Shown: one piece after another, positions 1-64,000 of the stretch
Numbering within the stretch: the first letter of the stretch is position 1
Layout of the letters: every line of letters begins with the position of its first letter
Source: Sphingomonadales bacterium
Lineage (GTDB): Bacteria > Pseudomonadota > Alphaproteobacteria > Sphingomonadales > Sphingomonadaceae
Assembly (NCBI GenBank): GCA_025362295.1
Contig: JANYGX010000020.1
Location: 1-64,000 of the forward strand
Direction: 5' to 3'
DNA: 64,000 nucleotides
The notes under the pieces: generated by a model
Told to the model about the DNA's origin: nothing
What the model saw: only the letters and a program-made list of their open reading frames with translations
Databases searched by the model: none
Position numbers and translations under genes: made by a program

Positions 1-318
1 TGCGGCAGCGCTACTGGACGATCTCCCCAAGGCGCAGTGGATGCTGGCCGACCGCGGCTACGACGCAGACTGGTACAGGGACGCCCTTCAGGCAAAGGGC
101 ATCACACCCTGCATTCCGGGACGGAAATCCCGGATCATGCCCATCAAATACGACAAGCGCCGATACAAAAGCCGCAGCCGCATCGAGATCATGTTCGGCC
201 GCCTCAAGGACTGGCGTCGGGTCGCCACTCGCTACGATCGATGCCCGACCGTCTTCCTCTCCGTCATCGCCCTCGCCGCCACCGTCATCTTCTGGCTCTG
301 ATCAACGAGGCCTGACCC
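1..318 (+). mobile_element. IS5-family insertion sequence, right end only (cut by window edge)
   Basis: This is the distal third of an IS5-family element (IS427-like subgroup). The transposase C-terminus is followed by a terminal GACCC motif and a TA dinucleotide at 319-320, consistent with TA-type target duplication. Its last 113 bp recur inverted at 1574-1686 with a single visible mismatch, so the two copies are closely related and recent. The rest of the element lies upstream of the window. Confidence 0.85.
2..301 (+). CDS. IS5-family transposase, C-terminal part (partial)
   Basis: This is the C-terminal end of a DDE transposase whose start lies before the window. The frame opens with AALLDDLPKAQWMLADRGYD, which contains the second catalytic aspartate context (ADRGYD). 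It goes on to a full Y-(2)-R-(3)-E-(6)-K signature in YKSRSRIEIMFGRLK, which carries the catalytic glutamate. The hydrophobic end (ALAATVIFWL) is typical of this subgroup. No stop or frameshift is seen in the visible part, so this copy could be active if its upstream part is intact. Confidence 0.85.
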   Translation, partial: AAALLDDLPKAQWMLADRGYDADWYRDALQAKGITPCIPGRKSRIMPIKYDKRRYKSRSRIEIMFGRLKDWRRVATRYDRCPTVFLSVIALAATVIFWL

Positions 319-564
319 TAAATCTGAACCAATATTAGTCACTAAAAATCGATCCCTTCCACTCCCATAAAAGGTTATAGTATGGAAAGGTTAGGAAGCC
401 CCTAATACAACATCATTAATTTGGTAATAAGATTGAATCTCATATTTTGAGTTAATGGTTCAATCAGTTGTTATTTTATCAATGTCTTATTCATACTCTG
501 ATATTTTTATGGTTCTGATTCGTTAAATCAGGGTATGTCTTCCAACAATACATAAGGAAAAAAA

Positions 565-1452
565 ATGATCTCTCTACTCATGCTCGCCACTGTGTTTGCA
601 ACAACACCTGCAATTCGATTGACAGTCAATCAAATGAGTCAATTACAGATTGCTGCCGATAGTGTTCCTGATGGTTCAACAGTCGTATTGCCACCTGGTG
701 ACTATGCAACATGTGCATCGTGGCATGCCAAAAATATTACAATAAAGGCAGACGTTGCAGGTTTGACACGACTTCAAGGCGTATCCTGTGAGGGGAAGGG
801 TATTTTCGTCATCAAAGGTGAAAACACGACTATAGAAAACCTGGTTTTTGAAAATGCCGCTGTGCCTGATCAGAATGGTGCTGGTATCCGCGTTGAGGCG
901 CCTGGACTGGTGGTACGTCACAGTACGTTTAATAATAATGAAAATGGCATTCTTTCTAATGTTGGGATTGGCGGTACGCTAACCATTGATAACAGCCGGT
1001 TTGATGGCAATGGTAAGTGCAATCCAGGTTGCGCTCACGGAATTTATATCAGCAACATCGATAAACTTGTTGTTACTAGGTCGCAGTTTTTTAACACGCA
1101 TCAAGGTCATCACATCAAGTCTCGTGCTTTGCAAACAGTTGTGGCAAGCTCTGTTATGGATGATGGCGCAACAGGCAATTCTAGTTATTTGATTGATGTT
1201 CCCAACGGGGGAACTGTGCGCCTCTGGAACAATACAATCATAAAAGGTGTTAATTCAGAAAACCATTCCACTATGGTGACTATTGGTGAAGAAGGTGCCA
1301 GCAATCCAAGTCGCTATATTCTTATTGATAATAACCGTTTCACCAATCAGTTATCGATACCCACATTGGTTGTGCGCAATTCAACTACAACCCCGACGAC
1401 ATTCAAAAATGACACTGTTAACGGCTTGATTCTTGGCAACGGCCTAAACTAG
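565..1452 (+). CDS. Secreted right-handed parallel beta-helix protein
   Basis: The 295-residue product starts with a short hydrophobic leader (MISLLMLATVFATTPA), so export is likely. The body has the rhythm of parallel beta-helix (PbH1) repeats: short strands with recurring asparagines, such as TTIENLVFENAAV, LVVRHSTFNNNENGI, LTIDNSRFDGNG and LVVTRSQFFNT. Two cysteines in CNPGC may form a disulfide. The fold is shared by polysaccharide lyases, but I see no recognised catalytic motif, so the substrate is unknown. AAGGA stands upstream of the ATG. The gene and its roughly 245 bp AT-rich upstream region lie between two inverted IS copies, and its AT-rich, asparagine-rich character contrasts with recG. 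It was probably acquired laterally. Confidence 0.7.
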   Translation: MISLLMLATVFATTPAIRLTVNQMSQLQIAADSVPDGSTVVLPPGDYATCASWHAKNITIKADVAGLTRLQGVSCEGKGIFVIKGENTTIENLVFENAAVPDQNGAGIRVEAPGLVVRHSTFNNNENGILSNVGIGGTLTIDNSRFDGNGKCNPGCAHGIYISNIDKLVVTRSQFFNTHQGHHIKSRALQTVVASSVMDDGATGNSSYLIDVPNGGTVRLWNNTIIKGVNSENHSTMVTIGEEGASNPSRYILIDNNRFTNQLSIPTLVVRNSTTTPTTFKNDTVNGLILGNGLN

Positions 1453-1459
1453 ACCCTTC

Positions 1460-1497
1460 CTCGATCAGCCTTGCACGGCTGTGCAAGGCTGATCGAG
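1460..1497. other. Long perfect hairpin after the beta-helix gene
   Basis: The arms CTCGATCAGCCTTGCAC and GTGCAAGGCTGATCGAG pair over 17 bp around a GGCT loop, starting 8 bp after the stop codon. No U-tract follows, so it is more likely an RNA-stabilising 3' end or a repeat than an intrinsic terminator. The adjacent second hairpin supplies the T-tract. Confidence 0.6.
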
Positions 1498-1524
1498 ATA
1501 AGAATAGTCTAAATCAATAAAGTT

Positions 1525-1563
1525 ATAAAACGCTGCTGGTGAATATCAGCAGCGTTTTATTTC
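1525..1563 (+). terminator. Rho-independent terminator of the beta-helix gene
   Basis: The arms ATAAAACGCTGCTG and CAGCAGCGTTTTAT pair perfectly over 14 bp around an 8-nt loop, and the descending arm ends in TTTTATTTC. The A-rich left arm makes it potentially bidirectional, so it may also block transcription leaving the inverted IS copy. Confidence 0.75.
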
Positions 1564-1573
1564 GTCCAACCTA

Positions 1574-1979
1574 GGGTCAGGCCTCGTTGATCAGAGCCAG
1601 AAGATGACGGTGGCGGCGAGGGCGATGACGGAGAGGAAGACGGTCGGGTATCGATCGTAGCGAGTGGCGACCCGACGCCAGTCCTTCCATCATGCGAAGG
1701 AAAATGCCCCTCTCGCCCCACCGCTTCCAGCGGTTGTACAGCGTCTTGTGTGGACCGTACTCCTTTGGTGCGTCGCACCAGCGCAACCCGTTGCGGTTCA
1801 CGAAAACAATGCCGCTCAAAACTCGCCGATCGTCAGCCCGCGGCCTGCCGTGACTCTTGGGAAAATACGGCTCAAGCCGCGCCATCTGCTCGTCCGTCAG
1901 CCAGTACAGGTTGCTCATGCTCAGTCTCCTTGCGAAGCCTGAATCAGATCGCGCCTGTCAAATCAATGGGTCATGACCC
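1574..1979 (-). mobile_element. Internally deleted IS5-family element, inverted copy
   Basis: The 406-bp element is bounded by GGGTCA and TGACCC ends with TA on both sides (1572-1573 and 1980-1981). It keeps both termini and the transposase 5' end but has lost the middle of the gene. Full elements of this subgroup are about twice as long. It could be moved only by a transposase supplied in trans, for example by the copy at the window start. It sits about 100 bp upstream of recG. Confidence 0.85.
1577..1918 (-). pseudogene. IS5-family transposase with internal deletion and frameshift
   Basis: Residues 1 to about 80 match the N-terminus of IS5-subgroup transposases (MSNLYWLTDEQMARLEPYFP, then the DDRRVLSGIVFVNRNGLRW and YNRWKRW regions). 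After MMEGL the frame jumps into the out-of-phase 3' end of the gene, giving a nonsense Arg/His-rich tail. The catalytic DDE core is gone. The junction lies in AAGGACTGGC (1677-1686 on the complement), which also occurs at 206-215 in the other copy. This fits a deletion between short direct repeats. Confidence 0.85.
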
Positions 1980-2085
1980 TAAATGTCATAAAATGGCAGT
2001 AAAAATCATGTGGCGCTATGCTACCTTAAATATTTGTCAAAAACGCTGACTACCGGTTACATAGACATTTTGGCTGGAAGAGCTC

Positions 2086-4152
2086 ATGCGCCCTGATGTT
2101 CTGTTTCCTCTGTTTGCCGATGTCACAACCCTGAAAGGCGTCGGTGCCGCAGTGGCGACGGCGCTGGAGCGGCTTGATGTTGTGCGGGTGATCGATCTGG
2201 CGTTTCATTTACCAGTGGCACTGCTCAACCGGCAGGCTATCAAAAACCTGAGTGGTGCACGGATTGGTGAGCTGGTGATCATGCCCGTTCGGGTGGTGGA
2301 TTATGAACTGCCGCGCACACCTAAAAGTCCAATGAAGGTGAATGCCATTGATATAGATGGCTGGCCGATCAGCCTTAGCTATTTTTCCAACCCGTCAAAC
2401 TATGTGCAAAAATTGCTGCCAATGGACAGGGAACGGCTAATCTCCGGCACGCTGGAGCAATTCAACGGCGGCTGGCAGATCGTCCATCCGGATTATGTGC
2501 TGCCAGTGGATAAGCTTGCCGATATTCCACTTCAGGAACCGGTTTATCCGCTCACTGAAGGGATTGCCAATAAACGGATGCGGGCACTGGTCGGGCAGGC
2601 GGTTGAGCGGGCATCGGTGTTGCCTGAATGGATTGATAAAACATTGCTGGAGCGTGAAGGCTGGCCAGAATGGTATGAGGCGCTGAAAGCTGTGCATTTC
2701 ATTGCACCATCGGCATGCGGCCTTGATGCGGCCAAGACCAGGCTTGGTTATGATGAGCTGTTTGCCAATCAGGTGGCTCTAGCGGTTTTGCGCACACGGG
2801 CACGCACCCGCAAGTCGCGTCCACTTGGTGCAGATGGTGCACGTTCAGTTAATATCAAGCTGCCGTTTGCCTTGACTGGTGCACAGGAAATAGCTGTGAG
2901 CGATATTTTAGCAGACATGGCAAACTCAAAACCTATGCTACGCTTGTTGCAGGGTGATGTCGGGTCCGGTAAAACAGTTGTTGCGCTGCTCGCAGCTGCG
3001 CGCGCGGCAACGCATACTGTGCAAACCGCTATTCTGGCGCCAACAGAAATCCTCGCCCGGCAGCATCTGTCAACATTTGAAAAAATTGGTGGCCAGCGTG
3101 TGGCGCTGCTAACCGGGCGAGACAAGGGCAAGGCACGCGAGAAAATCTTGCTTGATCTGGCCGTCGGCAATATTGATGTGATGATCGGCACCCATGCGCT
3201 CTTCACGGATGATGTGCTGTTTCACGATCTTGGCCTGATCGTCGTCGATGAACAGCACCGTTTTGGTGTGCACCAAAGATTATTGCTGAGCAGCAAGGCA
3301 AAGCTGCCGCCTCACATGCTTGTTATGTCGGCCACGCCAATACCCCGCACGCTCACACTCACCGTGTATGGTGAACTTGACGTGTCGCAACTGAACGAAC
3401 GACCGCCTGGTCGGCAGGCCATTGATACGCGCGTGATCTCACTCGACCGGCTGGAGGATGTTTATGATGGTCTGGCGCGCGCCATTGCTATGGGTGGTCG
3501 CGCCTACTGGGTATGCCCGCTGGTGGAAATATCTGAGAAGATCGATCTTGCCGCTGCGGAAGAGCGTGCGGCCGATCTTGCACAGCGTTTTGGTGATCAG
3601 GTCGGTCTTATTCATGGTCGATTGAAAGGCGTTGAAAAAGATGCAGCCATGCGCGCTTTTGCAAGTGGAGAAAAACGTATTCTGGTGTCAACCACTGTGA
3701 TTGAGGTTGGTGTCGATGTGCCAGAAGCCAATCTGATGATCATCGAGCAAGCAGAACGATTTGGCCTGGCGCAACTGCATCAGTTGCGTGGGCGGATCGG
3801 GCGAGGCACGGTGAAATCTGTGTGTCTGCTGTTGCGTGGTTCCAAACTCGGTGACGTGGCGCGTGCGCGGCTTTCCATATTGCGCGATACTGATGATGGT
3901 TTTCGCATTGCCGAGGAGGACTTGCGACTGCGCGGCGCTGGCGAACTGCTCAGCACGCGCCAATCCGGCCTCCCGATTTTCAAGCTGGTTGATCCGGAAA
4001 CATCCGGTGAGATGATGCTGATGGCGCGAGATGATGCACGTCTGCTTTTGCATAACGATGCAGATTTGAGCACGGATCGAGGCAAAGCAGCGCGTGTTGT
4101 ACTGTATCTTTTTGAAAGGGACTCAGCGGCAGGGTTATTGAGGTCGGGGTAA
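2086..4152 (+). CDS. recG: ATP-dependent DNA helicase RecG
   Basis: RecG is a superfamily 2 helicase that regresses stalled replication forks and branch-migrates Holliday junctions. The 688-residue length is normal. The N-terminal third is the wedge/OB region. The helicase core begins near residue 260 (LTGAQEIAVSDIL), with Walker A GDVGSGKT near 290, the DEQH box followed by RFGVHQR near 387, and SATPIPRTL near 414. The second RecA-like domain has the VIEVGVDVPEA motif and QLRGRIGRG. The C-terminal wedge-contact segment (LRGAGELLSTRQSGLP) is present. The upstream region is short and adjoins an IS copy, so its promoter may have been altered. Confidence 0.97.
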   Translation: MRPDVLFPLFADVTTLKGVGAAVATALERLDVVRVIDLAFHLPVALLNRQAIKNLSGARIGELVIMPVRVVDYELPRTPKSPMKVNAIDIDGWPISLSYFSNPSNYVQKLLPMDRERLISGTLEQFNGGWQIVHPDYVLPVDKLADIPLQEPVYPLTEGIANKRMRALVGQAVERASVLPEWIDKTLLEREGWPEWYEALKAVHFIAPSACGLDAAKTRLGYDELFANQVALAVLRTRARTRKSRPLGADGARSVNIKLPFALTGAQEIAVSDILADMANSKPMLRLLQGDVGSGKTVVALLAAARAATHTVQTAILAPTEILARQHLSTFEKIGGQRVALLTGRDKGKAREKILLDLAVGNIDVMIGTHALFTDDVLFHDLGLIVVDEQHRFGVHQRLLLSSKAKLPPHMLVMSATPIPRTLTLTVYGELDVSQLNERPPGRQAIDTRVISLDRLEDVYDGLARAIAMGGRAYWVCPLVEISEKIDLAAAEERAADLAQRFGDQVGLIHGRLKGVEKDAAMRAFASGEKRILVSTTVIEVGVDVPEANLMIIEQAERFGLAQLHQLRGRIGRGTVKSVCLLLRGSKLGDVARARLSILRDTDDGFRIAEEDLRLRGAGELLSTRQSGLPIFKLVDPETSGEMMLMARDDARLLLHNDADLSTDRGKAARVVLYLFERDSAAGLLRSG

Positions 4153-4250
4153 GAAATTTAAATTAATATCATGCCATTTTAATAGAAACGCGTCATAACA
4201 GCAAAAGCTGATATGGCGATTTTAACGTGGCTGAATTTAAGTCGCTTGTT

Positions 4251-4862
4251 TTATTTCCCACCTGCCAGCCCTGCCGATATTACCAACTGAATTGCATTCT
4301 CGACAGACATATCGATGCGCTTTAATTTGGAGCGATCAATATAAAGCAAAAATCCGGTGTAAATACTTGGGGAGGTTGGCAGAAAAACAATCACTTTATC
4401 ATCACCAAATATAGCCGGTGCGTTGCCTGTTACAAAAGCCAAACTTTCACTGCCCGGCCCCGGATATTCGATCAGCACCACCTCGCGAAAGCTTTGCCCG
4501 CCTGGTTTCATCAAGGCATCAAACACTTGCCGTACCGGTCTGTAAATCGCACCAAACAGTGGCACTCTGGCAATCAGCCGGTCGCCGTGGGTTACAAGAT
4601 AGCGGCCAATCACATTGGCTGTGAGTGCACCGAGCAAGGTAACGCCAGCGACGGCCAGCAATAAGCCCAAACCGGGTACGGCGAGCCTTGAAATGTCAGC
4701 CGGTAAAAATGGCTCAACCCAATTATCGACGGATTTTATAACGTAATGGACCAGCAATGCTGTAATTATCAAGGGAGCAGCGACCACTACACCGGTCAGG
4801 AAGTAGAACCGCAATTGGCCTTTTACCGAGCGGGCAGGCATGGCAGGTTGTTGATCGTTCAT
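4251..4862 (-). CDS. DUF502 family inner-membrane protein
   Basis: The 203-residue product has two hydrophobic segments near residues 20-45 and 65-90, followed by the conserved DUF502 core. That core includes VPLFGAIYRPVRQVFDAL, a GP-rich turn and the VFLPTSPSIYTGFLLYI stretch. The biochemical function of the family is unknown. A recG neighbour is common in alphaproteobacteria, and here the two genes converge. Confidence 0.9.
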   Translation of the reverse strand: MNDQQPAMPARSVKGQLRFYFLTGVVVAAPLIITALLVHYVIKSVDNWVEPFLPADISRLAVPGLGLLLAVAGVTLLGALTANVIGRYLVTHGDRLIARVPLFGAIYRPVRQVFDALMKPGGQSFREVVLIEYPGPGSESLAFVTGNAPAIFGDDKVIVFLPTSPSIYTGFLLYIDRSKLKRIDMSVENAIQLVISAGLAGGK

Positions 4863-4938
4863 CTCTATTATCCAGAAGGTCTCGACAGAAGGGGTGATAC
4901 CAGATTAATAACTTTCCTATAAATCATCGAGATACCCT

Positions 4939-5508
4939 ATGATATTAAAATATTATCTGAAAACACCATTATATATAATGCTCGCTTTGTGTATCAGCGT
5001 GGCTCAACCTTCAGCTGCCCCTGCTCAAGTTAAGGTGGCTCAAGTTAAGGTGGCTAAAATTAAAGTAGACTGGGGCAAGCGTTACGAAACAGCCCTAGAA
5101 AATTATCACGATGGCAAGTTCAGCATAGCACACAAAGAATTTCTGGCGCTGGCAGATGTAGGTTCTGCACCGGCACAAACACTGGTCGGTCATATGTATC
5201 TGAACGGCGAGGGGGTGGAAAAATCGCCGGGAGTTGCGGCGATGTGGTTTTACCGTGCCGCCAGCCGAGGCTATGTGCCTGCCCAGCTGGCGTTCGGCCA
5301 TGTGCGGGAAACCGGCAATGGCATGCAGCGCAATCTGGTTGCCGCAGCCATGTGGTATATGATTGTTGAAAAACGCGGCAACGAAAAACTTTCCGCCCTA
5401 GCCAAAACTTTTCTCGAGCGGGTATCAAAACAGCTCACACCGGAGGTGCTGATAACCGCTCGAAATAAAGCCAACAGGTGGCGGCCTGATAATGAATTGA
5501 CGCCTTAG
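4939..5508 (+). CDS. Secreted Sel1-repeat (TPR-like) protein
   Basis: The 189-residue product starts with a cleavable-looking signal (MILKYYLKTPLYIMLALCIS, then Ala-rich). Two to three Sel1-like repeats follow, recognisable from AQTLVGHMYLNGEGVEKSPGVA, AAMWFYRAASRGYVPAQLAFG and the second AAMWYMIVEKRG block. Such solenoids act as periplasmic adaptor or scaffold proteins, and the partner is unknown. A run of three 15-bp repeats after the signal encodes QVKVA-QVKVA-KIKVD. The 3' end overlaps the convergent helicase gene by 4 bp. Confidence 0.8.
   Translation: MILKYYLKTPLYIMLALCISVAQPSAAPAQVKVAQVKVAKIKVDWGKRYETALENYHDGKFSIAHKEFLALADVGSAPAQTLVGHMYLNGEGVEKSPGVAAMWFYRAASRGYVPAQLAFGHVRETGNGMQRNLVAAAMWYMIVEKRGNEKLSALAKTFLERVSKQLTPEVLITARNKANRWRPDNELTP
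5023..5067 (+). repeat. Three tandem 15-bp units inside the Sel1-protein gene
   Basis: Two identical GCTCAAGTTAAGGTG units are followed by a diverged third (GCTAAAATTAAAGTA). They encode a Lys/Val-rich linker after the signal peptide. The length is a multiple of three, so changes in copy number keep the frame. Confidence 0.85.
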
Positions 5509-7286
5509 GCTGCTTTTGGTTTGTTGGAACGGAAAGGCCGCTTGCCACTTGCGGCACCTTCAGGTTTGCCTCCGCTGCGCTGTTCACCAAATGCCGGTTT
5601 ACCTTTGTATGGCTTGGCACCTTTGAACGGTGGACGTGCGGCACCGTCTGGACGTGCGCCGCGTTCGCCTTCGGCTGAGCGTGGCCGCCCTTCTTTCAGA
5701 CCGCCAGCGGGAGCATTGCCACGACGATGATGATGACGTTCCCCTTCTGGGCGACCACCGTCTGTTCGTGCGCCTTCTGGCTGTGGGGTATCGTGACGCG
5801 GTGTGTAAGGTCGTTTGGCAGCATCACCGCGCGGTTCAAACTTTCTAGGTTCCGAAGAGCGCGGCTCTGATGGGCGACGGTCGCCAAATGGCCGTGAGGA
5901 CGCTGGCCGTTCTGATGCCGCTGTCCGGTCATCTGGTCCCCGTTCCGGACGATATTTTGTGCGCTCGCTTGGGCGATCGGTGCGGTCAGCACGCTCGCTG
6001 GCACTCCAGGTTGATTTGCCACGACCTTCCGGGCGTTCACCAGATCTGCCGCCCTCGCGGCCGCCACGGCCAGCATCTCGTCCGCCGCCTCTGCCGCCGC
6101 GTCCACCGTCGCGACCTTGCGGTTTCACGACTTCAGCTTCTACGGGCTTGGCCATATTTTCACGGCGACGATCTGTGGCTGGCAGCGATTTACCAATCAA
6201 CTTTTCGATATCCTTGAGAAACGCACGTTCCTCACCGTCACAAAAACTTATGGCGACGCCGGTTGAACCAGCGCGCGCTGTCCGGCCAATGCGGTGGATG
6301 TAGGACTCGGCGATGTTTGGCAAATCAAAGTTGATAACGTGGCTTACAGCATCAACGTGAATACCGCGCGCGGCAATATCTGTTGCCACAAGCACACGCG
6401 TTTGGCCTTGCTTGAAGCTGGCGAGTGCACGGGTGCGCTGTGCCTGGCTGCGATTGCCATGCAAAGCCTCCGAACGAATGTTGGCCGCTTCCAGAGTGCG
6501 CACAATGCGATCAGCGCCGTGCTTGGTGCGTGAGAACACTATGGTGCGAGTGATGTCTTCATTCTTCAACAATTCAAGGAGCAGAGCACGTTTGGAGCCC
6601 GCCTCAATGAAAAACACCTGCTGGTCAATCGCTGCAATGGGTGTGGATTGACGCGCCACGGCGATTTCAACCGGATCGCGCAAGAACTGGTCAGCCAGAT
6701 TGCGGATTTCTTTTGGCATGGTGGCTGAAAAAAACATGCTCTGGCGTTGTTTAGGGAGCGCATTGGCGATCTGTTTCAGCGGCTGCAAAAAGCCGATATC
6801 CATCATGTGGTCAGCTTCATCGACCACGACTATTTCCACAGCATCAAGGCGCAGGTTGCCCTGTTTCATATGATCGAGCAAACGGCCTGGTGTGGCGACA
6901 ATTACATCAACACCGGCTTGCAAGGCGCGGGTTTGCGGTGGCATTGGCATACCACCAAAGATAACCGCTGTTGTAACGCGGCTGGTGCCGGCATAGCTGC
7001 GAATTTTCTGCACAATCTGGTTGGCCAATTCGCGGGTTGGTGACAGAATGAGCGCCCGGCACCGGCCTTTTTGCGGGGCCTTGCGGTCCTTCAAAATCTT
7101 GTTAAGCAGCGGCAAACTGAAGGCGGCGGTTTTACCCGTGCCAGTTTGCGCCAGGCCCAGCACGTCGCGACCCTGCATTGTTAAAGGAATAGTTTGCGCC
7201 TGAATCGGGGTAGGCTCGGTGTAGCCACCGGCAAGAAGCGCGTTGAGTAGGGCTGGCTCAAGGCCAAGCTCTGCAAAAGTAATCAT
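5505..7286 (-). CDS. rhlE: DEAD-box RNA helicase, RhlE-like, with long Arg/Gly-rich tail
   Basis: This is an ATP-dependent RNA helicase that remodels RNA in ribosome assembly or decay. The ATG before ITFAELGL is chosen because the Q-motif phenylalanine lies just after it. The upstream in-frame extension has no family similarity. The core has AQTGTGKT near residue 47, PTRELA, TPGRLLDHM, DEAD near 152, SATMP, ARGIHVD and HRIGRTARAG. From about residue 375 to the end (593) the protein is a disordered basic tail rich in Arg, Gly, Asp and Pro, much longer than in E. coli RhlE. It probably binds RNA non-specifically. Confidence 0.93.
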   Translation of the reverse strand: MITFAELGLEPALLNALLAGGYTEPTPIQAQTIPLTMQGRDVLGLAQTGTGKTAAFSLPLLNKILKDRKAPQKGRCRALILSPTRELANQIVQKIRSYAGTSRVTTAVIFGGMPMPPQTRALQAGVDVIVATPGRLLDHMKQGNLRLDAVEIVVVDEADHMMDIGFLQPLKQIANALPKQRQSMFFSATMPKEIRNLADQFLRDPVEIAVARQSTPIAAIDQQVFFIEAGSKRALLLELLKNEDITRTIVFSRTKHGADRIVRTLEAANIRSEALHGNRSQAQRTRALASFKQGQTRVLVATDIAARGIHVDAVSHVINFDLPNIAESYIHRIGRTARAGSTGVAISFCDGEERAFLKDIEKLIGKSLPATDRRRENMAKPVEAEVVKPQGRDGGRGGRGGGRDAGRGGREGGRSGERPEGRGKSTWSASERADRTDRPSERTKYRPERGPDDRTAASERPASSRPFGDRRPSEPRSSEPRKFEPRGDAAKRPYTPRHDTPQPEGARTDGGRPEGERHHHRRGNAPAGGLKEGRPRSAEGERGARPDGAARPPFKGAKPYKGKPAFGEQRSGGKPEGAASGKRPFRSNKPKAA

Positions 7287-7667
7287 ATATAATAGTCTTT
7301 CTTTGTGTATCAATAAGCACACGAGGCCCCTGTAACAGACATGATACAGAGACAAAGCGAGCGGGTTTGTTAAACCGCCGCATGATCAAAACGGGGGGAA
7401 ACTAGGACGATAAAGTTCAGGTTAAGTGCTTTTCAAGTGCACCGATCACGCAACCAATGTGCGAATCTATATCGTTAAAACAATCAAATAATGGCTAACT
7501 GTGGCAAAGTAAAGACAATATTTAAAACGGCTCATTGATTTGGAGGGGCGATCCATTTTATCTCAGAAATGAAAACGCCAGTGTTTAAACTAAGCGCTTT
7601 TAATAATGACGTGTCATCCCAGCCTTTGCTGAGATGACGAATATGGTTTAGCCTTAAGGGCTTCTGG
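7287..7667. other. 381-bp intergenic region between helicase and aminotransferase genes
   Basis: I find no gene here. It should hold the helicase promoter on the minus strand and the 3' end of the aminotransferase transcript. The only clear structure is a dispersed-type hairpin at 7613-7637. Confidence 0.6.
7613..7637. repeat. Dispersed palindromic repeat (GTCATCCCAGC type)
   Basis: GTCATC-C-CAGC pairs with GCTG-A-GATGAC around CTTT. It resembles the small extragenic palindromes of the GTCATCCC...GGGATGAC kind seen in many alphaproteobacterial intergenic regions. It lies just past the aminotransferase stop, where it could stabilise the transcript 3' end. A half-element of the same kind is at 51750-51772. 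Confidence 0.55.
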
Positions 7668-8984
7668 TTAGTCTACCAGCGCCAAATGCTTGGCAATAGT
7701 TTCAGCTATCTGCGTGATTTGTTCTTTGTTGATCATTAGCGGTGGAGTCAGGGCGATTGTATCGCCGGTGGTGCGAATCAGCACGTTATCCGCATAGCAC
7801 CGATCGAAAACATCGAGTGCCCGTGCTGTTGGCGCACCAGCGCGCACTTCAAGCTCTATGCCAGCAATAAGACCAGTGGTGCGAATATCAATCACGTGTC
7901 TGTGGCCCTTGAGGCCGTGCAGTGTTTCCTGCCAAAAGTCTGCCATGGCCGCTGCTTGGCCAAACATATTTTCATCGCGGTATACCGATTGCGTTGCAAG
8001 CGCTGCTGCGGCTGCCAGTGGATGGCCTGAATAAGTGTAGCCGTGAAAAAACTCAATAACACTTTCAGGCCCCTGCATGAAAGCATCGTACACATGGCCG
8101 CGCACGGCCACAGCACCCATGGGCACCGTGCCGCTGGTGAGGCCCTTGGCGAGAGTCATGATATCAGGCTGCACGTTATAATGCTCTGCAGCAAAGGCCG
8201 AACCCGTGCGACCAAAACCCGTGATCACTTCGTCAAATATAAGCAAAATGCCATGCTTGTCACAAATTTTACGCAGTCGTTCCAGATAGCCAGCTGGTGG
8301 AATAAGAACGCCCGTAGAGCCTGCAATAGGCTCCACTATCACCGCTGCGATCGTTGACGCGTCATGCAAAGCCACCATTTTTTCAAGATCATCAGCCAAA
8401 TGAGCGCCCCATGCTGGCTGATTTTTCGAAAAGGCATTGTGTTGAAGATTGTGCGTATGCGAAATATGATCTGTGCCCTGCAATATACCCGCATTGAACA
8501 TTTTTCTGTTGTTAACCATGCCGCCAACTGAAATGCCGCCAAAGCCAACACCATGATAGCCGCGCTCACGCCCGATAAGCCGTGTTCGCGTTGCTTCACC
8601 CCGCACACGGTGATAGCCAAGCGCCATTTTCAAAGCCGTATCAACAGATTCTGAGCCGGAGCCAGTAAAAAATACATGATCTAGGTCGCCCGGAAGTAGG
8701 GATGTCAACTGATTGGCAAGCTCAAATATTTTAGGATGCCCCATATTAAATGCCGTCACATAATCAAGTTCAGCGGCCTGATTTTGAATGGCTTCCACTA
8801 TTTTAGGGTGGCAATGCCCTGCATTGCAACACCAGAGGCCGGCGATGCCATCAAGCACCTTGCTGCCTTCGGAGTTAGTATAATACATGCCCTTAGCGCT
8901 GGTCATCATCTTGGGGTGCTCTTTAAAACGCCTGTTAGGCGTAAATGGCATCCAGTGGGCATTCATATCATTGGGCTTGTACAT
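7668..8984 (-). CDS. Class III omega-amino acid:pyruvate aminotransferase
   Basis: This PLP-dependent enzyme moves the terminal amino group of an omega-amino acid or diamine to pyruvate. At 438 residues it has the family length. It shows N-terminal HWMPFTPNRRF, GLWCCNAGHCHP, the PLP-phosphate site TGSGSESVDTALK, the IVEPIAGSTG segment, the D of FDEVITGFGRTG and the Schiff-base lysine in LAKGLTSGTVPMGA. It is transcribed divergently from the PuuR-like gene next to the putrescine genes. Putrescine, gamma-aminobutyrate or beta-alanine are therefore plausible substrates, but sequence alone does not decide among them. Confidence 0.88.
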   Translation of the reverse strand: MYKPNDMNAHWMPFTPNRRFKEHPKMMTSAKGMYYTNSEGSKVLDGIAGLWCCNAGHCHPKIVEAIQNQAAELDYVTAFNMGHPKIFELANQLTSLLPGDLDHVFFTGSGSESVDTALKMALGYHRVRGEATRTRLIGRERGYHGVGFGGISVGGMVNNRKMFNAGILQGTDHISHTHNLQHNAFSKNQPAWGAHLADDLEKMVALHDASTIAAVIVEPIAGSTGVLIPPAGYLERLRKICDKHGILLIFDEVITGFGRTGSAFAAEHYNVQPDIMTLAKGLTSGTVPMGAVAVRGHVYDAFMQGPESVIEFFHGYTYSGHPLAAAAALATQSVYRDENMFGQAAAMADFWQETLHGLKGHRHVIDIRTTGLIAGIELEVRAGAPTARALDVFDRCYADNVLIRTTGDTIALTPPLMINKEQITQIAETIAKHLALVD

Positions 8985-9030
8985 TTTTCATTCGTCCTAT
9001 AAGTTAGACACTAAGTCGACTATACGGGAG

Positions 9031-9059
9031 TTGCAATCAATATTAAAGCCCGTTATTCT
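9031..9059 (+). promoter_or_regulatory. Candidate sigma-70 promoter for the PuuR-like gene
   Basis: TTGCAA and TATTCT are separated by exactly 17 bp within the 107-bp divergent region between the aminotransferase and regulator genes. The -10 ends 32 bp before the ATG. No clear operator palindrome was recognised. Confidence 0.35.
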
Positions 9060-9091
9060 ATTTCATCAACATATCATTTTAAACGTGGAAC

Positions 9092-9700
9092 ATGACAAAT
9101 AAAAAACCTGCCAAAGCAGAAACCACCATCCCACCCGTTGAAACTAACGACGGCACACTTTCAGTTGGCAAGCGACTTCGACACATCAGGGACATGTATG
9201 GATTGTCACAACGAGAGCTGGCTAGACGGTCGGGGCTAACCAACGGCACTATTTCACTTATTGAACAAGATTTGGTGAGCCCATCTATAAGTTCAATAAA
9301 GCGCGTGTTGGACGGTTTCCCGATTTCCCTGTCCGATTTTTTCGGCAGTATTTTTGAAACCGAACAGCCAGCATTTTTCAAATCAAACCAACTCACGGAG
9401 ATCGCCGGTGGGCCAATCAGTTTTAGGCAGGTTGGTGACAATTTGAAGCAGCGGAGTTTGCAGGTTCTGCATGAAAGATATGAACCCGGCTCTGATACCG
9501 GCAAGGCCATGATCAGTCATCCAGGCGAAGAATCCGGCATCATTATTTCCGGACAGATAGAATTGACTGTAGGCGGTCATGTGGAAACATTAGGCGAGGG
9601 CGAAGCTTATTATTTCAACAGCCGCCTGCCGCATCGTTTTAGAAACACAACATCTAAAAATTGTGTCATTGTGAGTGCTTGCACGCCACCAACGTTCTGA
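9092..9700 (+). CDS. puuR: PuuR-like transcriptional regulator (XRE HTH plus cupin)
   Basis: The 202-residue protein has an XRE-type helix-turn-helix at about residues 25-80 (LRHIRDMYGLSQRELARRSG, then TISLIEQDLVSPSISSIKRV). A C-terminal cupin at about 120-200 contains HPGEESGIIISGQIEL and FNSRLPHRFRN. This layout matches PuuR, the repressor of putrescine catabolism, whose cupin senses the polyamine. The position between the divergent aminotransferase and the puuA/puuB genes supports control of both sides and autoregulation. The link to putrescine is inferred from context and domain layout. Confidence 0.88.
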   Translation: MTNKKPAKAETTIPPVETNDGTLSVGKRLRHIRDMYGLSQRELARRSGLTNGTISLIEQDLVSPSISSIKRVLDGFPISLSDFFGSIFETEQPAFFKSNQLTEIAGGPISFRQVGDNLKQRSLQVLHERYEPGSDTGKAMISHPGEESGIIISGQIELTVGGHVETLGEGEAYYFNSRLPHRFRNTTSKNCVIVSACTPPTF

Positions 9701-9725
9701 GCATCTCTTTAATTGGAAATTTTTT

Positions 9726-11093
9726 ATGAATAGCGACCTGAAGAGTGGTGATCTGGAAGCCTGGATCACCGCTAACGGTGTAAGCGAAATCGAATGTATG
9801 GTACCGGATATGAACGGTATTGTGCGCGGCAAGGTTCTGCCCGCTGGTAAATTTATCAAAAGTGTCAAAGAAAAAAGTCTGCGCATACCAAGCAGCATTT
9901 ACATCATTACAGTGACAGGTGAATATCCGGATGAAGCTGACGAGGATATCGCACCGACATCTGACCCTGATGTAACACTTGTGCCGGATTTCAGCACAAT
10001 ACGTGTTATGCCGGGATATAAAACGACGACCGCCTTTGTTATAGCCGATGGTTACAATAAGGAAGGCAAACCAATATCAATTTCACCGCGTGAGATATTA
10101 AAGAAAGTTTTGTCACTGTATAAGGACAAGGGCTGGACGCCGGTAGTGGCGCCTGAACTTGAATTCTATCTTACAGACATCAATCGCGATCCTGATTTGC
10201 CTCTCGTGCCGCCGGTTGGCCGATCGGGCCGGTCAGAAACGGCAAGCCAGCCTTACGGTCTTGAAGCCATCAACGAATATGAAGACTTGATTGAAGATAT
10301 CTATGAATATTGTGAGAAAGCCAATCTCGATATTGATACGATGATTCACGAGTCAGGTGCTGCACAACTTGAAATAAATTTCTTGCATGGTGATGCCCTG
10401 GCACTGGCTGATCAGGTTCTGTTCTTCAAGCGTATCGTCAGGCAAGTGGCACTGAAGCACGGTGTGTATGCTACATTTATGGCAAAGCCTATGTCTAACC
10501 AACCGGGCAGTGCGATGCATATCCATCAATCACTGGTTGATTCGCAAAGCGGACGTAATTTGTTCGCGACCAACAATGGCAGTGATTCGATCATGTTTAA
10601 ACGGTACATCGCTGGGCTGCAGCGCTTACTGCCTATGGTGGCGCCGCTGTTTGCCCCCAATGTCAATTCTTTCCGCCGGATGCGCCCGCAATTTGATGCA
10701 CCAATCAATGTTCAGTGGGGCTATGATAACCGCTCCTGTGGCCTTCGCGTTCCAATCACGCCAGCCGACGCGCGACGTGTTGAAAATCGTTTGCCAGGTG
10801 CTGACTCCAATCCATATCTCGCGATCGCTTCGTCACTGATTTGCGGGTATGTCGGCATGATTGAGCGTATGGTGCCGCGTTCGCATGTTGAGGGTTCGGC
10901 TTACCGCATGGCACGCACATTGCCGCGCACACTTTACGAAGCCCTCGATAGAATGATGCATTGCAAGCCAGTGAAGAAGCTGCTTGGCGAGGAATTTTTT
11001 GATGCATTCTATGCCATCAAACAATTTGAACTTGATGCCTATCAGGGTGTGATCAGCTCTTGGGAACGTGAGCATTTGTTGCTGAAAGTCTGA
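9726..11093 (+). CDS. puuA: Gamma-glutamylputrescine synthetase-like protein (first copy)
   Basis: This glutamine-synthetase-family ligase would join glutamate to putrescine using ATP, the first step of the Puu pathway. The start is set at the ATG before NSDLKSGDLEAW because it has a GGAA ribosome site and family-like N-terminus; a longer in-frame start overlaps puuR. Features include MVPDMNGIVRGKVLP, ELEFYL, the HESGAAQLEINF metal-site region, AMHIHQSL and the RVENRLPGADSNPYLA segment. The adenylylation-loop motif NLYDLPPEE of classical GlnA is absent, which argues against a nitrogen-assimilation enzyme. It ends 1 nt before the oxidase gene. Confidence 0.85.
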   Translation: MNSDLKSGDLEAWITANGVSEIECMVPDMNGIVRGKVLPAGKFIKSVKEKSLRIPSSIYIITVTGEYPDEADEDIAPTSDPDVTLVPDFSTIRVMPGYKTTTAFVIADGYNKEGKPISISPREILKKVLSLYKDKGWTPVVAPELEFYLTDINRDPDLPLVPPVGRSGRSETASQPYGLEAINEYEDLIEDIYEYCEKANLDIDTMIHESGAAQLEINFLHGDALALADQVLFFKRIVRQVALKHGVYATFMAKPMSNQPGSAMHIHQSLVDSQSGRNLFATNNGSDSIMFKRYIAGLQRLLPMVAPLFAPNVNSFRRMRPQFDAPINVQWGYDNRSCGLRVPITPADARRVENRLPGADSNPYLAIASSLICGYVGMIERMVPRSHVEGSAYRMARTLPRTLYEALDRMMHCKPVKKLLGEEFFDAFYAIKQFELDAYQGVISSWEREHLLLKV

Positions 11094-11094
11094 T

Positions 11095-12381
11095 ATGCAG
11101 CACTCGCAAACTCATGCGCCGTCTTATTATGCAGCAACGGCAAACCCGTACACAGCGTTCAACGGCCTGAGCCACGATATCGAGGCCGACATTTGTGTTA
11201 TTGGTGGTGGGTTTACAGGTTTATCGGTAGCACTGCACGCAGCCGAACGCGGTTTTTCTGTTGTTGTGCTGGAGGCATCTCGCATTGGTTGGGGTGCCTC
11301 TGGTCGCAACGGCGGCCAAATGATTGCCGGTCTGCGCAAGAGCAGCACCGAACTCGCTCAGCGCTTTGGTGATGATACGGCGCGCACGTTGATGAACAAC
11401 AGCAATATTGCGCTAGATTTGATGAAGTCGCTTATTCTAAAATATAATATAAAATGTGATCTCAAGTCTGGTCACCTTATTGCCGCTCATGCACCAGGTG
11501 AATTGTCGTGGATGAAGGCTGAAACAGCCACACTTGAGCGTTTGGGTTCGCCGCACAGTTTTCAGCATTACAGCAAGCAACAGGTTGAAGAACAGGTGGC
11601 TCACGATGGCTATTATGGCGGGCTGTATGATCCAAATGGTGGGCATGTTCATCCTTTAAACTATGCCATCGGGCTTGCGCAGGCGGCAGCGGCGGCCGGG
11701 GCACAAATTTATGAAAATAATCCGGTTATACGGCTTGAATCCGGGACAGCTGGCGACACCATTAAAACCAGTATGGGGGTTGTTAAAGCCAAATATGTCG
11801 TGCTTGCCTGTGATGCGCTGATTGATGGCTTGCAGCCTGACATTGAGGCACATATCATGCCGGTTGCAAATTATATCATTGCTACAGAGCCGCTTTCAGA
11901 AACCGAAGCCTTGCAGCTTATTCCCAACGATATTGCCATTAGTGACACAAAATTCGTGGTTGATTACTATCGGTTGTCAGCGGACAGGCGTTTGCTTTTC
12001 AGCGGCGGTGAACGCTACACGCCGCGCCCACCACAGGATATTGTGGCTGCAGTTCGACCCCATATGCTAAGGGTTTTTCCACAACTAAAAGATAAAAAAA
12101 TTGATTTCAGCTGGGGGGGAATGGTCTCCGTCACAATGAGCCGATTGCCACATTTCGGCAGAGTCGGCAGGCGTTTTTTTGCTCATGGATATTCCGGGCA
12201 AGGTGTCGTTTTGACAACCCTTGCAGGCAAAATTTTGGCCGATGCGATAGCGGGCACAGCTGATCATTTTGACGTGTATTCGAAAATTGTACCGCCTGCT
12301 TTTCCTGGCGGAAAATTACTGCGCAACCCTCTTTATGTGGCGGGTATGTTGTGGTACGCCTTGCGAGACAGGTTGCCATAA
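11095..12381 (+). CDS. puuB: Gamma-glutamylputrescine oxidase-like FAD oxidoreductase
   Basis: This DAO-family flavoenzyme is expected to oxidise gamma-glutamylputrescine to the aldehyde with release of ammonia and H2O2. The dinucleotide-binding motif VIGGGFTG lies near residue 34, followed by the acidic residue of VVLEASRIGWGASGRNGG. The C-terminal FAD contact FAHGYSGQGVVLTTLAGK is clear. At 428 residues it has the PuuB length. It starts one base after the upstream puuA-like stop, so the pair is almost certainly co-translated. Confidence 0.85.
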   Translation: MQHSQTHAPSYYAATANPYTAFNGLSHDIEADICVIGGGFTGLSVALHAAERGFSVVVLEASRIGWGASGRNGGQMIAGLRKSSTELAQRFGDDTARTLMNNSNIALDLMKSLILKYNIKCDLKSGHLIAAHAPGELSWMKAETATLERLGSPHSFQHYSKQQVEEQVAHDGYYGGLYDPNGGHVHPLNYAIGLAQAAAAAGAQIYENNPVIRLESGTAGDTIKTSMGVVKAKYVVLACDALIDGLQPDIEAHIMPVANYIIATEPLSETEALQLIPNDIAISDTKFVVDYYRLSADRRLLFSGGERYTPRPPQDIVAAVRPHMLRVFPQLKDKKIDFSWGGMVSVTMSRLPHFGRVGRRFFAHGYSGQGVVLTTLAGKILADAIAGTADHFDVYSKIVPPAFPGGKLLRNPLYVAGMLWYALRDRLP

Positions 12382-12428
12382 ATATTATAAAATAAATATA
12401 AACAATTAACAGCATACAGGTAGAACAA

Positions 12429-13811
12429 ATGACAACACAAATCGGCACCAGGCAGGAAGCAGAAAAATTCCTTGCCGAGCATCCGGAAATTCAGAACATA
12501 GAATGCGTTTTTACAAATATCTCTGGTGTGCCGCGCGGAAAAAATCTGCGCCGTTCGGAACTTTTGCCGCTGTATGATACCGGGCGTTTTTTGCCAGGGT
12601 CTGTGCTTGTTTGCGATGTTACAGGACAGGATTGCGAAGATACCGGTCTGGTGTGGGAGGACGGCGATGCGGACCGTGTTGCTAAACCACAACTCGGCAC
12701 ATTGGTGCCCATTCCGTGGCGCGGCGCTGACACGGCGACAGTTCTGTTATCAATGTATGAACTGAATGGTGCAGAAAACGATCTTGATCCGCGCGTTGTG
12801 TTGTCACGTATTATTGATAAGTTTAAAGGGCTCGGCCTTACACCGGTCGTTGCCTGTGAGCTGGAGTTTTATCTGCTCGATGGCTCGGCCGCACAGGACG
12901 GGGATTATATCCCCTTTGCATCGCAGGTGACTGGTCATGTCGCTAATACGCATGAGGTTTATGGCTTGCGTGAAATGCATGATATCAAACCATGGCTAGA
13001 TGATCTTTATGCTGCCTGTGATGCACAGAACATACCCGTTGAAACATGTATTGCCGAATATGCGCCGGGTCAGTTTGAGTTGACCTTGCATCATCAGGCT
13101 GATGCGTTGCTCGCCTGCGATCATGCCATACTTTACAAACGCACGGTAAAAGCTGTGTCAGTGAACCACGGTGCCGAAGCGACTTTTATGGCAAAGCCAT
13201 TTTCTGATATTGCAGGTAGTGGTTTTCACATCCATGTGAGCCTTGAAGATAAGGATGGCAAAAACATTTTTGCAGATGAAAATCCTGAAGGTAGTCCAGA
13301 GCTTCGTCATGCGGTTGCGGGCATGAAAGCATTACTTGCAGACTCGATGGCAATTTTTGCACCGAACATGAACAGCTATCGGCGTTTTAAGGCAAACAGT
13401 TACGCACCTGTGGCACCGACATGGGGCGTGAACAATCGCACAGTCAGTTTTCGCGTGCCAGCGGGTGGACCCAACACGCGGCATATTGAGCACCGTTGTT
13501 CAGGTGCTGATGCCAACCCGTATCTGGCTGTTGCTGCTGTGCTTGCTGCTGTTCATCACGGCATGACAAACAAACTTGATCCTGGCCCGGCTGTTACCGG
13601 TAACGGTTATGCTGTTGCTGCAGAAACAGGCCAAAAATTTCCCTCGCACTGGTTTGCTGCTGTTGATTTGTTTGCTGAGTCGGCGCACATGAAAAAATAC
13701 TTTGGCGAACGTTTCGTTAAGATGTTTTCCATCGTTAAGCGCACAGAGCAAGCGCGGTTTTATGAGCATGTGAGTGAACTGGATTTTCGCTGGTATTTCC
13801 GCAACGTCTAA
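12429..13811 (+). CDS. Gamma-glutamylputrescine synthetase-like protein (second, divergent copy)
   Basis: This is a second glutamine-synthetase-family ligase (460 residues), clearly diverged from the copy upstream of the oxidase. It carries NIECVFTNISGVPRGK, VVACELEFYLLDG, YAPGQFELTLHH, GFHIHVSLED, NNRTVSFRVP and HRCSGADANPYLA. It lacks the GlnA adenylylation motif. Lying between puuB and the importer, it probably glutamylates an amine, but whether putrescine or another amine such as spermidine or ethanolamine cannot be read from the sequence. Confidence 0.83.
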   Translation: MTTQIGTRQEAEKFLAEHPEIQNIECVFTNISGVPRGKNLRRSELLPLYDTGRFLPGSVLVCDVTGQDCEDTGLVWEDGDADRVAKPQLGTLVPIPWRGADTATVLLSMYELNGAENDLDPRVVLSRIIDKFKGLGLTPVVACELEFYLLDGSAAQDGDYIPFASQVTGHVANTHEVYGLREMHDIKPWLDDLYAACDAQNIPVETCIAEYAPGQFELTLHHQADALLACDHAILYKRTVKAVSVNHGAEATFMAKPFSDIAGSGFHIHVSLEDKDGKNIFADENPEGSPELRHAVAGMKALLADSMAIFAPNMNSYRRFKANSYAPVAPTWGVNNRTVSFRVPAGGPNTRHIEHRCSGADANPYLAVAAVLAAVHHGMTNKLDPGPAVTGNGYAVAAETGQKFPSHWFAAVDLFAESAHMKKYFGERFVKMFSIVKRTEQARFYEHVSELDFRWYFRNV

Positions 13812-13824
13812 GCAGGTGATGATT

Positions 13825-14958
13825 ATGGCTGATGATAAAGATACTTTAACGCTTTCACTTGATGCATTTGCAAGCCAGGACTTTTCGCGCAGAGGTTTAC
13901 TTGGGACTTTTGGGGCGGCTGCTGTTGGCATAAGCGTGAGCGCATGTCATAAACCCCGAAACAAATCCGCTTCAAGTGGTGGCAAGGAAGATGCAAATCT
14001 GCTGTTCTATAATTGGGACACTTATATAGGCGACTCGACCCTCGCTGATTTTAACAAAACCAACGCTATTTCGGTTAACATGGACCGTTTTGCAAACAAT
14101 GACGAACTGTTTGCCAAGATGCGCGCCGGGAACCCCGGCTATGATGTCATTGTGCCCTCAAATGATTTTGTTGAACGACTGATTAAATCTAACCTGCTCA
14201 TGCCACTGAACCCGCTTAAAATTCCGAATACAAAAAATATAGCTCATGAGTATATGGAGGTGAATTATGATCCCGGGCGACTTTATTCAAGGCCCTATAC
14301 GTGGCTTGTTCTGGGCATTGGCTATCGAAAATCAAAAGTGAAGGGCATTCCCGATAGCTGGAAATATCTTTATGATTCGGATGAGTACAAGGGTCGCATT
14401 TCACTTTTTGAAGAAGCCGGAGATTTAATGCGGCTTGGCGCACGCTATCTGGGACACAGCGTTAATGATGTGACGCCAGCCATTATCAAACAGGTAGAAG
14501 CTATGCTGATCAAGCAAAAACCCAATATAAAAGTTTTTCACCATGACGACGGGCAAGACTTGCTGGCTAAAGGCGAGGTTGATCTAGTGCTGGAATATAA
14601 TGGTGACATAGCGCAAAAAATGGTTGAAGATAAAGACATTGATTTTGTTGTCCCAAAAGAAGGCAGTCAATTGAATTCAGATAATTTGTGCATACCAGTG
14701 GGTGCAAAACATCCTGATAACGCGCACAAATTCATAAACTTCATATTGGATGCGCAATATGGTGCTGATATTTATAAGAAAATAAGATACCCCACACCCA
14801 ATGTGGCAGCGAAGGCTCTGATGCCGGATGAGTATAAAAACAACAAGGTTATTTTTCCGGACGCAGAAGTATTGGCACGCTGTGAGTATGTCAGTTACCA
14901 GGGGCTTGAAATGCAAAAAAATATGGAAGAAGCTTTGACTCGCATCAAAGCTGCTTGA
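13825..14958 (+). CDS. potF: Putrescine-type ABC transporter substrate-binding protein with Tat/lipobox signal
   Basis: This is the periplasmic polyamine-binding protein of the adjacent importer. The second of two close ATGs is chosen because AGGTG lies 6 nt before it; starting at 13819 would leave no spacing. The N-terminus carries a twin-arginine motif (FSRRGLLGTFG) and then VSAC at the end of the hydrophobic stretch. A folded, lipid-anchored export form is therefore suggested, rather than the soluble Sec form of E. coli PotF. The mature part has FYNWDTYIG, GYDVIVPSNDFV and QDLLAKGEVDLVLEYNGD, all typical of PotD/PotF. Confidence 0.88.
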   Translation: MADDKDTLTLSLDAFASQDFSRRGLLGTFGAAAVGISVSACHKPRNKSASSGGKEDANLLFYNWDTYIGDSTLADFNKTNAISVNMDRFANNDELFAKMRAGNPGYDVIVPSNDFVERLIKSNLLMPLNPLKIPNTKNIAHEYMEVNYDPGRLYSRPYTWLVLGIGYRKSKVKGIPDSWKYLYDSDEYKGRISLFEEAGDLMRLGARYLGHSVNDVTPAIIKQVEAMLIKQKPNIKVFHHDDGQDLLAKGEVDLVLEYNGDIAQKMVEDKDIDFVVPKEGSQLNSDNLCIPVGAKHPDNAHKFINFILDAQYGADIYKKIRYPTPNVAAKALMPDEYKNNKVIFPDAEVLARCEYVSYQGLEMQKNMEEALTRIKAA

Positions 14959-14968
14959 GGAGGCTGCA

Positions 14969-15877
14969 ATGCAAAACTGGCGGGAAAGTAAATCTGGCTT
15001 TTGGATTTTATCAATCCCTACTGTTTTGTGGCTGCTTATTTTATTTGTCATTCCTTTGGCAATTGTGTGGCTCTACAGTTTTGGTGAAAACACATCGCTC
15101 ACAGTCATATCATTCACTGGAACATTGAAAAACTACGCGAAAGCTATTGAGCCGCTGTACCTTAAAATATTTCTGAAATCATTCTGGATGGCGGGCGTGA
15201 CGACACTGCTGTGCCTTATTATTGCATTTCCTGTGGCTATTGCTGTGACTTTTGCATCCGAGCGCAGCCGCTCCTGGCTCCTGTTGCTGATAATGCTGCC
15301 GTTTTGGACCAACCTGCTTATTCGCACTTATGCTCTCATGGCCGTGTTGGGAGAGAAAGGGTTTCTCAATCAGGGTCTGGGCTGGTTGTGGATAAAATTT
15401 CATCCACTCATGATTATGCTGGGACTTGGCACTGCTGCTCAAGCCGGGTTCGAACCGATCAAACTTATCTATAACAATTTTGCGGTAATTTTTGGTTTGG
15501 TTTACGTGCAGCTGCCGTTCATGGTGTTGCCACTTTATTCAGCGCTTGACCGGCTTGATCGCTCGCTTATTGAAGCCAGTCTTGATCTTGGAGCCGGTCA
15601 TTTACGTACACTTGCCAATGTCGTGGTGCCGTTGGCGCGTCCGGGTATAATGTCTGGCATATTGATCACGTTTATTCCGTCATTGGGGTCATATCTCACG
15701 CCGGATCTGTTGGGCGGGAGTGACAGTCAATTTATCGCTAACGTGATAGAGCGACAATTTCATTCAGCAAACGATTGGCCATTTGGCTCGGCGCTTTCAT
15801 TTATTTTGTTGTATGCAACCTTTATTTTTATTGCGCTGCAATCTCTTGGTAAAAAACAGTCAGGCCATACTGCATGA
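14969..15877 (+). CDS. potH: Polyamine ABC transporter permease, PotH-like
   Basis: This inner-membrane permease has about six membrane segments, starting with FWILSIPTVLWLLILFVIPL. The EAA loop for contact with the ATPase is present (LIEASLDLGAGHLRTLANVVVPLARPGI, of which EASLDLGA is the core). GAGGAGG stands 5 nt before the ATG. Its last 4 bases overlap the next permease start (ATGA). Confidence 0.92.
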   Translation: MQNWRESKSGFWILSIPTVLWLLILFVIPLAIVWLYSFGENTSLTVISFTGTLKNYAKAIEPLYLKIFLKSFWMAGVTTLLCLIIAFPVAIAVTFASERSRSWLLLLIMLPFWTNLLIRTYALMAVLGEKGFLNQGLGWLWIKFHPLMIMLGLGTAAQAGFEPIKLIYNNFAVIFGLVYVQLPFMVLPLYSALDRLDRSLIEASLDLGAGHLRTLANVVVPLARPGIMSGILITFIPSLGSYLTPDLLGGSDSQFIANVIERQFHSANDWPFGSALSFILLYATFIFIALQSLGKKQSGHTA

Positions 15878-16710
15878 AATCCGCCAAGCCAATAGCAGCG
15901 CCTCTGGAATATACTCGACGCACAAGTCTCAGGGTGTGGGTTGGCGGGGTTTTGGTATTCCTCTACACGCCACTTTTGGCACTAATGATTTTCAGTTTTA
16001 ATAACAGTAAATATGCCGTTGTCTGGAAGGGGTTTTCTCTCCAGCATTACATAAAATTTTTTCATGATGAAGATTTAATGATAGCTTTTGGCAATTCTTT
16101 GACAATTGCATTTTTCAGTACAATTGTTAGTCTTGTACTTGGTGTCATATCCGGTGTGTTGATGTGGCGGTTCAGATTTCCACTAAAAGGTGTGGTGGAA
16201 GGCGCATTATCACTGCCAATTGTGGTGCCTGAAATTTGCATGGGTGTGGCTATGCTTATATTTTTTAATAAACTTGAATTTGCCGATGATTACTACTGGC
16301 CGTTCAGTCTGATGACGATTATTCTTGCACACATAACTTTTTCATTTCCGTTTGTCACTGTTGTTATCCGGGCACGCCTCACATCATTCAATCGTGAACT
16401 TGAAGAGGGCGCGAAAGATCTCGGCGCAAGCGAATTTCAGATATTCAAGGACATACTCGTCCCGCACCTTACGCCGGCAATAGTTGCAGGCGCATTGCTG
16501 GCCTTTACACTTTCGCTGGACGACTTTGTAATAACGTTTTTCACGGCCCCGCCGGATGCCATCACATTTCCTGTTAAAATTTATTCCATGTTGCGTTTTT
16601 CCGTAACGCCTGAGGTGAATGCGGCATCGACAATTCTGATTGTGCTCACAGTATTTTTGACTGCCATCGCCTTGCGCATTCAAAGCCGCAACCAAATATC
16701 TGCTCATTGA
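15874..16710 (+). CDS. potI: Polyamine ABC transporter permease, PotI-like
   Basis: This is the second permease of the importer, 278 residues with about six membrane segments. The ATPase-contact EAA loop reads EEGAKDLGASEFQIFKDILV. The segment FTLSLDDFVITFFTAPP is characteristic of PotC/PotI proteins. The start codon overlaps the potH stop, which points to translational coupling. Confidence 0.92.
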   Translation: MKSAKPIAAPLEYTRRTSLRVWVGGVLVFLYTPLLALMIFSFNNSKYAVVWKGFSLQHYIKFFHDEDLMIAFGNSLTIAFFSTIVSLVLGVISGVLMWRFRFPLKGVVEGALSLPIVVPEICMGVAMLIFFNKLEFADDYYWPFSLMTIILAHITFSFPFVTVVIRARLTSFNRELEEGAKDLGASEFQIFKDILVPHLTPAIVAGALLAFTLSLDDFVITFFTAPPDAITFPVKIYSMLRFSVTPEVNAASTILIVLTVFLTAIALRIQSRNQISAH

Positions 16711-16721
16711 CAGGCTAGACC

Positions 16722-17846
16722 ATGACCATTCTGCAAAAACCGTTTATTCAATTCCGGAATATTACAAAAAAATACGGTGCAATTAAAGCCGTCGATAGTG
16801 TGACGCTGGACATTTACGAGCAGGAATTTTTCTGTCTGCTTGGCCCATCGGGCTGTGGCAAAACAACTTTGATGCGCATGCTGGCAGGTTTTGAGGTGCC
16901 AACGGAAGGTCAAATTTTACTGGATGGTATGGATGTCTCAAATATTCCACCCAACAAGCGTCCAATCAACATGGTGTTTCAATCTTATGCCGTTTTCCCG
17001 CATATGACTGTGTTTGATAATGTTGCGTATGGCCTGAAAGTTACGGGTGCCGCTAAAGCTGATATCCATACCAAAGTGACTGAAGCTCTGTCACTTGTTC
17101 AGCTTTCCGGTTTTGAGGATCGCAAACCTGATCAGATGTCTGGTGGTCAGCGTCAGCGTGTTGCGCTTGCACGAGCGCTGGTCAAAAAGCCAAAAGTGTT
17201 GCTGCTAGACGAACCACTCTCAGCGCTTGATGCCAAACTCCGCGATCAGATGCGATTGGAGCTTGTAAAGTTGCAGGAACAGGTTGGCATTACATTCATC
17301 ATGGTCACCCACGATCAGGATGAAGCCTTATCTATGGCCAGTCGCATTGCGGTTATTAACAAGGGTGTTGTTGCACAAATTTCGACACCGCGTGATTTGT
17401 ATGAACAGCCTTCCAGTCGCTTTGTGGCCGATTTTATCGGATCTGTGAATGTGTTCGAAGGTAAGCTGCACATAGATGAGCCATCACATGCTGCGGTTGT
17501 AACGCCTGACATGCCAGGCCCCATCTATATGGATCATGGTGTTACCGGGCCTGAAGATGGTCAGGTTTGGGCTGCGATTAGGCCCGAGAAAATCATGATT
17601 GAAAAAGCTGCAGAAACCAACACCAAGGCACCTGATGCGCCGGAGGGCCATAACACGGCGACAGGCACCATACAGGCGATCGCTTATTTGGGGGATTTGT
17701 CGCTGTACGAGGTTCGGCTGGATAGTGGCAAAATCATCAAGGTAACGCGGCCAAACCTGGGGCGGTGGGATGCGCAGGATCTCACGTGGGACGACAAGGT
17801 TTCGATGACGTGGGAAGCTTGCAGCCCTGTTGTATTATTGTCGTGA
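16722..17846 (+). CDS. potG: Polyamine ABC transporter ATP-binding protein, PotG/PotA-like
   Basis: This is the ATPase of the putrescine-type importer. It shows Walker A GPSGCGKTT near residue 43, the ABC signature MSGGQRQRVALARAL, Walker B LLLDEPLSALD and the switch histidine in MVTHDQDEA. The C-terminal ~110 residues form a TOBE regulatory domain (WAAIRPEKIMI, then AYLGDLSLYEVRL). It is the last gene of the binding-protein, permease, permease, ATPase series. Confidence 0.93.
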   Translation: MTILQKPFIQFRNITKKYGAIKAVDSVTLDIYEQEFFCLLGPSGCGKTTLMRMLAGFEVPTEGQILLDGMDVSNIPPNKRPINMVFQSYAVFPHMTVFDNVAYGLKVTGAAKADIHTKVTEALSLVQLSGFEDRKPDQMSGGQRQRVALARALVKKPKVLLLDEPLSALDAKLRDQMRLELVKLQEQVGITFIMVTHDQDEALSMASRIAVINKGVVAQISTPRDLYEQPSSRFVADFIGSVNVFEGKLHIDEPSHAAVVTPDMPGPIYMDHGVTGPEDGQVWAAIRPEKIMIEKAAETNTKAPDAPEGHNTATGTIQAIAYLGDLSLYEVRLDSGKIIKVTRPNLGRWDAQDLTWDDKVSMTWEACSPVVLLS

Positions 17847-17915
17847 GATCCATTAATCGTTTGCTTATTTTTGAACCTTCAGCATGATGCTTACACATAT
17901 CCAAAGGAGGCGCAG

Positions 17916-18551
17916 ATGACGGCGATTAGTATTTTAGGCCTTGCGGCATCTTTAAGTTTGCTTGCCGGCTGGCGGCTTTATGCAACTGTCTTGTTCACTG
18001 GGCTTGTTGCCCGCTTTGGCTGGTTTGATTTGCCACCGCAATTTGCGTCTCTTCATGCACTTGCGAGCCCCTGGGTTATTGGCGCATCAGCTTTCGGTTT
18101 TATAGCTGAATTTTTTGCTGATAAAATAGCTTGGCTCGATTCTTTGTGGGACACGGTTCACACAGTTATCCGACCGCTTGGCGGTGCCTTGCTTGCGCTG
18201 ACAGTGGTTTCGCCACAAGACCCGTCGTTGCAGATCATTACATTTTTGCTGGGCGGAGGTGCTGCCTTGCTTAGCCACTCCGCCAAGGCCGGCACGCGCG
18301 CTGTCATAAATACATCACCGGAACCTATTAGCAATATTGCTATGAGTGCAGTGGAAGACGTTGCCACTTCGGGGGGCTTGGCTTTGGCGATGTCGCACCC
18401 TGTGGCGGCTGGCGCAACATCGATCACGCTTCTGGTTTTCTTTGCTTGGCTTGTGCATAGGTTGTGGCGTGCAATAAAAAACAGGCTGGGGCAATTTCGT
18501 CAGTTTTTTGGTTTCGATGATGCCAAAACCAATACACAGATTAAAGGATGA
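17916..18551 (+). CDS. DUF4126 family membrane protein
   Basis: The start is fixed by a perfect AAAGGAGG 5 nt before this ATG; a longer in-frame reading lacks such a site. The 211-residue product is hydrophobic. Its N-terminus (ISILGLAASLSLLAGWRLYATVL) and the conserved WLDSLWDTVHTVIRPLGGALLA block belong to DUF4126, a family of unknown function. Its stop lies immediately before the next gene, so both are probably in one transcript. Confidence 0.85.
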   Translation: MTAISILGLAASLSLLAGWRLYATVLFTGLVARFGWFDLPPQFASLHALASPWVIGASAFGFIAEFFADKIAWLDSLWDTVHTVIRPLGGALLALTVVSPQDPSLQIITFLLGGGAALLSHSAKAGTRAVINTSPEPISNIAMSAVEDVATSGGLALAMSHPVAAGATSITLLVFFAWLVHRLWRAIKNRLGQFRQFFGFDDAKTNTQIKG

Positions 18552-18552
18552 T

Positions 18553-19587
18553 ATGATGACTACTACGTTTTTATTCAAGCGTTCCATTTTAGCGACGGCA
18601 ACGGCTGTATTGCTTTTGCAATCAACAGCGGCTTCAGCGCGTTATTTCGCGGAGTTAAAAATTGTTGATCATATCAAGGGCGCAGACGGTGGTTGGGATT
18701 ATGCAACAATCGATGCCGCTGCTCACCGGCTTTATGTTGCGCGCCCTGACGGGGTGATGATGGTCAACACCACAGATAAAACTGTGACGAACACACTGGT
18801 TGAAGGTAAACGTGTGCATGGTATTTTGATGATACCAGGCACAACAACGGCTATGAGCACGAATGGCGAAACAGACTCAGTGACAGTGTTTGACACTGCA
18901 ACCGCTAAAATCAGCGGCACGATTAAAACCGGCAAAAAGCCGGATGCGATTGTGTGGGAACCCAAAAATGCGCTTGTGGCAGTGATGAATGGTAAAAGTG
19001 GTGATGTCAGCCTGATCGATCCAAAATCAGCCGCTGTGGTCGGTACTATCATGGTGGGTGGTGCGCTTGAATTTGCAGCGCCTGATGGCAAGGGGCTTCT
19101 TTACGTGAACATTGAGGACAAATCTGAAATTGCAGTGCTTGCTATTGCCGCGCGTAAAGTAGTGCGGCGGATTGCACTTAAAGGGTGTGAAGAGCCAACG
19201 GGCCTTGCCTACGAACCAACCACTGGCTTGCTTGTGTCTGCCTGTGCCAACAGTATGGCCAAAGTCGTTGATGCACAATCTGGCAAAATTGTTGCTACAC
19301 TCGCAATTGGCCCCAGTCCGGATGCTGCCATTCTCGATGCGGCACGCAAATGGGTTTTTATTCCCAGCGGCGGCGATGGTTCACTCAGCGTGATAGCGCT
19401 GAATAGTAAAGCAAATGCCAAAGTTATAGCTAAGATCAAAACGCACAAAGGCGCACGCACGGGTGCCTATGATGACACCACGGGAAATTTGTATTTGCCC
19501 ACAGCCGATTATGCGCCAGCTGTGGGCAAGGAACGGCCCAAACCATTGCCAGGTTCGTTTGAAATCACAGTAGTTTCTACACGCTGA
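18553..19587 (+). CDS. Secreted YncE-like beta-propeller protein
   Basis: The product (about 344 residues) has a signal peptide (FLFKRSILATATAVLLLQS, then AASA). Its body is of 40-45 residue blade repeats with YVTN/YncE character, including HRLYVARPDGVMMVNT, GKKPDAIVWEPKN, GDVSLIDPKSAAVVGTI and GPSPDAAILDAARKW. Such propellers are periplasmic binding or scaffold proteins, and no catalytic residues are evident. AAAGGA precedes two adjacent ATGs; the second (18556) has the better spacing. Confidence 0.82.
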   Translation: MMTTTFLFKRSILATATAVLLLQSTAASARYFAELKIVDHIKGADGGWDYATIDAAAHRLYVARPDGVMMVNTTDKTVTNTLVEGKRVHGILMIPGTTTAMSTNGETDSVTVFDTATAKISGTIKTGKKPDAIVWEPKNALVAVMNGKSGDVSLIDPKSAAVVGTIMVGGALEFAAPDGKGLLYVNIEDKSEIAVLAIAARKVVRRIALKGCEEPTGLAYEPTTGLLVSACANSMAKVVDAQSGKIVATLAIGPSPDAAILDAARKWVFIPSGGDGSLSVIALNSKANAKVIAKIKTHKGARTGAYDDTTGNLYLPTADYAPAVGKERPKPLPGSFEITVVSTR

Positions 19588-19594
19588 GTAATAC

Positions 19595-20038
19595 ATGACA
19601 AACACCATCATCCGCGACATTGCTGCCAAAGATCACCCCCACTGGATGATTCTATGGGCTGAATATCTACGATTTTATCGAGAGAAATTGCCTGTTGAAA
19701 TTACCGACGCCACGTGGGCCGTGCTTATGGAAACAGACGGTGCCATAAAAGGGATTGTTGCAGAAAAATCCGGTATAGTTGTTGGTTTCGCACTGTATTT
19801 GTTTCACCCGTCCACGGGGTCGCTGCACTGCAATTGCTATCTTGAAGATTTATATGTCGCTGAAAATTCACGTGGTGGCGGCGTCGCGCGTGCACTCATC
19901 CTTGAAGTCTACAAGCGTGCTGACATTGCCAAGGCGGGCCGGGTGTATTGGCAAACCCAGCAATACAATGCGCCTGCTCGAGCGCTCTATGATACGCTCG
20001 CCAAAGTAACATCCAATGTTCAATATGAGCGTTATTAA
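19595..20038 (+). CDS. GNAT family N-acetyltransferase
   Basis: This 147-residue protein has the GNAT fold. The acetyl-CoA pyrophosphate loop appears as NSRGGGVARALI, preceded by the strand LEDLYVAEN, and the C-terminal part has VYWQTQQYNAPARALYDTL. It resembles small-molecule or amino-acid-modifying acetyltransferases. The substrate cannot be assigned. It begins 7 bp after the propeller gene. Confidence 0.87.
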   Translation: MTNTIIRDIAAKDHPHWMILWAEYLRFYREKLPVEITDATWAVLMETDGAIKGIVAEKSGIVVGFALYLFHPSTGSLHCNCYLEDLYVAENSRGGGVARALILEVYKRADIAKAGRVYWQTQQYNAPARALYDTLAKVTSNVQYERY

Positions 20039-20058
20039 AACTTCAGGTAACGATAGAA

Positions 20059-20088
20059 GACGCGAAGGTATTAGAATACCTTCGCGTC
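20059..20088. terminator. Hairpin between convergent genes
   Basis: GACGCGAAGGTATT and AATACCTTCGCGTC form a perfect inverted repeat with almost no loop. It lies between the stops of the GNAT gene and the convergent PEP-CTERM gene. No T-tract follows on either strand, so it is at best a weak or Rho-assisted terminator. Confidence 0.5.
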
Positions 20089-20104
20089 AAATTGGGACTG
20101 TTGT

Positions 20105-20824
20105 TTAGGCGGTTATCGCGGATAAAGTGGTTATGTCATCAGAACGACGACGGAGTGCCAGCAAGCTAAGCGCACCAAGTGACAGTAAGGCAAGCGAGCC
20201 TGGCTCAGGCACTGTGGATGGTGCTGTAGAGGCAACGCCGATGCCCAAACCGGCTGTAAAGGCTGTAACACCAAAATAACTATTGAGTGCGCCCGCAGCC
20301 GTGGCGGTGAGCGCCAGAGAAAATGGATACGTGCCTTTGGTTGGGTCGCTGTTAAGCCCAATTGTGAAAAGATCGACAGTGTTCAGTATAGTTCCAGCTT
20401 CATCAACTTTGCCAAAAAGCGTAAGGCTTTGTGTATCAATCAGGAAATCTTCCAGCTTCAGAACCTTTGTGCCGGCTGTGAAAGACAAGCCACTGCCGAC
20501 ATGCTCAATCTGCGCAGCTGGCACACCGGGAACCGGGTTAACCGCAGGATTGATTGACCCACCCGTGATAGGGAAATCGACGATAGGGATACCACCTGTT
20601 GCAGAGACCAGGCTCGCAGAACCCAATAGGCCCACACTCACACCAAGGCTGCTAAGGGTAGGGGCAGCATCTAAACGAACCTCAGTTATTCCACCGGTTA
20701 TTGATGTCGCGGGTGGCGGAACGGCAATAGGAGATGCCATGGCCGCTTTTGAAGCCAGCATTACACTTAAACCAAGTGCAGTAACGGCTATATGCTTGTG
20801 TAGTGTTGTAAAACGAGCGTTCAT
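20105..20824 (-). CDS. PEP-CTERM sorting-domain protein (first)
   Basis: This is a secreted 239-residue protein. The start at NARFTTL is chosen because AAAGG lies 8-9 nt upstream. It has a signal peptide ending near AAMA-SP, a low-complexity body rich in Gly, Thr, Val and Pro, and a C-terminal sorting signal. That signal is VPEPGSLALLSLGALSLLAL followed by RRR and an unusual further 11 residues. The PEP-CTERM tail is recognised by exosortase in bacteria with matching exopolysaccharide systems. No exosortase gene lies in this window. The function of the body is unknown. Confidence 0.85.
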   Translation of the reverse strand: MNARFTTLHKHIAVTALGLSVMLASKAAMASPIAVPPPATSITGGITEVRLDAAPTLSSLGVSVGLLGSASLVSATGGIPIVDFPITGGSINPAVNPVPGVPAAQIEHVGSGLSFTAGTKVLKLEDFLIDTQSLTLFGKVDEAGTILNTVDLFTIGLNSDPTKGTYPFSLALTATAAGALNSYFGVTAFTAGLGIGVASTAPSTVPEPGSLALLSLGALSLLALRRRSDDITTLSAITA

Positions 20825-21026
20825 TCTGTGGCCTTTCAAAAAAATTAAGTATTTGTTAACTACAAATCATAACATTTTTGTATACGAACACACATGAATG
20901 CCAGATGAATAAAAGCATTAATTTATGAATTTTATATTGCAATATTAGTATCTTACGACTAGTCTTTTATATCTAGTCTGATTGATTTAAGTGCTATATT
21001 CTAGGGTTGTGCATTAAGCAAAAACA

Positions 21027-21061
21027 CAAAAAAACCATTCCAGATTTTACATCTGGAATGG
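21027..21061 (-). terminator. Rho-independent terminator of the TPR-protein gene
   Basis: Read on the minus strand, CCATTCCAGAT and ATCTGGAATGG pair around a 5-nt loop and are followed by seven T residues. It sits about 25 bp past the stop of the TPR-protein gene. Confidence 0.85.
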
Positions 21062-21086
21062 ATCTTTAAGCGTTCAATTCATTTAT

Positions 21087-22196
21087 TTAGTGTTTGGTTG
21101 TCGTGTAAAGTTTCCATAAACCGCCCACATCCGCATAAGTAGAGCCGCCGGGAATAGATTTGAATGCGGCTGTAGCAGCTGTAGCATTGCCTGCGCGCAA
21201 TTGTGCGAGGCCTAGCCACAAATTGCCTTCTGATGCCGCTTTTGTATCTTTCAGGGCTTTCTCAAACTGCGCAATAGCCCCTGGATAATTTCCATTGCTG
21301 AATAATGTGCGTCCGGCTTTCATGTTATCAGGCGCTGCCGTCGAGGCACTTAAGTTGCCAACAGCTGCAACTGAAGATGCCAAACGTGTGTCGGCAGATT
21401 TAATCAGGCTTTGAATTGGCGGTTCAGCTGTTTTACCGCTGCTCTCAAGTGCAGATTTAGCCAATGCAGGCGCACCGGTTACAATCGCCAGCTTGGCAAA
21501 TTCCTGATAATCTAGACTGTCATTAAGATTTTTCGTTTCAGCCAGCAGCATGAACAAACCAAGCTTGGCAGGGTCTGCCATTGGTTGAAGCTTCAGATTG
21601 CCAAGCAAAAGTTTCCAGTTTGCAGGTGATGGATCCTGACGAATGAGCTTTTCAAGCGTCTGCTGATAGCCAGCTTTATCGCCAGCTTTATATTCAAGGC
21701 TGGCAAGATTGGCGAGATATTCGCTTTTAGGGTTTGCGGCCACAAGCTTTTTGTAGCCAGCCAGTGCTTTGCTGGTCTCACCGAGCTTCATATAGGATTG
21801 CGCAGCAATTTTTGAAGCTTCTTCGCCACCGCTTTTGTTGGCAAACTCCGCCGCATTGGCGTAGCTGCCACCGGCATAGTAGGCTTTGGCTATGGTGAGA
21901 GAAGGTGCCCCTTGGCTTTTAAGCTCATCAGCGAGTTTGCTGTATTGGCCACTGGCAGAATACACATAAGCCGCCATTTTGGCGACAGTTTGCTTTTCTT
22001 CTCCAGTAGAAGCTGCACCTCGCGCAATCTGAATTTGAGCAACAGCCGCAGATGCATTCGAGCGAGCAAGCCGTTGAGCCTGTTGCAAAGCTTTGCCAAC
22101 GGTTGGGTTTACCTTCGCAGACGCAGGTGCAGCAATAATCGCTGATATGGCAGCCGTTGCCAGCAATCGAGAGAAGGATACAGTCAATTTAGTCAT
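21087..22196 (-). CDS. Periplasmic TPR protein, paralogue of the ExbD-adjacent TPR protein
   Basis: The 369-residue product has a signal peptide (RLLATAAISAIIAAPASA). It then has an alpha-solenoid of tetratricopeptide-like units, such as AAQSYMKLGETSKALAGYKK, EYLANLASLEYKAGDKAGY and TLFSNGNYPGAIAQFEKAL. Its C-terminus (LWLGLAQLRAGNATAATAAF) closely resembles that of the TPR protein at 34202-35455 (LRLGIAQFRAGDKPAALATF), so the two are paralogues. A role as an envelope scaffold is inferred. AAAGG precedes the ATG by 6 nt, and its own terminator follows, so it is probably monocistronic. Confidence 0.85.
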   Translation of the reverse strand: MTKLTVSFSRLLATAAISAIIAAPASAKVNPTVGKALQQAQRLARSNASAAVAQIQIARGAASTGEEKQTVAKMAAYVYSASGQYSKLADELKSQGAPSLTIAKAYYAGGSYANAAEFANKSGGEEASKIAAQSYMKLGETSKALAGYKKLVAANPKSEYLANLASLEYKAGDKAGYQQTLEKLIRQDPSPANWKLLLGNLKLQPMADPAKLGLFMLLAETKNLNDSLDYQEFAKLAIVTGAPALAKSALESSGKTAEPPIQSLIKSADTRLASSVAAVGNLSASTAAPDNMKAGRTLFSNGNYPGAIAQFEKALKDTKAASEGNLWLGLAQLRAGNATAATAAFKSIPGGSTYADVGGLWKLYTTTKH

Positions 22197-22402
22197 ATAA
22201 AACCTTTAAATTAGATGCTGAAAGTACAAGAATACGCTACCTCGGTAATGGACCGAGATGTGGTAGACTTTTGCCAATAATCTTTAGCATCAAAATTTGA
22301 ACTGCCTAGAGGGAAAATGGCATTTTGCGGCATGTCTTGCCCAACGGCGCGGAGCTGGTTAAGCCCACATTTGAATATGCTAACATGAATTAGGGTAGAA
22401 CA

Positions 22403-23341
22403 ATGAAACGGGCATTTGTATTTCCTGGCCAGGGCAGCCAGACGGTTGGAATGGGCAAGGCTTTGGGTGCGGCGTCAGGGGCGGCACGTGAAGTTTTCGG
22501 TAATGTTGACGAGGCACTTGGGCAGAATTTGTTTCGGCTTATGTGTGAGGGGCCACAGGAAACCCTTACCCTCACAGAAAATGCCCAGCCAGCCATTATG
22601 GCTGTCAGTCTGGCGGTGATGGGTATTCTGGATGTCGATGCTGGAATATGCATCAGTGAATATGCTGAGGTTGCTGCGGGGCATTCCTTGGGGGAATATT
22701 CTGCTCTGGCAGCCCTTGGCAGCCTTGATGTTGGCACCACAGCCAAACTACTGAAACAGCGTGGCGTGGCAATGCAGGAGGCTGTGCCAGTTGGCGTTGG
22801 TTCAATGGCAGCCCTTTTGGGTGTCGATATGGCAGAAGCCGAGGCCATAGTCGCAGAAGCGGCACATGGTCAGATTTGCACAACGGCAAACGATAACGCA
22901 CTGGGCCAGATTGTTATTTCAGGCCATAAGGAAGCTGTTGAACGCGCTGTTGTGCTGGCAAAGGCGCGTGGCAAAAAAGCCATGCCATTGTCAGTGTCAG
23001 CCCCATTCCATTGTGCTCTTATGCAACCAGCGGCAGATGCCATGGCCAAACATTTGGCAACGGCGCCAATTATAGCACCTGTATTGCCACTGATTGCCAA
23101 TGTGACAGCGGCTGCGGTTGCGCAACCAGACGCAATACGGGCGCTGCTCATTGAACAGATTACAGCCCCCGTGCGCTGGCGAGAATCTGTCGAGACCATG
23201 ATCGCGATGGGCTGCGAAAGCTTTATTGAAATCGGGGCTGGCAAAGCGCTCAGTGGTATGATCAAGCGCATCAACAGGGATGTAAATATTATGAATATAG
23301 AAAGCCCTGACGATATTGAAGCTTTTCTGAAAACCATTTAA
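22403..23341 (+). CDS. fabD: Malonyl-CoA:ACP transacylase FabD
   Basis: FabD loads malonyl groups onto acyl carrier protein for fatty-acid synthesis. The 312-residue length is normal. The N-terminus FVFPGQGSQTVGMGK, the active-site serine in GHSLGEYSALAA near residue 96, the acyl-binding arginine in KLLKQRGVAMQEA and the catalytic histidine in VSAPFHCALM are all present. It precedes fabG by 9 bp. Confidence 0.96.
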   Translation: MKRAFVFPGQGSQTVGMGKALGAASGAAREVFGNVDEALGQNLFRLMCEGPQETLTLTENAQPAIMAVSLAVMGILDVDAGICISEYAEVAAGHSLGEYSALAALGSLDVGTTAKLLKQRGVAMQEAVPVGVGSMAALLGVDMAEAEAIVAEAAHGQICTTANDNALGQIVISGHKEAVERAVVLAKARGKKAMPLSVSAPFHCALMQPAADAMAKHLATAPIIAPVLPLIANVTAAAVAQPDAIRALLIEQITAPVRWRESVETMIAMGCESFIEIGAGKALSGMIKRINRDVNIMNIESPDDIEAFLKTI

Positions 23342-23350
23342 TGAGAGGGA

Positions 23351-24097
23351 ATGGCTATGCTGTTTGATTTAACAGGTATGAAGGCGTTGGTGACAGGTGC
23401 TTCCGGTGGCATAGGGTCGGCCATCGCGGCAGCATTGGCAGGGCAGGGAGCGACGGTCGCTTTATCCGGTACACGGATTGACGCCTTAACCGCACTCGCC
23501 GGAACGCTTGGCACTAAAACTTTGGTTCTCCCATGTGATTTGTCTAAATCTCACGATGTCGATGCTTTGGTTTCAAAAGCAGCCGAAATGCTGGGGGGCA
23601 TTGATATACTTGTCAACAATGCGGGCATAACGCGCGATAATCTTTCTATGCGCATGAAAGATGAAGAATGGTCGCAAGTGATGAGTGTCAATCTTGAAGC
23701 CTGCTTCAGGCTATGCCGCGCAGCTCTGAAACCGATGATGAAAGCCCGTTTTGGGCGCATTATCAATATAACATCTATCGTCGGGGTTACAGGAAATCCT
23801 GGTCAGGCTAACTATGCAGCAGCCAAAGCGGGCATGATCGGCATGTCAAAATCAATGGCCGCCGAGGTTGCCTCGCGCGGCATCACCATAAACTGTTTGG
23901 CACCCGGCTTTATAGCCTCGCCTATGACTTATGCCCTCACTGATGAACAAAAAGCCAAGCTCACGGAAAAAATACCCGCAGGCAGGCTGGGCGAAAGTAT
24001 TGATATTGCGTCTGGGGTTGCCTGGCTCGCCAGCCGGGAAGCGGCCTACGTAACCGGACAGACACTCCATATTAACGGTGGGATGGCTATGATATAG
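23351..24097 (+). CDS. fabG: 3-oxoacyl-ACP reductase FabG
   Basis: FabG is the NADPH-dependent ketoreductase of fatty-acid elongation. The 248-residue SDR has TGASGGIG near residue 15, NNAGITRDNL, and the Ser-Tyr-Lys triad in ITSIVGVTGNPGQANYAAAK. The conserved ending GQTLHINGGMAMI is intact. AGAGGGA stands just before the ATG. The usual next gene, acpP, is not present; a small unknown gene occupies that place. Confidence 0.96.
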   Translation: MAMLFDLTGMKALVTGASGGIGSAIAAALAGQGATVALSGTRIDALTALAGTLGTKTLVLPCDLSKSHDVDALVSKAAEMLGGIDILVNNAGITRDNLSMRMKDEEWSQVMSVNLEACFRLCRAALKPMMKARFGRIINITSIVGVTGNPGQANYAAAKAGMIGMSKSMAAEVASRGITINCLAPGFIASPMTYALTDEQKAKLTEKIPAGRLGESIDIASGVAWLASREAAYVTGQTLHINGGMAMI

Positions 24098-24123
24098 TCA
24101 AACGAATTAAGGCTAATTTTAAG

Positions 24124-24450
24124 ATGGTAACGGAAACACGCACCATTATTTTTTCTGATGATGACCTCATGGAGGCTCTCGCGCCTATGGTGCGCCGGCG
24201 CGAGAAATATGTGCCAAAATCACAACCTTATGACATTATAAAACGTATTGGTCGTGATTCTCTTTTTTTGTTGCAGGTGACGTATCTCACCGACAAGGTT
24301 GTTTTAACGTTTAGTGAAGATGAATTGTTCACGGCGGTACTGGTCCATTGCCTCAAATTGAAAATACCTATCCCACGACGAGCCGAAAAGGTTGTTGAAA
24401 GTCGTGGCGATGAGGTTGCACTTATCATTCGAATTGGCGAAACGAATTAA
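24124..24450 (+). CDS. Conserved-looking small protein of unknown function downstream of fabG
   Basis: I do not recognise this 108-residue protein. It is soluble, with no signal or membrane segment, and has an acidic start (IIFSDDDLMEAL). A basic patch follows (MVRRREKYVPK), then a strand-rich middle (VVLTFSEDELFTAVLVHCLK) and a basic segment PRRAEKVVESRGD. It follows fabG by 26 bp in the same direction, in the place usually taken by acpP. It has no DSL phosphopantetheine site, so it is not an acyl carrier protein. The ribosome site is weak. Confidence 0.65.
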   Translation: MVTETRTIIFSDDDLMEALAPMVRRREKYVPKSQPYDIIKRIGRDSLFLLQVTYLTDKVVLTFSEDELFTAVLVHCLKLKIPIPRRAEKVVESRGDEVALIIRIGETN

Positions 24451-24509
24451 AACAAGTAACACCAAGTGCCCTTTTATTAAATGGGATAAATTAACGCGAA
24501 GCCACTGTA

Positions 24510-25304
24510 TTATGCACGGGCGCGGCGACGCATAATTTCCATTGTCAAAATACCAAGACCCAGCAGCGCAAGACTGGCGGGCTCTGGTACATCAACGGGT
24601 GGCGGTGTGACTGCACCAAACCCATCCAGATAGGCATAACCGGTATGTCCAGTTGGTGAACAATCTGCTGCAAGCACAAGAAGCTGGAAGTTATGGCCAG
24701 ACAGAGCCGAATCAATAGTCAACTGCTCGATTTGCCAGTTGGGTGTAAAAAATAAATCGCTTTTACTTGAAAATCTTGAGTCCACACCGCCGCCGCCATC
24801 GCCTGCGTTATACGTCCGGGTAATAAGATTTGTATTGGTGGTTAAATCTATCAATTCGATTTGGAGAACGGCAGATTGATCGGCTGGGTGCCCGCCGTTT
24901 TGTAGTACAGCTTTCCATGCAAAGAAAATTGAACCGTCGGTATAATTGTTTACCGTTTGCGAAATAAGTGAAGCATTGCCGCCATTGATAGTATCTTCCA
25001 CACGGTATGAATGATTGCCACTGTAAACTGTGGTTCCCAGATCTGCTCCCAAATTTGGATCTACGTAGGTTGTGTCAATAACCACAGATCGTGCAGCCGC
25101 CAGATAGGAAGAGCCGCCTGGCAGATAATCCGCCGGGTTGAGCGGGTTTGGAACACCGCCTCGATAACCTGAACCTTCCGTCCAGCCGCTCGCTGTTCCG
25201 TTCTCGAAGCTGCCGTTGATAAAGGCTCCGGCAAAAACCTGCGTGCTCGTGATGCCAACAGCCATAACAACTGATGCAATTTTAGTAATTAACTTTAAAG
25301 ACAT
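24510..25304 (-). CDS. PEP-CTERM sorting-domain protein (second)
   Basis: This 264-residue secreted protein has a signal peptide ending near VFAGA. Its body begins INGSFENGTASGWTEGSGY, typical of PEP-CTERM proteins with a carbohydrate-binding-like beta-sandwich domain. The tail is VPEPASLALLGLGILTMEIM followed by RRRARA. AAGGGG lies 6 nt before the ATG. It probably goes to the envelope or matrix through exosortase sorting. The first PEP-CTERM protein in the window shares the sorting tail but not the body. Confidence 0.88.
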   Translation of the reverse strand: MSLKLITKIASVVMAVGITSTQVFAGAFINGSFENGTASGWTEGSGYRGGVPNPLNPADYLPGGSSYLAAARSVVIDTTYVDPNLGADLGTTVYSGNHSYRVEDTINGGNASLISQTVNNYTDGSIFFAWKAVLQNGGHPADQSAVLQIELIDLTTNTNLITRTYNAGDGGGGVDSRFSSKSDLFFTPNWQIEQLTIDSALSGHNFQLLVLAADCSPTGHTGYAYLDGFGAVTPPPVDVPEPASLALLGLGILTMEIMRRRARA

Positions 25305-25496
25305 AATAACCCCTTGATGGTTTTGAGAATAAAAAATAGAGATTTTACAACGGTAATTTTAAAACACTACAATTATAGAAATATCAGCAAATACTATGCC
25401 ATTCTATTTTTACTGTATTTACAGTGATAGAAAGTTAACAACGACAATGAAGATGTAAAGTTAATCGACATTGCTAATACCACCATTTTATAGGAC

Positions 25497-26030
25497 TCAA
25501 GCCAGCCGCAACCAGATCAGCCTTAAATAATATTTGTTATACTCAATTAGCGTTGCCAAGGGCTGGAAGCCTGCACTTACAGGATCGGCCATAATTTCAG
25601 TGTCGGGCATACGGTCAGAGAACTCCAGCATTGCGCGGGGCATGTGAGAACGCGATGTGACAAGTTTTATCGATTTAAAATGGTGCATTTGAACCCACGC
25701 AGCCGCTTCAGCACCGTTACCAATAGTGTCTCCTGCACCGTAACCGATGTCGATGCAGCAATCGAACAGGCTGCGCGGTGCATCGTTATGGCCTGCAAGG
25801 TCATCGGCAGATGTCCCTTTATGAACACCAGAAATAAGCATGCGCTTGGCACGATGGTTTTCCAGCTCCAGCAAACCTAGCTTGATCCGACCCTCACCAC
25901 CGGTGAGCGCCACGATGCCATCAACGCGCTTGCCATCGTGGAGGTGTGCTTTGGGCAGGTGCGCGACAAACCATAGTAAACCCCCAAGCCAGAGAGCGAA
26001 GCCATAAATCAATATGCGGCGGAAAACCAC
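25497..26030 (-). CDS. DUF218 (YdcF/SanA-like) membrane-anchored protein
   Basis: The 177-residue protein starts at a GTG directly after the ftsX stop (TAAGTG), so it is translationally linked to ftsX. One N-terminal membrane segment (LIYGFALWLGGLLWFVAHL) precedes the DUF218 domain. That domain has VDGIVALTGGEGRIKLGLLEL, RMLISGVHKG, GNGAEAAAWVQ and LVTSRSHMPRAMLEF. Family members act in envelope integrity (SanA, ElyC), but the reaction is unclear. Grouping with ftsE/ftsX fits an envelope role. Confidence 0.85.
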   Translation of the reverse strand: MVFRRILIYGFALWLGGLLWFVAHLPKAHLHDGKRVDGIVALTGGEGRIKLGLLELENHRAKRMLISGVHKGTSADDLAGHNDAPRSLFDCCIDIGYGAGDTIGNGAEAAAWVQMHHFKSIKLVTSRSHMPRAMLEFSDRMPDTEIMADPVSAGFQPLATLIEYNKYYLRLIWLRLA

Positions 26031-26915
26031 TTATAATATCTCGCGCAAGGCACGAAACACAGTGATGCGCGCTGTTAGCATGGTCAGGGCTGCCGCGAAA
26101 ACAGGCAGCAACAACAGGCATATCCAGACAAAAGGCGAGAGTGACACTGAAGCGATCAACCCTTGACCCGCGCGTTGTGCCAGCCAGCCAAGCCCGATGA
26201 TTGTGATCAATCCGGCAACCAAGCCCAGGACACCGCCTATCAAGCCCTGAATTAAAAATCGCCTCTGGAATTCGTTTGCAATCAGGACATCAGGTGCCCC
26301 CATCATGTGGAGAATTTCAATTGTTGGGCGGTGCGATGAGAGGCCACCCCGCGTGCCAAAGGCAACAATTGCCACGGTCGCCAGAGCCACCAGCAAAACA
26401 ATAAGATTAGCCGTCCAGCCAATCGATTGGGTGAGTGTTGTGAGTTCACCCAGCCATTGCTGGTGCGTATCCAGCCTCGCTGATGGCACAATTGCTTTGA
26501 TTTGCGTTTCTATGGCCGCAAGCTGAACGTTGCTGGCATTGCTCGTCAACGTAATATCGATAAGAGCCGGCACTGGAAGATCATCCGTCACATTGCCAAC
26601 CCCAAGCCATGGCTCAAGCAAACTTGCAATCTGCGCTTTGCTGACGAGTTGTGCATTCGCAACACCATCTAAATGCGTGACGGCTGTTAGGGCAAGATTA
26701 GCCATTTTATCGCGTATGGCCGAATCAGGCGCAGAAATTTGCAATGTTGCTTTTTGAGCAAGATCCGCTGTCCAGCCGCTGGCAGCCCCGCGCAAACCAA
26801 AACCACCGGCAATAGCCAGCGCACATAAATACACCATCACAGCAATAACCCATGGCAAAATACCATATGATTCTTTTGCATCAGGCAACAAGCGCATGGG
26901 AGGTTCAGTAGCCAA
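26031..26915 (-). CDS. ftsX: Cell-division protein FtsX
   Basis: FtsX is the transmembrane partner of FtsE and transmits signals to periplasmic peptidoglycan hydrolases at the septum. The 294-residue product has four predicted membrane segments, one after the cytoplasmic N-terminus and three in the C-terminal half. A periplasmic domain lies between the first two (VSKAQIASLLEPWLG region). The cytoplasmic coupling segment includes IEILHMMGAPDVLIANEFQR. It follows ftsE by 9 bp. Confidence 0.92.
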   Translation of the reverse strand: MATEPPMRLLPDAKESYGILPWVIAVMVYLCALAIAGGFGLRGAASGWTADLAQKATLQISAPDSAIRDKMANLALTAVTHLDGVANAQLVSKAQIASLLEPWLGVGNVTDDLPVPALIDITLTSNASNVQLAAIETQIKAIVPSARLDTHQQWLGELTTLTQSIGWTANLIVLLVALATVAIVAFGTRGGLSSHRPTIEILHMMGAPDVLIANEFQRRFLIQGLIGGVLGLVAGLITIIGLGWLAQRAGQGLIASVSLSPFVWICLLLLPVFAAALTMLTARITVFRALREIL

Positions 26916-26924
26916 GTCTGTGCC

Positions 26925-27665
26925 TTACGTGAAAAGGGATAAGGGGCTGGATGAACGAACAGCAGCGTAAGCGGATGGCGTTGCTGGCCTGCCTATGGTT
27001 GTCAGTTCACCTTTTTCCAGACGCATGATGTGGGCATTGGTCATGCGCTCAATCAGGTGCATATCGTGGCTAGCAACGATGGTTGTGGTGCCCAGTTTGT
27101 TTAGTTCATAAAACAGGTGCATAAGACGGTAAGCCATATCGGGGTCAACGTTGCCGGTAGGCTCGTCTGCAACCAACAGGTCTGGCCTGCCGATGACAGC
27201 ACGAGCGATGGCAAGCCTTTGTTGCTCACCGCCAGAAAGAGTAGGAGGCGTAGCGTGCATGCGATCAGCAAGCCCTACCCAGGCCAGAAGTTCCTGGACG
27301 TGGCCCCTGATCTCGCTCTCGCGTGCCCCGGATATGCGCAGTGGCAGTGCGACATTTTCGTATGCCGAAAGGTGATTTAATAGTCTAAACTCTTGAAATA
27401 CAACGCCAATTCTACGACGAAGGGGTGGTAATGCGTCACGTTTCAGAGTAACCACATCCTCTCCGAACAGCGAAATCAAACCACGTGATGGGCGCTGCGC
27501 CAGATACAACAGTTTTAGAAGAGAAGATTTTCCGGCACCGGAAGGCCCTGTGAGGAAATGAAATGAGCCCGGTTCCAGTGAAAACGTTACGTCACGCAGC
27601 ACTTCAGAGCCAATTCCATAGCGAAGGCCAACATTTTCAAAACGAACCACGGGTGCTGTAGACAT
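26925..27665 (-). CDS. ftsE: Cell-division ATP-binding protein FtsE
   Basis: FtsE is the ABC ATPase that works with FtsX at the division site. The ATG before STAPVVRFENV is used because a longer in-frame reading adds about 46 residues without family similarity. The domain has GPSGAGKSS near residue 36, FQEFRLLNHLSAYENVALP, the signature LSGGEQQRLAIARAV, Walker B LLVADEPTGNVD and the switch histidine in VASHD. The C-terminus is slightly longer than in E. coli FtsE. Confidence 0.93.
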   Translation of the reverse strand: MSTAPVVRFENVGLRYGIGSEVLRDVTFSLEPGSFHFLTGPSGAGKSSLLKLLYLAQRPSRGLISLFGEDVVTLKRDALPPLRRRIGVVFQEFRLLNHLSAYENVALPLRISGARESEIRGHVQELLAWVGLADRMHATPPTLSGGEQQRLAIARAVIGRPDLLVADEPTGNVDPDMAYRLMHLFYELNKLGTTTIVASHDMHLIERMTNAHIMRLEKGELTTIGRPATPSAYAAVRSSSPLSLFT

Positions 27666-27803
27666 TTTTCTTTCATGACATGGGCGCAAGGTTCCGTCTA
27701 GGGATGATATTATATGGCACGAAGCCAGTGAAGTGAAGGGCTTGGCTTCATGACGGGGACGCTGTAGTAAAGCTGTAATTAGAATTATAACGCTCTGGAC
27801 CAT

Positions 27804-28727
27804 ATGCTTTTAACCTGCCCCAGCTGCAAAGCGCGCTATCTCGTGGCTGATACCGTGATCGGACCAAGCGGCAGACGTGTGCGTTGTGCAACCTGCAAGG
27901 AAGTTTGGCAGCAATCCCCACCGGTTGAAGAGGCGCACAGGGATATTATCGGTCGCGATATATCTCATGCTCAAGCTGGTTCTGCCACTTTGCCACGAGA
28001 ACCCCAGTTTTCCATGAGTGGCTTTCAGCCAGTTGCCATGTCCCAAACGGGCTTCCTCAAAGCCCGTGGTGACGCTAAGGCATCAGCAACCCCGGCACTT
28101 CAGGGATTTAACATGAAGATGTCGCAGGCGGACGCTTCTAATGAGGAAACGCCGACATTTAAGCGACATCCTGCGGGAATAAACCCGTTTGAAGAAGAGC
28201 GTCCTCGCAGCCAAGCGGCTGTGATGGCACAGGAAATTTCCAGAGTAAGTTCGCGGAAACGACGCGGTCGGCAAACCGGCACATACTGGCTTGCCGGTGG
28301 ATTTGGTTTGTTATTATTGGGTAATATATATTTTTGGTCCGATTCGGTTGGCCGATTTGTTAAAGGCTTGGTGCCGGGTGTCGCCAGCCTGCATATACCG
28401 GGCTCTAAAAAAACAACCTCCACAGATGCTGTGTCAGCGCTCAAGATTGCGTATACCAAACCGTCCCCGATAATGCGTGGTGGTCACAAGGTGCTGCCAA
28501 TATCTGGGACCATCAGTAACCCGACGTCCAACACTTTGTCAGTGCCGCGTTTGCATGGCGTTTTGCTTGACGGTGGTGGCAAAGAGATTTTTAGCTGGAG
28601 CTTTCCAGCACCGACTGTCGATCTGGCGACTGGACAAACCACCACATTTGATACAGAGGCCAACGATATACCGGACAATGCCAAATCCCTGCGGATAGGG
28701 TTTGAAAATTCCGGCTCTTCAAATTGA
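27804..28727 (+). CDS. MJ0042-type zinc-ribbon, membrane-anchored DUF3426-like protein
   Basis: The first 35 residues are an MJ0042 zinc ribbon with two CxxC pairs (CPSCKARYLV and VRCATCKEVW). A long polar linker follows, then one membrane segment near residue 160 (WLAGGFGLLLLGNIYFW). The C-terminal beta-rich domain (LPISGTISNPTSNTLSVPRL) resembles DUF3426. The function is unknown. The gene is divergent from ftsE, an arrangement common in alphaproteobacteria, and a link to division or envelope control is inferred only from that. A receiver gene follows after 15 bp. Confidence 0.85.
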   Translation: MLLTCPSCKARYLVADTVIGPSGRRVRCATCKEVWQQSPPVEEAHRDIIGRDISHAQAGSATLPREPQFSMSGFQPVAMSQTGFLKARGDAKASATPALQGFNMKMSQADASNEETPTFKRHPAGINPFEEERPRSQAAVMAQEISRVSSRKRRGRQTGTYWLAGGFGLLLLGNIYFWSDSVGRFVKGLVPGVASLHIPGSKKTTSTDAVSALKIAYTKPSPIMRGGHKVLPISGTISNPTSNTLSVPRLHGVLLDGGGKEIFSWSFPAPTVDLATGQTTTFDTEANDIPDNAKSLRIGFENSGSSN

Positions 28728-28742
28728 GTAACGAGTGAGTGT

Positions 28743-29102
28743 ATGGCGCGTATCCTGGTTGCGGAAGATAACGACAGTGTTAGGGAATATGTTGAGCGGG
28801 GGCTGAAAAGCTTCGATCATAGCGTTGTTTGCGTTGCCGACGGTGGCACTGCACTGCACACATTACAGAATGAAGATTTTGATCTGCTGATCACAGACAT
28901 TGTGATGCCAGTGATGGACGGCATTGCACTCGCACTTTCGGTTGCAGACTTTAAATCGCACATGCCGATCATCATGATGTCTGGTTATGCGATTGAACGC
29001 CAGCGCGCGTATAACCTGCAGGATTTGATCACCGAGGTCATCAGCAAGCCTTTTACATTGGCGGAGCTGCGCAAGGCCGTTGACAAAATTTTGGGCGTTT
29101 AG
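28743..29102 (+). CDS. cpdR: CpdR-like single-domain response regulator
   Basis: This is a 119-residue stand-alone receiver with the acidic pair in VAEDNDSVREY, the phosphoacceptor aspartate in LLITDIVMPVMDG near residue 52, the conserved Ser of IMMSGYA and the lysine of ISKPFT. The segment ERQRAYNLQDLITEVISKPF closely follows CpdR, the ClpXP-adaptor receiver of the alphaproteobacterial cell cycle. No kinase lies nearby, and in known systems CckA-ChpT phosphorylates CpdR. The stop codon overlaps that of the convergent NUDIX gene. Confidence 0.85.
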   Translation: MARILVAEDNDSVREYVERGLKSFDHSVVCVADGGTALHTLQNEDFDLLITDIVMPVMDGIALALSVADFKSHMPIIMMSGYAIERQRAYNLQDLITEVISKPFTLAELRKAVDKILGV

Positions 29103-29935
29103 GTTTTTTTGATTTCGTTAAACACCACTCCCAATCCGCGACGTGCAGCACTGTTGCTGTCCAGCACTTCCCAATGCTCGTCGATGCCCGGAGCGCAAGG
29201 GCTATATAATCCAATAACGCCATTGCGCGTCTGCACTGCTGGTTGAATTGGAGTGGGTGCTTTGGCTTTGGCATCTGCAAGAGCTTCTGCAACGGAGTGA
29301 TACCTTTGAAGGCGACTCAAAACCAGTCTGGTGGGGCTCATTAGCAAACGCTGTTCGGAATCACCCAACGCCAGTGCGGCTTTAGCCGTAATCCAGTGGG
29401 CTTCGACAATTTCATGGTTATCAACTTCAGGCACCTGATCATCTGGAGCAGGGGCAATAAAAAAACGTGTATCAAAGCGCTTTGGCGCAAGCGTTGGCCC
29501 GATAATATGGGCAAAAGGCACCACGAGATCCAGAGCAAGCACCAGCCCGGCGTCCCGCAGTAGCGCGCCAAAATCAGACTGTCCCGAATCGATTGTGGTT
29601 CGAAAAGCACCAAGAGTGTTTAGGGTATCGATGCCCGGGCTGCACCTGTCAGGATAAAATGCTAATAATAGTCCGGCTTCTTCAAAGGCCTCACGAACGG
29701 CAGCTACAGCATAAGGTGTGTTTGTAATATCAAGGGCATGGCGGCTGGAAATGGCTGCGCCCATATTTTCGGGTTGATCCTGCGCAATCAGCTTGCCGCC
29801 CGGAAACACCATTGCATTTGCAGCAAAAGACAACCCGGCGTTGCGCACCACCATAAAAACCTCAATGCCGACACTGCTGTCACGAACAAACAAAATGGAA
29901 GCCGCAGGTTTTGGTAGTTGAGGAGATGCAATCAT
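29099..29935 (-). CDS. NUDIX hydrolase
   Basis: The 278-residue protein has a NUDIX domain at its N-terminus. The VFPGGKL turn near residue 45 leads, after an insert, to AAVREAFEEAGLLL, the metal-binding part of the NUDIX box. The insert between the glycine and the REXXEE part, and the long C-terminal extension, resemble the NUDT19-like CoA or nucleotide-sugar hydrolase group more than MutT. The substrate is not assignable from sequence. Confidence 0.85.
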   Translation of the reverse strand: MIASPQLPKPAASILFVRDSSVGIEVFMVVRNAGLSFAANAMVFPGGKLIAQDQPENMGAAISSRHALDITNTPYAVAAVREAFEEAGLLLAFYPDRCSPGIDTLNTLGAFRTTIDSGQSDFGALLRDAGLVLALDLVVPFAHIIGPTLAPKRFDTRFFIAPAPDDQVPEVDNHEIVEAHWITAKAALALGDSEQRLLMSPTRLVLSRLQRYHSVAEALADAKAKAPTPIQPAVQTRNGVIGLYSPCAPGIDEHWEVLDSNSAARRGLGVVFNEIKKT

Positions 29936-30011
29936 AGCTTTTTTGATAAAGGCTTTCTTTCACAGCGCCTAGCGGGTATCGCTTCTGTTCAGTGTTTCTT
30001 TTGAGTGTCTT

Positions 30012-31262
30012 ATGCCCCGCCCACCGCTACTAATGCTTGTGCAGCGCTTGCCATACCCTCCTAACAAGGGGGAGAAAATCCGGCACTACAATATACTAAA
30101 GCATCTCGCTGAGAGCCACGACATCTATCTTGGTACGCTGATTGATGATCCTCTTGATTGGGAAAATGTTAAGGGTCTGCAATCGTTAGTCAAGGAAATC
30201 AAAGTCGTTGGCATTCAAAAATCGGCTGCGTATCTGGGTATGGGTGCGCGCTGGCTTGGGGGGATGCCGCTGAGTTTCGGTTTTTTTCAGAATGCTGCAC
30301 TGCAAACCTGGGTAAATGATATTATCAAACGAGTCAGGCCTGAAATTGCTGTGTTATGTTCATCTAACACGGCACCTTATCTAATGCGTACAGGCTACCG
30401 GCCAAAATGCGTGATTGCCGACTTTACGGATGTCGATTCGCAAAAATGGGAAGATTATGTGCCAACCAAGCGCGGACCCATGCGCTGGGTCTACGCCGAA
30501 GAAGCCAGACGGGTGCGGCGTGCAGAAATTCAAATTGCCAGCGCATCTGATGCTGTAACGTTTGTGTCCGCTGAGGAAACGGCACTGTTCAAAACGGTCT
30601 GCCCGACGGTTGCTGACAAAGCCCATGCGGTTAGTAACGGGGTCGATATCGAATATTTTAATCCGGCATTTAAAGCGCCGTCGCCACTGCCGCATGGTCC
30701 GAATTTTGTTTTCACGGGTACGATGGATTACTGGCCGAATGTGAATGCTGTTGTCTGGTTCGCCGAACACGTCTGGCCAAGTGTTCACGCGGCGTTGCCG
30801 GGCGCACATTTTGCTATCGCTGGTGGTAAACCAAATGCTGAGGTGCAAAAACTGTCAACATTACCAGGCATTATTGTAACAGGGCGTATTCCGGATGTAA
30901 GACCGTATATGGCCGCAGCCACCGCCATCGTTGCACCGCTACAGATTGCGCGCGGCATACAAAACAAAGTGCTGGAAGGTATGGCGATGGGCAAGCCCGT
31001 TATCTGTTCTCCCGGTGCCTTGACGGGCATTGCCGCTATTCCCAGCACGCATATCTGGCAGGCGGATAGCCCTGCGACCTGGCAGGATGCCTGTACTGCG
31101 CTGGCAACTCAAAAAGATATCTCAGACGCGCTTGGAAAAGCTGCCCGGCAGTTTGTTGTGGACCATTTTAGCTGGTCATCCGTGCTCAAGCCGCTTGATG
31201 ATTTGATCAAACCCTTTCTGCTGCAACGCACCAATTCTGACGTGTCAAGTGGCGAAAAATGA
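30012..31262 (+). CDS. TIGR03087-like PEP-CTERM/XrtA-associated glycosyltransferase
   Basis: This is a GT4-fold sugar transferase of 416 residues. The N-terminal domain starts with LVQRLPYPPNKGEKIRHYN, a hallmark of the TIGR03087 group linked to exosortase/PEP-CTERM systems. The C-terminal donor domain has VSNGVDIEYF, VFTGTMDYWPNVNAV and the ARGIQNKVLEGMAMGKPVI segment that holds the nucleotide-sugar-binding glutamates. It probably adds a sugar in exopolysaccharide synthesis. The two PEP-CTERM proteins in this window support the association, although the exosortase itself is elsewhere. Confidence 0.82.
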   Translation: MPRPPLLMLVQRLPYPPNKGEKIRHYNILKHLAESHDIYLGTLIDDPLDWENVKGLQSLVKEIKVVGIQKSAAYLGMGARWLGGMPLSFGFFQNAALQTWVNDIIKRVRPEIAVLCSSNTAPYLMRTGYRPKCVIADFTDVDSQKWEDYVPTKRGPMRWVYAEEARRVRRAEIQIASASDAVTFVSAEETALFKTVCPTVADKAHAVSNGVDIEYFNPAFKAPSPLPHGPNFVFTGTMDYWPNVNAVVWFAEHVWPSVHAALPGAHFAIAGGKPNAEVQKLSTLPGIIVTGRIPDVRPYMAAATAIVAPLQIARGIQNKVLEGMAMGKPVICSPGALTGIAAIPSTHIWQADSPATWQDACTALATQKDISDALGKAARQFVVDHFSWSSVLKPLDDLIKPFLLQRTNSDVSSGEK

Positions 31263-31465
31263 AAAAAGCCATTGCGGCGACTTTGTGGTGTCGATAACAG
31301 AATGATTGTGTCAAAAAAGTTGTTGAGCATGTATTATGCTTATTGCTAAAAAATAACTTGCTGATGCAATGCTCCTGAGGAGGGGGCGACCTGCCATGGC
31401 GTAACGCGAGCAAGTTTTTCGTTGCGCTTAATAATAATAGTGAAGCTGGAGGAAAAACCTCACAC

Positions 31466-32122
31466 ATGTCTTATGCTGATAGAAAAGAATTTGGCCCACG
31501 GCAGGCAACAGCGTTGGGTTTATCCCTGCTGTTGATTAGCTTTTTAAGCTGGGCATTTATCAACGGCCTTGTCGTCAAGGTTATGAAAATTGCTGTGGGT
31601 CCAGTGAAGCTGATCAAACCGAAAGATTTACCACCACCACCTGATACCCCACCACCGCCACCACCAAAATTGGATGAAGTGCCGCCTTACGTGCCGCCAC
31701 CTGAGGTTGATGTGAATGTGCCTCAAGTGAATACAGCGCCAGCTATACAAACGCAAAACGTGGTTGAGAAGCCAAAAGAGCGTGTTGTGGAACCGCCTCC
31801 GCCGCCGCCTCCACCGCCTGTGGCTCACAAAATTATAGCAGCTGATGCATCAAGTGTGGCCAAGGCAATCAGGAATTCTGCTGATTATTACCCACCTCGC
31901 GCCATAGAACTCAAACAGCAGGGCACGTCTGTATGCTCTTACATTGTGCCCGTTACTGGTCGAACCCAGGATGCTAAATGTGAAGGTGGTAGTGACTTGC
32001 TTGATCGCGCAGCCGAGAAGCTGATTAACAATCAAAAAGTCAAACCAGCGACCGAAGATGGTACACCAATTGCCACATCAGCGAGAGTGAAGGTCACATG
32101 GGTATTGCCTAAAGATGAATAA
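31466..32122 (+). CDS. tonB: TonB energy-transducing protein
   Basis: TonB carries proton-motive energy from ExbB/ExbD to outer-membrane receptors. The 218-residue product has one N-terminal membrane anchor (ALGLSLLLISFLSWAFING) and a proline-rich periplasmic spacer with PPPPDTPPPPPPK and EPPPPPPPPP runs. A C-terminal TonB domain contains YYPPRAIELKQQGTSVCSYIV. GGAGG stands rather far (13 nt) from the ATG. It heads the exbB-exbD-exbD operon. Confidence 0.93.
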   Translation: MSYADRKEFGPRQATALGLSLLLISFLSWAFINGLVVKVMKIAVGPVKLIKPKDLPPPPDTPPPPPPKLDEVPPYVPPPEVDVNVPQVNTAPAIQTQNVVEKPKERVVEPPPPPPPPPVAHKIIAADASSVAKAIRNSADYYPPRAIELKQQGTSVCSYIVPVTGRTQDAKCEGGSDLLDRAAEKLINNQKVKPATEDGTPIATSARVKVTWVLPKDE

Positions 32123-32186
32123 AATAATTTCATTACAACTCTAAACAATGCACCGAATTAAATTGATAAACGAAGGATACACAACT

Positions 32187-32999
32187 ATGAAAAACAAAAT
32201 TTCCAATCTGGTTTTGAGCACATCTGTACTCGCATTTACATCGCTTCCGGCCTTTGCGCAGGATGTTGCAGCGCCTGCTGCAGCGGCTGCCACATCTGAT
32301 GCCGCCGATCAATTCGGTTTTGGTCCTGCCATGAAACAGGGCGGATTGCTGACACAATCGACAGTCGGCATCATGGCCATCATGTCCATTGCATCGCTAT
32401 ATATTATTTTCACGCGACTTTGGGATCAACGCGATATTCTAAACCAGTCCAAAGAACTTGATAAAAAATTCTGGACCGCTGGCAGCATCCGCGAGGGCGC
32501 AGACAAGCTCGACAAGAACAGTGCATTCCGTCAAATCGTTGATGATGGTATGCGCGCCGCGCAACACCATGAAGGTAAATTGACAGACAAGATTGACCGT
32601 CACGAGTGGATCACGATGTCGCTGCAACGTTCGGTCAACAGCATCACCGGTCGTTTACAAAACGGTTTGGCTCTTCTGGCTACAGTGGGTTCGACGGCAC
32701 CGTTTGTCGGTCTGTTTGGTACGGTGGTCGGTATTTACCGCGCGTTGATCAAAATTGCTGAAGCTGGTCAGGCCTCCATCGACAAAGTGGCTGGCCCGGT
32801 CGGTGAAGCTTTGATCATGACGGCTATCGGTCTTGCTGTCGCTGTGCCTGCGGTTATGGGTTATAACTGGCTCATTCGTCGCAACAAAACAGTGATCGAC
32901 AAAATCAATCAGTTTTCAAGCGATGTGCATGCCTTCCTGATGTCCGGTGCACGTGTGCCTTCAGGCTCACCAGCCATGGCTGCACCAATCAAAAAATAA
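32187..32999 (+). CDS. exbB: ExbB proton-channel protein (MotA/TolQ/ExbB family)
   Basis: The start at KNKISNLVL is preferred because AAGGA lies upstream and a signal peptide (LVLSTSVLAFTSLPAFAQ) begins directly there. The 270-residue product has an N-terminal periplasmic Ala-rich stretch and three membrane segments. The proton-channel region reads LLATVGSTAPFVGLFGTVVGIYRAL. ExbB pentamers surround ExbD dimers and power TonB. A strong hairpin follows the stop by 9 bp. Confidence 0.94.
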   Translation: MKNKISNLVLSTSVLAFTSLPAFAQDVAAPAAAAATSDAADQFGFGPAMKQGGLLTQSTVGIMAIMSIASLYIIFTRLWDQRDILNQSKELDKKFWTAGSIREGADKLDKNSAFRQIVDDGMRAAQHHEGKLTDKIDRHEWITMSLQRSVNSITGRLQNGLALLATVGSTAPFVGLFGTVVGIYRALIKIAEAGQASIDKVAGPVGEALIMTAIGLAVAVPAVMGYNWLIRRNKTVIDKINQFSSDVHAFLMSGARVPSGSPAMAAPIKK

Positions 33000-33007
33000 T
33001 ATGTCTA

Positions 33008-33038
33008 GGGGCAGATACAATTAATTTGTATCTGCCCC
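33008..33038 (+). promoter_or_regulatory. Intercistronic hairpin between exbB and exbD
   Basis: GGGGCAGATACAA and TTGTATCTGCCCC pair perfectly over 13 bp around a TTAAT loop. It starts 9 bp after the exbB stop and ends about 30 bp before the exbD start. No T-tract follows, so it is not a classical terminator. It could protect the 3' end of an upstream tonB-exbB transcript or act as a partial terminator, giving more ExbB than ExbD. Confidence 0.7.
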
Positions 33039-33067
33039 GTTGATCTCAAGTTCAAGGAGTTTGGCCC

Positions 33068-33529
33068 ATGGCCATGAGTATGCCAGCCGAAGAAGAAGAC
33101 GGCGCAATGTCTAACATCAACACAACACCGCTTGTTGATGTTATGCTCGTTCTTCTCATAATCTTTCTCATCACCATTCCGGCTGCCATTCAGACGGTAA
33201 AGGTGCAACTGCCCAAGGTGAACAACCAGCCCACAACCACCAAGCCGGAAAATATCATTGTCGGCGTGGATCAGGACGGTGCCTATTACTGGAACGCCTA
33301 TCGCATGGATGGTGGCAAGGACGCACTCAAAGCGCGCATCAAGGATCGTGTGCTTGCGGCCTGCCCGGGTGGGCATTGTACTGATATAAAAAACCTGCCT
33401 GAGGTTCACCTGCGTGCCGATGTCAATACCAATTGGTCATTTATAGGTGCAGCCATTGCTGTTGCCCAAAGCGTCGGCATCCAGAAGGTGGCTTTCATTT
33501 CAGAACAAGATCGGCCCATGGCTCGCTAA
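33068..33529 (+). CDS. exbD: ExbD/TolR family protein (first copy)
   Basis: The 153-residue protein has a single membrane helix with the proton-path aspartate in NTTPLVDVMLVLLIIFLITIP. A periplasmic domain follows, ending IAVAQSVGIQKVAFISEQ. The sequence CPGGHC in the periplasmic part could form a disulfide, which the second copy lacks. AAGGAG is 8 nt before the ATG. Confidence 0.93.
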   Translation: MAMSMPAEEEDGAMSNINTTPLVDVMLVLLIIFLITIPAAIQTVKVQLPKVNNQPTTTKPENIIVGVDQDGAYYWNAYRMDGGKDALKARIKDRVLAACPGGHCTDIKNLPEVHLRADVNTNWSFIGAAIAVAQSVGIQKVAFISEQDRPMAR

Positions 33530-33566
33530 CACAGCCTGGCGCTATTAATTCGAGAGGACTTTAACT

Positions 33567-33986
33567 ATGGCAATGGCATCAGGTACTGCAGAAGGCGAGC
33601 CAATGGCCGAAATGAACACGACGCCACTGATTGACGTCATGCTCGTGCTGCTCATTATGTTCATTATCAGCATTCCACCGCAAACTCACGCTTCAAAGAT
33701 AGACATGCCGCCGCCAACACCGCCGACGGATATCAAACCGCCCAAGCACACGATTGGTGTGACCTTTGAAAATCAGATTCTCTGGGACAACGCGCCGGTT
33801 ACTTTTGAGCAGATGAACACGTATCTGACGGCTGAAGGCCAGAAAGCTGAAGAACAGCAGGCCGAAATTCATATCAATCCTGATGGCTTCTCCAAATATG
33901 ATGTAACTGCAAAAATAGTTGCGGCCGTTCAACTGGCCAATATCAAAAAGATGGGTTTTGAGGACAACCAACAATACGCACAGTAG
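33567..33986 (+). CDS. exbD: ExbD/TolR family protein (second copy)
   Basis: The 139-residue protein has the ExbD membrane helix NTTPLIDVMLVLLIMFIISIP with its aspartate and a periplasmic domain. It differs clearly from the upstream copy in the periplasmic part (PPPTPPTDIKPPKHTIGV), so the duplication is old. Paired exbD genes after exbB are typical of Ton systems in sphingomonads, caulobacters and xanthomonads, where one ExbD2 can be specific to certain receptors. Confidence 0.93.
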   Translation: MAMASGTAEGEPMAEMNTTPLIDVMLVLLIMFIISIPPQTHASKIDMPPPTPPTDIKPPKHTIGVTFENQILWDNAPVTFEQMNTYLTAEGQKAEEQQAEIHINPDGFSKYDVTAKIVAAVQLANIKKMGFEDNQQYAQ

Positions 33987-34005
33987 TGCTAAATCTCTTG
34001 CGTCA

Positions 34006-34024
34006 TTCCGGACTTGATCCGGAA
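34006..34024. repeat. Dispersed palindromic repeat (GTCATTCCGGA type)
   Basis: TTCCGGA and TCCGGAA pair around CTTGA within GCGTCATTCCGGACTTGATC, a widespread alphaproteobacterial extragenic motif. It lies after exbD, in the gap before the TPR-protein gene. A related half is seen near 63323 (GTCATTCCGGAATCC). Confidence 0.55.
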
Positions 34025-34201
34025 CCTCAGACCGAGGTTTCGTATTTTAACGATTATGCAACATGGCCTGAAGTTTTCGGTCATATAAGGAATGCTGCAT
34101 TTACACATCTCATCTCTTGTATTCCTTGGTAATATATATTAATTTTCAGTTCATCCGCTAGCGTTATTGATTGCGTTTGAATAACAAAAAAGGAAAACCA
34201 C

Positions 34202-35455
34202 ATGAACAATTTTAAATGCCGTGTTGCCATTTTGCTGCTCTCCAGCGTTACAGCTATATCAATCGTGCTGCCTCTTCAGGCTGCGGATAAAAAGCAGGAA
34301 GCATCGGCACCAAAAGGCAAGTTTACTCCGGCAGTGCAGAAGGTTCTGGTGGATGTGCAAAAGCTTACCAATGATAAAAATTTTGAAGCCGCCAAAACTA
34401 AACTTGCAGAGGCAGAGGCCGTGCATCCGCGAAACAGTTACGATGATTTTTTCATCGCTCAATTACGCATTAATATAGGCCAATCTCTTAAAGACACCGC
34501 TTATACCAGACCAGCTCTTGAAACATTTGCCACCAATGAATTTACGCCAGCAGATACGCGCAAAACTGTTGTGACCATTTTGATGCAGACAACCTATCAG
34601 GACCGGGATTATGCAAAAGCAAAATCCTACGCCGACACGCTGACCAAGCTGGAGCCAACAAACCCTGAGCCTTCGCTGCTGCTTGGCCAGATTTATCAAA
34701 ATGATAAAAACTACGCTGAGGCTGATAATAATTTCAGTACAGCGATCCGGTTGACAGAAGCTTCAGGTAAACCGGTGCCGGAAGATTATTATGTGCGGCT
34801 GGCTGAATCGCGTCAGCAGGCTAAGTCACCCCAGACTGAAGACGTGTTGCGCCAACTGGTTTCTAAATACCCAACAGCAAAAAATTGGCAATATTTGATT
34901 TCCTCATTTCAGGTGAGGACAAAACTTGCCGGTGGTCCTGGTCTTGACGTTTACCGGTTGATGGCTGTTACAGGCACACTCACCAAGTCTGACGACTATA
35001 TAGAATATGCAGAGTCAGCAAAATCAGCCGGTACACCAGGCGAAGCAAAATCTGTGCTCGAAAAAGCCACGGCTGCAGGTTCAATTTCGGCGCGCGATAA
35101 AGCCACTGCAGCATCCGATCTCACGATTTTCCGCGCACTTGCAGCAGCTGACCAGAAAACTTTAGGGGCCTTTGCCATTCAGGCCAAAGCATCACCCGGT
35201 GGTGATCTTGCTGTCATCGCCGGTAATTCTTACTTGGGTTATGGCGACAATGCCAAAGCGATAGAACTGTACAAGCTTGCGATCAGCAAAGGTGGATTTG
35301 TAAAGAAAACAGCGGCTGTGGCCAATCTGCGTCTTGGTATCGCGCAGTTCAGGGCTGGTGACAAACCAGCAGCCTTGGCGACCTTTGCCGGATTTAAGTC
35401 AAGCGACGCCAACATGAATGATCTCGCAGCGTTGTGGGCTATTGCCATAAAGTGA
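34202..35455 (+). CDS. Periplasmic TPR protein of the TonB/ExbBD locus
   Basis: The 417-residue product has a signal peptide (RVAILLLSSVTAISIVLPLQA) and a tetratricopeptide-type solenoid. Units include YAKAKSYADTLTKLEPTNPE, LLGQIYQNDKNYAEADNNF and YLGYGDNAKAIELYKLA. TPR proteins are often encoded just after TonB-ExbB-ExbD-ExbD in alphaproteobacteria and are proposed to assist Ton-dependent uptake; the exact role is not established. Its C-terminus is shared with the stand-alone protein at 21087-22196. AAAAAGGAAAA precedes the ATG. Confidence 0.87.
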   Translation: MNNFKCRVAILLLSSVTAISIVLPLQAADKKQEASAPKGKFTPAVQKVLVDVQKLTNDKNFEAAKTKLAEAEAVHPRNSYDDFFIAQLRINIGQSLKDTAYTRPALETFATNEFTPADTRKTVVTILMQTTYQDRDYAKAKSYADTLTKLEPTNPEPSLLLGQIYQNDKNYAEADNNFSTAIRLTEASGKPVPEDYYVRLAESRQQAKSPQTEDVLRQLVSKYPTAKNWQYLISSFQVRTKLAGGPGLDVYRLMAVTGTLTKSDDYIEYAESAKSAGTPGEAKSVLEKATAAGSISARDKATAASDLTIFRALAAADQKTLGAFAIQAKASPGGDLAVIAGNSYLGYGDNAKAIELYKLAISKGGFVKKTAAVANLRLGIAQFRAGDKPAALATFAGFKSSDANMNDLAALWAIAIK

Positions 35456-36699
35456 CAACACTCACGGCGTCAGTTTCAGCACCGGGCATTGACAAGCGCA
35501 CCAGATTCACAATTCTGGTCGCAGCGCTCGGCTACATGGTGGATGTTTTCGACTTGATTTTGTTCACGTTGCTTCGCAAGCCAAGCCTTGAATCGCTTGG
35601 CGTCGCGGCCAGTGACATGAAATCCACTGGCGTTTTCCTGCTCAATTGGCAAATGGCGGGCTTTATTATTGGCGGGATTTTATGGGGCGTGCTGGGCGAC
35701 AAGCGTGGCCGCCTGTCCGTGCTGCTCGGGTCAATCCTGATGTATTCTCTCGCCAATATTGCCAACGGCTTTGTTGGTGATGTCACAACCTACGCCGCGC
35801 TGCGTTTTATAGCAGGCATAGGGCTTGCCGGTGAAATTGGTGCGGGTGTTGCTTTGGCGTCTGAGTTGTTGCCACAAAAATATCGTGGCTGGGGTACTGT
35901 TATTATTGCCGTCACTGGTCTTGCCGGCGCCATAGTTGCTGCTTTGTTTGCCGAAGACATGGGCTGGCGCCATGCCTATATTGCTGGCGGGGTGATGGGG
36001 CTCGCGTTGCTTGTGTTGCGTTTATCCGTGCGCGAGTCTGCGCTGTTTGAAAAAACCAAAACAATCGATGTTTCCAGAGGCAACCTGATCAAATTTGTAA
36101 CAACGCCAAGGCTGGTTGCTAAACTTGTGTTGGTAACGCTTGTTGGCGTTCCAATCTGGTTTGCAATCGGCATCATCGTAACGTTTACACCCGAGCTGTC
36201 GAAAGCCATGGCGATGTCGCCGCTACCCAAAGTTTCGGGTGCTGTGCTCTGGGTATATGTTGGGCTGGCCATAGGCGGTGTTATGATGGGAAGCCTTAGC
36301 CAGCTTTGGGAATCGCGCAAGCGAGCTATTTTCCTGTCGCTGGCACTCACAGCCATTGCCGTGCTTGGCTACGCAAAATTCGCCAGCACATCGATAACGT
36401 ATTATTACAGTATGGTCGCTATTTTAGGTGTGAGTGTTGGCTACTGGTGCATGTTTCTGCAACTGGCTGCCGAGCAGTTTGGCACGAATTACCGTTCAAC
36501 GGCGGCGAGCTCAGCTCCCAATCTAGTGCGCGGCACAACCATACCTATGGCCTTGGCATTTCAGGCTTTGGGAGTGCATTACGGCACTTTAAATGCGGCT
36601 TACATTGTTGGTGGTATAGCTTTGGTGGTTGCCACGATTGCTTTATCCTTGCTGCAAGAAACTTTTCATCGCGATCTGGATTTTGTAGAGCAGATATAG
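35452..36699 (+). CDS. MFS transporter (sugar/metabolite symporter-like)
   Basis: This roughly 415-residue protein has about twelve membrane segments. The MFS loop motif between helices 2 and 3 reads GVLGDKRGRLSVL, and helix 4 has RFIAGIGLAGEIGAGVAL. A GTG overlapping the upstream TPR stop (GTGA) is taken as the start; a GTG 18 bp further upstream is also possible, and neither has a clear ribosome site. The 4-nt overlap implies co-translation with the TPR protein. It may move the substrate onward across the inner membrane after Ton-dependent uptake. The substrate is unknown. Confidence 0.85.
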   Translation: MTTLTASVSAPGIDKRTRFTILVAALGYMVDVFDLILFTLLRKPSLESLGVAASDMKSTGVFLLNWQMAGFIIGGILWGVLGDKRGRLSVLLGSILMYSLANIANGFVGDVTTYAALRFIAGIGLAGEIGAGVALASELLPQKYRGWGTVIIAVTGLAGAIVAALFAEDMGWRHAYIAGGVMGLALLVLRLSVRESALFEKTKTIDVSRGNLIKFVTTPRLVAKLVLVTLVGVPIWFAIGIIVTFTPELSKAMAMSPLPKVSGAVLWVYVGLAIGGVMMGSLSQLWESRKRAIFLSLALTAIAVLGYAKFASTSITYYYSMVAILGVSVGYWCMFLQLAAEQFGTNYRSTAASSAPNLVRGTTIPMALAFQALGVHYGTLNAAYIVGGIALVVATIALSLLQETFHRDLDFVEQI

Positions 36700-36774
36700 C
36701 TGGAACCGTAAAAATTGACTGCTTTCCTCTATCATGAACAATCAACTCACAAACCTTTAAATCCTTTTTATCCA

Positions 36775-37518
36775 TCACATGCCCACGGTGTAGTCTTTCC
36801 AACCATGGGCTGTTAATATCTCAAGTGGCTGAAAGCGGGTTTTGTAACCCATTTTCTGAGAGCCTTTTACCCAATAGCCAAGATATACATATGGCTTGTT
36901 TTCCATAACCGCGCGCAAGAGATGATCGAGAATGATGAACGTACCGAGTCCGCGCTTTGTCAGCGATGTATCATAAAACGAGTAGACCATGGATAACCCG
37001 TCATTCAGTGTGTCGGTGATGCAAACACCGATCAAGCGACCGAGCGTGCCATCAGCATTTGTGGTTTCTCGATATTCATAAACCACAGTATCAACCGGCG
37101 ACCGTTCAACCATATCAGCGTAGTCAAACTGATCCATATTGGACATGCCACCCATAGGGTGACGATCTGCCAGATAATATTTGAGAAGGCCATATTGCTC
37201 TTCTGTGCTCCAGGCTTCGCAAGCATAGACATCAACGTCAGCATTGCGCCGAATGATACGCCGCATGGTGGCGCTCGGCATGAAATCGTTGGAACGAACA
37301 CGAACAGATACACAAGCGACACAGCCTTCACACGAAGGTCGATACGCAACATTCTGGCTGCGTCTGAATCCGGCTTGGCTGAGTGCTTCTAAGTAGCCTG
37401 GAGCACTATCGCCATTCAGTACTGTGAATAATTTTCGTTCTTGTTTGTTGGCAAGATACGGACAGGGGCTTGGAGCCGTCACAAAGAATCGTGGAAATTT
37501 GAGAGCGAGGTCAGTCAT
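36775..37518 (-). CDS. bpt: Aspartate/glutamate leucyltransferase Bpt (N-end rule)
   Basis: This aminoacyl-tRNA protein transferase adds leucine to N-terminal Asp or Glu, marking proteins for ClpS-ClpAP. The ATG before TDLALKFPRFFVT is used because the conserved family start begins there. The Cys-rich motif in YRPSCEGCVACVSVRV, the N-terminal CPYL and the segment YSFYDTSLTKRGLGTFIILD are all present. At about 247 residues it has the Bpt length. No clpS is in the window. Confidence 0.93.
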   Translation of the reverse strand: MTDLALKFPRFFVTAPSPCPYLANKQERKLFTVLNGDSAPGYLEALSQAGFRRSQNVAYRPSCEGCVACVSVRVRSNDFMPSATMRRIIRRNADVDVYACEAWSTEEQYGLLKYYLADRHPMGGMSNMDQFDYADMVERSPVDTVVYEYRETTNADGTLGRLIGVCITDTLNDGLSMVYSFYDTSLTKRGLGTFIILDHLLRAVMENKPYVYLGYWVKGSQKMGYKTRFQPLEILTAHGWKDYTVGM

Positions 37519-37596
37519 ATATATTTGTAAATTGCATCCAACTTCAGACATCGCAACTATAAACACGTTGTGACTTTTGAACAGACGAAAGCAAGG

Positions 37597-38535
37597 TTAA
37601 TGCTTGGAGAAGTGTGATCCGGCACCAAAATTAGGCGCAACAACGGGTGCCTCGCGTAACAAAATAATGGTAATCCGGCGATTTTCTGCTCTGTTTTTAT
37701 TGTCAGGATAGAGCGGATCACCCGAGCCTTTACCGGTGACTTCGGCGATTCGGTCATTGCTGACGCTTGCAGCGCTGAGTATGCGCCTCGCTGCGTTGGC
37801 ACGGTCAGCTGAAAGTTCCCAGTTGGAATATTGTGTTGAAGATCCCCCTGCCGAGTCCGTGTGCCCCTGGATGGCAATACGGTTGGGCATGTGAGAAACA
37901 ATACCACCAATAAGGCGCACGAGTGTTACGGAAAAAGGGTACATTTCGGCTTTACCAGAATGAAACATTGGCCGTTGGTCAACGTCAGTCAGATGAATGC
38001 GCAAGCCTTCCGGTGTTTGCTCAAGCACCAGCTGGTCCTGATACTGCGACAGTTCGGATGTTTGCTGTATGGCTGTTTTAATGTCAGCCTCTGCCCACAA
38101 CATTTCACTGTCAATAGATTGCGGGGGCATTTTAGCTTCCCAGTTGGAGCCTGAATCGTTCTTGTCGCTGGATTGCCCGCTATGGTCGTCATCACTGTTG
38201 GCGGCTGCAGTTGCAGCGGCCATAGCCACGGTGATTGACCCAGCAGATTTTGCGCCCTTGGTTTCAGCTGCCGTACCGCCCAGAATGCCGCCTGAGCCTG
38301 ATGAATTTGACATTGTTGCTGTTGACGGCGTGAAATAATCTGCAATGCCGTGCAAGGTTACTTTATCAGAAACAGTGAGCAACCATAGTAACATGAAGAA
38401 GGCCATCATGGCTGTGGTAAAATCAGCATAGGCCACTTTCCATGCGCCGCTATGGCGATGTGCAACCACACGTGATTTTTTCACACGTCGTATAATGACG
38501 GGCCTGAGGTCCGATTTGTTATTGCCGCGTGCCAT
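37597..38535 (-). CDS. motB: MotB-like stator protein with OmpA-type C-terminus, no adjacent MotA
   Basis: This 312-residue protein has the basic cytoplasmic N-terminus and the single MotB membrane helix in GAWKVAYADFTTAMMAFFML, with the proton-binding aspartate. A long Ser/Ala/Gly-rich linker (about residues 75-130) leads to an OmpA-like peptidoglycan-binding domain with IAIQGHTDSAGG and LSADRANAARRIL. MotB normally forms the flagellar stator with MotA, but no motA or flagellar gene is nearby. It may belong to a split flagellar regulon. Confidence 0.9.
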   Translation of the reverse strand: MARGNNKSDLRPVIIRRVKKSRVVAHRHSGAWKVAYADFTTAMMAFFMLLWLLTVSDKVTLHGIADYFTPSTATMSNSSGSGGILGGTAAETKGAKSAGSITVAMAAATAAANSDDDHSGQSSDKNDSGSNWEAKMPPQSIDSEMLWAEADIKTAIQQTSELSQYQDQLVLEQTPEGLRIHLTDVDQRPMFHSGKAEMYPFSVTLVRLIGGIVSHMPNRIAIQGHTDSAGGSSTQYSNWELSADRANAARRILSAASVSNDRIAEVTGKGSGDPLYPDNKNRAENRRITIILLREAPVVAPNFGAGSHFSKH

Positions 38536-38694
38536 TGTCCGGGTCGAATCCTTCTGACTCTACAGCCAGTGTTATAAATTGAATGATCTTAAGGAAGGCT
38601 TGAGATCATAAAAATATTGTTGGTAAACAATATGTTAGGCTTATTGTTGGTTAATGCTGCATTGACTTTGAATTTGGCAGGGTATTGCAGCTCA

Positions 38695-39492
38695 TTAAGC
38701 AGCAAGTTTTACAAAAGCACGCGACGACGTTAAGCGCAATTTAAGGGATGACCCTGCCGCCGCTTCAAAACTCTCGCCATCCAGCTTGGCTGCCGGATTA
38801 TTACCTTCAAAGCGTATCTCATCACTATGGCGTTCGTGCACGCCGCTTATTTTAATTGAATGTCTGCAACTCAGCTCGGCTTTGATTTTTGCAAGCCATC
38901 CGCGCTCAATACCAACAAAGTGTAATTGGCCGTTGTTTGTTTGTGTTGATGTGGAAATAGCCACAGAGGCAAAGCAATTTTTTATAATCTCATTCTTGCA
39001 CAGGATAATGTGCATGGGTTGTTGTGTGCACTGTACAACAACATTTGTGCCAATCACACTACGGAGTCGCTTGCCATCATCAAGAGCTATAAGATTGCGG
39101 TTGATGACGTGCTTTTCAAGTTTGCCCTGGTTTACAAGATTACAGATTCGTTCAAGTGTCTGCATCGGCTTGCCAGCCATAGTGTAGTCACCAGAAATTG
39201 AACTTTTTTTACCATTAGAAAGAATAGCCAGCGGTAAAGATTTGTGAGACAGCAGTGGTTGATCGTGGACAAGGGAAGTAAGCACGGCCTGCACGGTTCC
39301 ATCGCCACCGTTGATAACGATAACATCGGGTTCGGAGCGTGCTATGAGCGCTAGCGCATCGGGAACTTCGCCAGTGTGAGCAATTTCGACATGAAATATG
39401 TTAGAGTGTGCTGAAATAAAGCTACGAATACGAGGCAATAATTTCACCAATCCGGTTGACTTCGTATTTGATAGCAGAGCGACAATCGCCAT
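38695..39492 (-). CDS. Diacylglycerol kinase-like (lipid kinase) protein
   Basis: The 265-residue protein begins with IVALLSNTKSTG and has the DAGK catalytic signature VIVINGGDGTVQAVL near residue 60. The LAILSNGKKSS segment replaces the more usual P-G-G/T-N-D core. The C-terminal half is poorly conserved. The protein is shorter than full YegS/DgkB-type lipid kinases, so activity is uncertain. It may phosphorylate diacylglycerol or a similar lipid. It is divergent from lptF. Confidence 0.75.
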   Translation of the reverse strand: MAIVALLSNTKSTGLVKLLPRIRSFISAHSNIFHVEIAHTGEVPDALALIARSEPDVIVINGGDGTVQAVLTSLVHDQPLLSHKSLPLAILSNGKKSSISGDYTMAGKPMQTLERICNLVNQGKLEKHVINRNLIALDDGKRLRSVIGTNVVVQCTQQPMHIILCKNEIIKNCFASVAISTSTQTNNGQLHFVGIERGWLAKIKAELSCRHSIKISGVHERHSDEIRFEGNNPAAKLDGESFEAAAGSSLKLRLTSSRAFVKLAA

Positions 39493-39658
39493 ATAAACAC
39501 CAGTCCCTGAGGATTTTTATTTGTTATGAACCACACGAGAAATTAGTCCTAATCAAGGTAGATAAGTAAATAACTTTCTCTTGCGGCTGAATTTTGTTCG
39601 CTTGCAGGCAAAATCACGATATGTAATTAGAGTTTAGACTTTAAGGCCGCACAATTTC

Positions 39659-40888
39659 ATGCGTTTGACCAAAATCGATCGATACATAGCGGGAATGATC
39701 TTTGTTCCCATGGTCGGTACGCTGGTCATTGCTGCCATGCTGTTGTTGCTTGATAAAATGCTGAAACTATTTGATTTTGTTGTTAATGAAGGTGGCCCGG
39801 TCACGGTCGTATGGCGCATGCTGGGGAATTTGATCCCGCAATATCTTGCGCTGGGTGTTCCTATAGGGTTGTTTCTGGGCGTACTTCTCGCATTTCGAAA
39901 ACTCGCTATAAACTCTGAACTGGATAGTCTTATTAGCAGTGGCATACCCTACGCACGCCTGCTGAGGGTACCTATGCTTTTTGCCATCGGACTCGTCGGG
40001 ATCAATCTGGTTTTGGTGGGTTACATTCAACCGGTTGCCAGGGCAACATACGAAGGGTTGGTCTTCGATCTGCGCTCTGGAGCTTTTGGTGCAAGCGTAA
40101 AAATCGGTGAATTCGTCAAATTTGGCAAAGATGTGACATTGCGGATTGATGAAAGCCATAATCAAGGCACTGATCTGCGCGGTATATTCGCCAGAGTGAG
40201 TAATGGTAATGGTGAAAATCTTGTTATCAATGCCGTGCGCGGAACATTCTTATCATCTGATAATCCAAATATCATTTTGTTTCGCCTGACAGATGGAATT
40301 ATGCTGCAAACAAACAGCAAATGGAGTTCGCCCCGGCAACTTACTTTTGCACAGCATGATTTTCCAATCAATTTGCCCAAGATGAATGGTTTGCAGCCGG
40401 AGAGTGTTAAAGAACTCGAAATGACAATCCCGCAACTTCTGAAAACTATCAATGATCCGCATCAAGATAAAACACTTCGCATGAAATCGTCCGCCAGTTT
40501 TTACCGGCGTGTGGTACAATCTCTGGTTATGCTCTTTTTACCTTTTCTCGGCATAGCGTTTGCTGTGCCACCGAAAAGATCAGGCAGTGCGATTGGGGTG
40601 TTTGCAGGCATTGTGGTGCTGGTGACATATAACAAGATATCCGAGGCTCTAGAAAAAATCAGTGTGCATTCCGACGTTTTGCCGCCAAGCGTCGTGCAAA
40701 TTGTGCCATTTATTTTGTTCGGCTGGTTTTGTTATCATATGTATCATATTTTAGCGCATGATGTTGCGGGGCAACCGCTTGCAGCCCTTGAGCGTTCGAC
40801 GACATTGGCTGCCAGAATGCTGGTATCCGTGTTCGGGCCTCTGGCGCGTCGCTTGGGCATGCTGCCTCCTGACGTTGCGCGCAGCTGA
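39659..40888 (+). CDS. lptF: LPS export ABC transporter permease LptF
   Basis: LptF with LptG and LptB extracts LPS from the inner membrane. The 409-residue protein has the YjgP/YjgQ pattern. Membrane segments near residues 10-30, 50-75 and 95-120 are followed by a periplasmic jellyroll domain of about 150 residues and three C-terminal membrane segments. The conserved starts RYIAGMIFVPMVGTLVIAAM and PLGIAFAVPPKRSGSAIGVF-like stretch are seen. The stop overlaps the next gene by one base. Confidence 0.93.
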   Translation: MRLTKIDRYIAGMIFVPMVGTLVIAAMLLLLDKMLKLFDFVVNEGGPVTVVWRMLGNLIPQYLALGVPIGLFLGVLLAFRKLAINSELDSLISSGIPYARLLRVPMLFAIGLVGINLVLVGYIQPVARATYEGLVFDLRSGAFGASVKIGEFVKFGKDVTLRIDESHNQGTDLRGIFARVSNGNGENLVINAVRGTFLSSDNPNIILFRLTDGIMLQTNSKWSSPRQLTFAQHDFPINLPKMNGLQPESVKELEMTIPQLLKTINDPHQDKTLRMKSSASFYRRVVQSLVMLFLPFLGIAFAVPPKRSGSAIGVFAGIVVLVTYNKISEALEKISVHSDVLPPSVVQIVPFILFGWFCYHMYHILAHDVAGQPLAALERSTTLAARMLVSVFGPLARRLGMLPPDVARS

Positions 40889-41991
40889 TGTTTCCATCAC
40901 GCACACTTGCTTTTTATATGGCCAGAATGTTTCTGGTCCGATTTGCAGCTTTTCTATTGTTGCTGACACTTGTTATTCAATCGCTTGACCTTATCAACGA
41001 GTCCGAAAAAATACTTGTTGTGCCAGGGGCTGGCTATGCGTCTCTTGGTAAATACATGCTTTGGCGTATACCGCAACTGGCGAGCCTGTTTGCGCCGTTT
41101 GCTGTTTTGCTGGCAACATTGCTCACGCTTATGTCGCTCAACCAGAACAGTGAAATCATCATCATGAAGGCCAGCGGTCTATCAGCCCACCAGTTGCTCC
41201 GGCCATTGTTTTTTGCTGCACTGCTGGTTGCCTGTGGTCATTTTATTTTCAATGAGCTCATTTTGGTGCCGTCCACCGCCAAGCTCTCGGCCTGGCAAGC
41301 AACAAATTATGGTGCAAAACTGCCCGAATCTGCTGATATGCCCAAAGCAATCTGGATTATGGATGGCAATAATATTGTGCATGCACGGGATGTTCGTCAG
41401 GAGTCAGGGCAACTGGTGCTGGACCATTTGACTGTCTTTGCCAGACAGCCCACCAACAATGGTCACGGATTTTCACTGGTGTCGCTGACACGTGCAAATA
41501 CCGCGCGACTAATCAATGGAAACTGGCAACTCACGGATATTCATCATACAGATGTTGCCCACCTGAAAACGACCCAAAGCCGCGTGGAAGTCTGGCAAAC
41601 CCATATCCCGCCAGAGCGCTTTATGGCCGTTGCTGTCGACCCCAAGCACGTGAACTTTATGACGCTTTACAGCGCTATTCACAACCTTCAGGCGGGTAAG
41701 CAAACCAAAGATGTGCTAACAGCGGCTCTTAATCATAAGGTAACAGGGCCACTTTCTGCCGTTCTCATGCCGTTGCTCGGCGCGGTGGCAGCATTCGGCG
41801 TGGCCCGCTCCGGCAAGCTTTTTATGCGACTGGTAGTAGGGTTGGTGATAGGTTTTTCTTATTTTGTTGCTGATAACTTTATGGTTGCTATGGGTCAATT
41901 TGGCACAATTCCACCCGTATTGGCGGCATGGGCACCTTTTTTATTATTTTTTCTTATTGGGGAGGCTATTTTGCTCAATTCTGAGGAATAG
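40888..41991 (+). CDS. lptG: LPS export ABC transporter permease LptG
   Basis: This is the 367-residue partner of LptF, with the same fold: N-terminal segment LAFYMARMFLVRFAAFLLLL, a periplasmic jellyroll, and three C-terminal membrane segments including LSAVLMPLLGAVAAFGVARS. TGATG overlap with lptF indicates translational coupling. The cytoplasmic coupling helix is represented by SLNQNSEIIIMKASGLS. The ATPase LptB must be encoded elsewhere. Confidence 0.93.
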   Translation: MFPSRTLAFYMARMFLVRFAAFLLLLTLVIQSLDLINESEKILVVPGAGYASLGKYMLWRIPQLASLFAPFAVLLATLLTLMSLNQNSEIIIMKASGLSAHQLLRPLFFAALLVACGHFIFNELILVPSTAKLSAWQATNYGAKLPESADMPKAIWIMDGNNIVHARDVRQESGQLVLDHLTVFARQPTNNGHGFSLVSLTRANTARLINGNWQLTDIHHTDVAHLKTTQSRVEVWQTHIPPERFMAVAVDPKHVNFMTLYSAIHNLQAGKQTKDVLTAALNHKVTGPLSAVLMPLLGAVAAFGVARSGKLFMRLVVGLVIGFSYFVADNFMVAMGQFGTIPPVLAAWAPFLLFFLIGEAILLNSEE

Positions 41992-42058
41992 CTTCTTAGT
42001 ATTGCCACAGTTATAAGGCATGGTATTATCCTATATGATTAATCTGGAGATAAATTGA

Positions 42059-42835
42059 GTGATGAGCAGTGATACCTTCAAAGTTGGTATGTGGAGCAAG
42101 CGCCACCATCTTGATAAGATGAGTTTGAAAGAACTTGTTGTGGCTTATTTTCAATATTACGCGATTCAGGCTTATCTGATACTTGCGGTTATCAGTGGTT
42201 ACTACGCTTATACGCTGACAACGAGTTGGGCGCGTTCCGGCATCGCCATGATTGTGGCGGTGGTTTCATACCCGCTCGTCTGGTATGCATTACACCGGTT
42301 TGTGCTGCATGGTCGGTGGATGTTCAAATCCCCGCTCACCGCTAAGGCGTGGAAGCGCATTCATTACGACCATCATCAGGATCCCCATCATTTGGAAGTG
42401 TTGTTTGGTGCGCTTTACACCACATTGCCGCCCATTGTGATTGCCACTGTGCCGATCGGCTATATGCTGGGCGGTTTGGGAAGTGCGATGGCAGCGCTCA
42501 GTGCCGGCCTGCTCACGACGTGCTTTTATGAGTTTTGTCACTGCGTGCAGCATCTGTCTTACAAGCCAAAAAACAGGTATATGGCCTTGATGAAAGCGCG
42601 TCATATGGCGCATCATTTTCATGATGAAACCGGTAACTTTGGCATCACCAATTTTATGGCGGATAAACTTTTCGGTACCTTTTACGAGCGCGAGGCGCGC
42701 ACAGTAAAAAGCGAGACTGTGTTTAATCTTGGTTATACACCAGATGTGGCCACGCGTTATCCATGGGTGGCAAGACTGACAGGCGGGGTGGTGGCCATGA
42801 GTCACCCACGCGAGCGTCGTAAACAGTCTGTCTGA
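42059..42835 (+). CDS. Fatty acid hydroxylase / sterol desaturase family membrane protein
   Basis: This is a di-iron membrane oxygenase-like protein of 258 residues. Four histidine clusters fit the metal centre: HRFVLH near residue 78, HYDHHQDPHH near 100, the H-rich CHCVQHLSY, and HMAHHFHDETGNFG near 180. The membrane segments lie between these. Family members hydroxylate fatty acyl chains, sterols or carotenoids, and the substrate here cannot be chosen. Start codons GTG and ATG are adjacent after GGAG. The next gene begins 8 bp later in the same direction. Confidence 0.85.
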   Translation: MMSSDTFKVGMWSKRHHLDKMSLKELVVAYFQYYAIQAYLILAVISGYYAYTLTTSWARSGIAMIVAVVSYPLVWYALHRFVLHGRWMFKSPLTAKAWKRIHYDHHQDPHHLEVLFGALYTTLPPIVIATVPIGYMLGGLGSAMAALSAGLLTTCFYEFCHCVQHLSYKPKNRYMALMKARHMAHHFHDETGNFGITNFMADKLFGTFYEREARTVKSETVFNLGYTPDVATRYPWVARLTGGVVAMSHPRERRKQSV

Positions 42836-42843
42836 TTAAGGCG

Positions 42844-43983
42844 TTGACAACATCGATCATTATTCGCCCCGTTGTTACGGATGCCGACCTTGCGGCATTC
42901 ATAAAACTGCCGTGGACAATTTATAAAAACGACTCGCAATGGGTGCCGCCGCTACTACAGGAACGTCAGGATTTTTTTAATCGCAAAAAAAATCCTTACT
43001 TTGAACATGCAGAGGTGCAACTTTTTTTAGCTGAGCGCGCTGGCATCGTGGTCGGCCGCATATGTGCCCACATCGATAAACTTGTACAGATTCATTATAA
43101 GCCAGGCACCGGACAATGGGGATTGTTTGAATGCGACGACAATCCCGACACAGCAAAAGCTTTGATTGCAGCGGCTGAGGCATGGTTGAAACAGCGGGGC
43201 ATGACACTGTCGCAAGGCCCGATGAGCATGTCTGTCTGGGATGAGCCAGGCTTGCAAGTGAGCGGTTTCGATAAAGCCCCAATATTAATGACTGGCCATC
43301 ACCAGCCACGCTATCAAGCGATGATTGAGCATGCGGGATATGCAAAAATCAAAGACCTCTGGGCCTACGGTCTTGATATCACCAAGCCTATGCCTGAGCG
43401 CATTCAAAAGATTGTTGATGCTGGCGACAAAAACCCGCGCATCACCATTCGCAATGTCAAGAAAAGCGATTATGCGCGTGAAGTTGCTATTATCACAGAT
43501 ATTCTGAACGATGCATGGTCTGACAATTGGGGCTATATTCCGCTCACTGACCGCGAAAAAGAATATGCACCTAAGCAATGGCTGCCGCTGATCACCGAGA
43601 GCTGGGTGAAAATAGCGGAATATGAAGGTGAGGCGGTTGGGTTCATGGTGACGCTGCCAAACCTTAACGAGATGATTGATGATCTTGATGGCAAGCTGTT
43701 TCCGTTTGGCTGGGCAAAATTGCTCTGGCGTTTAAAGCGCAAAAAGGTAAAAGCTGTGCGCGTGCCCATCATGGGTGTGCGTAAATCCATGCAAACCAGC
43801 CGCCACGGTGCGCTGATGGTCTTTATGATGATCGAGCATACCAGACGCACTGTAGCGTCGCAGGGTGGTAAATTTGCCGAACTATCGTGGATACTGGAAG
43901 ATAATGGCGGCATGAACAATATGCTGACCACGATTGGCTGCGAGGTTTATAAAACCTACCGGATTTATGAGCGGGAGATTTAA
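42844..43983 (+). CDS. Large GNAT-like protein (about 380 residues)
   Basis: This is a 379-residue soluble protein with a TTG start. The N-terminal half has GNAT-like features (IIIRPVVTDADLAAFIKLPW, then RAGIVVGRICAHID). The middle has the conserved QGPMSMSVWDEPGLQVSGF segment, and the C-terminal half a second GNAT-like core around YEGEAVGFMVTLPNLNE. This matches a widespread bacterial family annotated as N-acetyltransferase of unknown substrate. Co-transcription with the fatty-acid-hydroxylase-like gene suggests a lipid link, which is inference only. Confidence 0.7.
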   Translation: MTTSIIIRPVVTDADLAAFIKLPWTIYKNDSQWVPPLLQERQDFFNRKKNPYFEHAEVQLFLAERAGIVVGRICAHIDKLVQIHYKPGTGQWGLFECDDNPDTAKALIAAAEAWLKQRGMTLSQGPMSMSVWDEPGLQVSGFDKAPILMTGHHQPRYQAMIEHAGYAKIKDLWAYGLDITKPMPERIQKIVDAGDKNPRITIRNVKKSDYAREVAIITDILNDAWSDNWGYIPLTDREKEYAPKQWLPLITESWVKIAEYEGEAVGFMVTLPNLNEMIDDLDGKLFPFGWAKLLWRLKRKKVKAVRVPIMGVRKSMQTSRHGALMVFMMIEHTRRTVASQGGKFAELSWILEDNGGMNNMLTTIGCEVYKTYRIYEREI

Positions 43984-44149
43984 AAGCTTTTTGCTTTCGA
44001 GAATGTACGCACGCCTCCCCCTTGCCGAAGAGGCGCTAAGCTTTGCTATCTCTCCCGCAAGGGGATAGTGCAAAAACAACATGTTGCAGCTTCACGCAAA
44101 ATGCTTGGCTTTCGCTGAAATGAAGATCAAAAGTGCAACGATGGAGTTG

Positions 44150-44178
44150 TTGCAAAGAACTCTTGGTATAAGTAAATA
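44150..44178 (+). promoter_or_regulatory. Candidate promoter for alaS
   Basis: TTGCAA and TAAATA are spaced by 17 bp about 40 bp before the alaS start. The region also carries repeated TTGCAA/TGCAAC words. The -10 match is only fair. Just upstream (about 44010-44070) lies a CCCCCTTGC...GCAAGGGG inverted repeat of the extragenic type. Confidence 0.3.
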
Positions 44179-44220
44179 TATTGCAACATTTAATGCAAAG
44201 TTTGTGAAGTTAAGAGAATT

Positions 44221-46869
44221 ATGACAAGCACCAATGATATCCGTTCGAGCTTTCTCGATTATTTCAATCGCAATGGTCATACTGTGGTTGACTCAGCGAC
44301 ACTGGTGCCGCGCAATGATCCAACGTTAATGTTTGTAAATGCTGGCATGGTGCCGTTCAAGAACGTGTTTACTGGACTTGAAACCCGGCCTTATGCCACG
44401 GCAACCTCATCGCAAAAATGTGTGCGGGCAGGCGGCAAGCATAACGATCTTGATAATGTTGGCTATACAGCGCGCCACCATACATTTTTTGAAATGCTGG
44501 GAAATTTTTCTTTCGGAGATTATTTTAAAGAACAGGCCATCACTCACGCCTGGACACTGATCACCAAGGACTGGGGCATTGATAAAAACCGCTTATGTGT
44601 CACAGTCTATTATGATGATGATGAGGCTTATAACCTATGGCAAAAAATTGCCGGTTTGCCTGCAGAGCGCATTATTCGTATTGCTACAAAAGATAATTTC
44701 TGGGCTATGGGGGACACCGGACCGTGCGGGCCGTGCTCGGAAATTTTTTACGATCATGGCGCGCACATTCCCGGCGGCCCGCCAGGCTCGCCCGACCAGG
44801 ATGGTGACCGGTTTGTAGAAATCTGGAATCTTGTGTTCATGCAATTTGAGCAGGTTGATGCCGGCACGCGAAACGCACTGCCCAAACCTTCCATCGACAC
44901 CGGCATGGGTTTGGAACGGATTGCAGCTGTGCTGCAAAGTGTCACGGATAATTATGATACAGATACGTTCAAGGCGCTTATCGAGGCGAGCGGCCATGCC
45001 ACATCGACAGACACCACGGGTGCATTCAAAGCTTCACACCGGGTGATTGCTGATCATTTGCGCGCCTCATCATTTTTGATCGCCGACGGCGTTTTGCCAG
45101 CAGCTGATGGTCGCGGCTATGTGCTGCGCCGTATCATGCGCCGTGCCATGCGTCATGCCCATTTATTGGGTGCGGTTGAGCCTTTGATGCACCGCTTGGT
45201 TGGTGCACTTACCTCCCAGATGGGGGCGGCCTATCCTGAACTGGTGCGAGCTGAACCTATGATCCGCGAAACTCTGAAGCTGGAAGAAACCCGCTTTAAG
45301 GTGACACTCGCCAATGGTCTCAAATTGCTTGATGAAGAATTATCGCGTTTACCAATCGATAGCGCGTTGCCGGGTGCAGTCGCCTTCAAGCTTTATGACA
45401 CGTTTGGCTTTCCCTATGACCTGACAGAAGATGCGTTGCGTGAAAAACACCGCATTGTTGATCGTGCTGGTTTTGACCACGCCATGACAGAGCAAAAAAC
45501 GCGCGCGCGCGCCGCCTGGACTGGCTCTGGCCAGAAAGCGGATGCTGCTGTGTGGTTTGATATAAGCCAGCAACACGGTGCGACCGAATTTTTGGGTTAC
45601 GATACGGAAAAAGCAGAGGGCAAAGTAATCGCTCTGGTGAAAGATGGCGTGCAGGTTGATCAAGCACATGCCGGCGACAGTGTGAGTGTCATTACCAACC
45701 AAACACCGTTTTACGGCGAGTCAGGCGGCCAGATGGGCGATACTGGCATGCTTAAAAACAACGCGGTGCAGATACATATTTCGGATGCTCAAAAACCTCT
45801 TGGCTTGCTTATAACGCACTTTGGCACGGTAGAGTCTGGCACAGTGCAGGTTGGCGATGAGGTCGCCATGCATGTGGATAGTGTGCGTCGCTCGGCTTTG
45901 CGCGCCAACCATTCCGCCACGCACCTGATGCATGAAGCCTTGCGTCGGGTGCTGGGTGATCACGTATCGCAAAAAGGCTCACTTGTTGCAGCTGACAAGT
46001 TACGTTTCGATGTATCTCACCCCAAGTCAATTACAGCTGAGGAGTTGGCCACAGTTGAGACCGATGTGAATGCCCGTATCCGCCAGAATCAACCGGTGAC
46101 GACTCGATTGATGACGCCTGACGCAGCGATTGCCGCAGGCGCCATGGCATTGTTTGGTGAAAAATATGGTGACGAGGTTCGTGTGTTGAGCATGGGCATC
46201 GACACAGACACTCGCCACGGTAATTATTCCGTCGAGCTTTGTGGCGGCACACATGTGCATGCGACAGGTGATATTGCACTCTTCAAAATTATCAGCGAGT
46301 CAGCGGTATCATCAGGTGTGCGCCGTATTGAAGCGCTAACAGGGGAGGCGGCAAGGCTATGGCTTATCGAGCAGGAAAACGCTCTTAAACATGTGGCACA
46401 GCTTCTCAAAACCACACCAGCCGAAGTGCCAGCCCGTGTGGCAGCACTGGTTGAGGAACGCCGCGTGCTGGAACGCGATCTGTCTGAAACCAAGAAAACC
46501 CTGGCCATGGCTGGTGGTACACATAGTGACGTTGCCAAAGCTGACGAAATCATCAACGGCATAAAATTTGTCGCGCAAGTCTATGATGGGCTTAATCCGA
46601 AAGATTTACGTGGGCTGATTGACGCTGCGAAATCTGCCCTTGGCTCTGGCGTTGCTGTGGTGGTAGCCACGAATGATGGTAAAGCTGCGGTTTCCGTTGG
46701 CGTGACGGATGATCTGATTGCTCGCTACTCAGCTGTGGATCTTTGCAAGGCTGCTGTTGCGGCATTGGGCGGGCAGGGCGGCGGCGGCAGGCCTGACATG
46801 GCGCAGGGTGGCGGACCAAATGGTAATGACGCGACCAAAGCACTGGATGCTGTAAGAGTGCTTCTGTAA
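44221..46869 (+). CDS. alaS: Alanyl-tRNA synthetase
   Basis: AlaS charges tRNA-Ala and edits mischarged Ser/Gly. The 882-residue length is normal. The catalytic N-terminus has [15 protein letters not shown], the class II motif 2 region [14 protein letters not shown] and [12 protein letters not shown]. The editing domain carries HSATHL near residue 563 and [11 protein letters not shown] near 674, supplying the zinc-binding His and Cys residues. The C-Ala domain ends in the Gly-rich [15 protein letters not shown] stretch typical of AlaS. Confidence 0.97.
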
Positions 46870-46910
46870 CCAGTGCTGGCTTTTTAAAAGTTCAATGCTA
46901 TTTGGTATGA

Positions 46911-48143
46911 ATGACAGAAAATGATAATTTTAATCCTGCTCGCAGCTATGCTTTAAAGCAGTTAAGCGATTTTGTGCCGCATGCCGGTGGATCTTATGCC
47001 GCCAAGCGCAACTTTGATTTTGGCCCAGGCAATCACAGCAAAGTGTCCAGCCTGTCGCCCTGGATACGCCATCGGATCATTACCGAGCGCGAGGTGGTGG
47101 AGGCTGTGTTGACGCGGCATAGTCTGGCAGCCGCCGAGAAGTATATTCAGGAAGTGTTGTGGCGCACATACTGGAAGGGTTGGCTGGAAATGCGACCTTC
47201 AGTATGGACAAATTTTTTGTCCAGCCGCGATGATAAGCAAATCAGCTTCAAGCGTAATGTTGGTCTTTTGGCAGCGGAAGCCGGCACCACCGGTATAGAT
47301 GGTTTTGACGATTGGGCTAGGGAGCTGGTTGAAACGGGCTACCTGCATAATCATACGCGTATGTGGTTTGCTTCCATCTGGATTTTTACTTTGAAACTGC
47401 CATGGGCATTGGGCGCCGACTTTTTTCTGCGGCACCTAATAGACGCTGATCCGGCAAGCAACACTTTATCGTGGCGTTGGGTTGCAGGGCTTCAAACGGT
47501 AGGCAAAACCTACCTCGCAACAGCCGATAATATTACCCGTTACAGCAACGGTCGGTTCTCACCCAAGGGTTTGGCAACATACGCTGAAGCCCTTCACGAT
47601 GAGCCTGCACCCATGCCACAAAAATTGCCCGATATTATTGATGCAAGCTTGAATGAACCAGCACTGCTTCTTGTAACAGCTGAAGATTACAACCCTGAAA
47701 GCTTTGTTCCTGCAAGTAAGCACTTTGCAGCTGCTTTGGTATGCCGCAGTGCAGGAAAAAATTGGTTGCAGGGCGATGTTGCATTGGCTTTTGTGGATGG
47801 TGCAGCAGAGGATTGCAAAGCGCGAATAACGGCACATTACGGTTGCACAACAGAGAGTATAGACACTCTTGATGCAGAAATAGTGATAGAGGCTGCCAAA
47901 GCTGCGAATGTTAAAATAGTGGTGACACCTTATGCGCCTGTAGGCCCTGTAGCTGATGCCTTAAAACAGCTTGGTCGTGCACTGTCGGCATCAGATATAA
48001 AATTTGTTTATCGTCGGCGCTCATGGGATGCGCAGTTTTGGCCACATGCGAAAAAAGGCTTTTTTCCGTTTAAGGAACACATCGCAAAGGGTTTGATGCA
48101 AGAGGGTATTGCAAGCAAACAACTGGCGTTGGATCTGCAATGA
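46911..48143 (+). CDS. Photolyase-like protein with FAD domain first and alpha/beta domain last
   Basis: This 410-residue protein belongs to the photolyase/cryptochrome superfamily but has a rearranged order. Residues about 20-230 form the FAD-binding helical domain: YAAKRNFDFGPGNHSKVSSL with the FAD-contact serines, IQEVLWRTYWKGWLE, GYLHNHTRMWFASIWIF and DADPASNTLSWRWVAGLQ. Residues about 245-410 read as a Rossmann-like alpha/beta domain (ALLLVTAEDYNPESF, ALAFVDGAAEDCK, VKIVVTPYAPVGPVADALK) ending in RSWDAQFWPHAKKGFFPFKE. In normal photolyases the alpha/beta domain comes first. The last four bases overlap the next photolyase gene. Whether it repairs DNA or is a light sensor or partner is unknown. 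Confidence 0.78.
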   Translation: MTENDNFNPARSYALKQLSDFVPHAGGSYAAKRNFDFGPGNHSKVSSLSPWIRHRIITEREVVEAVLTRHSLAAAEKYIQEVLWRTYWKGWLEMRPSVWTNFLSSRDDKQISFKRNVGLLAAEAGTTGIDGFDDWARELVETGYLHNHTRMWFASIWIFTLKLPWALGADFFLRHLIDADPASNTLSWRWVAGLQTVGKTYLATADNITRYSNGRFSPKGLATYAEALHDEPAPMPQKLPDIIDASLNEPALLLVTAEDYNPESFVPASKHFAAALVCRSAGKNWLQGDVALAFVDGAAEDCKARITAHYGCTTESIDTLDAEIVIEAAKAANVKIVVTPYAPVGPVADALKQLGRALSASDIKFVYRRRSWDAQFWPHAKKGFFPFKEHIAKGLMQEGIASKQLALDLQ

Positions 48144-49669
48144 AGAGCGTGCGTAACCTTATAGTTGTGCTTGGTGATCAGCTGACACCCGGGCTTTCCA
48201 GCCTGGCAACGGGCGATTCAAAACTTGACCGTGTTTTGATGGCAGAAGTCACTGAAGAAGCCAGTTACGTGAGGCACCACAAAAAGAAAATCGCTTTCCT
48301 GTTTTCAGCGATGCGTCACTTCGCGGAAGAGTTGCGTAAACTGGGATGGCAGGTGGATTATATCGCGCTAGACCATAAAGACAATCAGGGCAGCTTTACC
48401 GAGCAAGTGAAGCATGCATGCAAAACGTACAAGCCGAAGCGCATTGTAGTCTCTCAATCCGGTGAATGGCGCGTGGCTGAAATGTTTAAGGCTTGGCCCA
48501 AGCAGACAGGTGTGCCCGTTGATGTGCTAACCGATGATCGGTTCATTTGTTCGATAGATGAATTTGCAGCGTGGGCAGATGGCCGAAAGCAATTGCGGAT
48601 GGAATATTTTTACCGTGACATGCGACGCAAAACCGGCCTGCTTATGGATGGGGAGCATCCCGAAGGTGGCAAGTGGAATTACGATGCTGAAAATAGGCAG
48701 GCAGCGAGTGCAGATTTATTTATGCCCAAGCCTAAAGCCTATCGTCACGATGCTATTGTTAAAGATGTTCTGGCACTCGTTGAAAAACGTTTTGACAATC
48801 ATTTTGGTGACCTTTTGCCTTTTTGGTATGCTGTCAAACGCAAAGATGCAGAGGCTGCCTTTACATTTTTTGTTGAACATGCCTTGCCTCAGTTTGGTGA
48901 TTTTCAGGATGCTATGCTGACAGGCGAACCTTTTCTGTACCATTCGGTGATTGCGCAGTACATGAATTGTGGTCTGCTTGATCCACTAAAAATTTGCCAG
49001 CAAGTGGAGGCTGCATATCGAAAGGGCACTGTGCCGCTTAATGCAGCGGAAGGTTACATTCGGCAGGTAATAGGCTGGCGAGAATATATCCGGGGTATTT
49101 ACTGGCTGAAAATGCCGGATTACGCATCCAGCAATTATTTTGATCATCAGCGGGCCTTACCTGATTTTTACTGGACAGCTAATACAGATATGGCATGTGT
49201 TCGCTCGGCCGTTACACAAACCAAAGAGCAGGCCTACGCACATCATATACAAAGGCTCATGGTTACGGGAAATTTTGCCATGCTGGCTGGTATCAATCCG
49301 CAATATTTACACGAGTGGTATTTGAGTGTTTATGCAGACGCTTATGAATGGGTGGAAATGCCCAACACTATTGGCATGAGCCAGTTCGCGGATGGCGGGT
49401 TGCTGGCATCGAAACCATATGCCGCGAGTGGTGCCTATATCAATCGCATGTCAAACTATTGTGGATCGTGCCGGTATGATGTGAAGTTGCGCACCGGAGA
49501 TAATGCCTGCCCATTCAACGCCCTTTATTGGGATTTTTTATCGCGTCACCGTGATAAACTTGCAAGCAACCCACGCATCGGCCAAATGATCCGTACATAT
49601 GATAAATTTGCAGATGCTGAACAGGCAAGAATTAAAGCCAGTGCTGCTAAATTTTTGGCAACATTATAA
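48140..49669 (+). CDS. phrB: Iron-sulfur bacterial cryptochrome/(6-4) photolyase, PhrB-like
   Basis: This 509-residue FeS-BCP family flavoprotein is expected to repair UV (6-4) photoproducts using FAD, a ribolumazine-type antenna and a [4Fe-4S] cluster. The start NLIVVLGDQLTPGLSSL is the family hallmark. Cluster cysteines are at residues 353, 441, 444 and 457, with the same spacing (88, 3, 13) as in Agrobacterium PhrB. The FAD-domain segments GYIRQVIGWREYIRGIYWLK and MVTGNFAMLAGINP are clear. It is translationally coupled (ATGA) to the permuted photolyase-like gene. Confidence 0.92.
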   Translation: MKSVRNLIVVLGDQLTPGLSSLATGDSKLDRVLMAEVTEEASYVRHHKKKIAFLFSAMRHFAEELRKLGWQVDYIALDHKDNQGSFTEQVKHACKTYKPKRIVVSQSGEWRVAEMFKAWPKQTGVPVDVLTDDRFICSIDEFAAWADGRKQLRMEYFYRDMRRKTGLLMDGEHPEGGKWNYDAENRQAASADLFMPKPKAYRHDAIVKDVLALVEKRFDNHFGDLLPFWYAVKRKDAEAAFTFFVEHALPQFGDFQDAMLTGEPFLYHSVIAQYMNCGLLDPLKICQQVEAAYRKGTVPLNAAEGYIRQVIGWREYIRGIYWLKMPDYASSNYFDHQRALPDFYWTANTDMACVRSAVTQTKEQAYAHHIQRLMVTGNFAMLAGINPQYLHEWYLSVYADAYEWVEMPNTIGMSQFADGGLLASKPYAASGAYINRMSNYCGSCRYDVKLRTGDNACPFNALYWDFLSRHRDKLASNPRIGQMIRTYDKFADAEQARIKASAAKFLATL

Positions 49670-49675
49670 GCAAGC

Positions 49676-49843
49676 ATGTCGAAAAAAACAGAAACCCCAC
49701 GCTATACTAAATCGACGTTGCCAGAAAAAATATGCGAGGCATGCGGCCGCCCTTTTGCTTGGCGGAAGAAATGGGCGCGAGATTGGGATAATGTTAAAAC
49801 GTGCTCTGATCGATGCAAAGGCAATTTGCGGCGCAAGTCATGA
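49676..49843 (+). CDS. DUF2256 small zinc-ribbon protein
   Basis: This 55-residue gene starts 7 bp after the photolyase stop. The product begins MSKKTETPRYTK and contains a Cys4 site, CEACGRPF and later CSDRCKGNLR, with the family motif FAWRKKWARDWDNVK between them. DUF2256 proteins are small, probably zinc-binding, and are often encoded next to FeS-type photolyases. Their role, perhaps an accessory or DNA-binding partner, is unproven. A basic Arg/Lys-rich composition agrees with nucleic-acid binding. Confidence 0.85.
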   Translation: MSKKTETPRYTKSTLPEKICEACGRPFAWRKKWARDWDNVKTCSDRCKGNLRRKS

Positions 49844-49890
49844 TTCAAGCAACGGACGCAGCTTCATACGGAGGAATAGGGCTTCTGGTG

Positions 49891-50148
49891 TTAAGCATTC
49901 GGGCGGCGGTGGTTAGCTTTGTGTCGTGTTATTTTTGGGTCACATAGTTCAGCATGCTTGGTTTTGCGACCGGAAACACGCTTTCGCCACATACGAAAGC
50001 TCGACGCTTTCAAGTTTTCACGCATGAGAATTTTTACTTGGTCTTCTGATACATTGTAGTTGGCACGTATAGCCTCGAAAGGCGTTCGATCCTCCCATGC
50101 CATTTCTATAATGCGGGAAATATCAACTTCAGAAAGTGACAGGGTCAT
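49891..50148 (-). CDS. TIGR03643 family small protein
   Basis: The 85-residue product has LSEVDISRIIEMAWEDRTPFEA, then IRANYNVSEDQVKILMRENL and the strongly conserved SSFRMWRKRVSGRKTKH. These match TIGR03643, a short family of unknown function with a helix-turn-helix-like N-terminal half, often found with photolyase or DUF2256 genes. Here it is convergent to the photolyase cluster and upstream of nothing obvious. GGA stands about 9 nt before the ATG. Confidence 0.8.
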   Translation of the reverse strand: MTLSLSEVDISRIIEMAWEDRTPFEAIRANYNVSEDQVKILMRENLKASSFRMWRKRVSGRKTKHAELCDPKITRHKANHRRPNA

Positions 50149-50189
50149 CGATATGTTCCAATCAAATAACCCTGCACACTATAGTTTTT

Positions 50190-50792
50190 TTAAGCGTCGT
50201 CGCCGATTACGTCGGCATCCGCCATCACTTCCGCACGGGCCTCAGCCGCCTCAATGCGTGCTGCCTCGGCTTCTGCTGCATCTTGTTCAGCCTGCAACTG
50301 CACGACATTAACACCCTTGGCTTGCAAAATTGCTTCCTCAGCCGAGCGCGCCACGTTGGCTTTCACAGTTACAGACACTTCAGGATGAAGTACTATTTTA
50401 ACATCGTGAATACCAAGCGCTTTTATCGGTTTGCCTAACACCACTTGATGCTTGTCCACCTTATAACCGTCGGCAGCAAAGCCTTCAGCAATATCGCGTG
50501 TTGAAACCGAACCATAAAGTTGCCCGGAGTCGCCAGCTTGCCTGATCAGTACCACTGTTTTACCGTCGATGTTAGCGGCTTCAACGCCAGCAGAGGCTTT
50601 CCGTTTAGCGTTGTCGGCTTCAAGCTGAACGCGCTGCGTTTCAAAAGCTTTTTTATTGGCTTCCGATGCACGCAAGGCTTTTTTGCGCGGCAATAAAAAA
50701 TTGCGGGCATAGCCTGGCTTAACACTCACGACGTCACCGATGACGCCTAGTTTTTCAACTCGTTCCAGCAAAATCAATTGCATATTGGCCAT
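50190..50792 (-). CDS. rplI: 50S ribosomal protein bL9 with C-terminal extension
   Basis: bL9 spans the ribosome with two globular domains joined by a long helix. The N-domain starts [19 protein letters not shown] with [13 protein letters not shown], followed by the helix and C-domain ([17 protein letters not shown]). bL9 is normally about 150 residues. This one has 200, with an added Ala/Glu/Asp-rich tail ([20 protein letters not shown]). It is the last gene of the rpsF-rpsR-rplI operon. Confidence 0.95.
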
Positions 50793-50810
50793 TGTCTGGG
50801 TGCTCCTTGA

Positions 50811-51035
50811 TTATTGCATCAAATAGGCCAGAAGGCCTAAATGACGAGCGCGTTTGATGGCTTTTGCAAGCTCACGTTGTTTTTTGGCAGATACGGCAGT
50901 GATACGGCTTGGTACGATTTTACCGCGTTCCGAGATGTAACCCTGCAAAAGGCGCGCATCCTTATAATCGATTATCGGGGCGTCCTTACCTGAAAATGGA
51001 CACGTTTTACGACGACGAAAAAATGGTTTTGACAT
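50811..51035 (-). CDS. rpsR: 30S ribosomal protein bS18
   Basis: This is the 74-residue small-subunit protein that binds next to bS6. It has the usual basic N-terminus [19 protein letters not shown] and [19 protein letters not shown], then [20 protein letters not shown]. It lies between rpsF and rplI with 17-18 bp gaps. Confidence 0.96.
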
Positions 51036-51052
51036 AAATAATCCCTAAGATA

Positions 51053-51541
51053 CTAAAAACGAGGCGTGCGCGGTGCGCGTGGACGATCCCCACCATCACG
51101 GTCGGGTCGCTCACTCCGCTCGGGGCGGTCGCCACGATCGGGCCTGTCACCCCGGTCCGGTCTGTCACCACGGTCTGGGCGATCACTGTCGAAGCTGCGC
51201 TCAGGCCTGTCGCTGCGGTCAGATTTACGCATTACAGCTGAAGGGCCGTCTTCATGCGCATCAACACGAATGGTCATGGAGCGAATAATATCTTCAGACA
51301 AACCTACCTGTCGTTCCATTTCAAAAAGCGCTGCTGGTGGTGCATCAATATTCAAAAGGACATAATGCGCTTTGCGGTTTTTCTTGATTTTATAGGCAAT
51401 CGTGCGAAGGCCCCAATATTCAGTTTTTGTGACCTTGCCTTCACCAGCCTCAATTATGCCAGTGAGTTGCGCTGAAAGTGCATCAATTTGTGCAGTTGCT
51501 AGATCCTGGCGCGCCAGAAAAACATGCTCGTATAGTGGCAT
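51053..51541 (-). CDS. rpsF: 30S ribosomal protein bS6 with charged repeat tail
   Basis: bS6 forms a dimer with bS18 on the platform of the 30S subunit. Residues 1 to about 105 are the normal domain ([37 protein letters not shown]). The remaining ~55 residues are a disordered tail of repeated RPDRGD units (for example [12 protein letters not shown]). GGAGAAG lies about 9 nt before the ATG. Such long tails vary among alphaproteobacteria. Confidence 0.95.
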
Positions 51542-51871
51542 GTGGTCTTCTCCATGTTACCGATTGGCTGATATCTGATCATTCAGACACCCCTCCGGCT
51601 TGCTTCGAAAGATCAAATACTTAATTTATTTGATAGTAATCTCATAAACGTATTCAATATTATTGCAAGAAATATGTTTTTAACGAATGATTTCAGTTGT
51701 TAAACCAATCTTCCAAATCCAATGCTGAAAATTTTATCATCATAAGCTTTACAGCCTTCGTTGAGATGACGGCCAATACTCAGATCATGAATTGGGCGAG
51801 CACCCGTTAGAGTGACCTAAAAAAACCAACCCGATGAGGGGTTGGTTTTTTATACATTCATAGAATAACAA
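51542..51871. other. 330-bp intergenic region upstream of rpsF
   Basis: No gene is seen. It holds the rpsF leader, an AT-rich hairpin at 51612-51634 (ATCAAATA and TATTTGAT), a half-copy of the GAGATGAC extragenic repeat near 51750-51772, and the terminator of the HU-like gene at its right end. I could not recognise an S6:S18-binding leader motif. Confidence 0.55.
51821..51851 (-). terminator. Bidirectional Rho-independent terminator after the HU-like gene
   Basis: CCAACCC and GGGTTGG pair, flanked by A-runs on one side and T-runs on the other (AAAAAACC and GGTTTTTT). It is 20 bp past the HU-like stop. The symmetric A/T flanks let it work on both strands. Confidence 0.85.
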
Positions 51872-52267
51872 TTATTTCTTTGGCGACAACATATCACGAA
51901 TTGTTGTGGATTGACGGAAACGAAGTTTCTTCGACGCCTTGATTTTAACGGCCTCGCCAGTGCGCGGGTTGCGGCCCATACGGGCCTTGCGGCTTTGAAT
52001 TGAGAGTGTGCCAAGTGTACCAATTTTCACCTTAACACCCTTGAGCACATGACGAGCAATAATGTCCATGATGGCATCTACAGTGCGCTTGGCCTCTGCT
52101 TTTGGCATGTTGTGGAGTTCTGCAACCAAGCCATTCAACTGCGCTTGAGTGAGTGTTGTAAGAGTTTTTGCAGCAGCGGGTTTCTTTGCAGCCGCTTTGA
52201 CTGGAGTCTTGGCCGGAGCCTTAGCTACGACAGCTTTTACTGCGACTTTCTTTGGTTTTGTTGCCAT
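51872..52267 (-). CDS. HU-family DNA-binding protein with Lys/Ala-rich N-terminal arm
   Basis: The HU/IHF fold occupies residues about 40-130: LTQAQLNGLVAELHNMPKA, VKIGTLGTLSIQSRKARMG and the DNA-contacting loop RNPRTGEAVKIKASKKLRF. The first ~38 residues are a histone-H1-like basic arm (AVVAKAPAKTPVKAAAKKPA). HU proteins of about 90 residues are usual, so this is an extended type. It probably compacts or bridges DNA. It is an independent gene with its own terminator. Confidence 0.9.
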   Translation of the reverse strand: MATKPKKVAVKAVVAKAPAKTPVKAAAKKPAAAKTLTTLTQAQLNGLVAELHNMPKAEAKRTVDAIMDIIARHVLKGVKVKIGTLGTLSIQSRKARMGRNPRTGEAVKIKASKKLRFRQSTTIRDMLSPKK

Positions 52268-52449
52268 GGTGAGGTACTTCCTGAGTTAATGGTATTAATC
52301 GCTTGCCAATTTTAACTATACTTTGTCAATATTGAAGATGAAAAATAATCATAAAATCATTATAAACGGCTCTTGTTTGAGTTGTTGCATAGTATAGATT
52401 AGCACAAATTCAATGCAGCATGATTTTTATCATATAATGGAAAAGTATT

Positions 52450-53661
52450 ATGAATCTCGAATTTAGCGCTGAAGATATTGCGTTCAGGGATATGGTTCAC
52501 CAATTTATTGCAGCGCAATATCCGCTATCTTTACGAACAAAAGCGGCAAGCGATGAGGAGGCCACTAAAGAAGATTTTCTTGCCTGGCATCGCATTGTTG
52601 CCAAACAGGGCTGGATCGCACCCGCGTGGCCGAAGGAATATGGCGGGCCAGGCTGGACACCGGTACAACGTTACATATGGTCAGAGGCGTGTGCAGCGGC
52701 AGACACAATACCAATCTTGCCTTTTGGCATCAATATGCTGGCACCTGTTGTCTACACGTTCGGTACACCTGAGCAAAAACAAAAGTTTTTACCACCAACC
52801 CTGTCAGGTGACATCTGGTGGTGTCAGGGATATTCAGAGCCCGGCAGCGGATCGGACTTGGCCTCCCTGAAAACGAAAGCCCTGCGTGGCACTGATGCCG
52901 AGGGCGACCATTATATTGTCAACGGCCAGAAAACCTGGACAACACTTGCACAATATGCGGACTGGGGCTTCTTTTTAGTGTGCACAGGCGATGCAAGCAT
53001 GAAGGCGCAGCAAAGTATAAGTTTTTTGCTGATCGACATGAAATCGCCCGGCGTCACGGTTAGGCCCATTATCACTCTTGGTGGTGAGCATGAGGTCAAC
53101 GAAGTGTGGCTGGAAAACGTTCGCGTGCCGGTAAGTAACCGCATACATGACGAGAATAAAGGCTGGGATTGTGCCAAGTTCTTGCTGGCACATGAACGCA
53201 GCGGTATTGCAGCTGTTGCCAGATCGAAGCGCGGCATAGATAAAATTAAAGGCATTGCGCGCTCAGAACGCCGTTGTGGTCAGCCATTGTTAAATGATCC
53301 TTTTTTCAAGCGAAAACTGTCTGAACTGGAAATCGATTTGACCGCGCTTGAGTATACTGAACTGCGCACGTTGGCCGGCGAAAATGCAGGCAAAGGCCCT
53401 GGCCCAGAATCTTCACTATTAAAAATTAAGGGTACCGAAATTCAACAGCGCGTGACTGAACTGGCATTGGAAGCTGTGGGCCATTATGGTGCACCGTATT
53501 TTCGCGGCTTTCCGGATGACGGCGATAATATGCACCCAATTGGCCCTGATTACGCGCATCGCGCTGCGCCAACGTATTTCAACGGTCGCAAAACCTCGAT
53601 CTACGGTGGCTCAAACGAAATACAGCGCAATATAATAGCAAAAATGGTTTTGGGACTCTGA
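52450..53661 (+). CDS. Acyl-CoA dehydrogenase (first of pair)
   Basis: This 403-residue flavoenzyme of the acyl-CoA dehydrogenase superfamily would introduce a 2,3-double bond. It has helices ending at MLAPVVYTFGTPEQKQKFLP, the FAD/substrate site WCQGYSEPGSGSDLASLKTK, GQKTWTTLAQYADWG and a C-terminal domain ending KTSIYGGSNEIQRNIIAKMV. The second dehydrogenase follows after 3 bp, the two-subunit arrangement seen for heteromeric steroid- or branched-acyl dehydrogenases. The substrate is not known. Confidence 0.9.
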   Translation: MNLEFSAEDIAFRDMVHQFIAAQYPLSLRTKAASDEEATKEDFLAWHRIVAKQGWIAPAWPKEYGGPGWTPVQRYIWSEACAAADTIPILPFGINMLAPVVYTFGTPEQKQKFLPPTLSGDIWWCQGYSEPGSGSDLASLKTKALRGTDAEGDHYIVNGQKTWTTLAQYADWGFFLVCTGDASMKAQQSISFLLIDMKSPGVTVRPIITLGGEHEVNEVWLENVRVPVSNRIHDENKGWDCAKFLLAHERSGIAAVARSKRGIDKIKGIARSERRCGQPLLNDPFFKRKLSELEIDLTALEYTELRTLAGENAGKGPGPESSLLKIKGTEIQQRVTELALEAVGHYGAPYFRGFPDDGDNMHPIGPDYAHRAAPTYFNGRKTSIYGGSNEIQRNIIAKMVLGL

Positions 53662-53664
53662 GCG

Positions 53665-54816
53665 GTGGATTTTAATTTTTCAGAAGAACAGGGCATGTTG
53701 CGCGATAGCCTGAAGCGTTATCTCGCAGATGCCTACGGCTTTGAACAGCGCAAGTTGATTGTTAATGCAAAGTCTGCAGAACCTTCGAGGCACTGGAAAG
53801 CTTTCGCTGAAGAACTCGGCATTCTTGGGGCGTCGTTTTCCGAAGCGTATGGAGGCTATGCTGCAAGTGGCAGTAATGGTGCCGTTGAAACCATGATCGT
53901 AATGGAAGAGTTCGGCAAAGCCCTTGTGGTGGAGCCTTATCTGGGCACAGTGGTTATCGGTGGTGGCTTTATGAAGCACAGCGCAAATGCCATGGCAGCC
54001 GATGTTATTGCAAAGATCATCAGAGGCGATGCCTTGATCGCCTTTGCCTACGCCGAGCCTCAAGGGCAATATAATCTCGCAGATCTTTGCACAACGGCCA
54101 GGCGTGATGGTGAATGCTACATTCTGAATGGTCACAAGGCTGTGGTGATCGGCGCACCCAGCGCCACACATTATATTGTTACAGCACGAACCAGTGGTGC
54201 CCAATGGGATAGAGATGGTGTGTCGGTGTTTCTTGTGGATGCCAGAAACCCGAATATTGCCCGGCGGGATTACCCGACGGTCGATGGCCAGCAAGCATCG
54301 GAGCTGTATTTCGAGAACATAACTGTGCCCGCTGAAAATCTCCTTGGCGCAGAAGGGCAGGGGTTATCGCTGGTTGAACAGGTTGTCGATGAGGCTATTG
54401 CCGCCGTTTCAGCGGAGGCGGTCGGTTGTATGCGCAAGTTGCATGAAGGCACGGTGGACTATGCTCGCCAGCGCAAGCAATTCGGCGTGCCCATCTCGAG
54501 TTTTCAGGTGTTGCAGCATGCTATGGTCGATATGTTTATGGAGGTGGAGCTGGCGCTTTCCATGACAACCATGCTGACACTCAAGTTATCTGAGCCTGCT
54601 CATGCGCGTAGCATGGCAGCCTCTGCTACCAAGGTGCAAATTGGTAAATCGTGCAAATTTGTTGGCCAGAATGCCATACAAATACATGGCGGCATTGGTA
54701 TATCGAACGAACTTACTATTGGCCATTATTTCAAAAGATCAACCATGATTGAAAGCCAGTTTGGCTCGGTTGATCATCATTTGCAGCGTTACGACACGCT
54801 CTCTTTGGCGATTTAA
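53665..54816 (+). CDS. Acyl-CoA dehydrogenase (second of pair)
   Basis: This 383-residue acyl-CoA dehydrogenase starts with GTG 3 bp after the first gene. It begins MDFNFSEEQGMLRDSLKRYL. The C-terminal domain has RKQFGVPISSFQVLQHAMVD and QIHGGIGISNELTIGHYFKR. It may pair with the preceding gene as a heteromer, or act alone. The order dehydrogenase, dehydrogenase, fused hydratase/dehydrogenase suggests a dedicated beta-oxidation module. Confidence 0.9.
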   Translation: MDFNFSEEQGMLRDSLKRYLADAYGFEQRKLIVNAKSAEPSRHWKAFAEELGILGASFSEAYGGYAASGSNGAVETMIVMEEFGKALVVEPYLGTVVIGGGFMKHSANAMAADVIAKIIRGDALIAFAYAEPQGQYNLADLCTTARRDGECYILNGHKAVVIGAPSATHYIVTARTSGAQWDRDGVSVFLVDARNPNIARRDYPTVDGQQASELYFENITVPAENLLGAEGQGLSLVEQVVDEAIAAVSAEAVGCMRKLHEGTVDYARQRKQFGVPISSFQVLQHAMVDMFMEVELALSMTTMLTLKLSEPAHARSMAASATKVQIGKSCKFVGQNAIQIHGGIGISNELTIGHYFKRSTMIESQFGSVDHHLQRYDTLSLAI

Positions 54817-54830
54817 GAAGGCATAATTTT

Positions 54831-56897
54831 ATGTCGGCAAGTATAGAAAAACGTGGACCCGTTGGTATCATCTGGGTTGATAGTCCACCAGTCAATGCGC
54901 TGAGTGCGGTTGTGCGTAAAATCATCAACGATGGGTGCGCTGAGATTAATACGGATCCCGAGATCAAGGTTGGTATTCTGGCCTGTCGAGGCCGCACATT
55001 CATGGCTGGTGCTGATATTACCGAGTTTGGTAAATCACCTTTAGAACCGTCGTTGCAAACTGTATCTGATAATCTCGATCAGTCATCCAAGCCAATTATT
55101 GCGGCACTCTTTGGCACCGCTTTTGGTGGCGGGCTGGAACTGGCACTGTCTTGCTCATATCGCGTTGCCAGCAAGTCGGCCTTGGTCGGATTGCCCGAGG
55201 TGAAGCTTGGCATACTGCCAGGCTGTGGTGGCACGCAGCGCTTGCCGCGTTTGATTGGTATAGAAGCCGCCTTGAATGCCATAGTGTCCGGCGAGCCAAT
55301 ACCTGCGCCAATGGCCGCCAAAGCCGGGGTAATTGACAAGATTATTGAAGGTGATTTGCTGGAGGGTGCCATCGCTTTTGCACACGATCTGATTGCAAAG
55401 GGTTGTCCCGTTCGTCGTGTTAGCGACATCGCAATTGATCCTGCGTCTGTGCAGGCTGGTTTTTTTGATGCGGCACGGGTGCGCATAGCTCGGGAAAAGC
55501 GCAATCTGCATGCGCCGCAACGTATTATTGATTGCATTGAGGCCGCGACCTTGCCTGCATTTAAGGACGGTATGGAGATTGAGCGCAAGATGATTATGGC
55601 CTGTTTTGCCAATTCACAGGCTCGCGCCATGCAATATGTATTTTTTTCTGAGCGGCAGGTGGTAAAAATTCCAGCCCAGCCAGCGGGTATTGCCGTGCGC
55701 CCCGTCAATCAGGTTGCAGTGATCGGTGCCGGCACTATGGGTGGCGGGATTGCCATGAACTTTGCCAACGCCGGTATTCCCGTTGTCTTGCTGGAAGCCA
55801 ATCAGGCAGGGCTTGATCGTGGTCTTGGCATTATTCGGAAGAACTATGAAAATAGTGCAGCCAAAGGCCGGATCAGCTCTGAAGACGTTGAAAAACGTAT
55901 GGCACTGATTGCGCCGACACTCAGCTACGATGCACTTTCACATGCCGATATGATTATCGAAGCTGTATTTGAAACCATGGATGTAAAGAAAATGGTGTTT
56001 GCTGAATTGGATCGGGTGGCCAAACCCGGGGCTATTCTTGCCTCAAACACATCTTATCTATCGATTGATATGATTGCTGATGCTACCCGCCGTCCAGCCG
56101 ACGTGATTGGTACGCATTTCTTTTCGCCTGCCAACGTCATGCGTTTGTGCGAAGTGGTGCGCGGGGCAAAAACCGCACCGGATGTTCTGGCTACGGCTAT
56201 GGATGTGGCCAAGCGGATCAAAAAAATCGGCGTTGTGTCAGGAAACTGTGATGGTTTCATCGGCAACCGGATGTTGCAGGGCTATGCGCGGGAGGCCACA
56301 TTGCTGTCGCTCGAAGGAGCCTCCATTCAGCAAATTGATAAAGCCCTGTTTGATTTTGGCATGCCGATGGGTATGTTCCAGATGGGCGATCTGGCAGGTC
56401 TTGATGTCGGCTACAAAAGCCGCAAAGACCGCGACCCTGCAACGCTCGATCCACGTATCGGCTGGGTGGCGGATCGGTTGGTGGAGCAAGGCCGTTTTGG
56501 CCAGAAAAACAATGCAGGTTATTATGACTATGAGCCCGGCAATCGCTTGCCAATAGTCTCGCCGATTACAACGCAACTGATAGAGAACTGTGCACAGGCG
56601 TTTCAAATTCGTCGCCGTGAAATTAGCAAAGATGAGATTATAGAGCGATGTTTTTTAGCCTTGGTGAATCTTGGCTGTGATATTTTGCTGGAGAAAATAG
56701 CGTATCGCGCCAGTGACATCGATATGGTGTACCTGAATGGCTATGGTTTTCCTGCATATCATGGCGGCCCGATGTGGTGGGCCGAAAATGAGATTGGACT
56801 GGCCAACGCGCTGGATAAGATGCGCGTTTATGGATGGAAGACTTCAGCGTTTCTGGAGGCACTGGTGCATGAGGGCAGGGGGTTTGCGAGTGTGTGA
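54831..56897 (+). CDS. Bifunctional enoyl-CoA hydratase / 3-hydroxyacyl-CoA dehydrogenase
   Basis: This 688-residue FadB/FadJ-like fusion carries out the second and third steps of beta-oxidation. The N-terminal crotonase domain has the oxyanion-hole region ALFGTAFGGGLELALSCSYR and PEVKLGILPGCGGTQRLPR with its catalytic glutamates. The 3-hydroxyacyl-CoA dehydrogenase domain begins near residue 300 with VAVIGAGTMGGGIAMNFANA, followed by the ASNTSYLSID and GTHFFSPANVMRL motifs. The C-terminal duplicated helical domain is complete. No thiolase follows directly. Confidence 0.94.
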   Translation: MSASIEKRGPVGIIWVDSPPVNALSAVVRKIINDGCAEINTDPEIKVGILACRGRTFMAGADITEFGKSPLEPSLQTVSDNLDQSSKPIIAALFGTAFGGGLELALSCSYRVASKSALVGLPEVKLGILPGCGGTQRLPRLIGIEAALNAIVSGEPIPAPMAAKAGVIDKIIEGDLLEGAIAFAHDLIAKGCPVRRVSDIAIDPASVQAGFFDAARVRIAREKRNLHAPQRIIDCIEAATLPAFKDGMEIERKMIMACFANSQARAMQYVFFSERQVVKIPAQPAGIAVRPVNQVAVIGAGTMGGGIAMNFANAGIPVVLLEANQAGLDRGLGIIRKNYENSAAKGRISSEDVEKRMALIAPTLSYDALSHADMIIEAVFETMDVKKMVFAELDRVAKPGAILASNTSYLSIDMIADATRRPADVIGTHFFSPANVMRLCEVVRGAKTAPDVLATAMDVAKRIKKIGVVSGNCDGFIGNRMLQGYAREATLLSLEGASIQQIDKALFDFGMPMGMFQMGDLAGLDVGYKSRKDRDPATLDPRIGWVADRLVEQGRFGQKNNAGYYDYEPGNRLPIVSPITTQLIENCAQAFQIRRREISKDEIIERCFLALVNLGCDILLEKIAYRASDIDMVYLNGYGFPAYHGGPMWWAENEIGLANALDKMRVYGWKTSAFLEALVHEGRGFASV

Positions 56898-56942
56898 CGA
56901 CACATGTTTACGCCATCAGGGCATGAGAGGTGAAAAACTGTC

Positions 56943-57674
56943 ATGCTAACGTCTTTCCTCCCGCCTGTTCACGCTGTCGTCATTGGCGCATCTGGCGGCA
57001 TAGGTAGCGCTTTTGTTGATTGCTTGCTGGCAGACCCTGCGGTTGGCACAGTAACCGCCTGTGCCCGCACACCAGTACAAACCGCACACGCCAAACTAAC
57101 GCATGTAACGCTCGATATTACCGATGAGGCCAGCATTAAAACTGCGGCAAGCATCATCAATGAACCCTCGCTGGTCATTATTGCCACCGGCATACTCCAT
57201 GGAACAAACGGCCTCACGCCAGAGAAAAATTTGCGCATGCTTTATGCTGACAAGCTTACTCAATATTTCGCCATTAACACGATAGGGCCGGCGCTGGTTG
57301 CCAAGCATTTTCTGCCTTTGCTGCCCAAGCGTGGAAAATCAGTCTTTGCAGCCCTTTCAGCGCGAGTCAGTAGCATTACTGACAACACGCTCGGCGGCTG
57401 GCACGGCTACCGCGCTTCAAAAACCGCACTTAATATGATGATCAAAACCATGAGCATTGAACTTGCGCGAGGCTGGCCACAAGCCGTGTGTGTAGGGTTG
57501 CATCCGGGGACAGTGGCAACGGATCTGTCTGCACCATTTCGAGGCGGTGTGGCGGTGCAGAAACTGTTTACACCAGATTATTCCGCGGCGGCCATGCTGA
57601 GTGTCATTGACGGTTTAAGTGTTTTGGACAGCGGTAACTTGTTTGCCTGGGACGGTAAGCGAATTGAGTTCTGA
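56943..57674 (+). CDS. Short-chain dehydrogenase/reductase (CsgA/C-factor-like)
   Basis: This 243-residue SDR has the cofactor motif VIGASGGIGSAF near residue 14, the strand IIATGILHG in place of the more usual NNAG, and the YRASK tyrosine-lysine pair in WHGYRASKTALNMMIK. The ending LHPGTVATDLSAPFRG is typical of the C-factor-like SDR group. The substrate is unknown. It follows the fused beta-oxidation gene by 45 bp and may be co-transcribed. Confidence 0.87.
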   Translation: MLTSFLPPVHAVVIGASGGIGSAFVDCLLADPAVGTVTACARTPVQTAHAKLTHVTLDITDEASIKTAASIINEPSLVIIATGILHGTNGLTPEKNLRMLYADKLTQYFAINTIGPALVAKHFLPLLPKRGKSVFAALSARVSSITDNTLGGWHGYRASKTALNMMIKTMSIELARGWPQAVCVGLHPGTVATDLSAPFRGGVAVQKLFTPDYSAAAMLSVIDGLSVLDSGNLFAWDGKRIEF

Positions 57675-57693
57675 AAATAAAACGATCCTGAAG

Positions 57694-58518
57694 CTATTTG
57701 TTCTCGAGTAGCTTAACGGATTGCCAAAATGCTTCCTGTGCCTCGAGGCCAAGCTCAGAAAATATCTCGTGTTTAATCTTAGCTTTTTCTTCCATAGCTT
57801 TGAATCGACGTTCAAATTTATCTGTACCCTGGCGTAAAACGGCTTCTGCATCAACACCTGCTTTTCGCGCAACATTAACGGCGGCAAAAAGCAGGTCGCC
57901 AACCTCTTCTGCCACATCATCTGCATTATGCCTTGCAACTGCCTCTTCGGCCTCGTTTATTTCTTCTTTAAGCTTATCCACACAACCATCCAGATCCGGC
58001 CAGTCAAAGCCAACGCGCGCGGCCCTAGCCTGTATCTTTTGAGCTCTCATAAGAGCTGGGAGAGCTATGGCAACACCGTCGAGGGCACTCGATGCTATAT
58101 TTGATGTCTTGCGCTCACTGGCCTTGATAGTCTCCCATGAGCGGACTTGCTGCTGTGCTGTGTCAATAACGGCATCACCAAACACATGCGGGTGGCGCCG
58201 AACCATTTTATCGCATATGGAACGAATAACGTCTGTCAGGTCAAAATGACCAGATTCTTCAGCTATGCGAGCGTGATAAACGACCTGTAACAGCAGATCT
58301 CCAAGCTCATCACGCAGTTCGGGCATATTGTTTCTGGCAATAGCATCGGCCACTTCATAAGCTTCTTCGATGGTGTAGGGCGCAATAGTTTTGAAGTTTT
58401 GTTGCAAATCCCATAAACATCCTGTTATTGGTGTTCTCAGATTTGCCATAATATTTCTTAAAGTGGCTAGATGTTCGTTGAGTGTTGGAATGTTTTCACC
58501 CGCGCTTGATTCTGACAT
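57694..58518 (-). CDS. mazG: Nucleoside triphosphate pyrophosphohydrolase MazG
   Basis: MazG hydrolyses (d)NTPs to monophosphates and PPi. The 274-residue protein has two MazG folds. The first has CLWDLQQNFKTIAPYTIEEA and the metal-binding ELRDELGDLLLQVVYHARIA. The second has VDKLKEEINEAEEAV and DVAEEVGDLLFAAVNVAR. It is convergent with the SDR gene. Its length and the two EExxD-type sites match E. coli MazG. Confidence 0.93.
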   Translation of the reverse strand: MSESSAGENIPTLNEHLATLRNIMANLRTPITGCLWDLQQNFKTIAPYTIEEAYEVADAIARNNMPELRDELGDLLLQVVYHARIAEESGHFDLTDVIRSICDKMVRRHPHVFGDAVIDTAQQQVRSWETIKASERKTSNIASSALDGVAIALPALMRAQKIQARAARVGFDWPDLDGCVDKLKEEINEAEEAVARHNADDVAEEVGDLLFAAVNVARKAGVDAEAVLRQGTDKFERRFKAMEEKAKIKHEIFSELGLEAQEAFWQSVKLLENK

Positions 58519-58584
58519 AATTGGTTCAGTATGTGTTCAGTTGATGTTGAGTAACACGTATCATAGTTGATAAGGACTATATAT

Positions 58585-58830
58585 ATGATAGATAAAACAA
58601 TGTTTTTTGGCACTATGGGTTTAACTGTGATTATGAGCGGTTTAGCCATTTCGGCTTCTGTTTATAATCCTGCCCCGGCTAAAAACAGCTATTATAACCC
58701 TTACCATCAAGTAAACCTTGATAATTCATCCCTTAATAAGTGTGGCGCAGGTATTTATTTTATCAATTTGCCAATACTGCAAAGTCAAAAAGATGCAAAA
58801 CGGGCGCGTAAATCAGTGGTTGCATCATAA
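58585..58830 (+). CDS. Small exported protein of unknown function
   Basis: The 81-residue product begins MIDKTMFFGTMGLTVIMSGL, a probable signal or membrane anchor, followed by ASVYNPAPAKNSYYNPYHQ and one cysteine in LNKCGAG. The tail is basic (KDAKRARKS). The start is chosen for AAGGA 8 nt upstream. I recognise no family. It stands alone between mazG and the exporter operon. Confidence 0.55.
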   Translation: MIDKTMFFGTMGLTVIMSGLAISASVYNPAPAKNSYYNPYHQVNLDNSSLNKCGAGIYFINLPILQSQKDAKRARKSVVAS

Positions 58831-58916
58831 CTTCTGAGCTTGCAATGCTGTAATCTTTATCTAAATCAGCATCTGATGAGCAAATCAATGCTCACTTTCG
58901 CAGGGTAAATGCAGCC

Positions 58917-59945
58917 GTGAACAATATGACGTCACAGGATAACCGCTCAGCACAGCTAAACTCTCTTAAAATTGACCGTAGTGCTCCTGCTAAACAATAC
59001 AATAACAGCTGGCTTTCCTGGCGGCCATTACTGGTTGGCCTTTTTGTCGGCCTTGCTGGAGCCAGTGGGGCGAGCCTGATATTTTCCAGCAAAACAAATC
59101 CGCCATCTGCCCCGACAGCAAAACCAATGCTCGATGCGGCATCTAAATCCACCCAGGTTTCACAAGGCAGCCTTGTTGCCTCCGGCTATGTGGTTGCAAG
59201 ACGTCGTGCGACCGTTGCGGCTGAAATAACCGGCCGTGTTACCCAGGTGCTGGTTGAGGAGGGTATGCATGTCAGGCAGGGACAGTTACTGGCAACGCTG
59301 GATGCAAGCCTAGCAGGCACTGATCTTAAAACCCAGCAATCACAAGTGCAATCGGCCTTGGCAGCCATCAACAGCACACACGCTGACTTGGCCGATGCCG
59401 AACGCATCTTGGCGCGCACCAGAACGCTCGCAGGCAACGGATATTCCAGCACCGCTGATTTAACCCGTAATGGCGCGCGCGTGACCAGCCTGAAAGCGCA
59501 GCTCGCTCAAGCTGAGGCTGGCCAACGAACGGCCAGTTCAAATGCGGTGCGGGCACGCGAGGTGCTGGGCAAACATCGTATTCTGGCACCATTTTCTGGC
59601 GTGGTGGTCGATAAAAATGCCCAACCCGGTGAAATTATTTCGCCAGCCTCGGCAGGCGGTGGCTTTACCCGTACCGGTATTTGTACAATTGTCGATATGA
59701 ACAGTCTTGAAATCGAAGTTGATGTGAATGAAGCTTTTATTGGCCGGGTACACGACGGGCAGGCGGTGAAAGCCGTGCTTGATGCGTATCCTGATTTGAC
59801 TATTATGGCGCGGGTGATCGCCACTGTGCCAACCGCCAACCGCGATAAAGCAACCGTGCGTGTGCGCATTGCCATTCTCGACAAGGATAAACGCATCTTG
59901 CCAGACATGGCGATTAAAGTTAGTTTTGCTGAAGAAAAATCGTAA
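58917..59945 (+). CDS. HlyD/MacA-like periplasmic adaptor subunit
   Basis: This is a membrane fusion protein of 342 residues. One N-terminal membrane anchor (WRPLLVGLFVGLAGASGASL, residues about 35-55) is followed by the lipoyl/barrel-sandwich part (AEITGRVTQVLVEEGMHVRQ), a coiled-coil hairpin (LKTQQSQVQSALAAINSTHA to AQAEAGQRTASS) and a beta-barrel (GVVVDKNAQPGEIISPASAG). It begins at GTG, with an ATG 9 nt later also possible. It heads an operon with one ATPase and two permeases, so the four form an efflux or envelope-export complex. Confidence 0.9.
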   Translation: MNNMTSQDNRSAQLNSLKIDRSAPAKQYNNSWLSWRPLLVGLFVGLAGASGASLIFSSKTNPPSAPTAKPMLDAASKSTQVSQGSLVASGYVVARRRATVAAEITGRVTQVLVEEGMHVRQGQLLATLDASLAGTDLKTQQSQVQSALAAINSTHADLADAERILARTRTLAGNGYSSTADLTRNGARVTSLKAQLAQAEAGQRTASSNAVRAREVLGKHRILAPFSGVVVDKNAQPGEIISPASAGGGFTRTGICTIVDMNSLEIEVDVNEAFIGRVHDGQAVKAVLDAYPDLTIMARVIATVPTANRDKATVRVRIAILDKDKRILPDMAIKVSFAEEKS

Positions 59946-59961
59946 ATCAGGGTCATAAAAT

Positions 59962-60645
59962 ATGCTCTATCAGCTTCGCAATGTCTCCAAACGCTTTACC
60001 AAAGCCAAAGAAACACTGACCATATTTGATAACCTCAATATGGATATACCGGAGGGTGATTTTGTCGCCATGATGGGGCCATCGGGGTCAGGCAAAACCA
60101 CACTTCTCAACATTCTTGGTGGCATAGACAAAGTTACCAGCGGTGAGGTTAGTTTCGCTGGCAATCGCATTGATGGCTATAGCGAGGGGCAATTGTCTGA
60201 ATGGCGGGCTGCCAATGTTGGTTTTATTTTTCAATTCTATAACCTGATGCCAATGCTGTCGGCGGCACAAAATGTGGAGCTGCCGTTGATGCTGACCAAT
60301 TTGAGCGGCGCCAAGCGCAAGGAAAATGTTGCAACAGCTTTGAACATTGTCAACCTAAGCGACCGTGCCAAACATTACCCGCGTGAAATGTCGGGCGGCC
60401 AGCAACAACGCGTCGCTATTGCGCGTGCCATGGTGTCTGACCCGCAGCTGTTGTTGTGTGATGAGCCGACGGGGGATCTGGACCGAACCACAGCGGATGA
60501 AATTTTGACAACACTGCAAGTGCTTAATAGGGAGCTTGGTAAAACCATCGTGATGGTCACGCATGATCCGGAGGCAGCGCGCTATGCCAAGCGCACCCTG
60601 CATCTCAACAAAGGCGTGTTTGAGGACAAGATGGTGATGGCATGA
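59962..60645 (+). CDS. ABC exporter ATP-binding protein (MacB/LolD type)
   Basis: This 227-residue ATPase has Walker [10 protein letters not shown] near residue 40, the ABC signature [16 protein letters not shown], Walker [13 protein letters not shown] and the switch histidine in MVTHDPEAA. It resembles LolD and the MacB nucleotide-binding domain. The 4-base ATGA overlap with the first permease means co-translation. Confidence 0.93.
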
Positions 60646-61799
60646 ACGATTTCACCATTATCTGGAAAAACCTGTTTCGCAAAAAGTTGCGCACAACACT
60701 GATGCTGATCGCGATTTTTGTGGCATTCTTTTTGTACGGCATGCTGGCAAGTGTCGGTCAGGCTTTTGACAGTCCAGGCAGCAGCGACGACAAAAATCGC
60801 ATGGTAACCCTCAATAAAATAAACTTCACCCAGTTTTTGCCGATCTCTTATTATGATCGTGTCGCACGTGTTAAGGGCGTGACGCAGGCAAGCCATTCCA
60901 ACTGGTTTGGTGCATTTTTTCAGGACAATAAAAATGTGATCGTCAGCTTTGCCGTCGATCCGCCCACATATCTTGCAATCTATAAAGAATTTGATATGCC
61001 CGATGCCGAGCGCAAGGCCTTTTTGGGGGATCGTACAGGCCTTGCGGTTGGCCGTGCCGTTGCCGATAAATATGGCTGGAAAGTGGGGCAAACTGTACCC
61101 ATTTCATCGAACATATTTTCACAAAAAAACGGTTCTCACAGCTGGGATTTCAAGATTGATGCCATTTTTGATAATTCAAAAGTCAAAGGCAGAGATGGTC
61201 TGATGATTTTTCATTACGATTATTATAATGAAACGGTCTCGTTTGGCCGTGATAATATCGGTTTGATTGTATTTTCCACGGAAACACCAGCCATAAACGA
61301 CGCTGTTGCTAAAAACATCGATGCGATGTTTGCCAATTCACCATACGAAACCTCAACGGATACCGCTGAAGCATTCAGCAAAAGTTTTATTGCCCAGCTT
61401 GGAAACATTAAATTGATTATTAGCCTGGTGGTCGGGGCAGCGTTCGTCACTATCCTGCTGATTGTCGGCAATACTATGGTGATGGCCATTCGCGAGCGAA
61501 CCAGGGAAATTGGTGTGTTTAAAACCCTGGGCTTTTCAGGCCAGCGCATTTTCACGCAAATAGTTGCGGAAGCTTTGTTGTTGTCATTGTTAGGTGGTTT
61601 ACTTGGGTTGAGTTGTGCCGTGCCTGCACTGCTGCTGATTAACAAGATTTCAGCCGGTGCCATCAGCGGCCTGACTGTGCAACCCATTGTGTTTGTCAAA
61701 GGCCTTGGCTGGATGGTTTTTCTTGGCCTGGTTACAGCAGCACTTCCGGCGTGGAGCGCTATGCGGCTTAACATAGTCACAGCTTTGGGGCGCAAATAA
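60642..61799 (+). CDS. FtsX-like ABC exporter permease (first)
   Basis: The 385-residue MacB-type permease has an N-terminal membrane segment (TLMLIAIFVAFFLYGML), a large periplasmic domain (residues about 45-255) and three C-terminal helices. The coupling segment MAIRERTREIGVFKTLGFSG is the FtsX-family cytoplasmic motif. It is fused neither to the ATPase nor to the second permease. The last base of its stop starts the next ATG. Confidence 0.9.
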   Translation: MNDFTIIWKNLFRKKLRTTLMLIAIFVAFFLYGMLASVGQAFDSPGSSDDKNRMVTLNKINFTQFLPISYYDRVARVKGVTQASHSNWFGAFFQDNKNVIVSFAVDPPTYLAIYKEFDMPDAERKAFLGDRTGLAVGRAVADKYGWKVGQTVPISSNIFSQKNGSHSWDFKIDAIFDNSKVKGRDGLMIFHYDYYNETVSFGRDNIGLIVFSTETPAINDAVAKNIDAMFANSPYETSTDTAEAFSKSFIAQLGNIKLIISLVVGAAFVTILLIVGNTMVMAIRERTREIGVFKTLGFSGQRIFTQIVAEALLLSLLGGLLGLSCAVPALLLINKISAGAISGLTVQPIVFVKGLGWMVFLGLVTAALPAWSAMRLNIVTALGRK

Positions 61800-62983
61800 T
61801 GGCCAACACACTCCGTCAGATTTCGGCCATCACCCGCATCAATATCAAAAGCATTCCGCAGCGGTTCTGGATGTCTCTTTCAACCATTGTTGCGATTGCC
61901 CTAGTGGTCGGTGTGTTGCTTGGGTTTCTCGCCATGGGCAATGGTTTCAAGAAAACGTTGAGCAGTTCAGGGACAAAAGATGTTGCTATTTTGTTGCGAG
62001 ATGGATCTGATTCAGAAATCAACAGCGTGGTGATGCGCGAGCAAACCCAGTTGATTGAAGAGGCCCCGGGGGTTGCGCGCGTTAACGGCAAGGCGTTGGT
62101 GTCCGCAGAACTTTATGTGGTGGTTGATGGAAAACGGCGCACAAACGGCATAAAGGCCAATATGCCGCTGCGTGGCCTCGATTCAACTGGCTTTGCCCTG
62201 CGCCCAGGCGTTACGTTCAGCAAGGGAAGGTTGTTTCGTCCCGGCACCAACGAGGTGATTGTCGGATCAGGCCTGGTTCGAGAATTTTCCGGTTTTGACC
62301 TCGGTCAGACAATCAGGTTTGGCACTAGCACATGGACCATTGTTGGTGTTTTTGATGCGGGTGGCAGTGTATATGAATCTGAAATCTGGGGTGATGTGAG
62401 TGTTGTACAAAGCCAATTCAAACGCCTCAACAGCTATCAGTCTATTCGCGCCAAACTCGCCTCACCGGACCAACTTGCTGCCTTGAAAGCCTATGTGGAT
62501 AAAGACCAGCGCCTGAAACTTGAAACCAGATCAGAAGCCGATTATTTTGCGGCACAAGCCAAACAATCAAGCGACTTGATTTCTAACCTGGGCTGGCCGC
62601 TCGCCATTATCATGACATTCGGTGCAGTCGCTGGCGCCCTCAACACCATGTACAGTTCAGTCTCAGTGCGCACGGCCGAAATTGGAACACTGCGGGCGAT
62701 TGGCTTTGGCGGGTTCCCAACGTTTGTCGGCACGTTGATTGAGGCTGTTATACTGGCAGCTATTGGTGCCGTTCTTGGATCAGTTGTCATATGGCTGTTT
62801 GTAAACGGTCTCAGCACATCTTCTCTGGGCGGGAGCTTCACACAAGTGGTGTTTACGTTTTCGCTGACACCGCGCATCATCACAACAGCTATACTGCTTG
62901 CCTTGCTGATCGGTTTTATCGGCGGGTTTTTTCCAGCCCTCAGGGCAGCACGGCAGCCGATTGCAGCGATGGTGAACGAGTAG
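61799..62983 (+). CDS. FtsX-like ABC exporter permease (second)
   Basis: This is the 394-residue second permease of the complex. Its N-terminal helix (FWMSLSTIVAIALVVGVLLG) is followed by a periplasmic domain and three helices. The coupling motif reads VRTAEIGTLRAIGFGGFPTF. The ending PALRAARQPIAAMVNE is typical of MacB-like permeases. With two different permeases a heterodimeric channel is expected, unlike MacB homodimers. Confidence 0.9.
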   Translation: MANTLRQISAITRINIKSIPQRFWMSLSTIVAIALVVGVLLGFLAMGNGFKKTLSSSGTKDVAILLRDGSDSEINSVVMREQTQLIEEAPGVARVNGKALVSAELYVVVDGKRRTNGIKANMPLRGLDSTGFALRPGVTFSKGRLFRPGTNEVIVGSGLVREFSGFDLGQTIRFGTSTWTIVGVFDAGGSVYESEIWGDVSVVQSQFKRLNSYQSIRAKLASPDQLAALKAYVDKDQRLKLETRSEADYFAAQAKQSSDLISNLGWPLAIIMTFGAVAGALNTMYSSVSVRTAEIGTLRAIGFGGFPTFVGTLIEAVILAAIGAVLGSVVIWLFVNGLSTSSLGGSFTQVVFTFSLTPRIITTAILLALLIGFIGGFFPALRAARQPIAAMVNE

Positions 62984-62987
62984 GGTG

Positions 62988-63168
62988 TAATACCAACCAC
63001 CCGATGACGTGACTTGGTTTGGGAAGTCATTGATATAGACCTGCCTTTCTCATGCCGACATACGTCGGCATGACGAGTGATAGCAATCATCGTCCCACGA
63101 ATAATGCTGTGCGCAGATGCAAGCCGAGAGCACTCCATGTGAGTCAACTCATAGGGCAATTGGTATTA
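62988..63168. repeat. MITE-like element bounded by TAATACCAA / TTGGTATTA
   Basis: A 181-bp noncoding stretch starts with TAATACCAA 5 bp after the permease stop and ends with the inverse TTGGTATTA. It has a perfect internal palindrome at 63050-63073. Short inverted ends with no coding content suggest a miniature transposable element or extragenic repeat. Only one copy lies in this window, so mobility is not shown. Confidence 0.5.
63050..63073. repeat. Perfect palindrome TCATGCCGAC / GTCGGCATGA
   Basis: Ten-base arms surround a 4-nt ATAC centre. It is part of the longer element and resembles the dispersed GTCATGCCG-type extragenic palindromes. It may also end transcription of the exporter operon, although no T-tract follows. 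Confidence 0.7.
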
Positions 63169-63413
63169 TTGCAGATTATCAGGCCTTACCTTAAGGTTTA
63201 TGCGCCTGACAACGATTTGACGGGCATAAGTGGAAGACCTGTCACGCAACTAGATGGTGTGTGGCGATCAATTTCCACAAACGACGGCTTAAGCCAAATC
63301 AATTTCCAACACCAGTCATTCCGGAATCCACCCAAAAGGCGTCGTAGCGGAGCTTCATATTTGAGGCTAAATTCGCTAAGCGTACGTTTACGTCCAGATT
63401 CTGCGATGCCCCC

Positions 63414-63528
63414 GAATATGCCGTTCAGCACACGACGGTCATCAACACGAAGCACCCCCCTTGGGCTTATTCGGCAGTAAAAGTGCTATGATCTCCTACT
63501 TGAAATCCGTCAAATCAAAACGCGCCAT
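63414..63528 (-). pseudogene. Degraded N-terminus of an IS5-family transposase
   Basis: On the minus strand, MARFDLTDFK is followed by an in-frame stop where related proteins continue with FEW. EIIALLLPNKPK then continues, and after a frameshift comes VLRVDDRRVLNGIF. The order matches the first ~40 residues of an IS5-subgroup transposase different from the one at the window start. The following sequence is unrelated or scrambled. Part of the IS terminus may extend to about 63580 (CTGATTCAGCGTTCC region). Confidence 0.75.
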
Positions 63529-63674
63529 AACCAGTCTCCCTTCAAGGAACGCTGAATCAGAACTCACCAGCCTTGATAATCCTCTTTATTGGGTCCGCGA
63601 CCTGAACTATTCCCTTGCAAATTTCCGCTGTGCATGATGTTCTGACCATCTGAATAGCACGAGCTGGAGGCGGC

Positions 63675-64000
63675 ATGCGGCGTTTTTCTATAATTTCTGG
63701 AATCATGTTTTTATGTGCGCCTGCGCTAGCGCAAGACTATCTGTATCAGGGATTTGCTGCCAGCAGAGCGATGAATACGATGATGGCGGCCAATCTTGAG
63801 CGCCAGCTCGAAGCCGGGCAAGAATTCGGGACTCAGAAATCAACTGCCGCGCTTGCAATCCTTGTATATAGGCCGTCTCTCGTGGCGCGCAAAAAAAACC
63901 TAGCGCAGTTTGTTGAAAAAACGCGTGCCATTGATTCGGCTGGCGCAGCGCAATTGCAGCAAATGTTTGCGCAAGGCGATATGATCGAACAGATCGGCAA
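63675..64000 (+). CDS. Secreted protein, 5' part only (cut by window end)
   Basis: An open frame runs from this ATG to the window end (108 codons). It starts RRFSIISGIMFLCAPALAQD, a clear signal peptide with an ALA-Q cleavage site. The mature part is Ala-rich and continues LVYRPSLVARKKNLAQFVEK, then FAQGDMIEQIG. The middle recalls DUF6683-type proteins (a YRPS...N-L-A-F-V pattern), but this is a weak resemblance. GGAGG precedes the ATG by 4-5 nt. Confidence 0.65.
   Translation, partial: MRRFSIISGIMFLCAPALAQDYLYQGFAASRAMNTMMAANLERQLEAGQEFGTQKSTAALAILVYRPSLVARKKNLAQFVEKTRAIDSAGAAQLQQMFAQGDMIEQIG

Follow-up and report, generated by a model that had tools for sequence, protein, structure and literature searches.

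A strong hairpin without a U-tract lies just past exbB in a tonB-exbB-exbD1-exbD2 operon, and it probably serves as an intercistronic mRNA 3' stabiliser of the kind known from malE-malF, puf and the SRPS operons. In most of the relatives examined a hairpin is kept at this place despite a complete change of letters, which suggests that its shape is what counts, and the combination of free sequence, fixed shape and place, a strong stem and no U-tract fits a hairpin that stops exonucleases where the exbB message ends. By this mechanism, the four-gene transcript would be cleaved or trimmed beyond exbB, the hairpin would halt 3'-to-5' exonucleases (of the PNPase or RNase II type), and the tonB-exbB fragment would persist while exbD sequence was degraded. 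A single promoter might thereby yield more ExbB than ExbD, with ExbB in excess over the ExbD2 protein and ExbD1 on either side of the hairpin depending on the lineage. The motor itself is assembled from five ExbB and two ExbD subunits (ExbB5:ExbD2).

The window (the whole stretch of 64,000 nucleotides that was analysed) carries the four genes of this nutrient-uptake operon in the same direction (Table 1); exbB has an earlier in-frame ATG at 32148. The sequence-only reading had described a perfect stem of 13 bp with a 5-nt loop and no T-tract between exbB and exbD, and nothing similar between the two exbD genes, and both descriptions were borne out (arms of 13 nt each, complementarity 100%). 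The gap from 33000 to 33067 folds at -28.2 kcal/mol (z -5.1, 0/200 shuffles as stable) and the hairpin alone at -23 to -25 kcal/mol; the stem is perfect even though the window has a GC content of 49%. Since the stem ends well before the Shine-Dalgarno-like stretch of exbD1, the hairpin does not hide it. No T-tract follows the stem (GTTGATCT), so that the pairing of hairpin and T-tract that marks an intrinsic terminator is lacking, and a simple terminator in the window was rejected, as the terminator scan of the window did not list this hairpin. Downstream of exbD2, at 34006-34024, lies a palindrome (TTCCGGACTTGATCCGGAA) with two more one-mismatch copies in the genome.

Table 1. Features of the tonB-exbB-exbD1-exbD2 operon, in positions of the window.
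Feature	Positions	Strand	Description
tonB	31466..32122	+	218 aa, first gene of the operon; Pfam TonB_C 3.5e-11
exbB	about 32187..32999	+	270 aa from ATG 32187; Pfam MotA_ExbB 1.1e-31
Spacer, exbB stop to stem	33000..33007	+	8 nt
Hairpin	33008..33038	+	13-bp perfect stem 33008-33020/33026-33038, loop 33021-33025 (5 nt)
exbD1 leader	33039..33067	+	AAGGAG Shine-Dalgarno-like stretch 33054-33059 (by eye), outside the stem
exbD1	33068..33529	+	153 aa; Pfam ExbD 6.2e-21
exbD1-exbD2 gap	33530..33566	+	37 nt, hairpin-free
exbD2	33567..33986	+	139 aa; Pfam ExbD 6.6e-22

The junction was then compared across the family, taken to be the Sphingomonadaceae from its size and from the operon known in Sphingobium sp. 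SYK-6 (PMC8599685). With exbD1 as the query, 198 other family genomes were searched, and the loci of the 89 with a match at E 2.6e-27 or better were fetched; 9 of the remaining 109 entered later via exbB. A hairpin was scored by position, as a single structure of -15 kcal/mol or below beginning at most 25 nt after the stop codon. Under this rule a hairpin follows exbB in 72/90 family genomes (window included) and exbD1 in 14/90, 12 of the latter having it only there, while two genomes have one at both junctions (one of them, L055, is marginal, with -15.7 kcal/mol in a 38-nt gap) and 6/90 at neither; 84/90 have a hairpin somewhere between exbB and exbD2. The stems after exbB commonly reach about -30 kcal/mol, and among the gaps listed their sequences are unrelated and differ between genera; just 2/72 are followed by at least five T in 8 nt. 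Further family genomes, taken from the 30 best exbB loci, bear the hairpin after exbB in 13/13 cases, as do two more (L251 and L253, 2/2) and all rows of two genera (21/21, 6 of them also among the 90), which brings the total to 102/120 distinct family genomes. Every row of a seven-species genus (g29) has it.

The earlier proposal that such a hairpin gives more ExbB than both ExbD proteins therefore does not hold as a general rule, because it lies only after exbD1 in 12/90 genomes; the part that stands is an arrangement with ExbB upstream and ExbD2 downstream, which fits 84/90. Of the properties that define a stabiliser, a stable stem-loop in the gap past the upstream gene and the lack of a U-tract are found in the window, and a structure under selection, as judged by covariation and positional conservation, is found in the relatives and not for the window's own stem.

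An ExbB tree (90 rows from the family and 3 from the outgroup, midpoint-rooted, with a long branch for the window and several forks left open) contains one clade of 63 rows in which the hairpin follows exbB in 63/63, one of them having a hairpin after exbD1 as well. The other 27 family rows, among which the outgroup rows fall, are mixed: a hairpin follows only exbD1 in 12, only exbB in 8 (including the window), both genes in 1 and neither in 6. Neither hairpin is present in L098 and L100, the window's two nearest relatives in this tree, so that the hairpin of the window was either kept or regained. Conservation of the pairing, which had been put forward as a check, is thus found at the level of the family (72/90, and covariation in a genus of 14 species) and fails in the two sister rows of the window. 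It is possible, and we say so tentatively, that the hairpin is a family-wide element defined by structure only, which stays between exbB and exbD2 as its sequence changes and which has moved between the two junctions such that exbD1 is grouped with exbB or with exbD2 by lineage. If this were true, the place of the hairpin would tell which of the ExbD paralogues the cell makes abundantly, and the series would be a readable record of how Ton motors with two ExbD proteins are built.

Covariation was assessed in an alignment of 14 species of one genus, for which RNAalifold draws a stem of 10 bp. Paired cells amounted to 96.4%, compared with 88.2% in shuffles and 49-61% when the structure was slid along the alignment, a comparison that favours the drawn structure over its slid versions, as it was derived from the same alignment. 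Cells changed on both sides numbered 9 against 2.0 expected (0/500 shuffles as high), pairs changed on both sides 4 against 1.6 (8/500) and further pair types 14 against 11.7 (29/500), and the covariation score was 0.366 against 0.217 in shuffles (0/500), although related species can exceed shuffles without any structure. Given that origin of the drawn structure and the relatedness of the species, we regard this covariation as support and not as proof. Two closely related pairs show clean compensation: between L076 and L087, 3 double changes kept the pairing and 0 broke it in either direction, and between L101 and L103 the kept and broken double changes numbered 4 and 0 one way and 3 and 1 the other way. 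With unaided alignment of species in pairs (190 ordered pairs, most of them from two genera; 17/21 genus groups yielded pairs of at least 60% identity) the signal was noisy and mixed, with double changes keeping the pairing in 58% versus 41% when slid, and single changes in 39% versus 45%.

The junction is not a repeat. A dispersed element or REP palindrome was rejected, as the 108-bp junction matches only itself in the 2.59-Mb genome, and the 13-nt arm does not recur exactly and matches three other places with one mismatch. A known Rfam element was likewise rejected, with 0 matches up to E 1 in the region 31000-35000 of the window; the loci of 11 relatives gave 0 matches at the gathering score. 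Perfect stems of at least 13 bp occur at five places in the window (1460, 1525, 20059, 33008 and 51820), compared with a mean of 0.0 in 20 first-order simulations of 64 kb, and the exbB-exbD1 hairpin is therefore one among several strong stems. As for the others, the right arm of the stem at 51820 ends in TTTTTT and is terminator-like. Tandem strong perfect hairpins of 17 bp and 14 bp (1460-1497 and 1525-1560) follow an ORF at 565-1452 and adjoin a short ORF at 1577-1918 that, by eye, resembles a fragment of an IS5-type transposase. The 13-bp hairpin at 20059-20088 is flanked by two convergent ORFs, 19595-20038 and the minus-strand 20105-20839; the latter shows, by eye, a PEP-CTERM-like stretch towards its end (VPEPGSLALLSLGALSLLALRRR).

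The TolQ-TolR motor has a subunit ratio similar to that of ExbB-ExbD. At the paralogous tolQ-tolR junction, a hairpin of -15 kcal/mol or below was found in 2/30 loci and was absent from 28/30 (30 loci listed from 39 genomes searched, the window's own included), so that a motor of this type does not require one. In the window's genome tolQ and tolR are 2 nt apart, and a third ExbD-like gene is preceded by an 11-nt gap. On the reverse strand at L131 (own genome, C17, 7155-9319), a further ExbD-like gene comes after a 583-aa ORF that resembles ExbB, by eye, in its 3' part; this would be a separate motor system. Three consecutive ExbD-like matches lie on one strand of G018:C115 (at 1488, 2036 and 2616), and part of the family may carry three exbD-like genes instead of two. 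Outside the family, three relatives from another family of the order have exbB-exbD gaps of 2-7 nt, and no hairpin of -18 kcal/mol or below was seen after exbB in 15 loci of 14 genomes from other families of the class. The nearest values were -16.8 kcal/mol after exbB in L249 and -16.5 kcal/mol after the first exbD in L254; in all, 0/18 loci outside the family reach -18 and 1/18 reaches -15. A possible stem after exbB in a Parvibaculum MAG (L007) does not rise above shuffles (26/200 as stable), and no exbB match was obtained for the named loci L009-L011.

The spacing of these genes bears on the main rival explanation, which we consider unlikely, namely that the hairpin is a translational insulator that separates exbB termination from exbD1 initiation and blocks coupling or ribosome run-on, with the Shine-Dalgarno stretch left single-stranded. 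The window stem ends before that stretch, the median distance from stem end to the exbD1 ATG is 54 nt in 72 genomes, and the exbB-exbD1 gap is always short (22-45 nt) in the 18/90 genomes without a hairpin after exbB, as expected of coupled pairs; most tolQ-tolR pairs, too, overlap or lie directly adjacent (median gap across 30 loci 0.5 nt), as coupled pairs should. However, a long gap by itself would uncouple the two genes, and insulation leaves unexplained both the stems of about -30 kcal/mol and the two-sided changes that keep the pairing.

Control junctions were drawn from the same loci: a simple gene-calling script was run on 87 of them, and same-direction gaps of 40-150 nt were compared. 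Of 63 exbB-exbD1 junctions recovered, 55 fell in this range; the cut omits the short, hairpin-less exbB-exbD1 gaps, and the unselected figure is the 72/90 given above. A hairpin of -18 kcal/mol or below was present in 52/55 exbB-exbD1 gaps, compared with 78/210 (37%) of the remaining gaps between same-direction genes (Fisher p 8e-16) and 25/55 tonB-exbB gaps (Fisher p 7e-9); neither p-value is corrected for relatedness. As GC-rich gaps fold easily, this threshold is often reached in shuffles (41-45% of shuffled exbB-exbD1 gaps). At -26 kcal/mol the contrast was sharper (39/55 for exbB-exbD1 versus 3.6% of shuffles, 30/210 for control gaps versus 3.7% of shuffles), and an uninterrupted stem (at least 9 pairs, at least 6 of them G-C) occurred in 40/55 versus 32/210. 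Hairpins are also enriched in the tonB-exbB gap of the relatives (10/55 at -26 or below versus 0.2% of shuffles), with a T-rich tail in 6/25; no inverted repeat was listed for this gap in the window (32123-32186).

The same loci speak to the quite unlikely alternative that the hairpin is a partial terminator or attenuator, where RNA polymerase would pause or stop, perhaps with Rho, and exbD transcription would be lowered. The absence of a T-tract is not decisive in these genomes: 238 convergent gene ends held 174 strong hairpins, of which 7 were followed by at least five T in 8 nt, and because these hairpins also lack T-tracts we dropped that argument against termination for the family. Terminator-like motifs are, however, no commoner in exbB-exbD1 gaps (3/55) than in controls (20/210), the terminator scan passes over the window hairpin, and the four genes of Sphingobium sp. 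SYK-6 are reported to form one operon (PMC6874591, PMC8599685). On balance, our analysis favours processing and stabilisation over attenuation. A processing site of the opposite effect, with RNase III cutting in the stem or RNase E beside it so as to destabilise exbD and not to protect exbB, appears very improbable: the perfect double helix and the second hairpin that follows the post-exbB stem in many relatives would suit it, but the 13-bp stem is on the short side for RNase III. For the stabiliser, an endonuclease site would be expected downstream of the stem; the RNase E-like motif RNWUU occurs there in 36/71 gaps, slightly above the 25.1 expected. That the hairpin lacks a function, being merely GC-rich DNA between genes or else a mobile palindrome, is hardly credible, for although control gaps (78/210) and shuffles (41-45%) often reach -18, the excess at -26 (39/55 versus 3.6%), a perfect single-copy stem in a window of 49% GC, the unrelated sequences that relatives carry at this position and the covariation all argue against it.

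Against the stabiliser we count the hairpin-less L098 and L100, the 2/30 at tolQ-tolR, an RNWUU count barely above expectation, the mixed signal of the unaided pairs, and hairpins of -18 kcal/mol or below in 37% of control gaps.

How a single operon can supply the subunits of a motor in different quantities is a question of general interest. About 120 genomes form a natural series in which the operon is kept while the hairpin is free in sequence and switched in position or lost, which makes the stoichiometry hypothesis testable by comparison of species. The operon of Sphingobium sp. SYK-6 (tonB1-exbB1-exbD1-exbD2) has the same gene order, and a similar organisation is reported in the Sphingomonadaceae listed there (PMC8599685, PMC6874591). 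None of its four genes could reportedly be disrupted, so any effect of the hairpin would bear on an important uptake system (PMC8599685). The main text of that paper does not contain the words hairpin, mRNA, stoichiometry, terminator or intergenic (PMC8599685). Literature searches on exbB and exbD together with structure or RNA, and broader ones, covered few subscription papers and gave, among the hits listed, no title or opening of an abstract on this hairpin; PMC2245857 proved unrelated. The kind of element is known; this member, and its conservation across a family with switching between junctions, appear to be undescribed in the literature searched.

Deletion of the hairpin region of Rhodobacter puf was reportedly studied by Klug in 1987, to go by the title. 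Like the exb operon, puf belongs to an alphaproteobacterium, encodes membrane complexes whose subunits are unequal in number and has an intercistronic hairpin region (PMC6238624), although its genes are those of photosynthesis. The SRPS operons, described in Clostridium and E. coli, likewise have an intergenic stem-loop after a gene, whose stability is reported to set the transcript or protein ratio (PMC8219983, PMC10667835). In a survey of differential decay in E. coli, 26/34 gene pairs with a stabilised 5' gene are reported to have a 3' end just past a stable hairpin without a U-tract, and tatA, whose product far outnumbers TatBC, is among the reported cases of differential operon decay (PMC5927463). 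As in malE-malF and these pairs, a strong hairpin lacking a U-tract follows an upstream gene whose product is needed in excess (PMC5927463). Unlike in E. coli, where 17/26 such structures are reported to lie inside the downstream gene (PMC5927463), the hairpin described here is intergenic, and its sequence turns over completely while its position is kept. Its stability of -23 to -25 kcal/mol is comparable to that of the -25.4 kcal/mol intergenic hairpin that, in a reporter with an RNase E site, is reported to have raised the upstream protein over a hairpin of -9.3 kcal/mol (PMC10667835).
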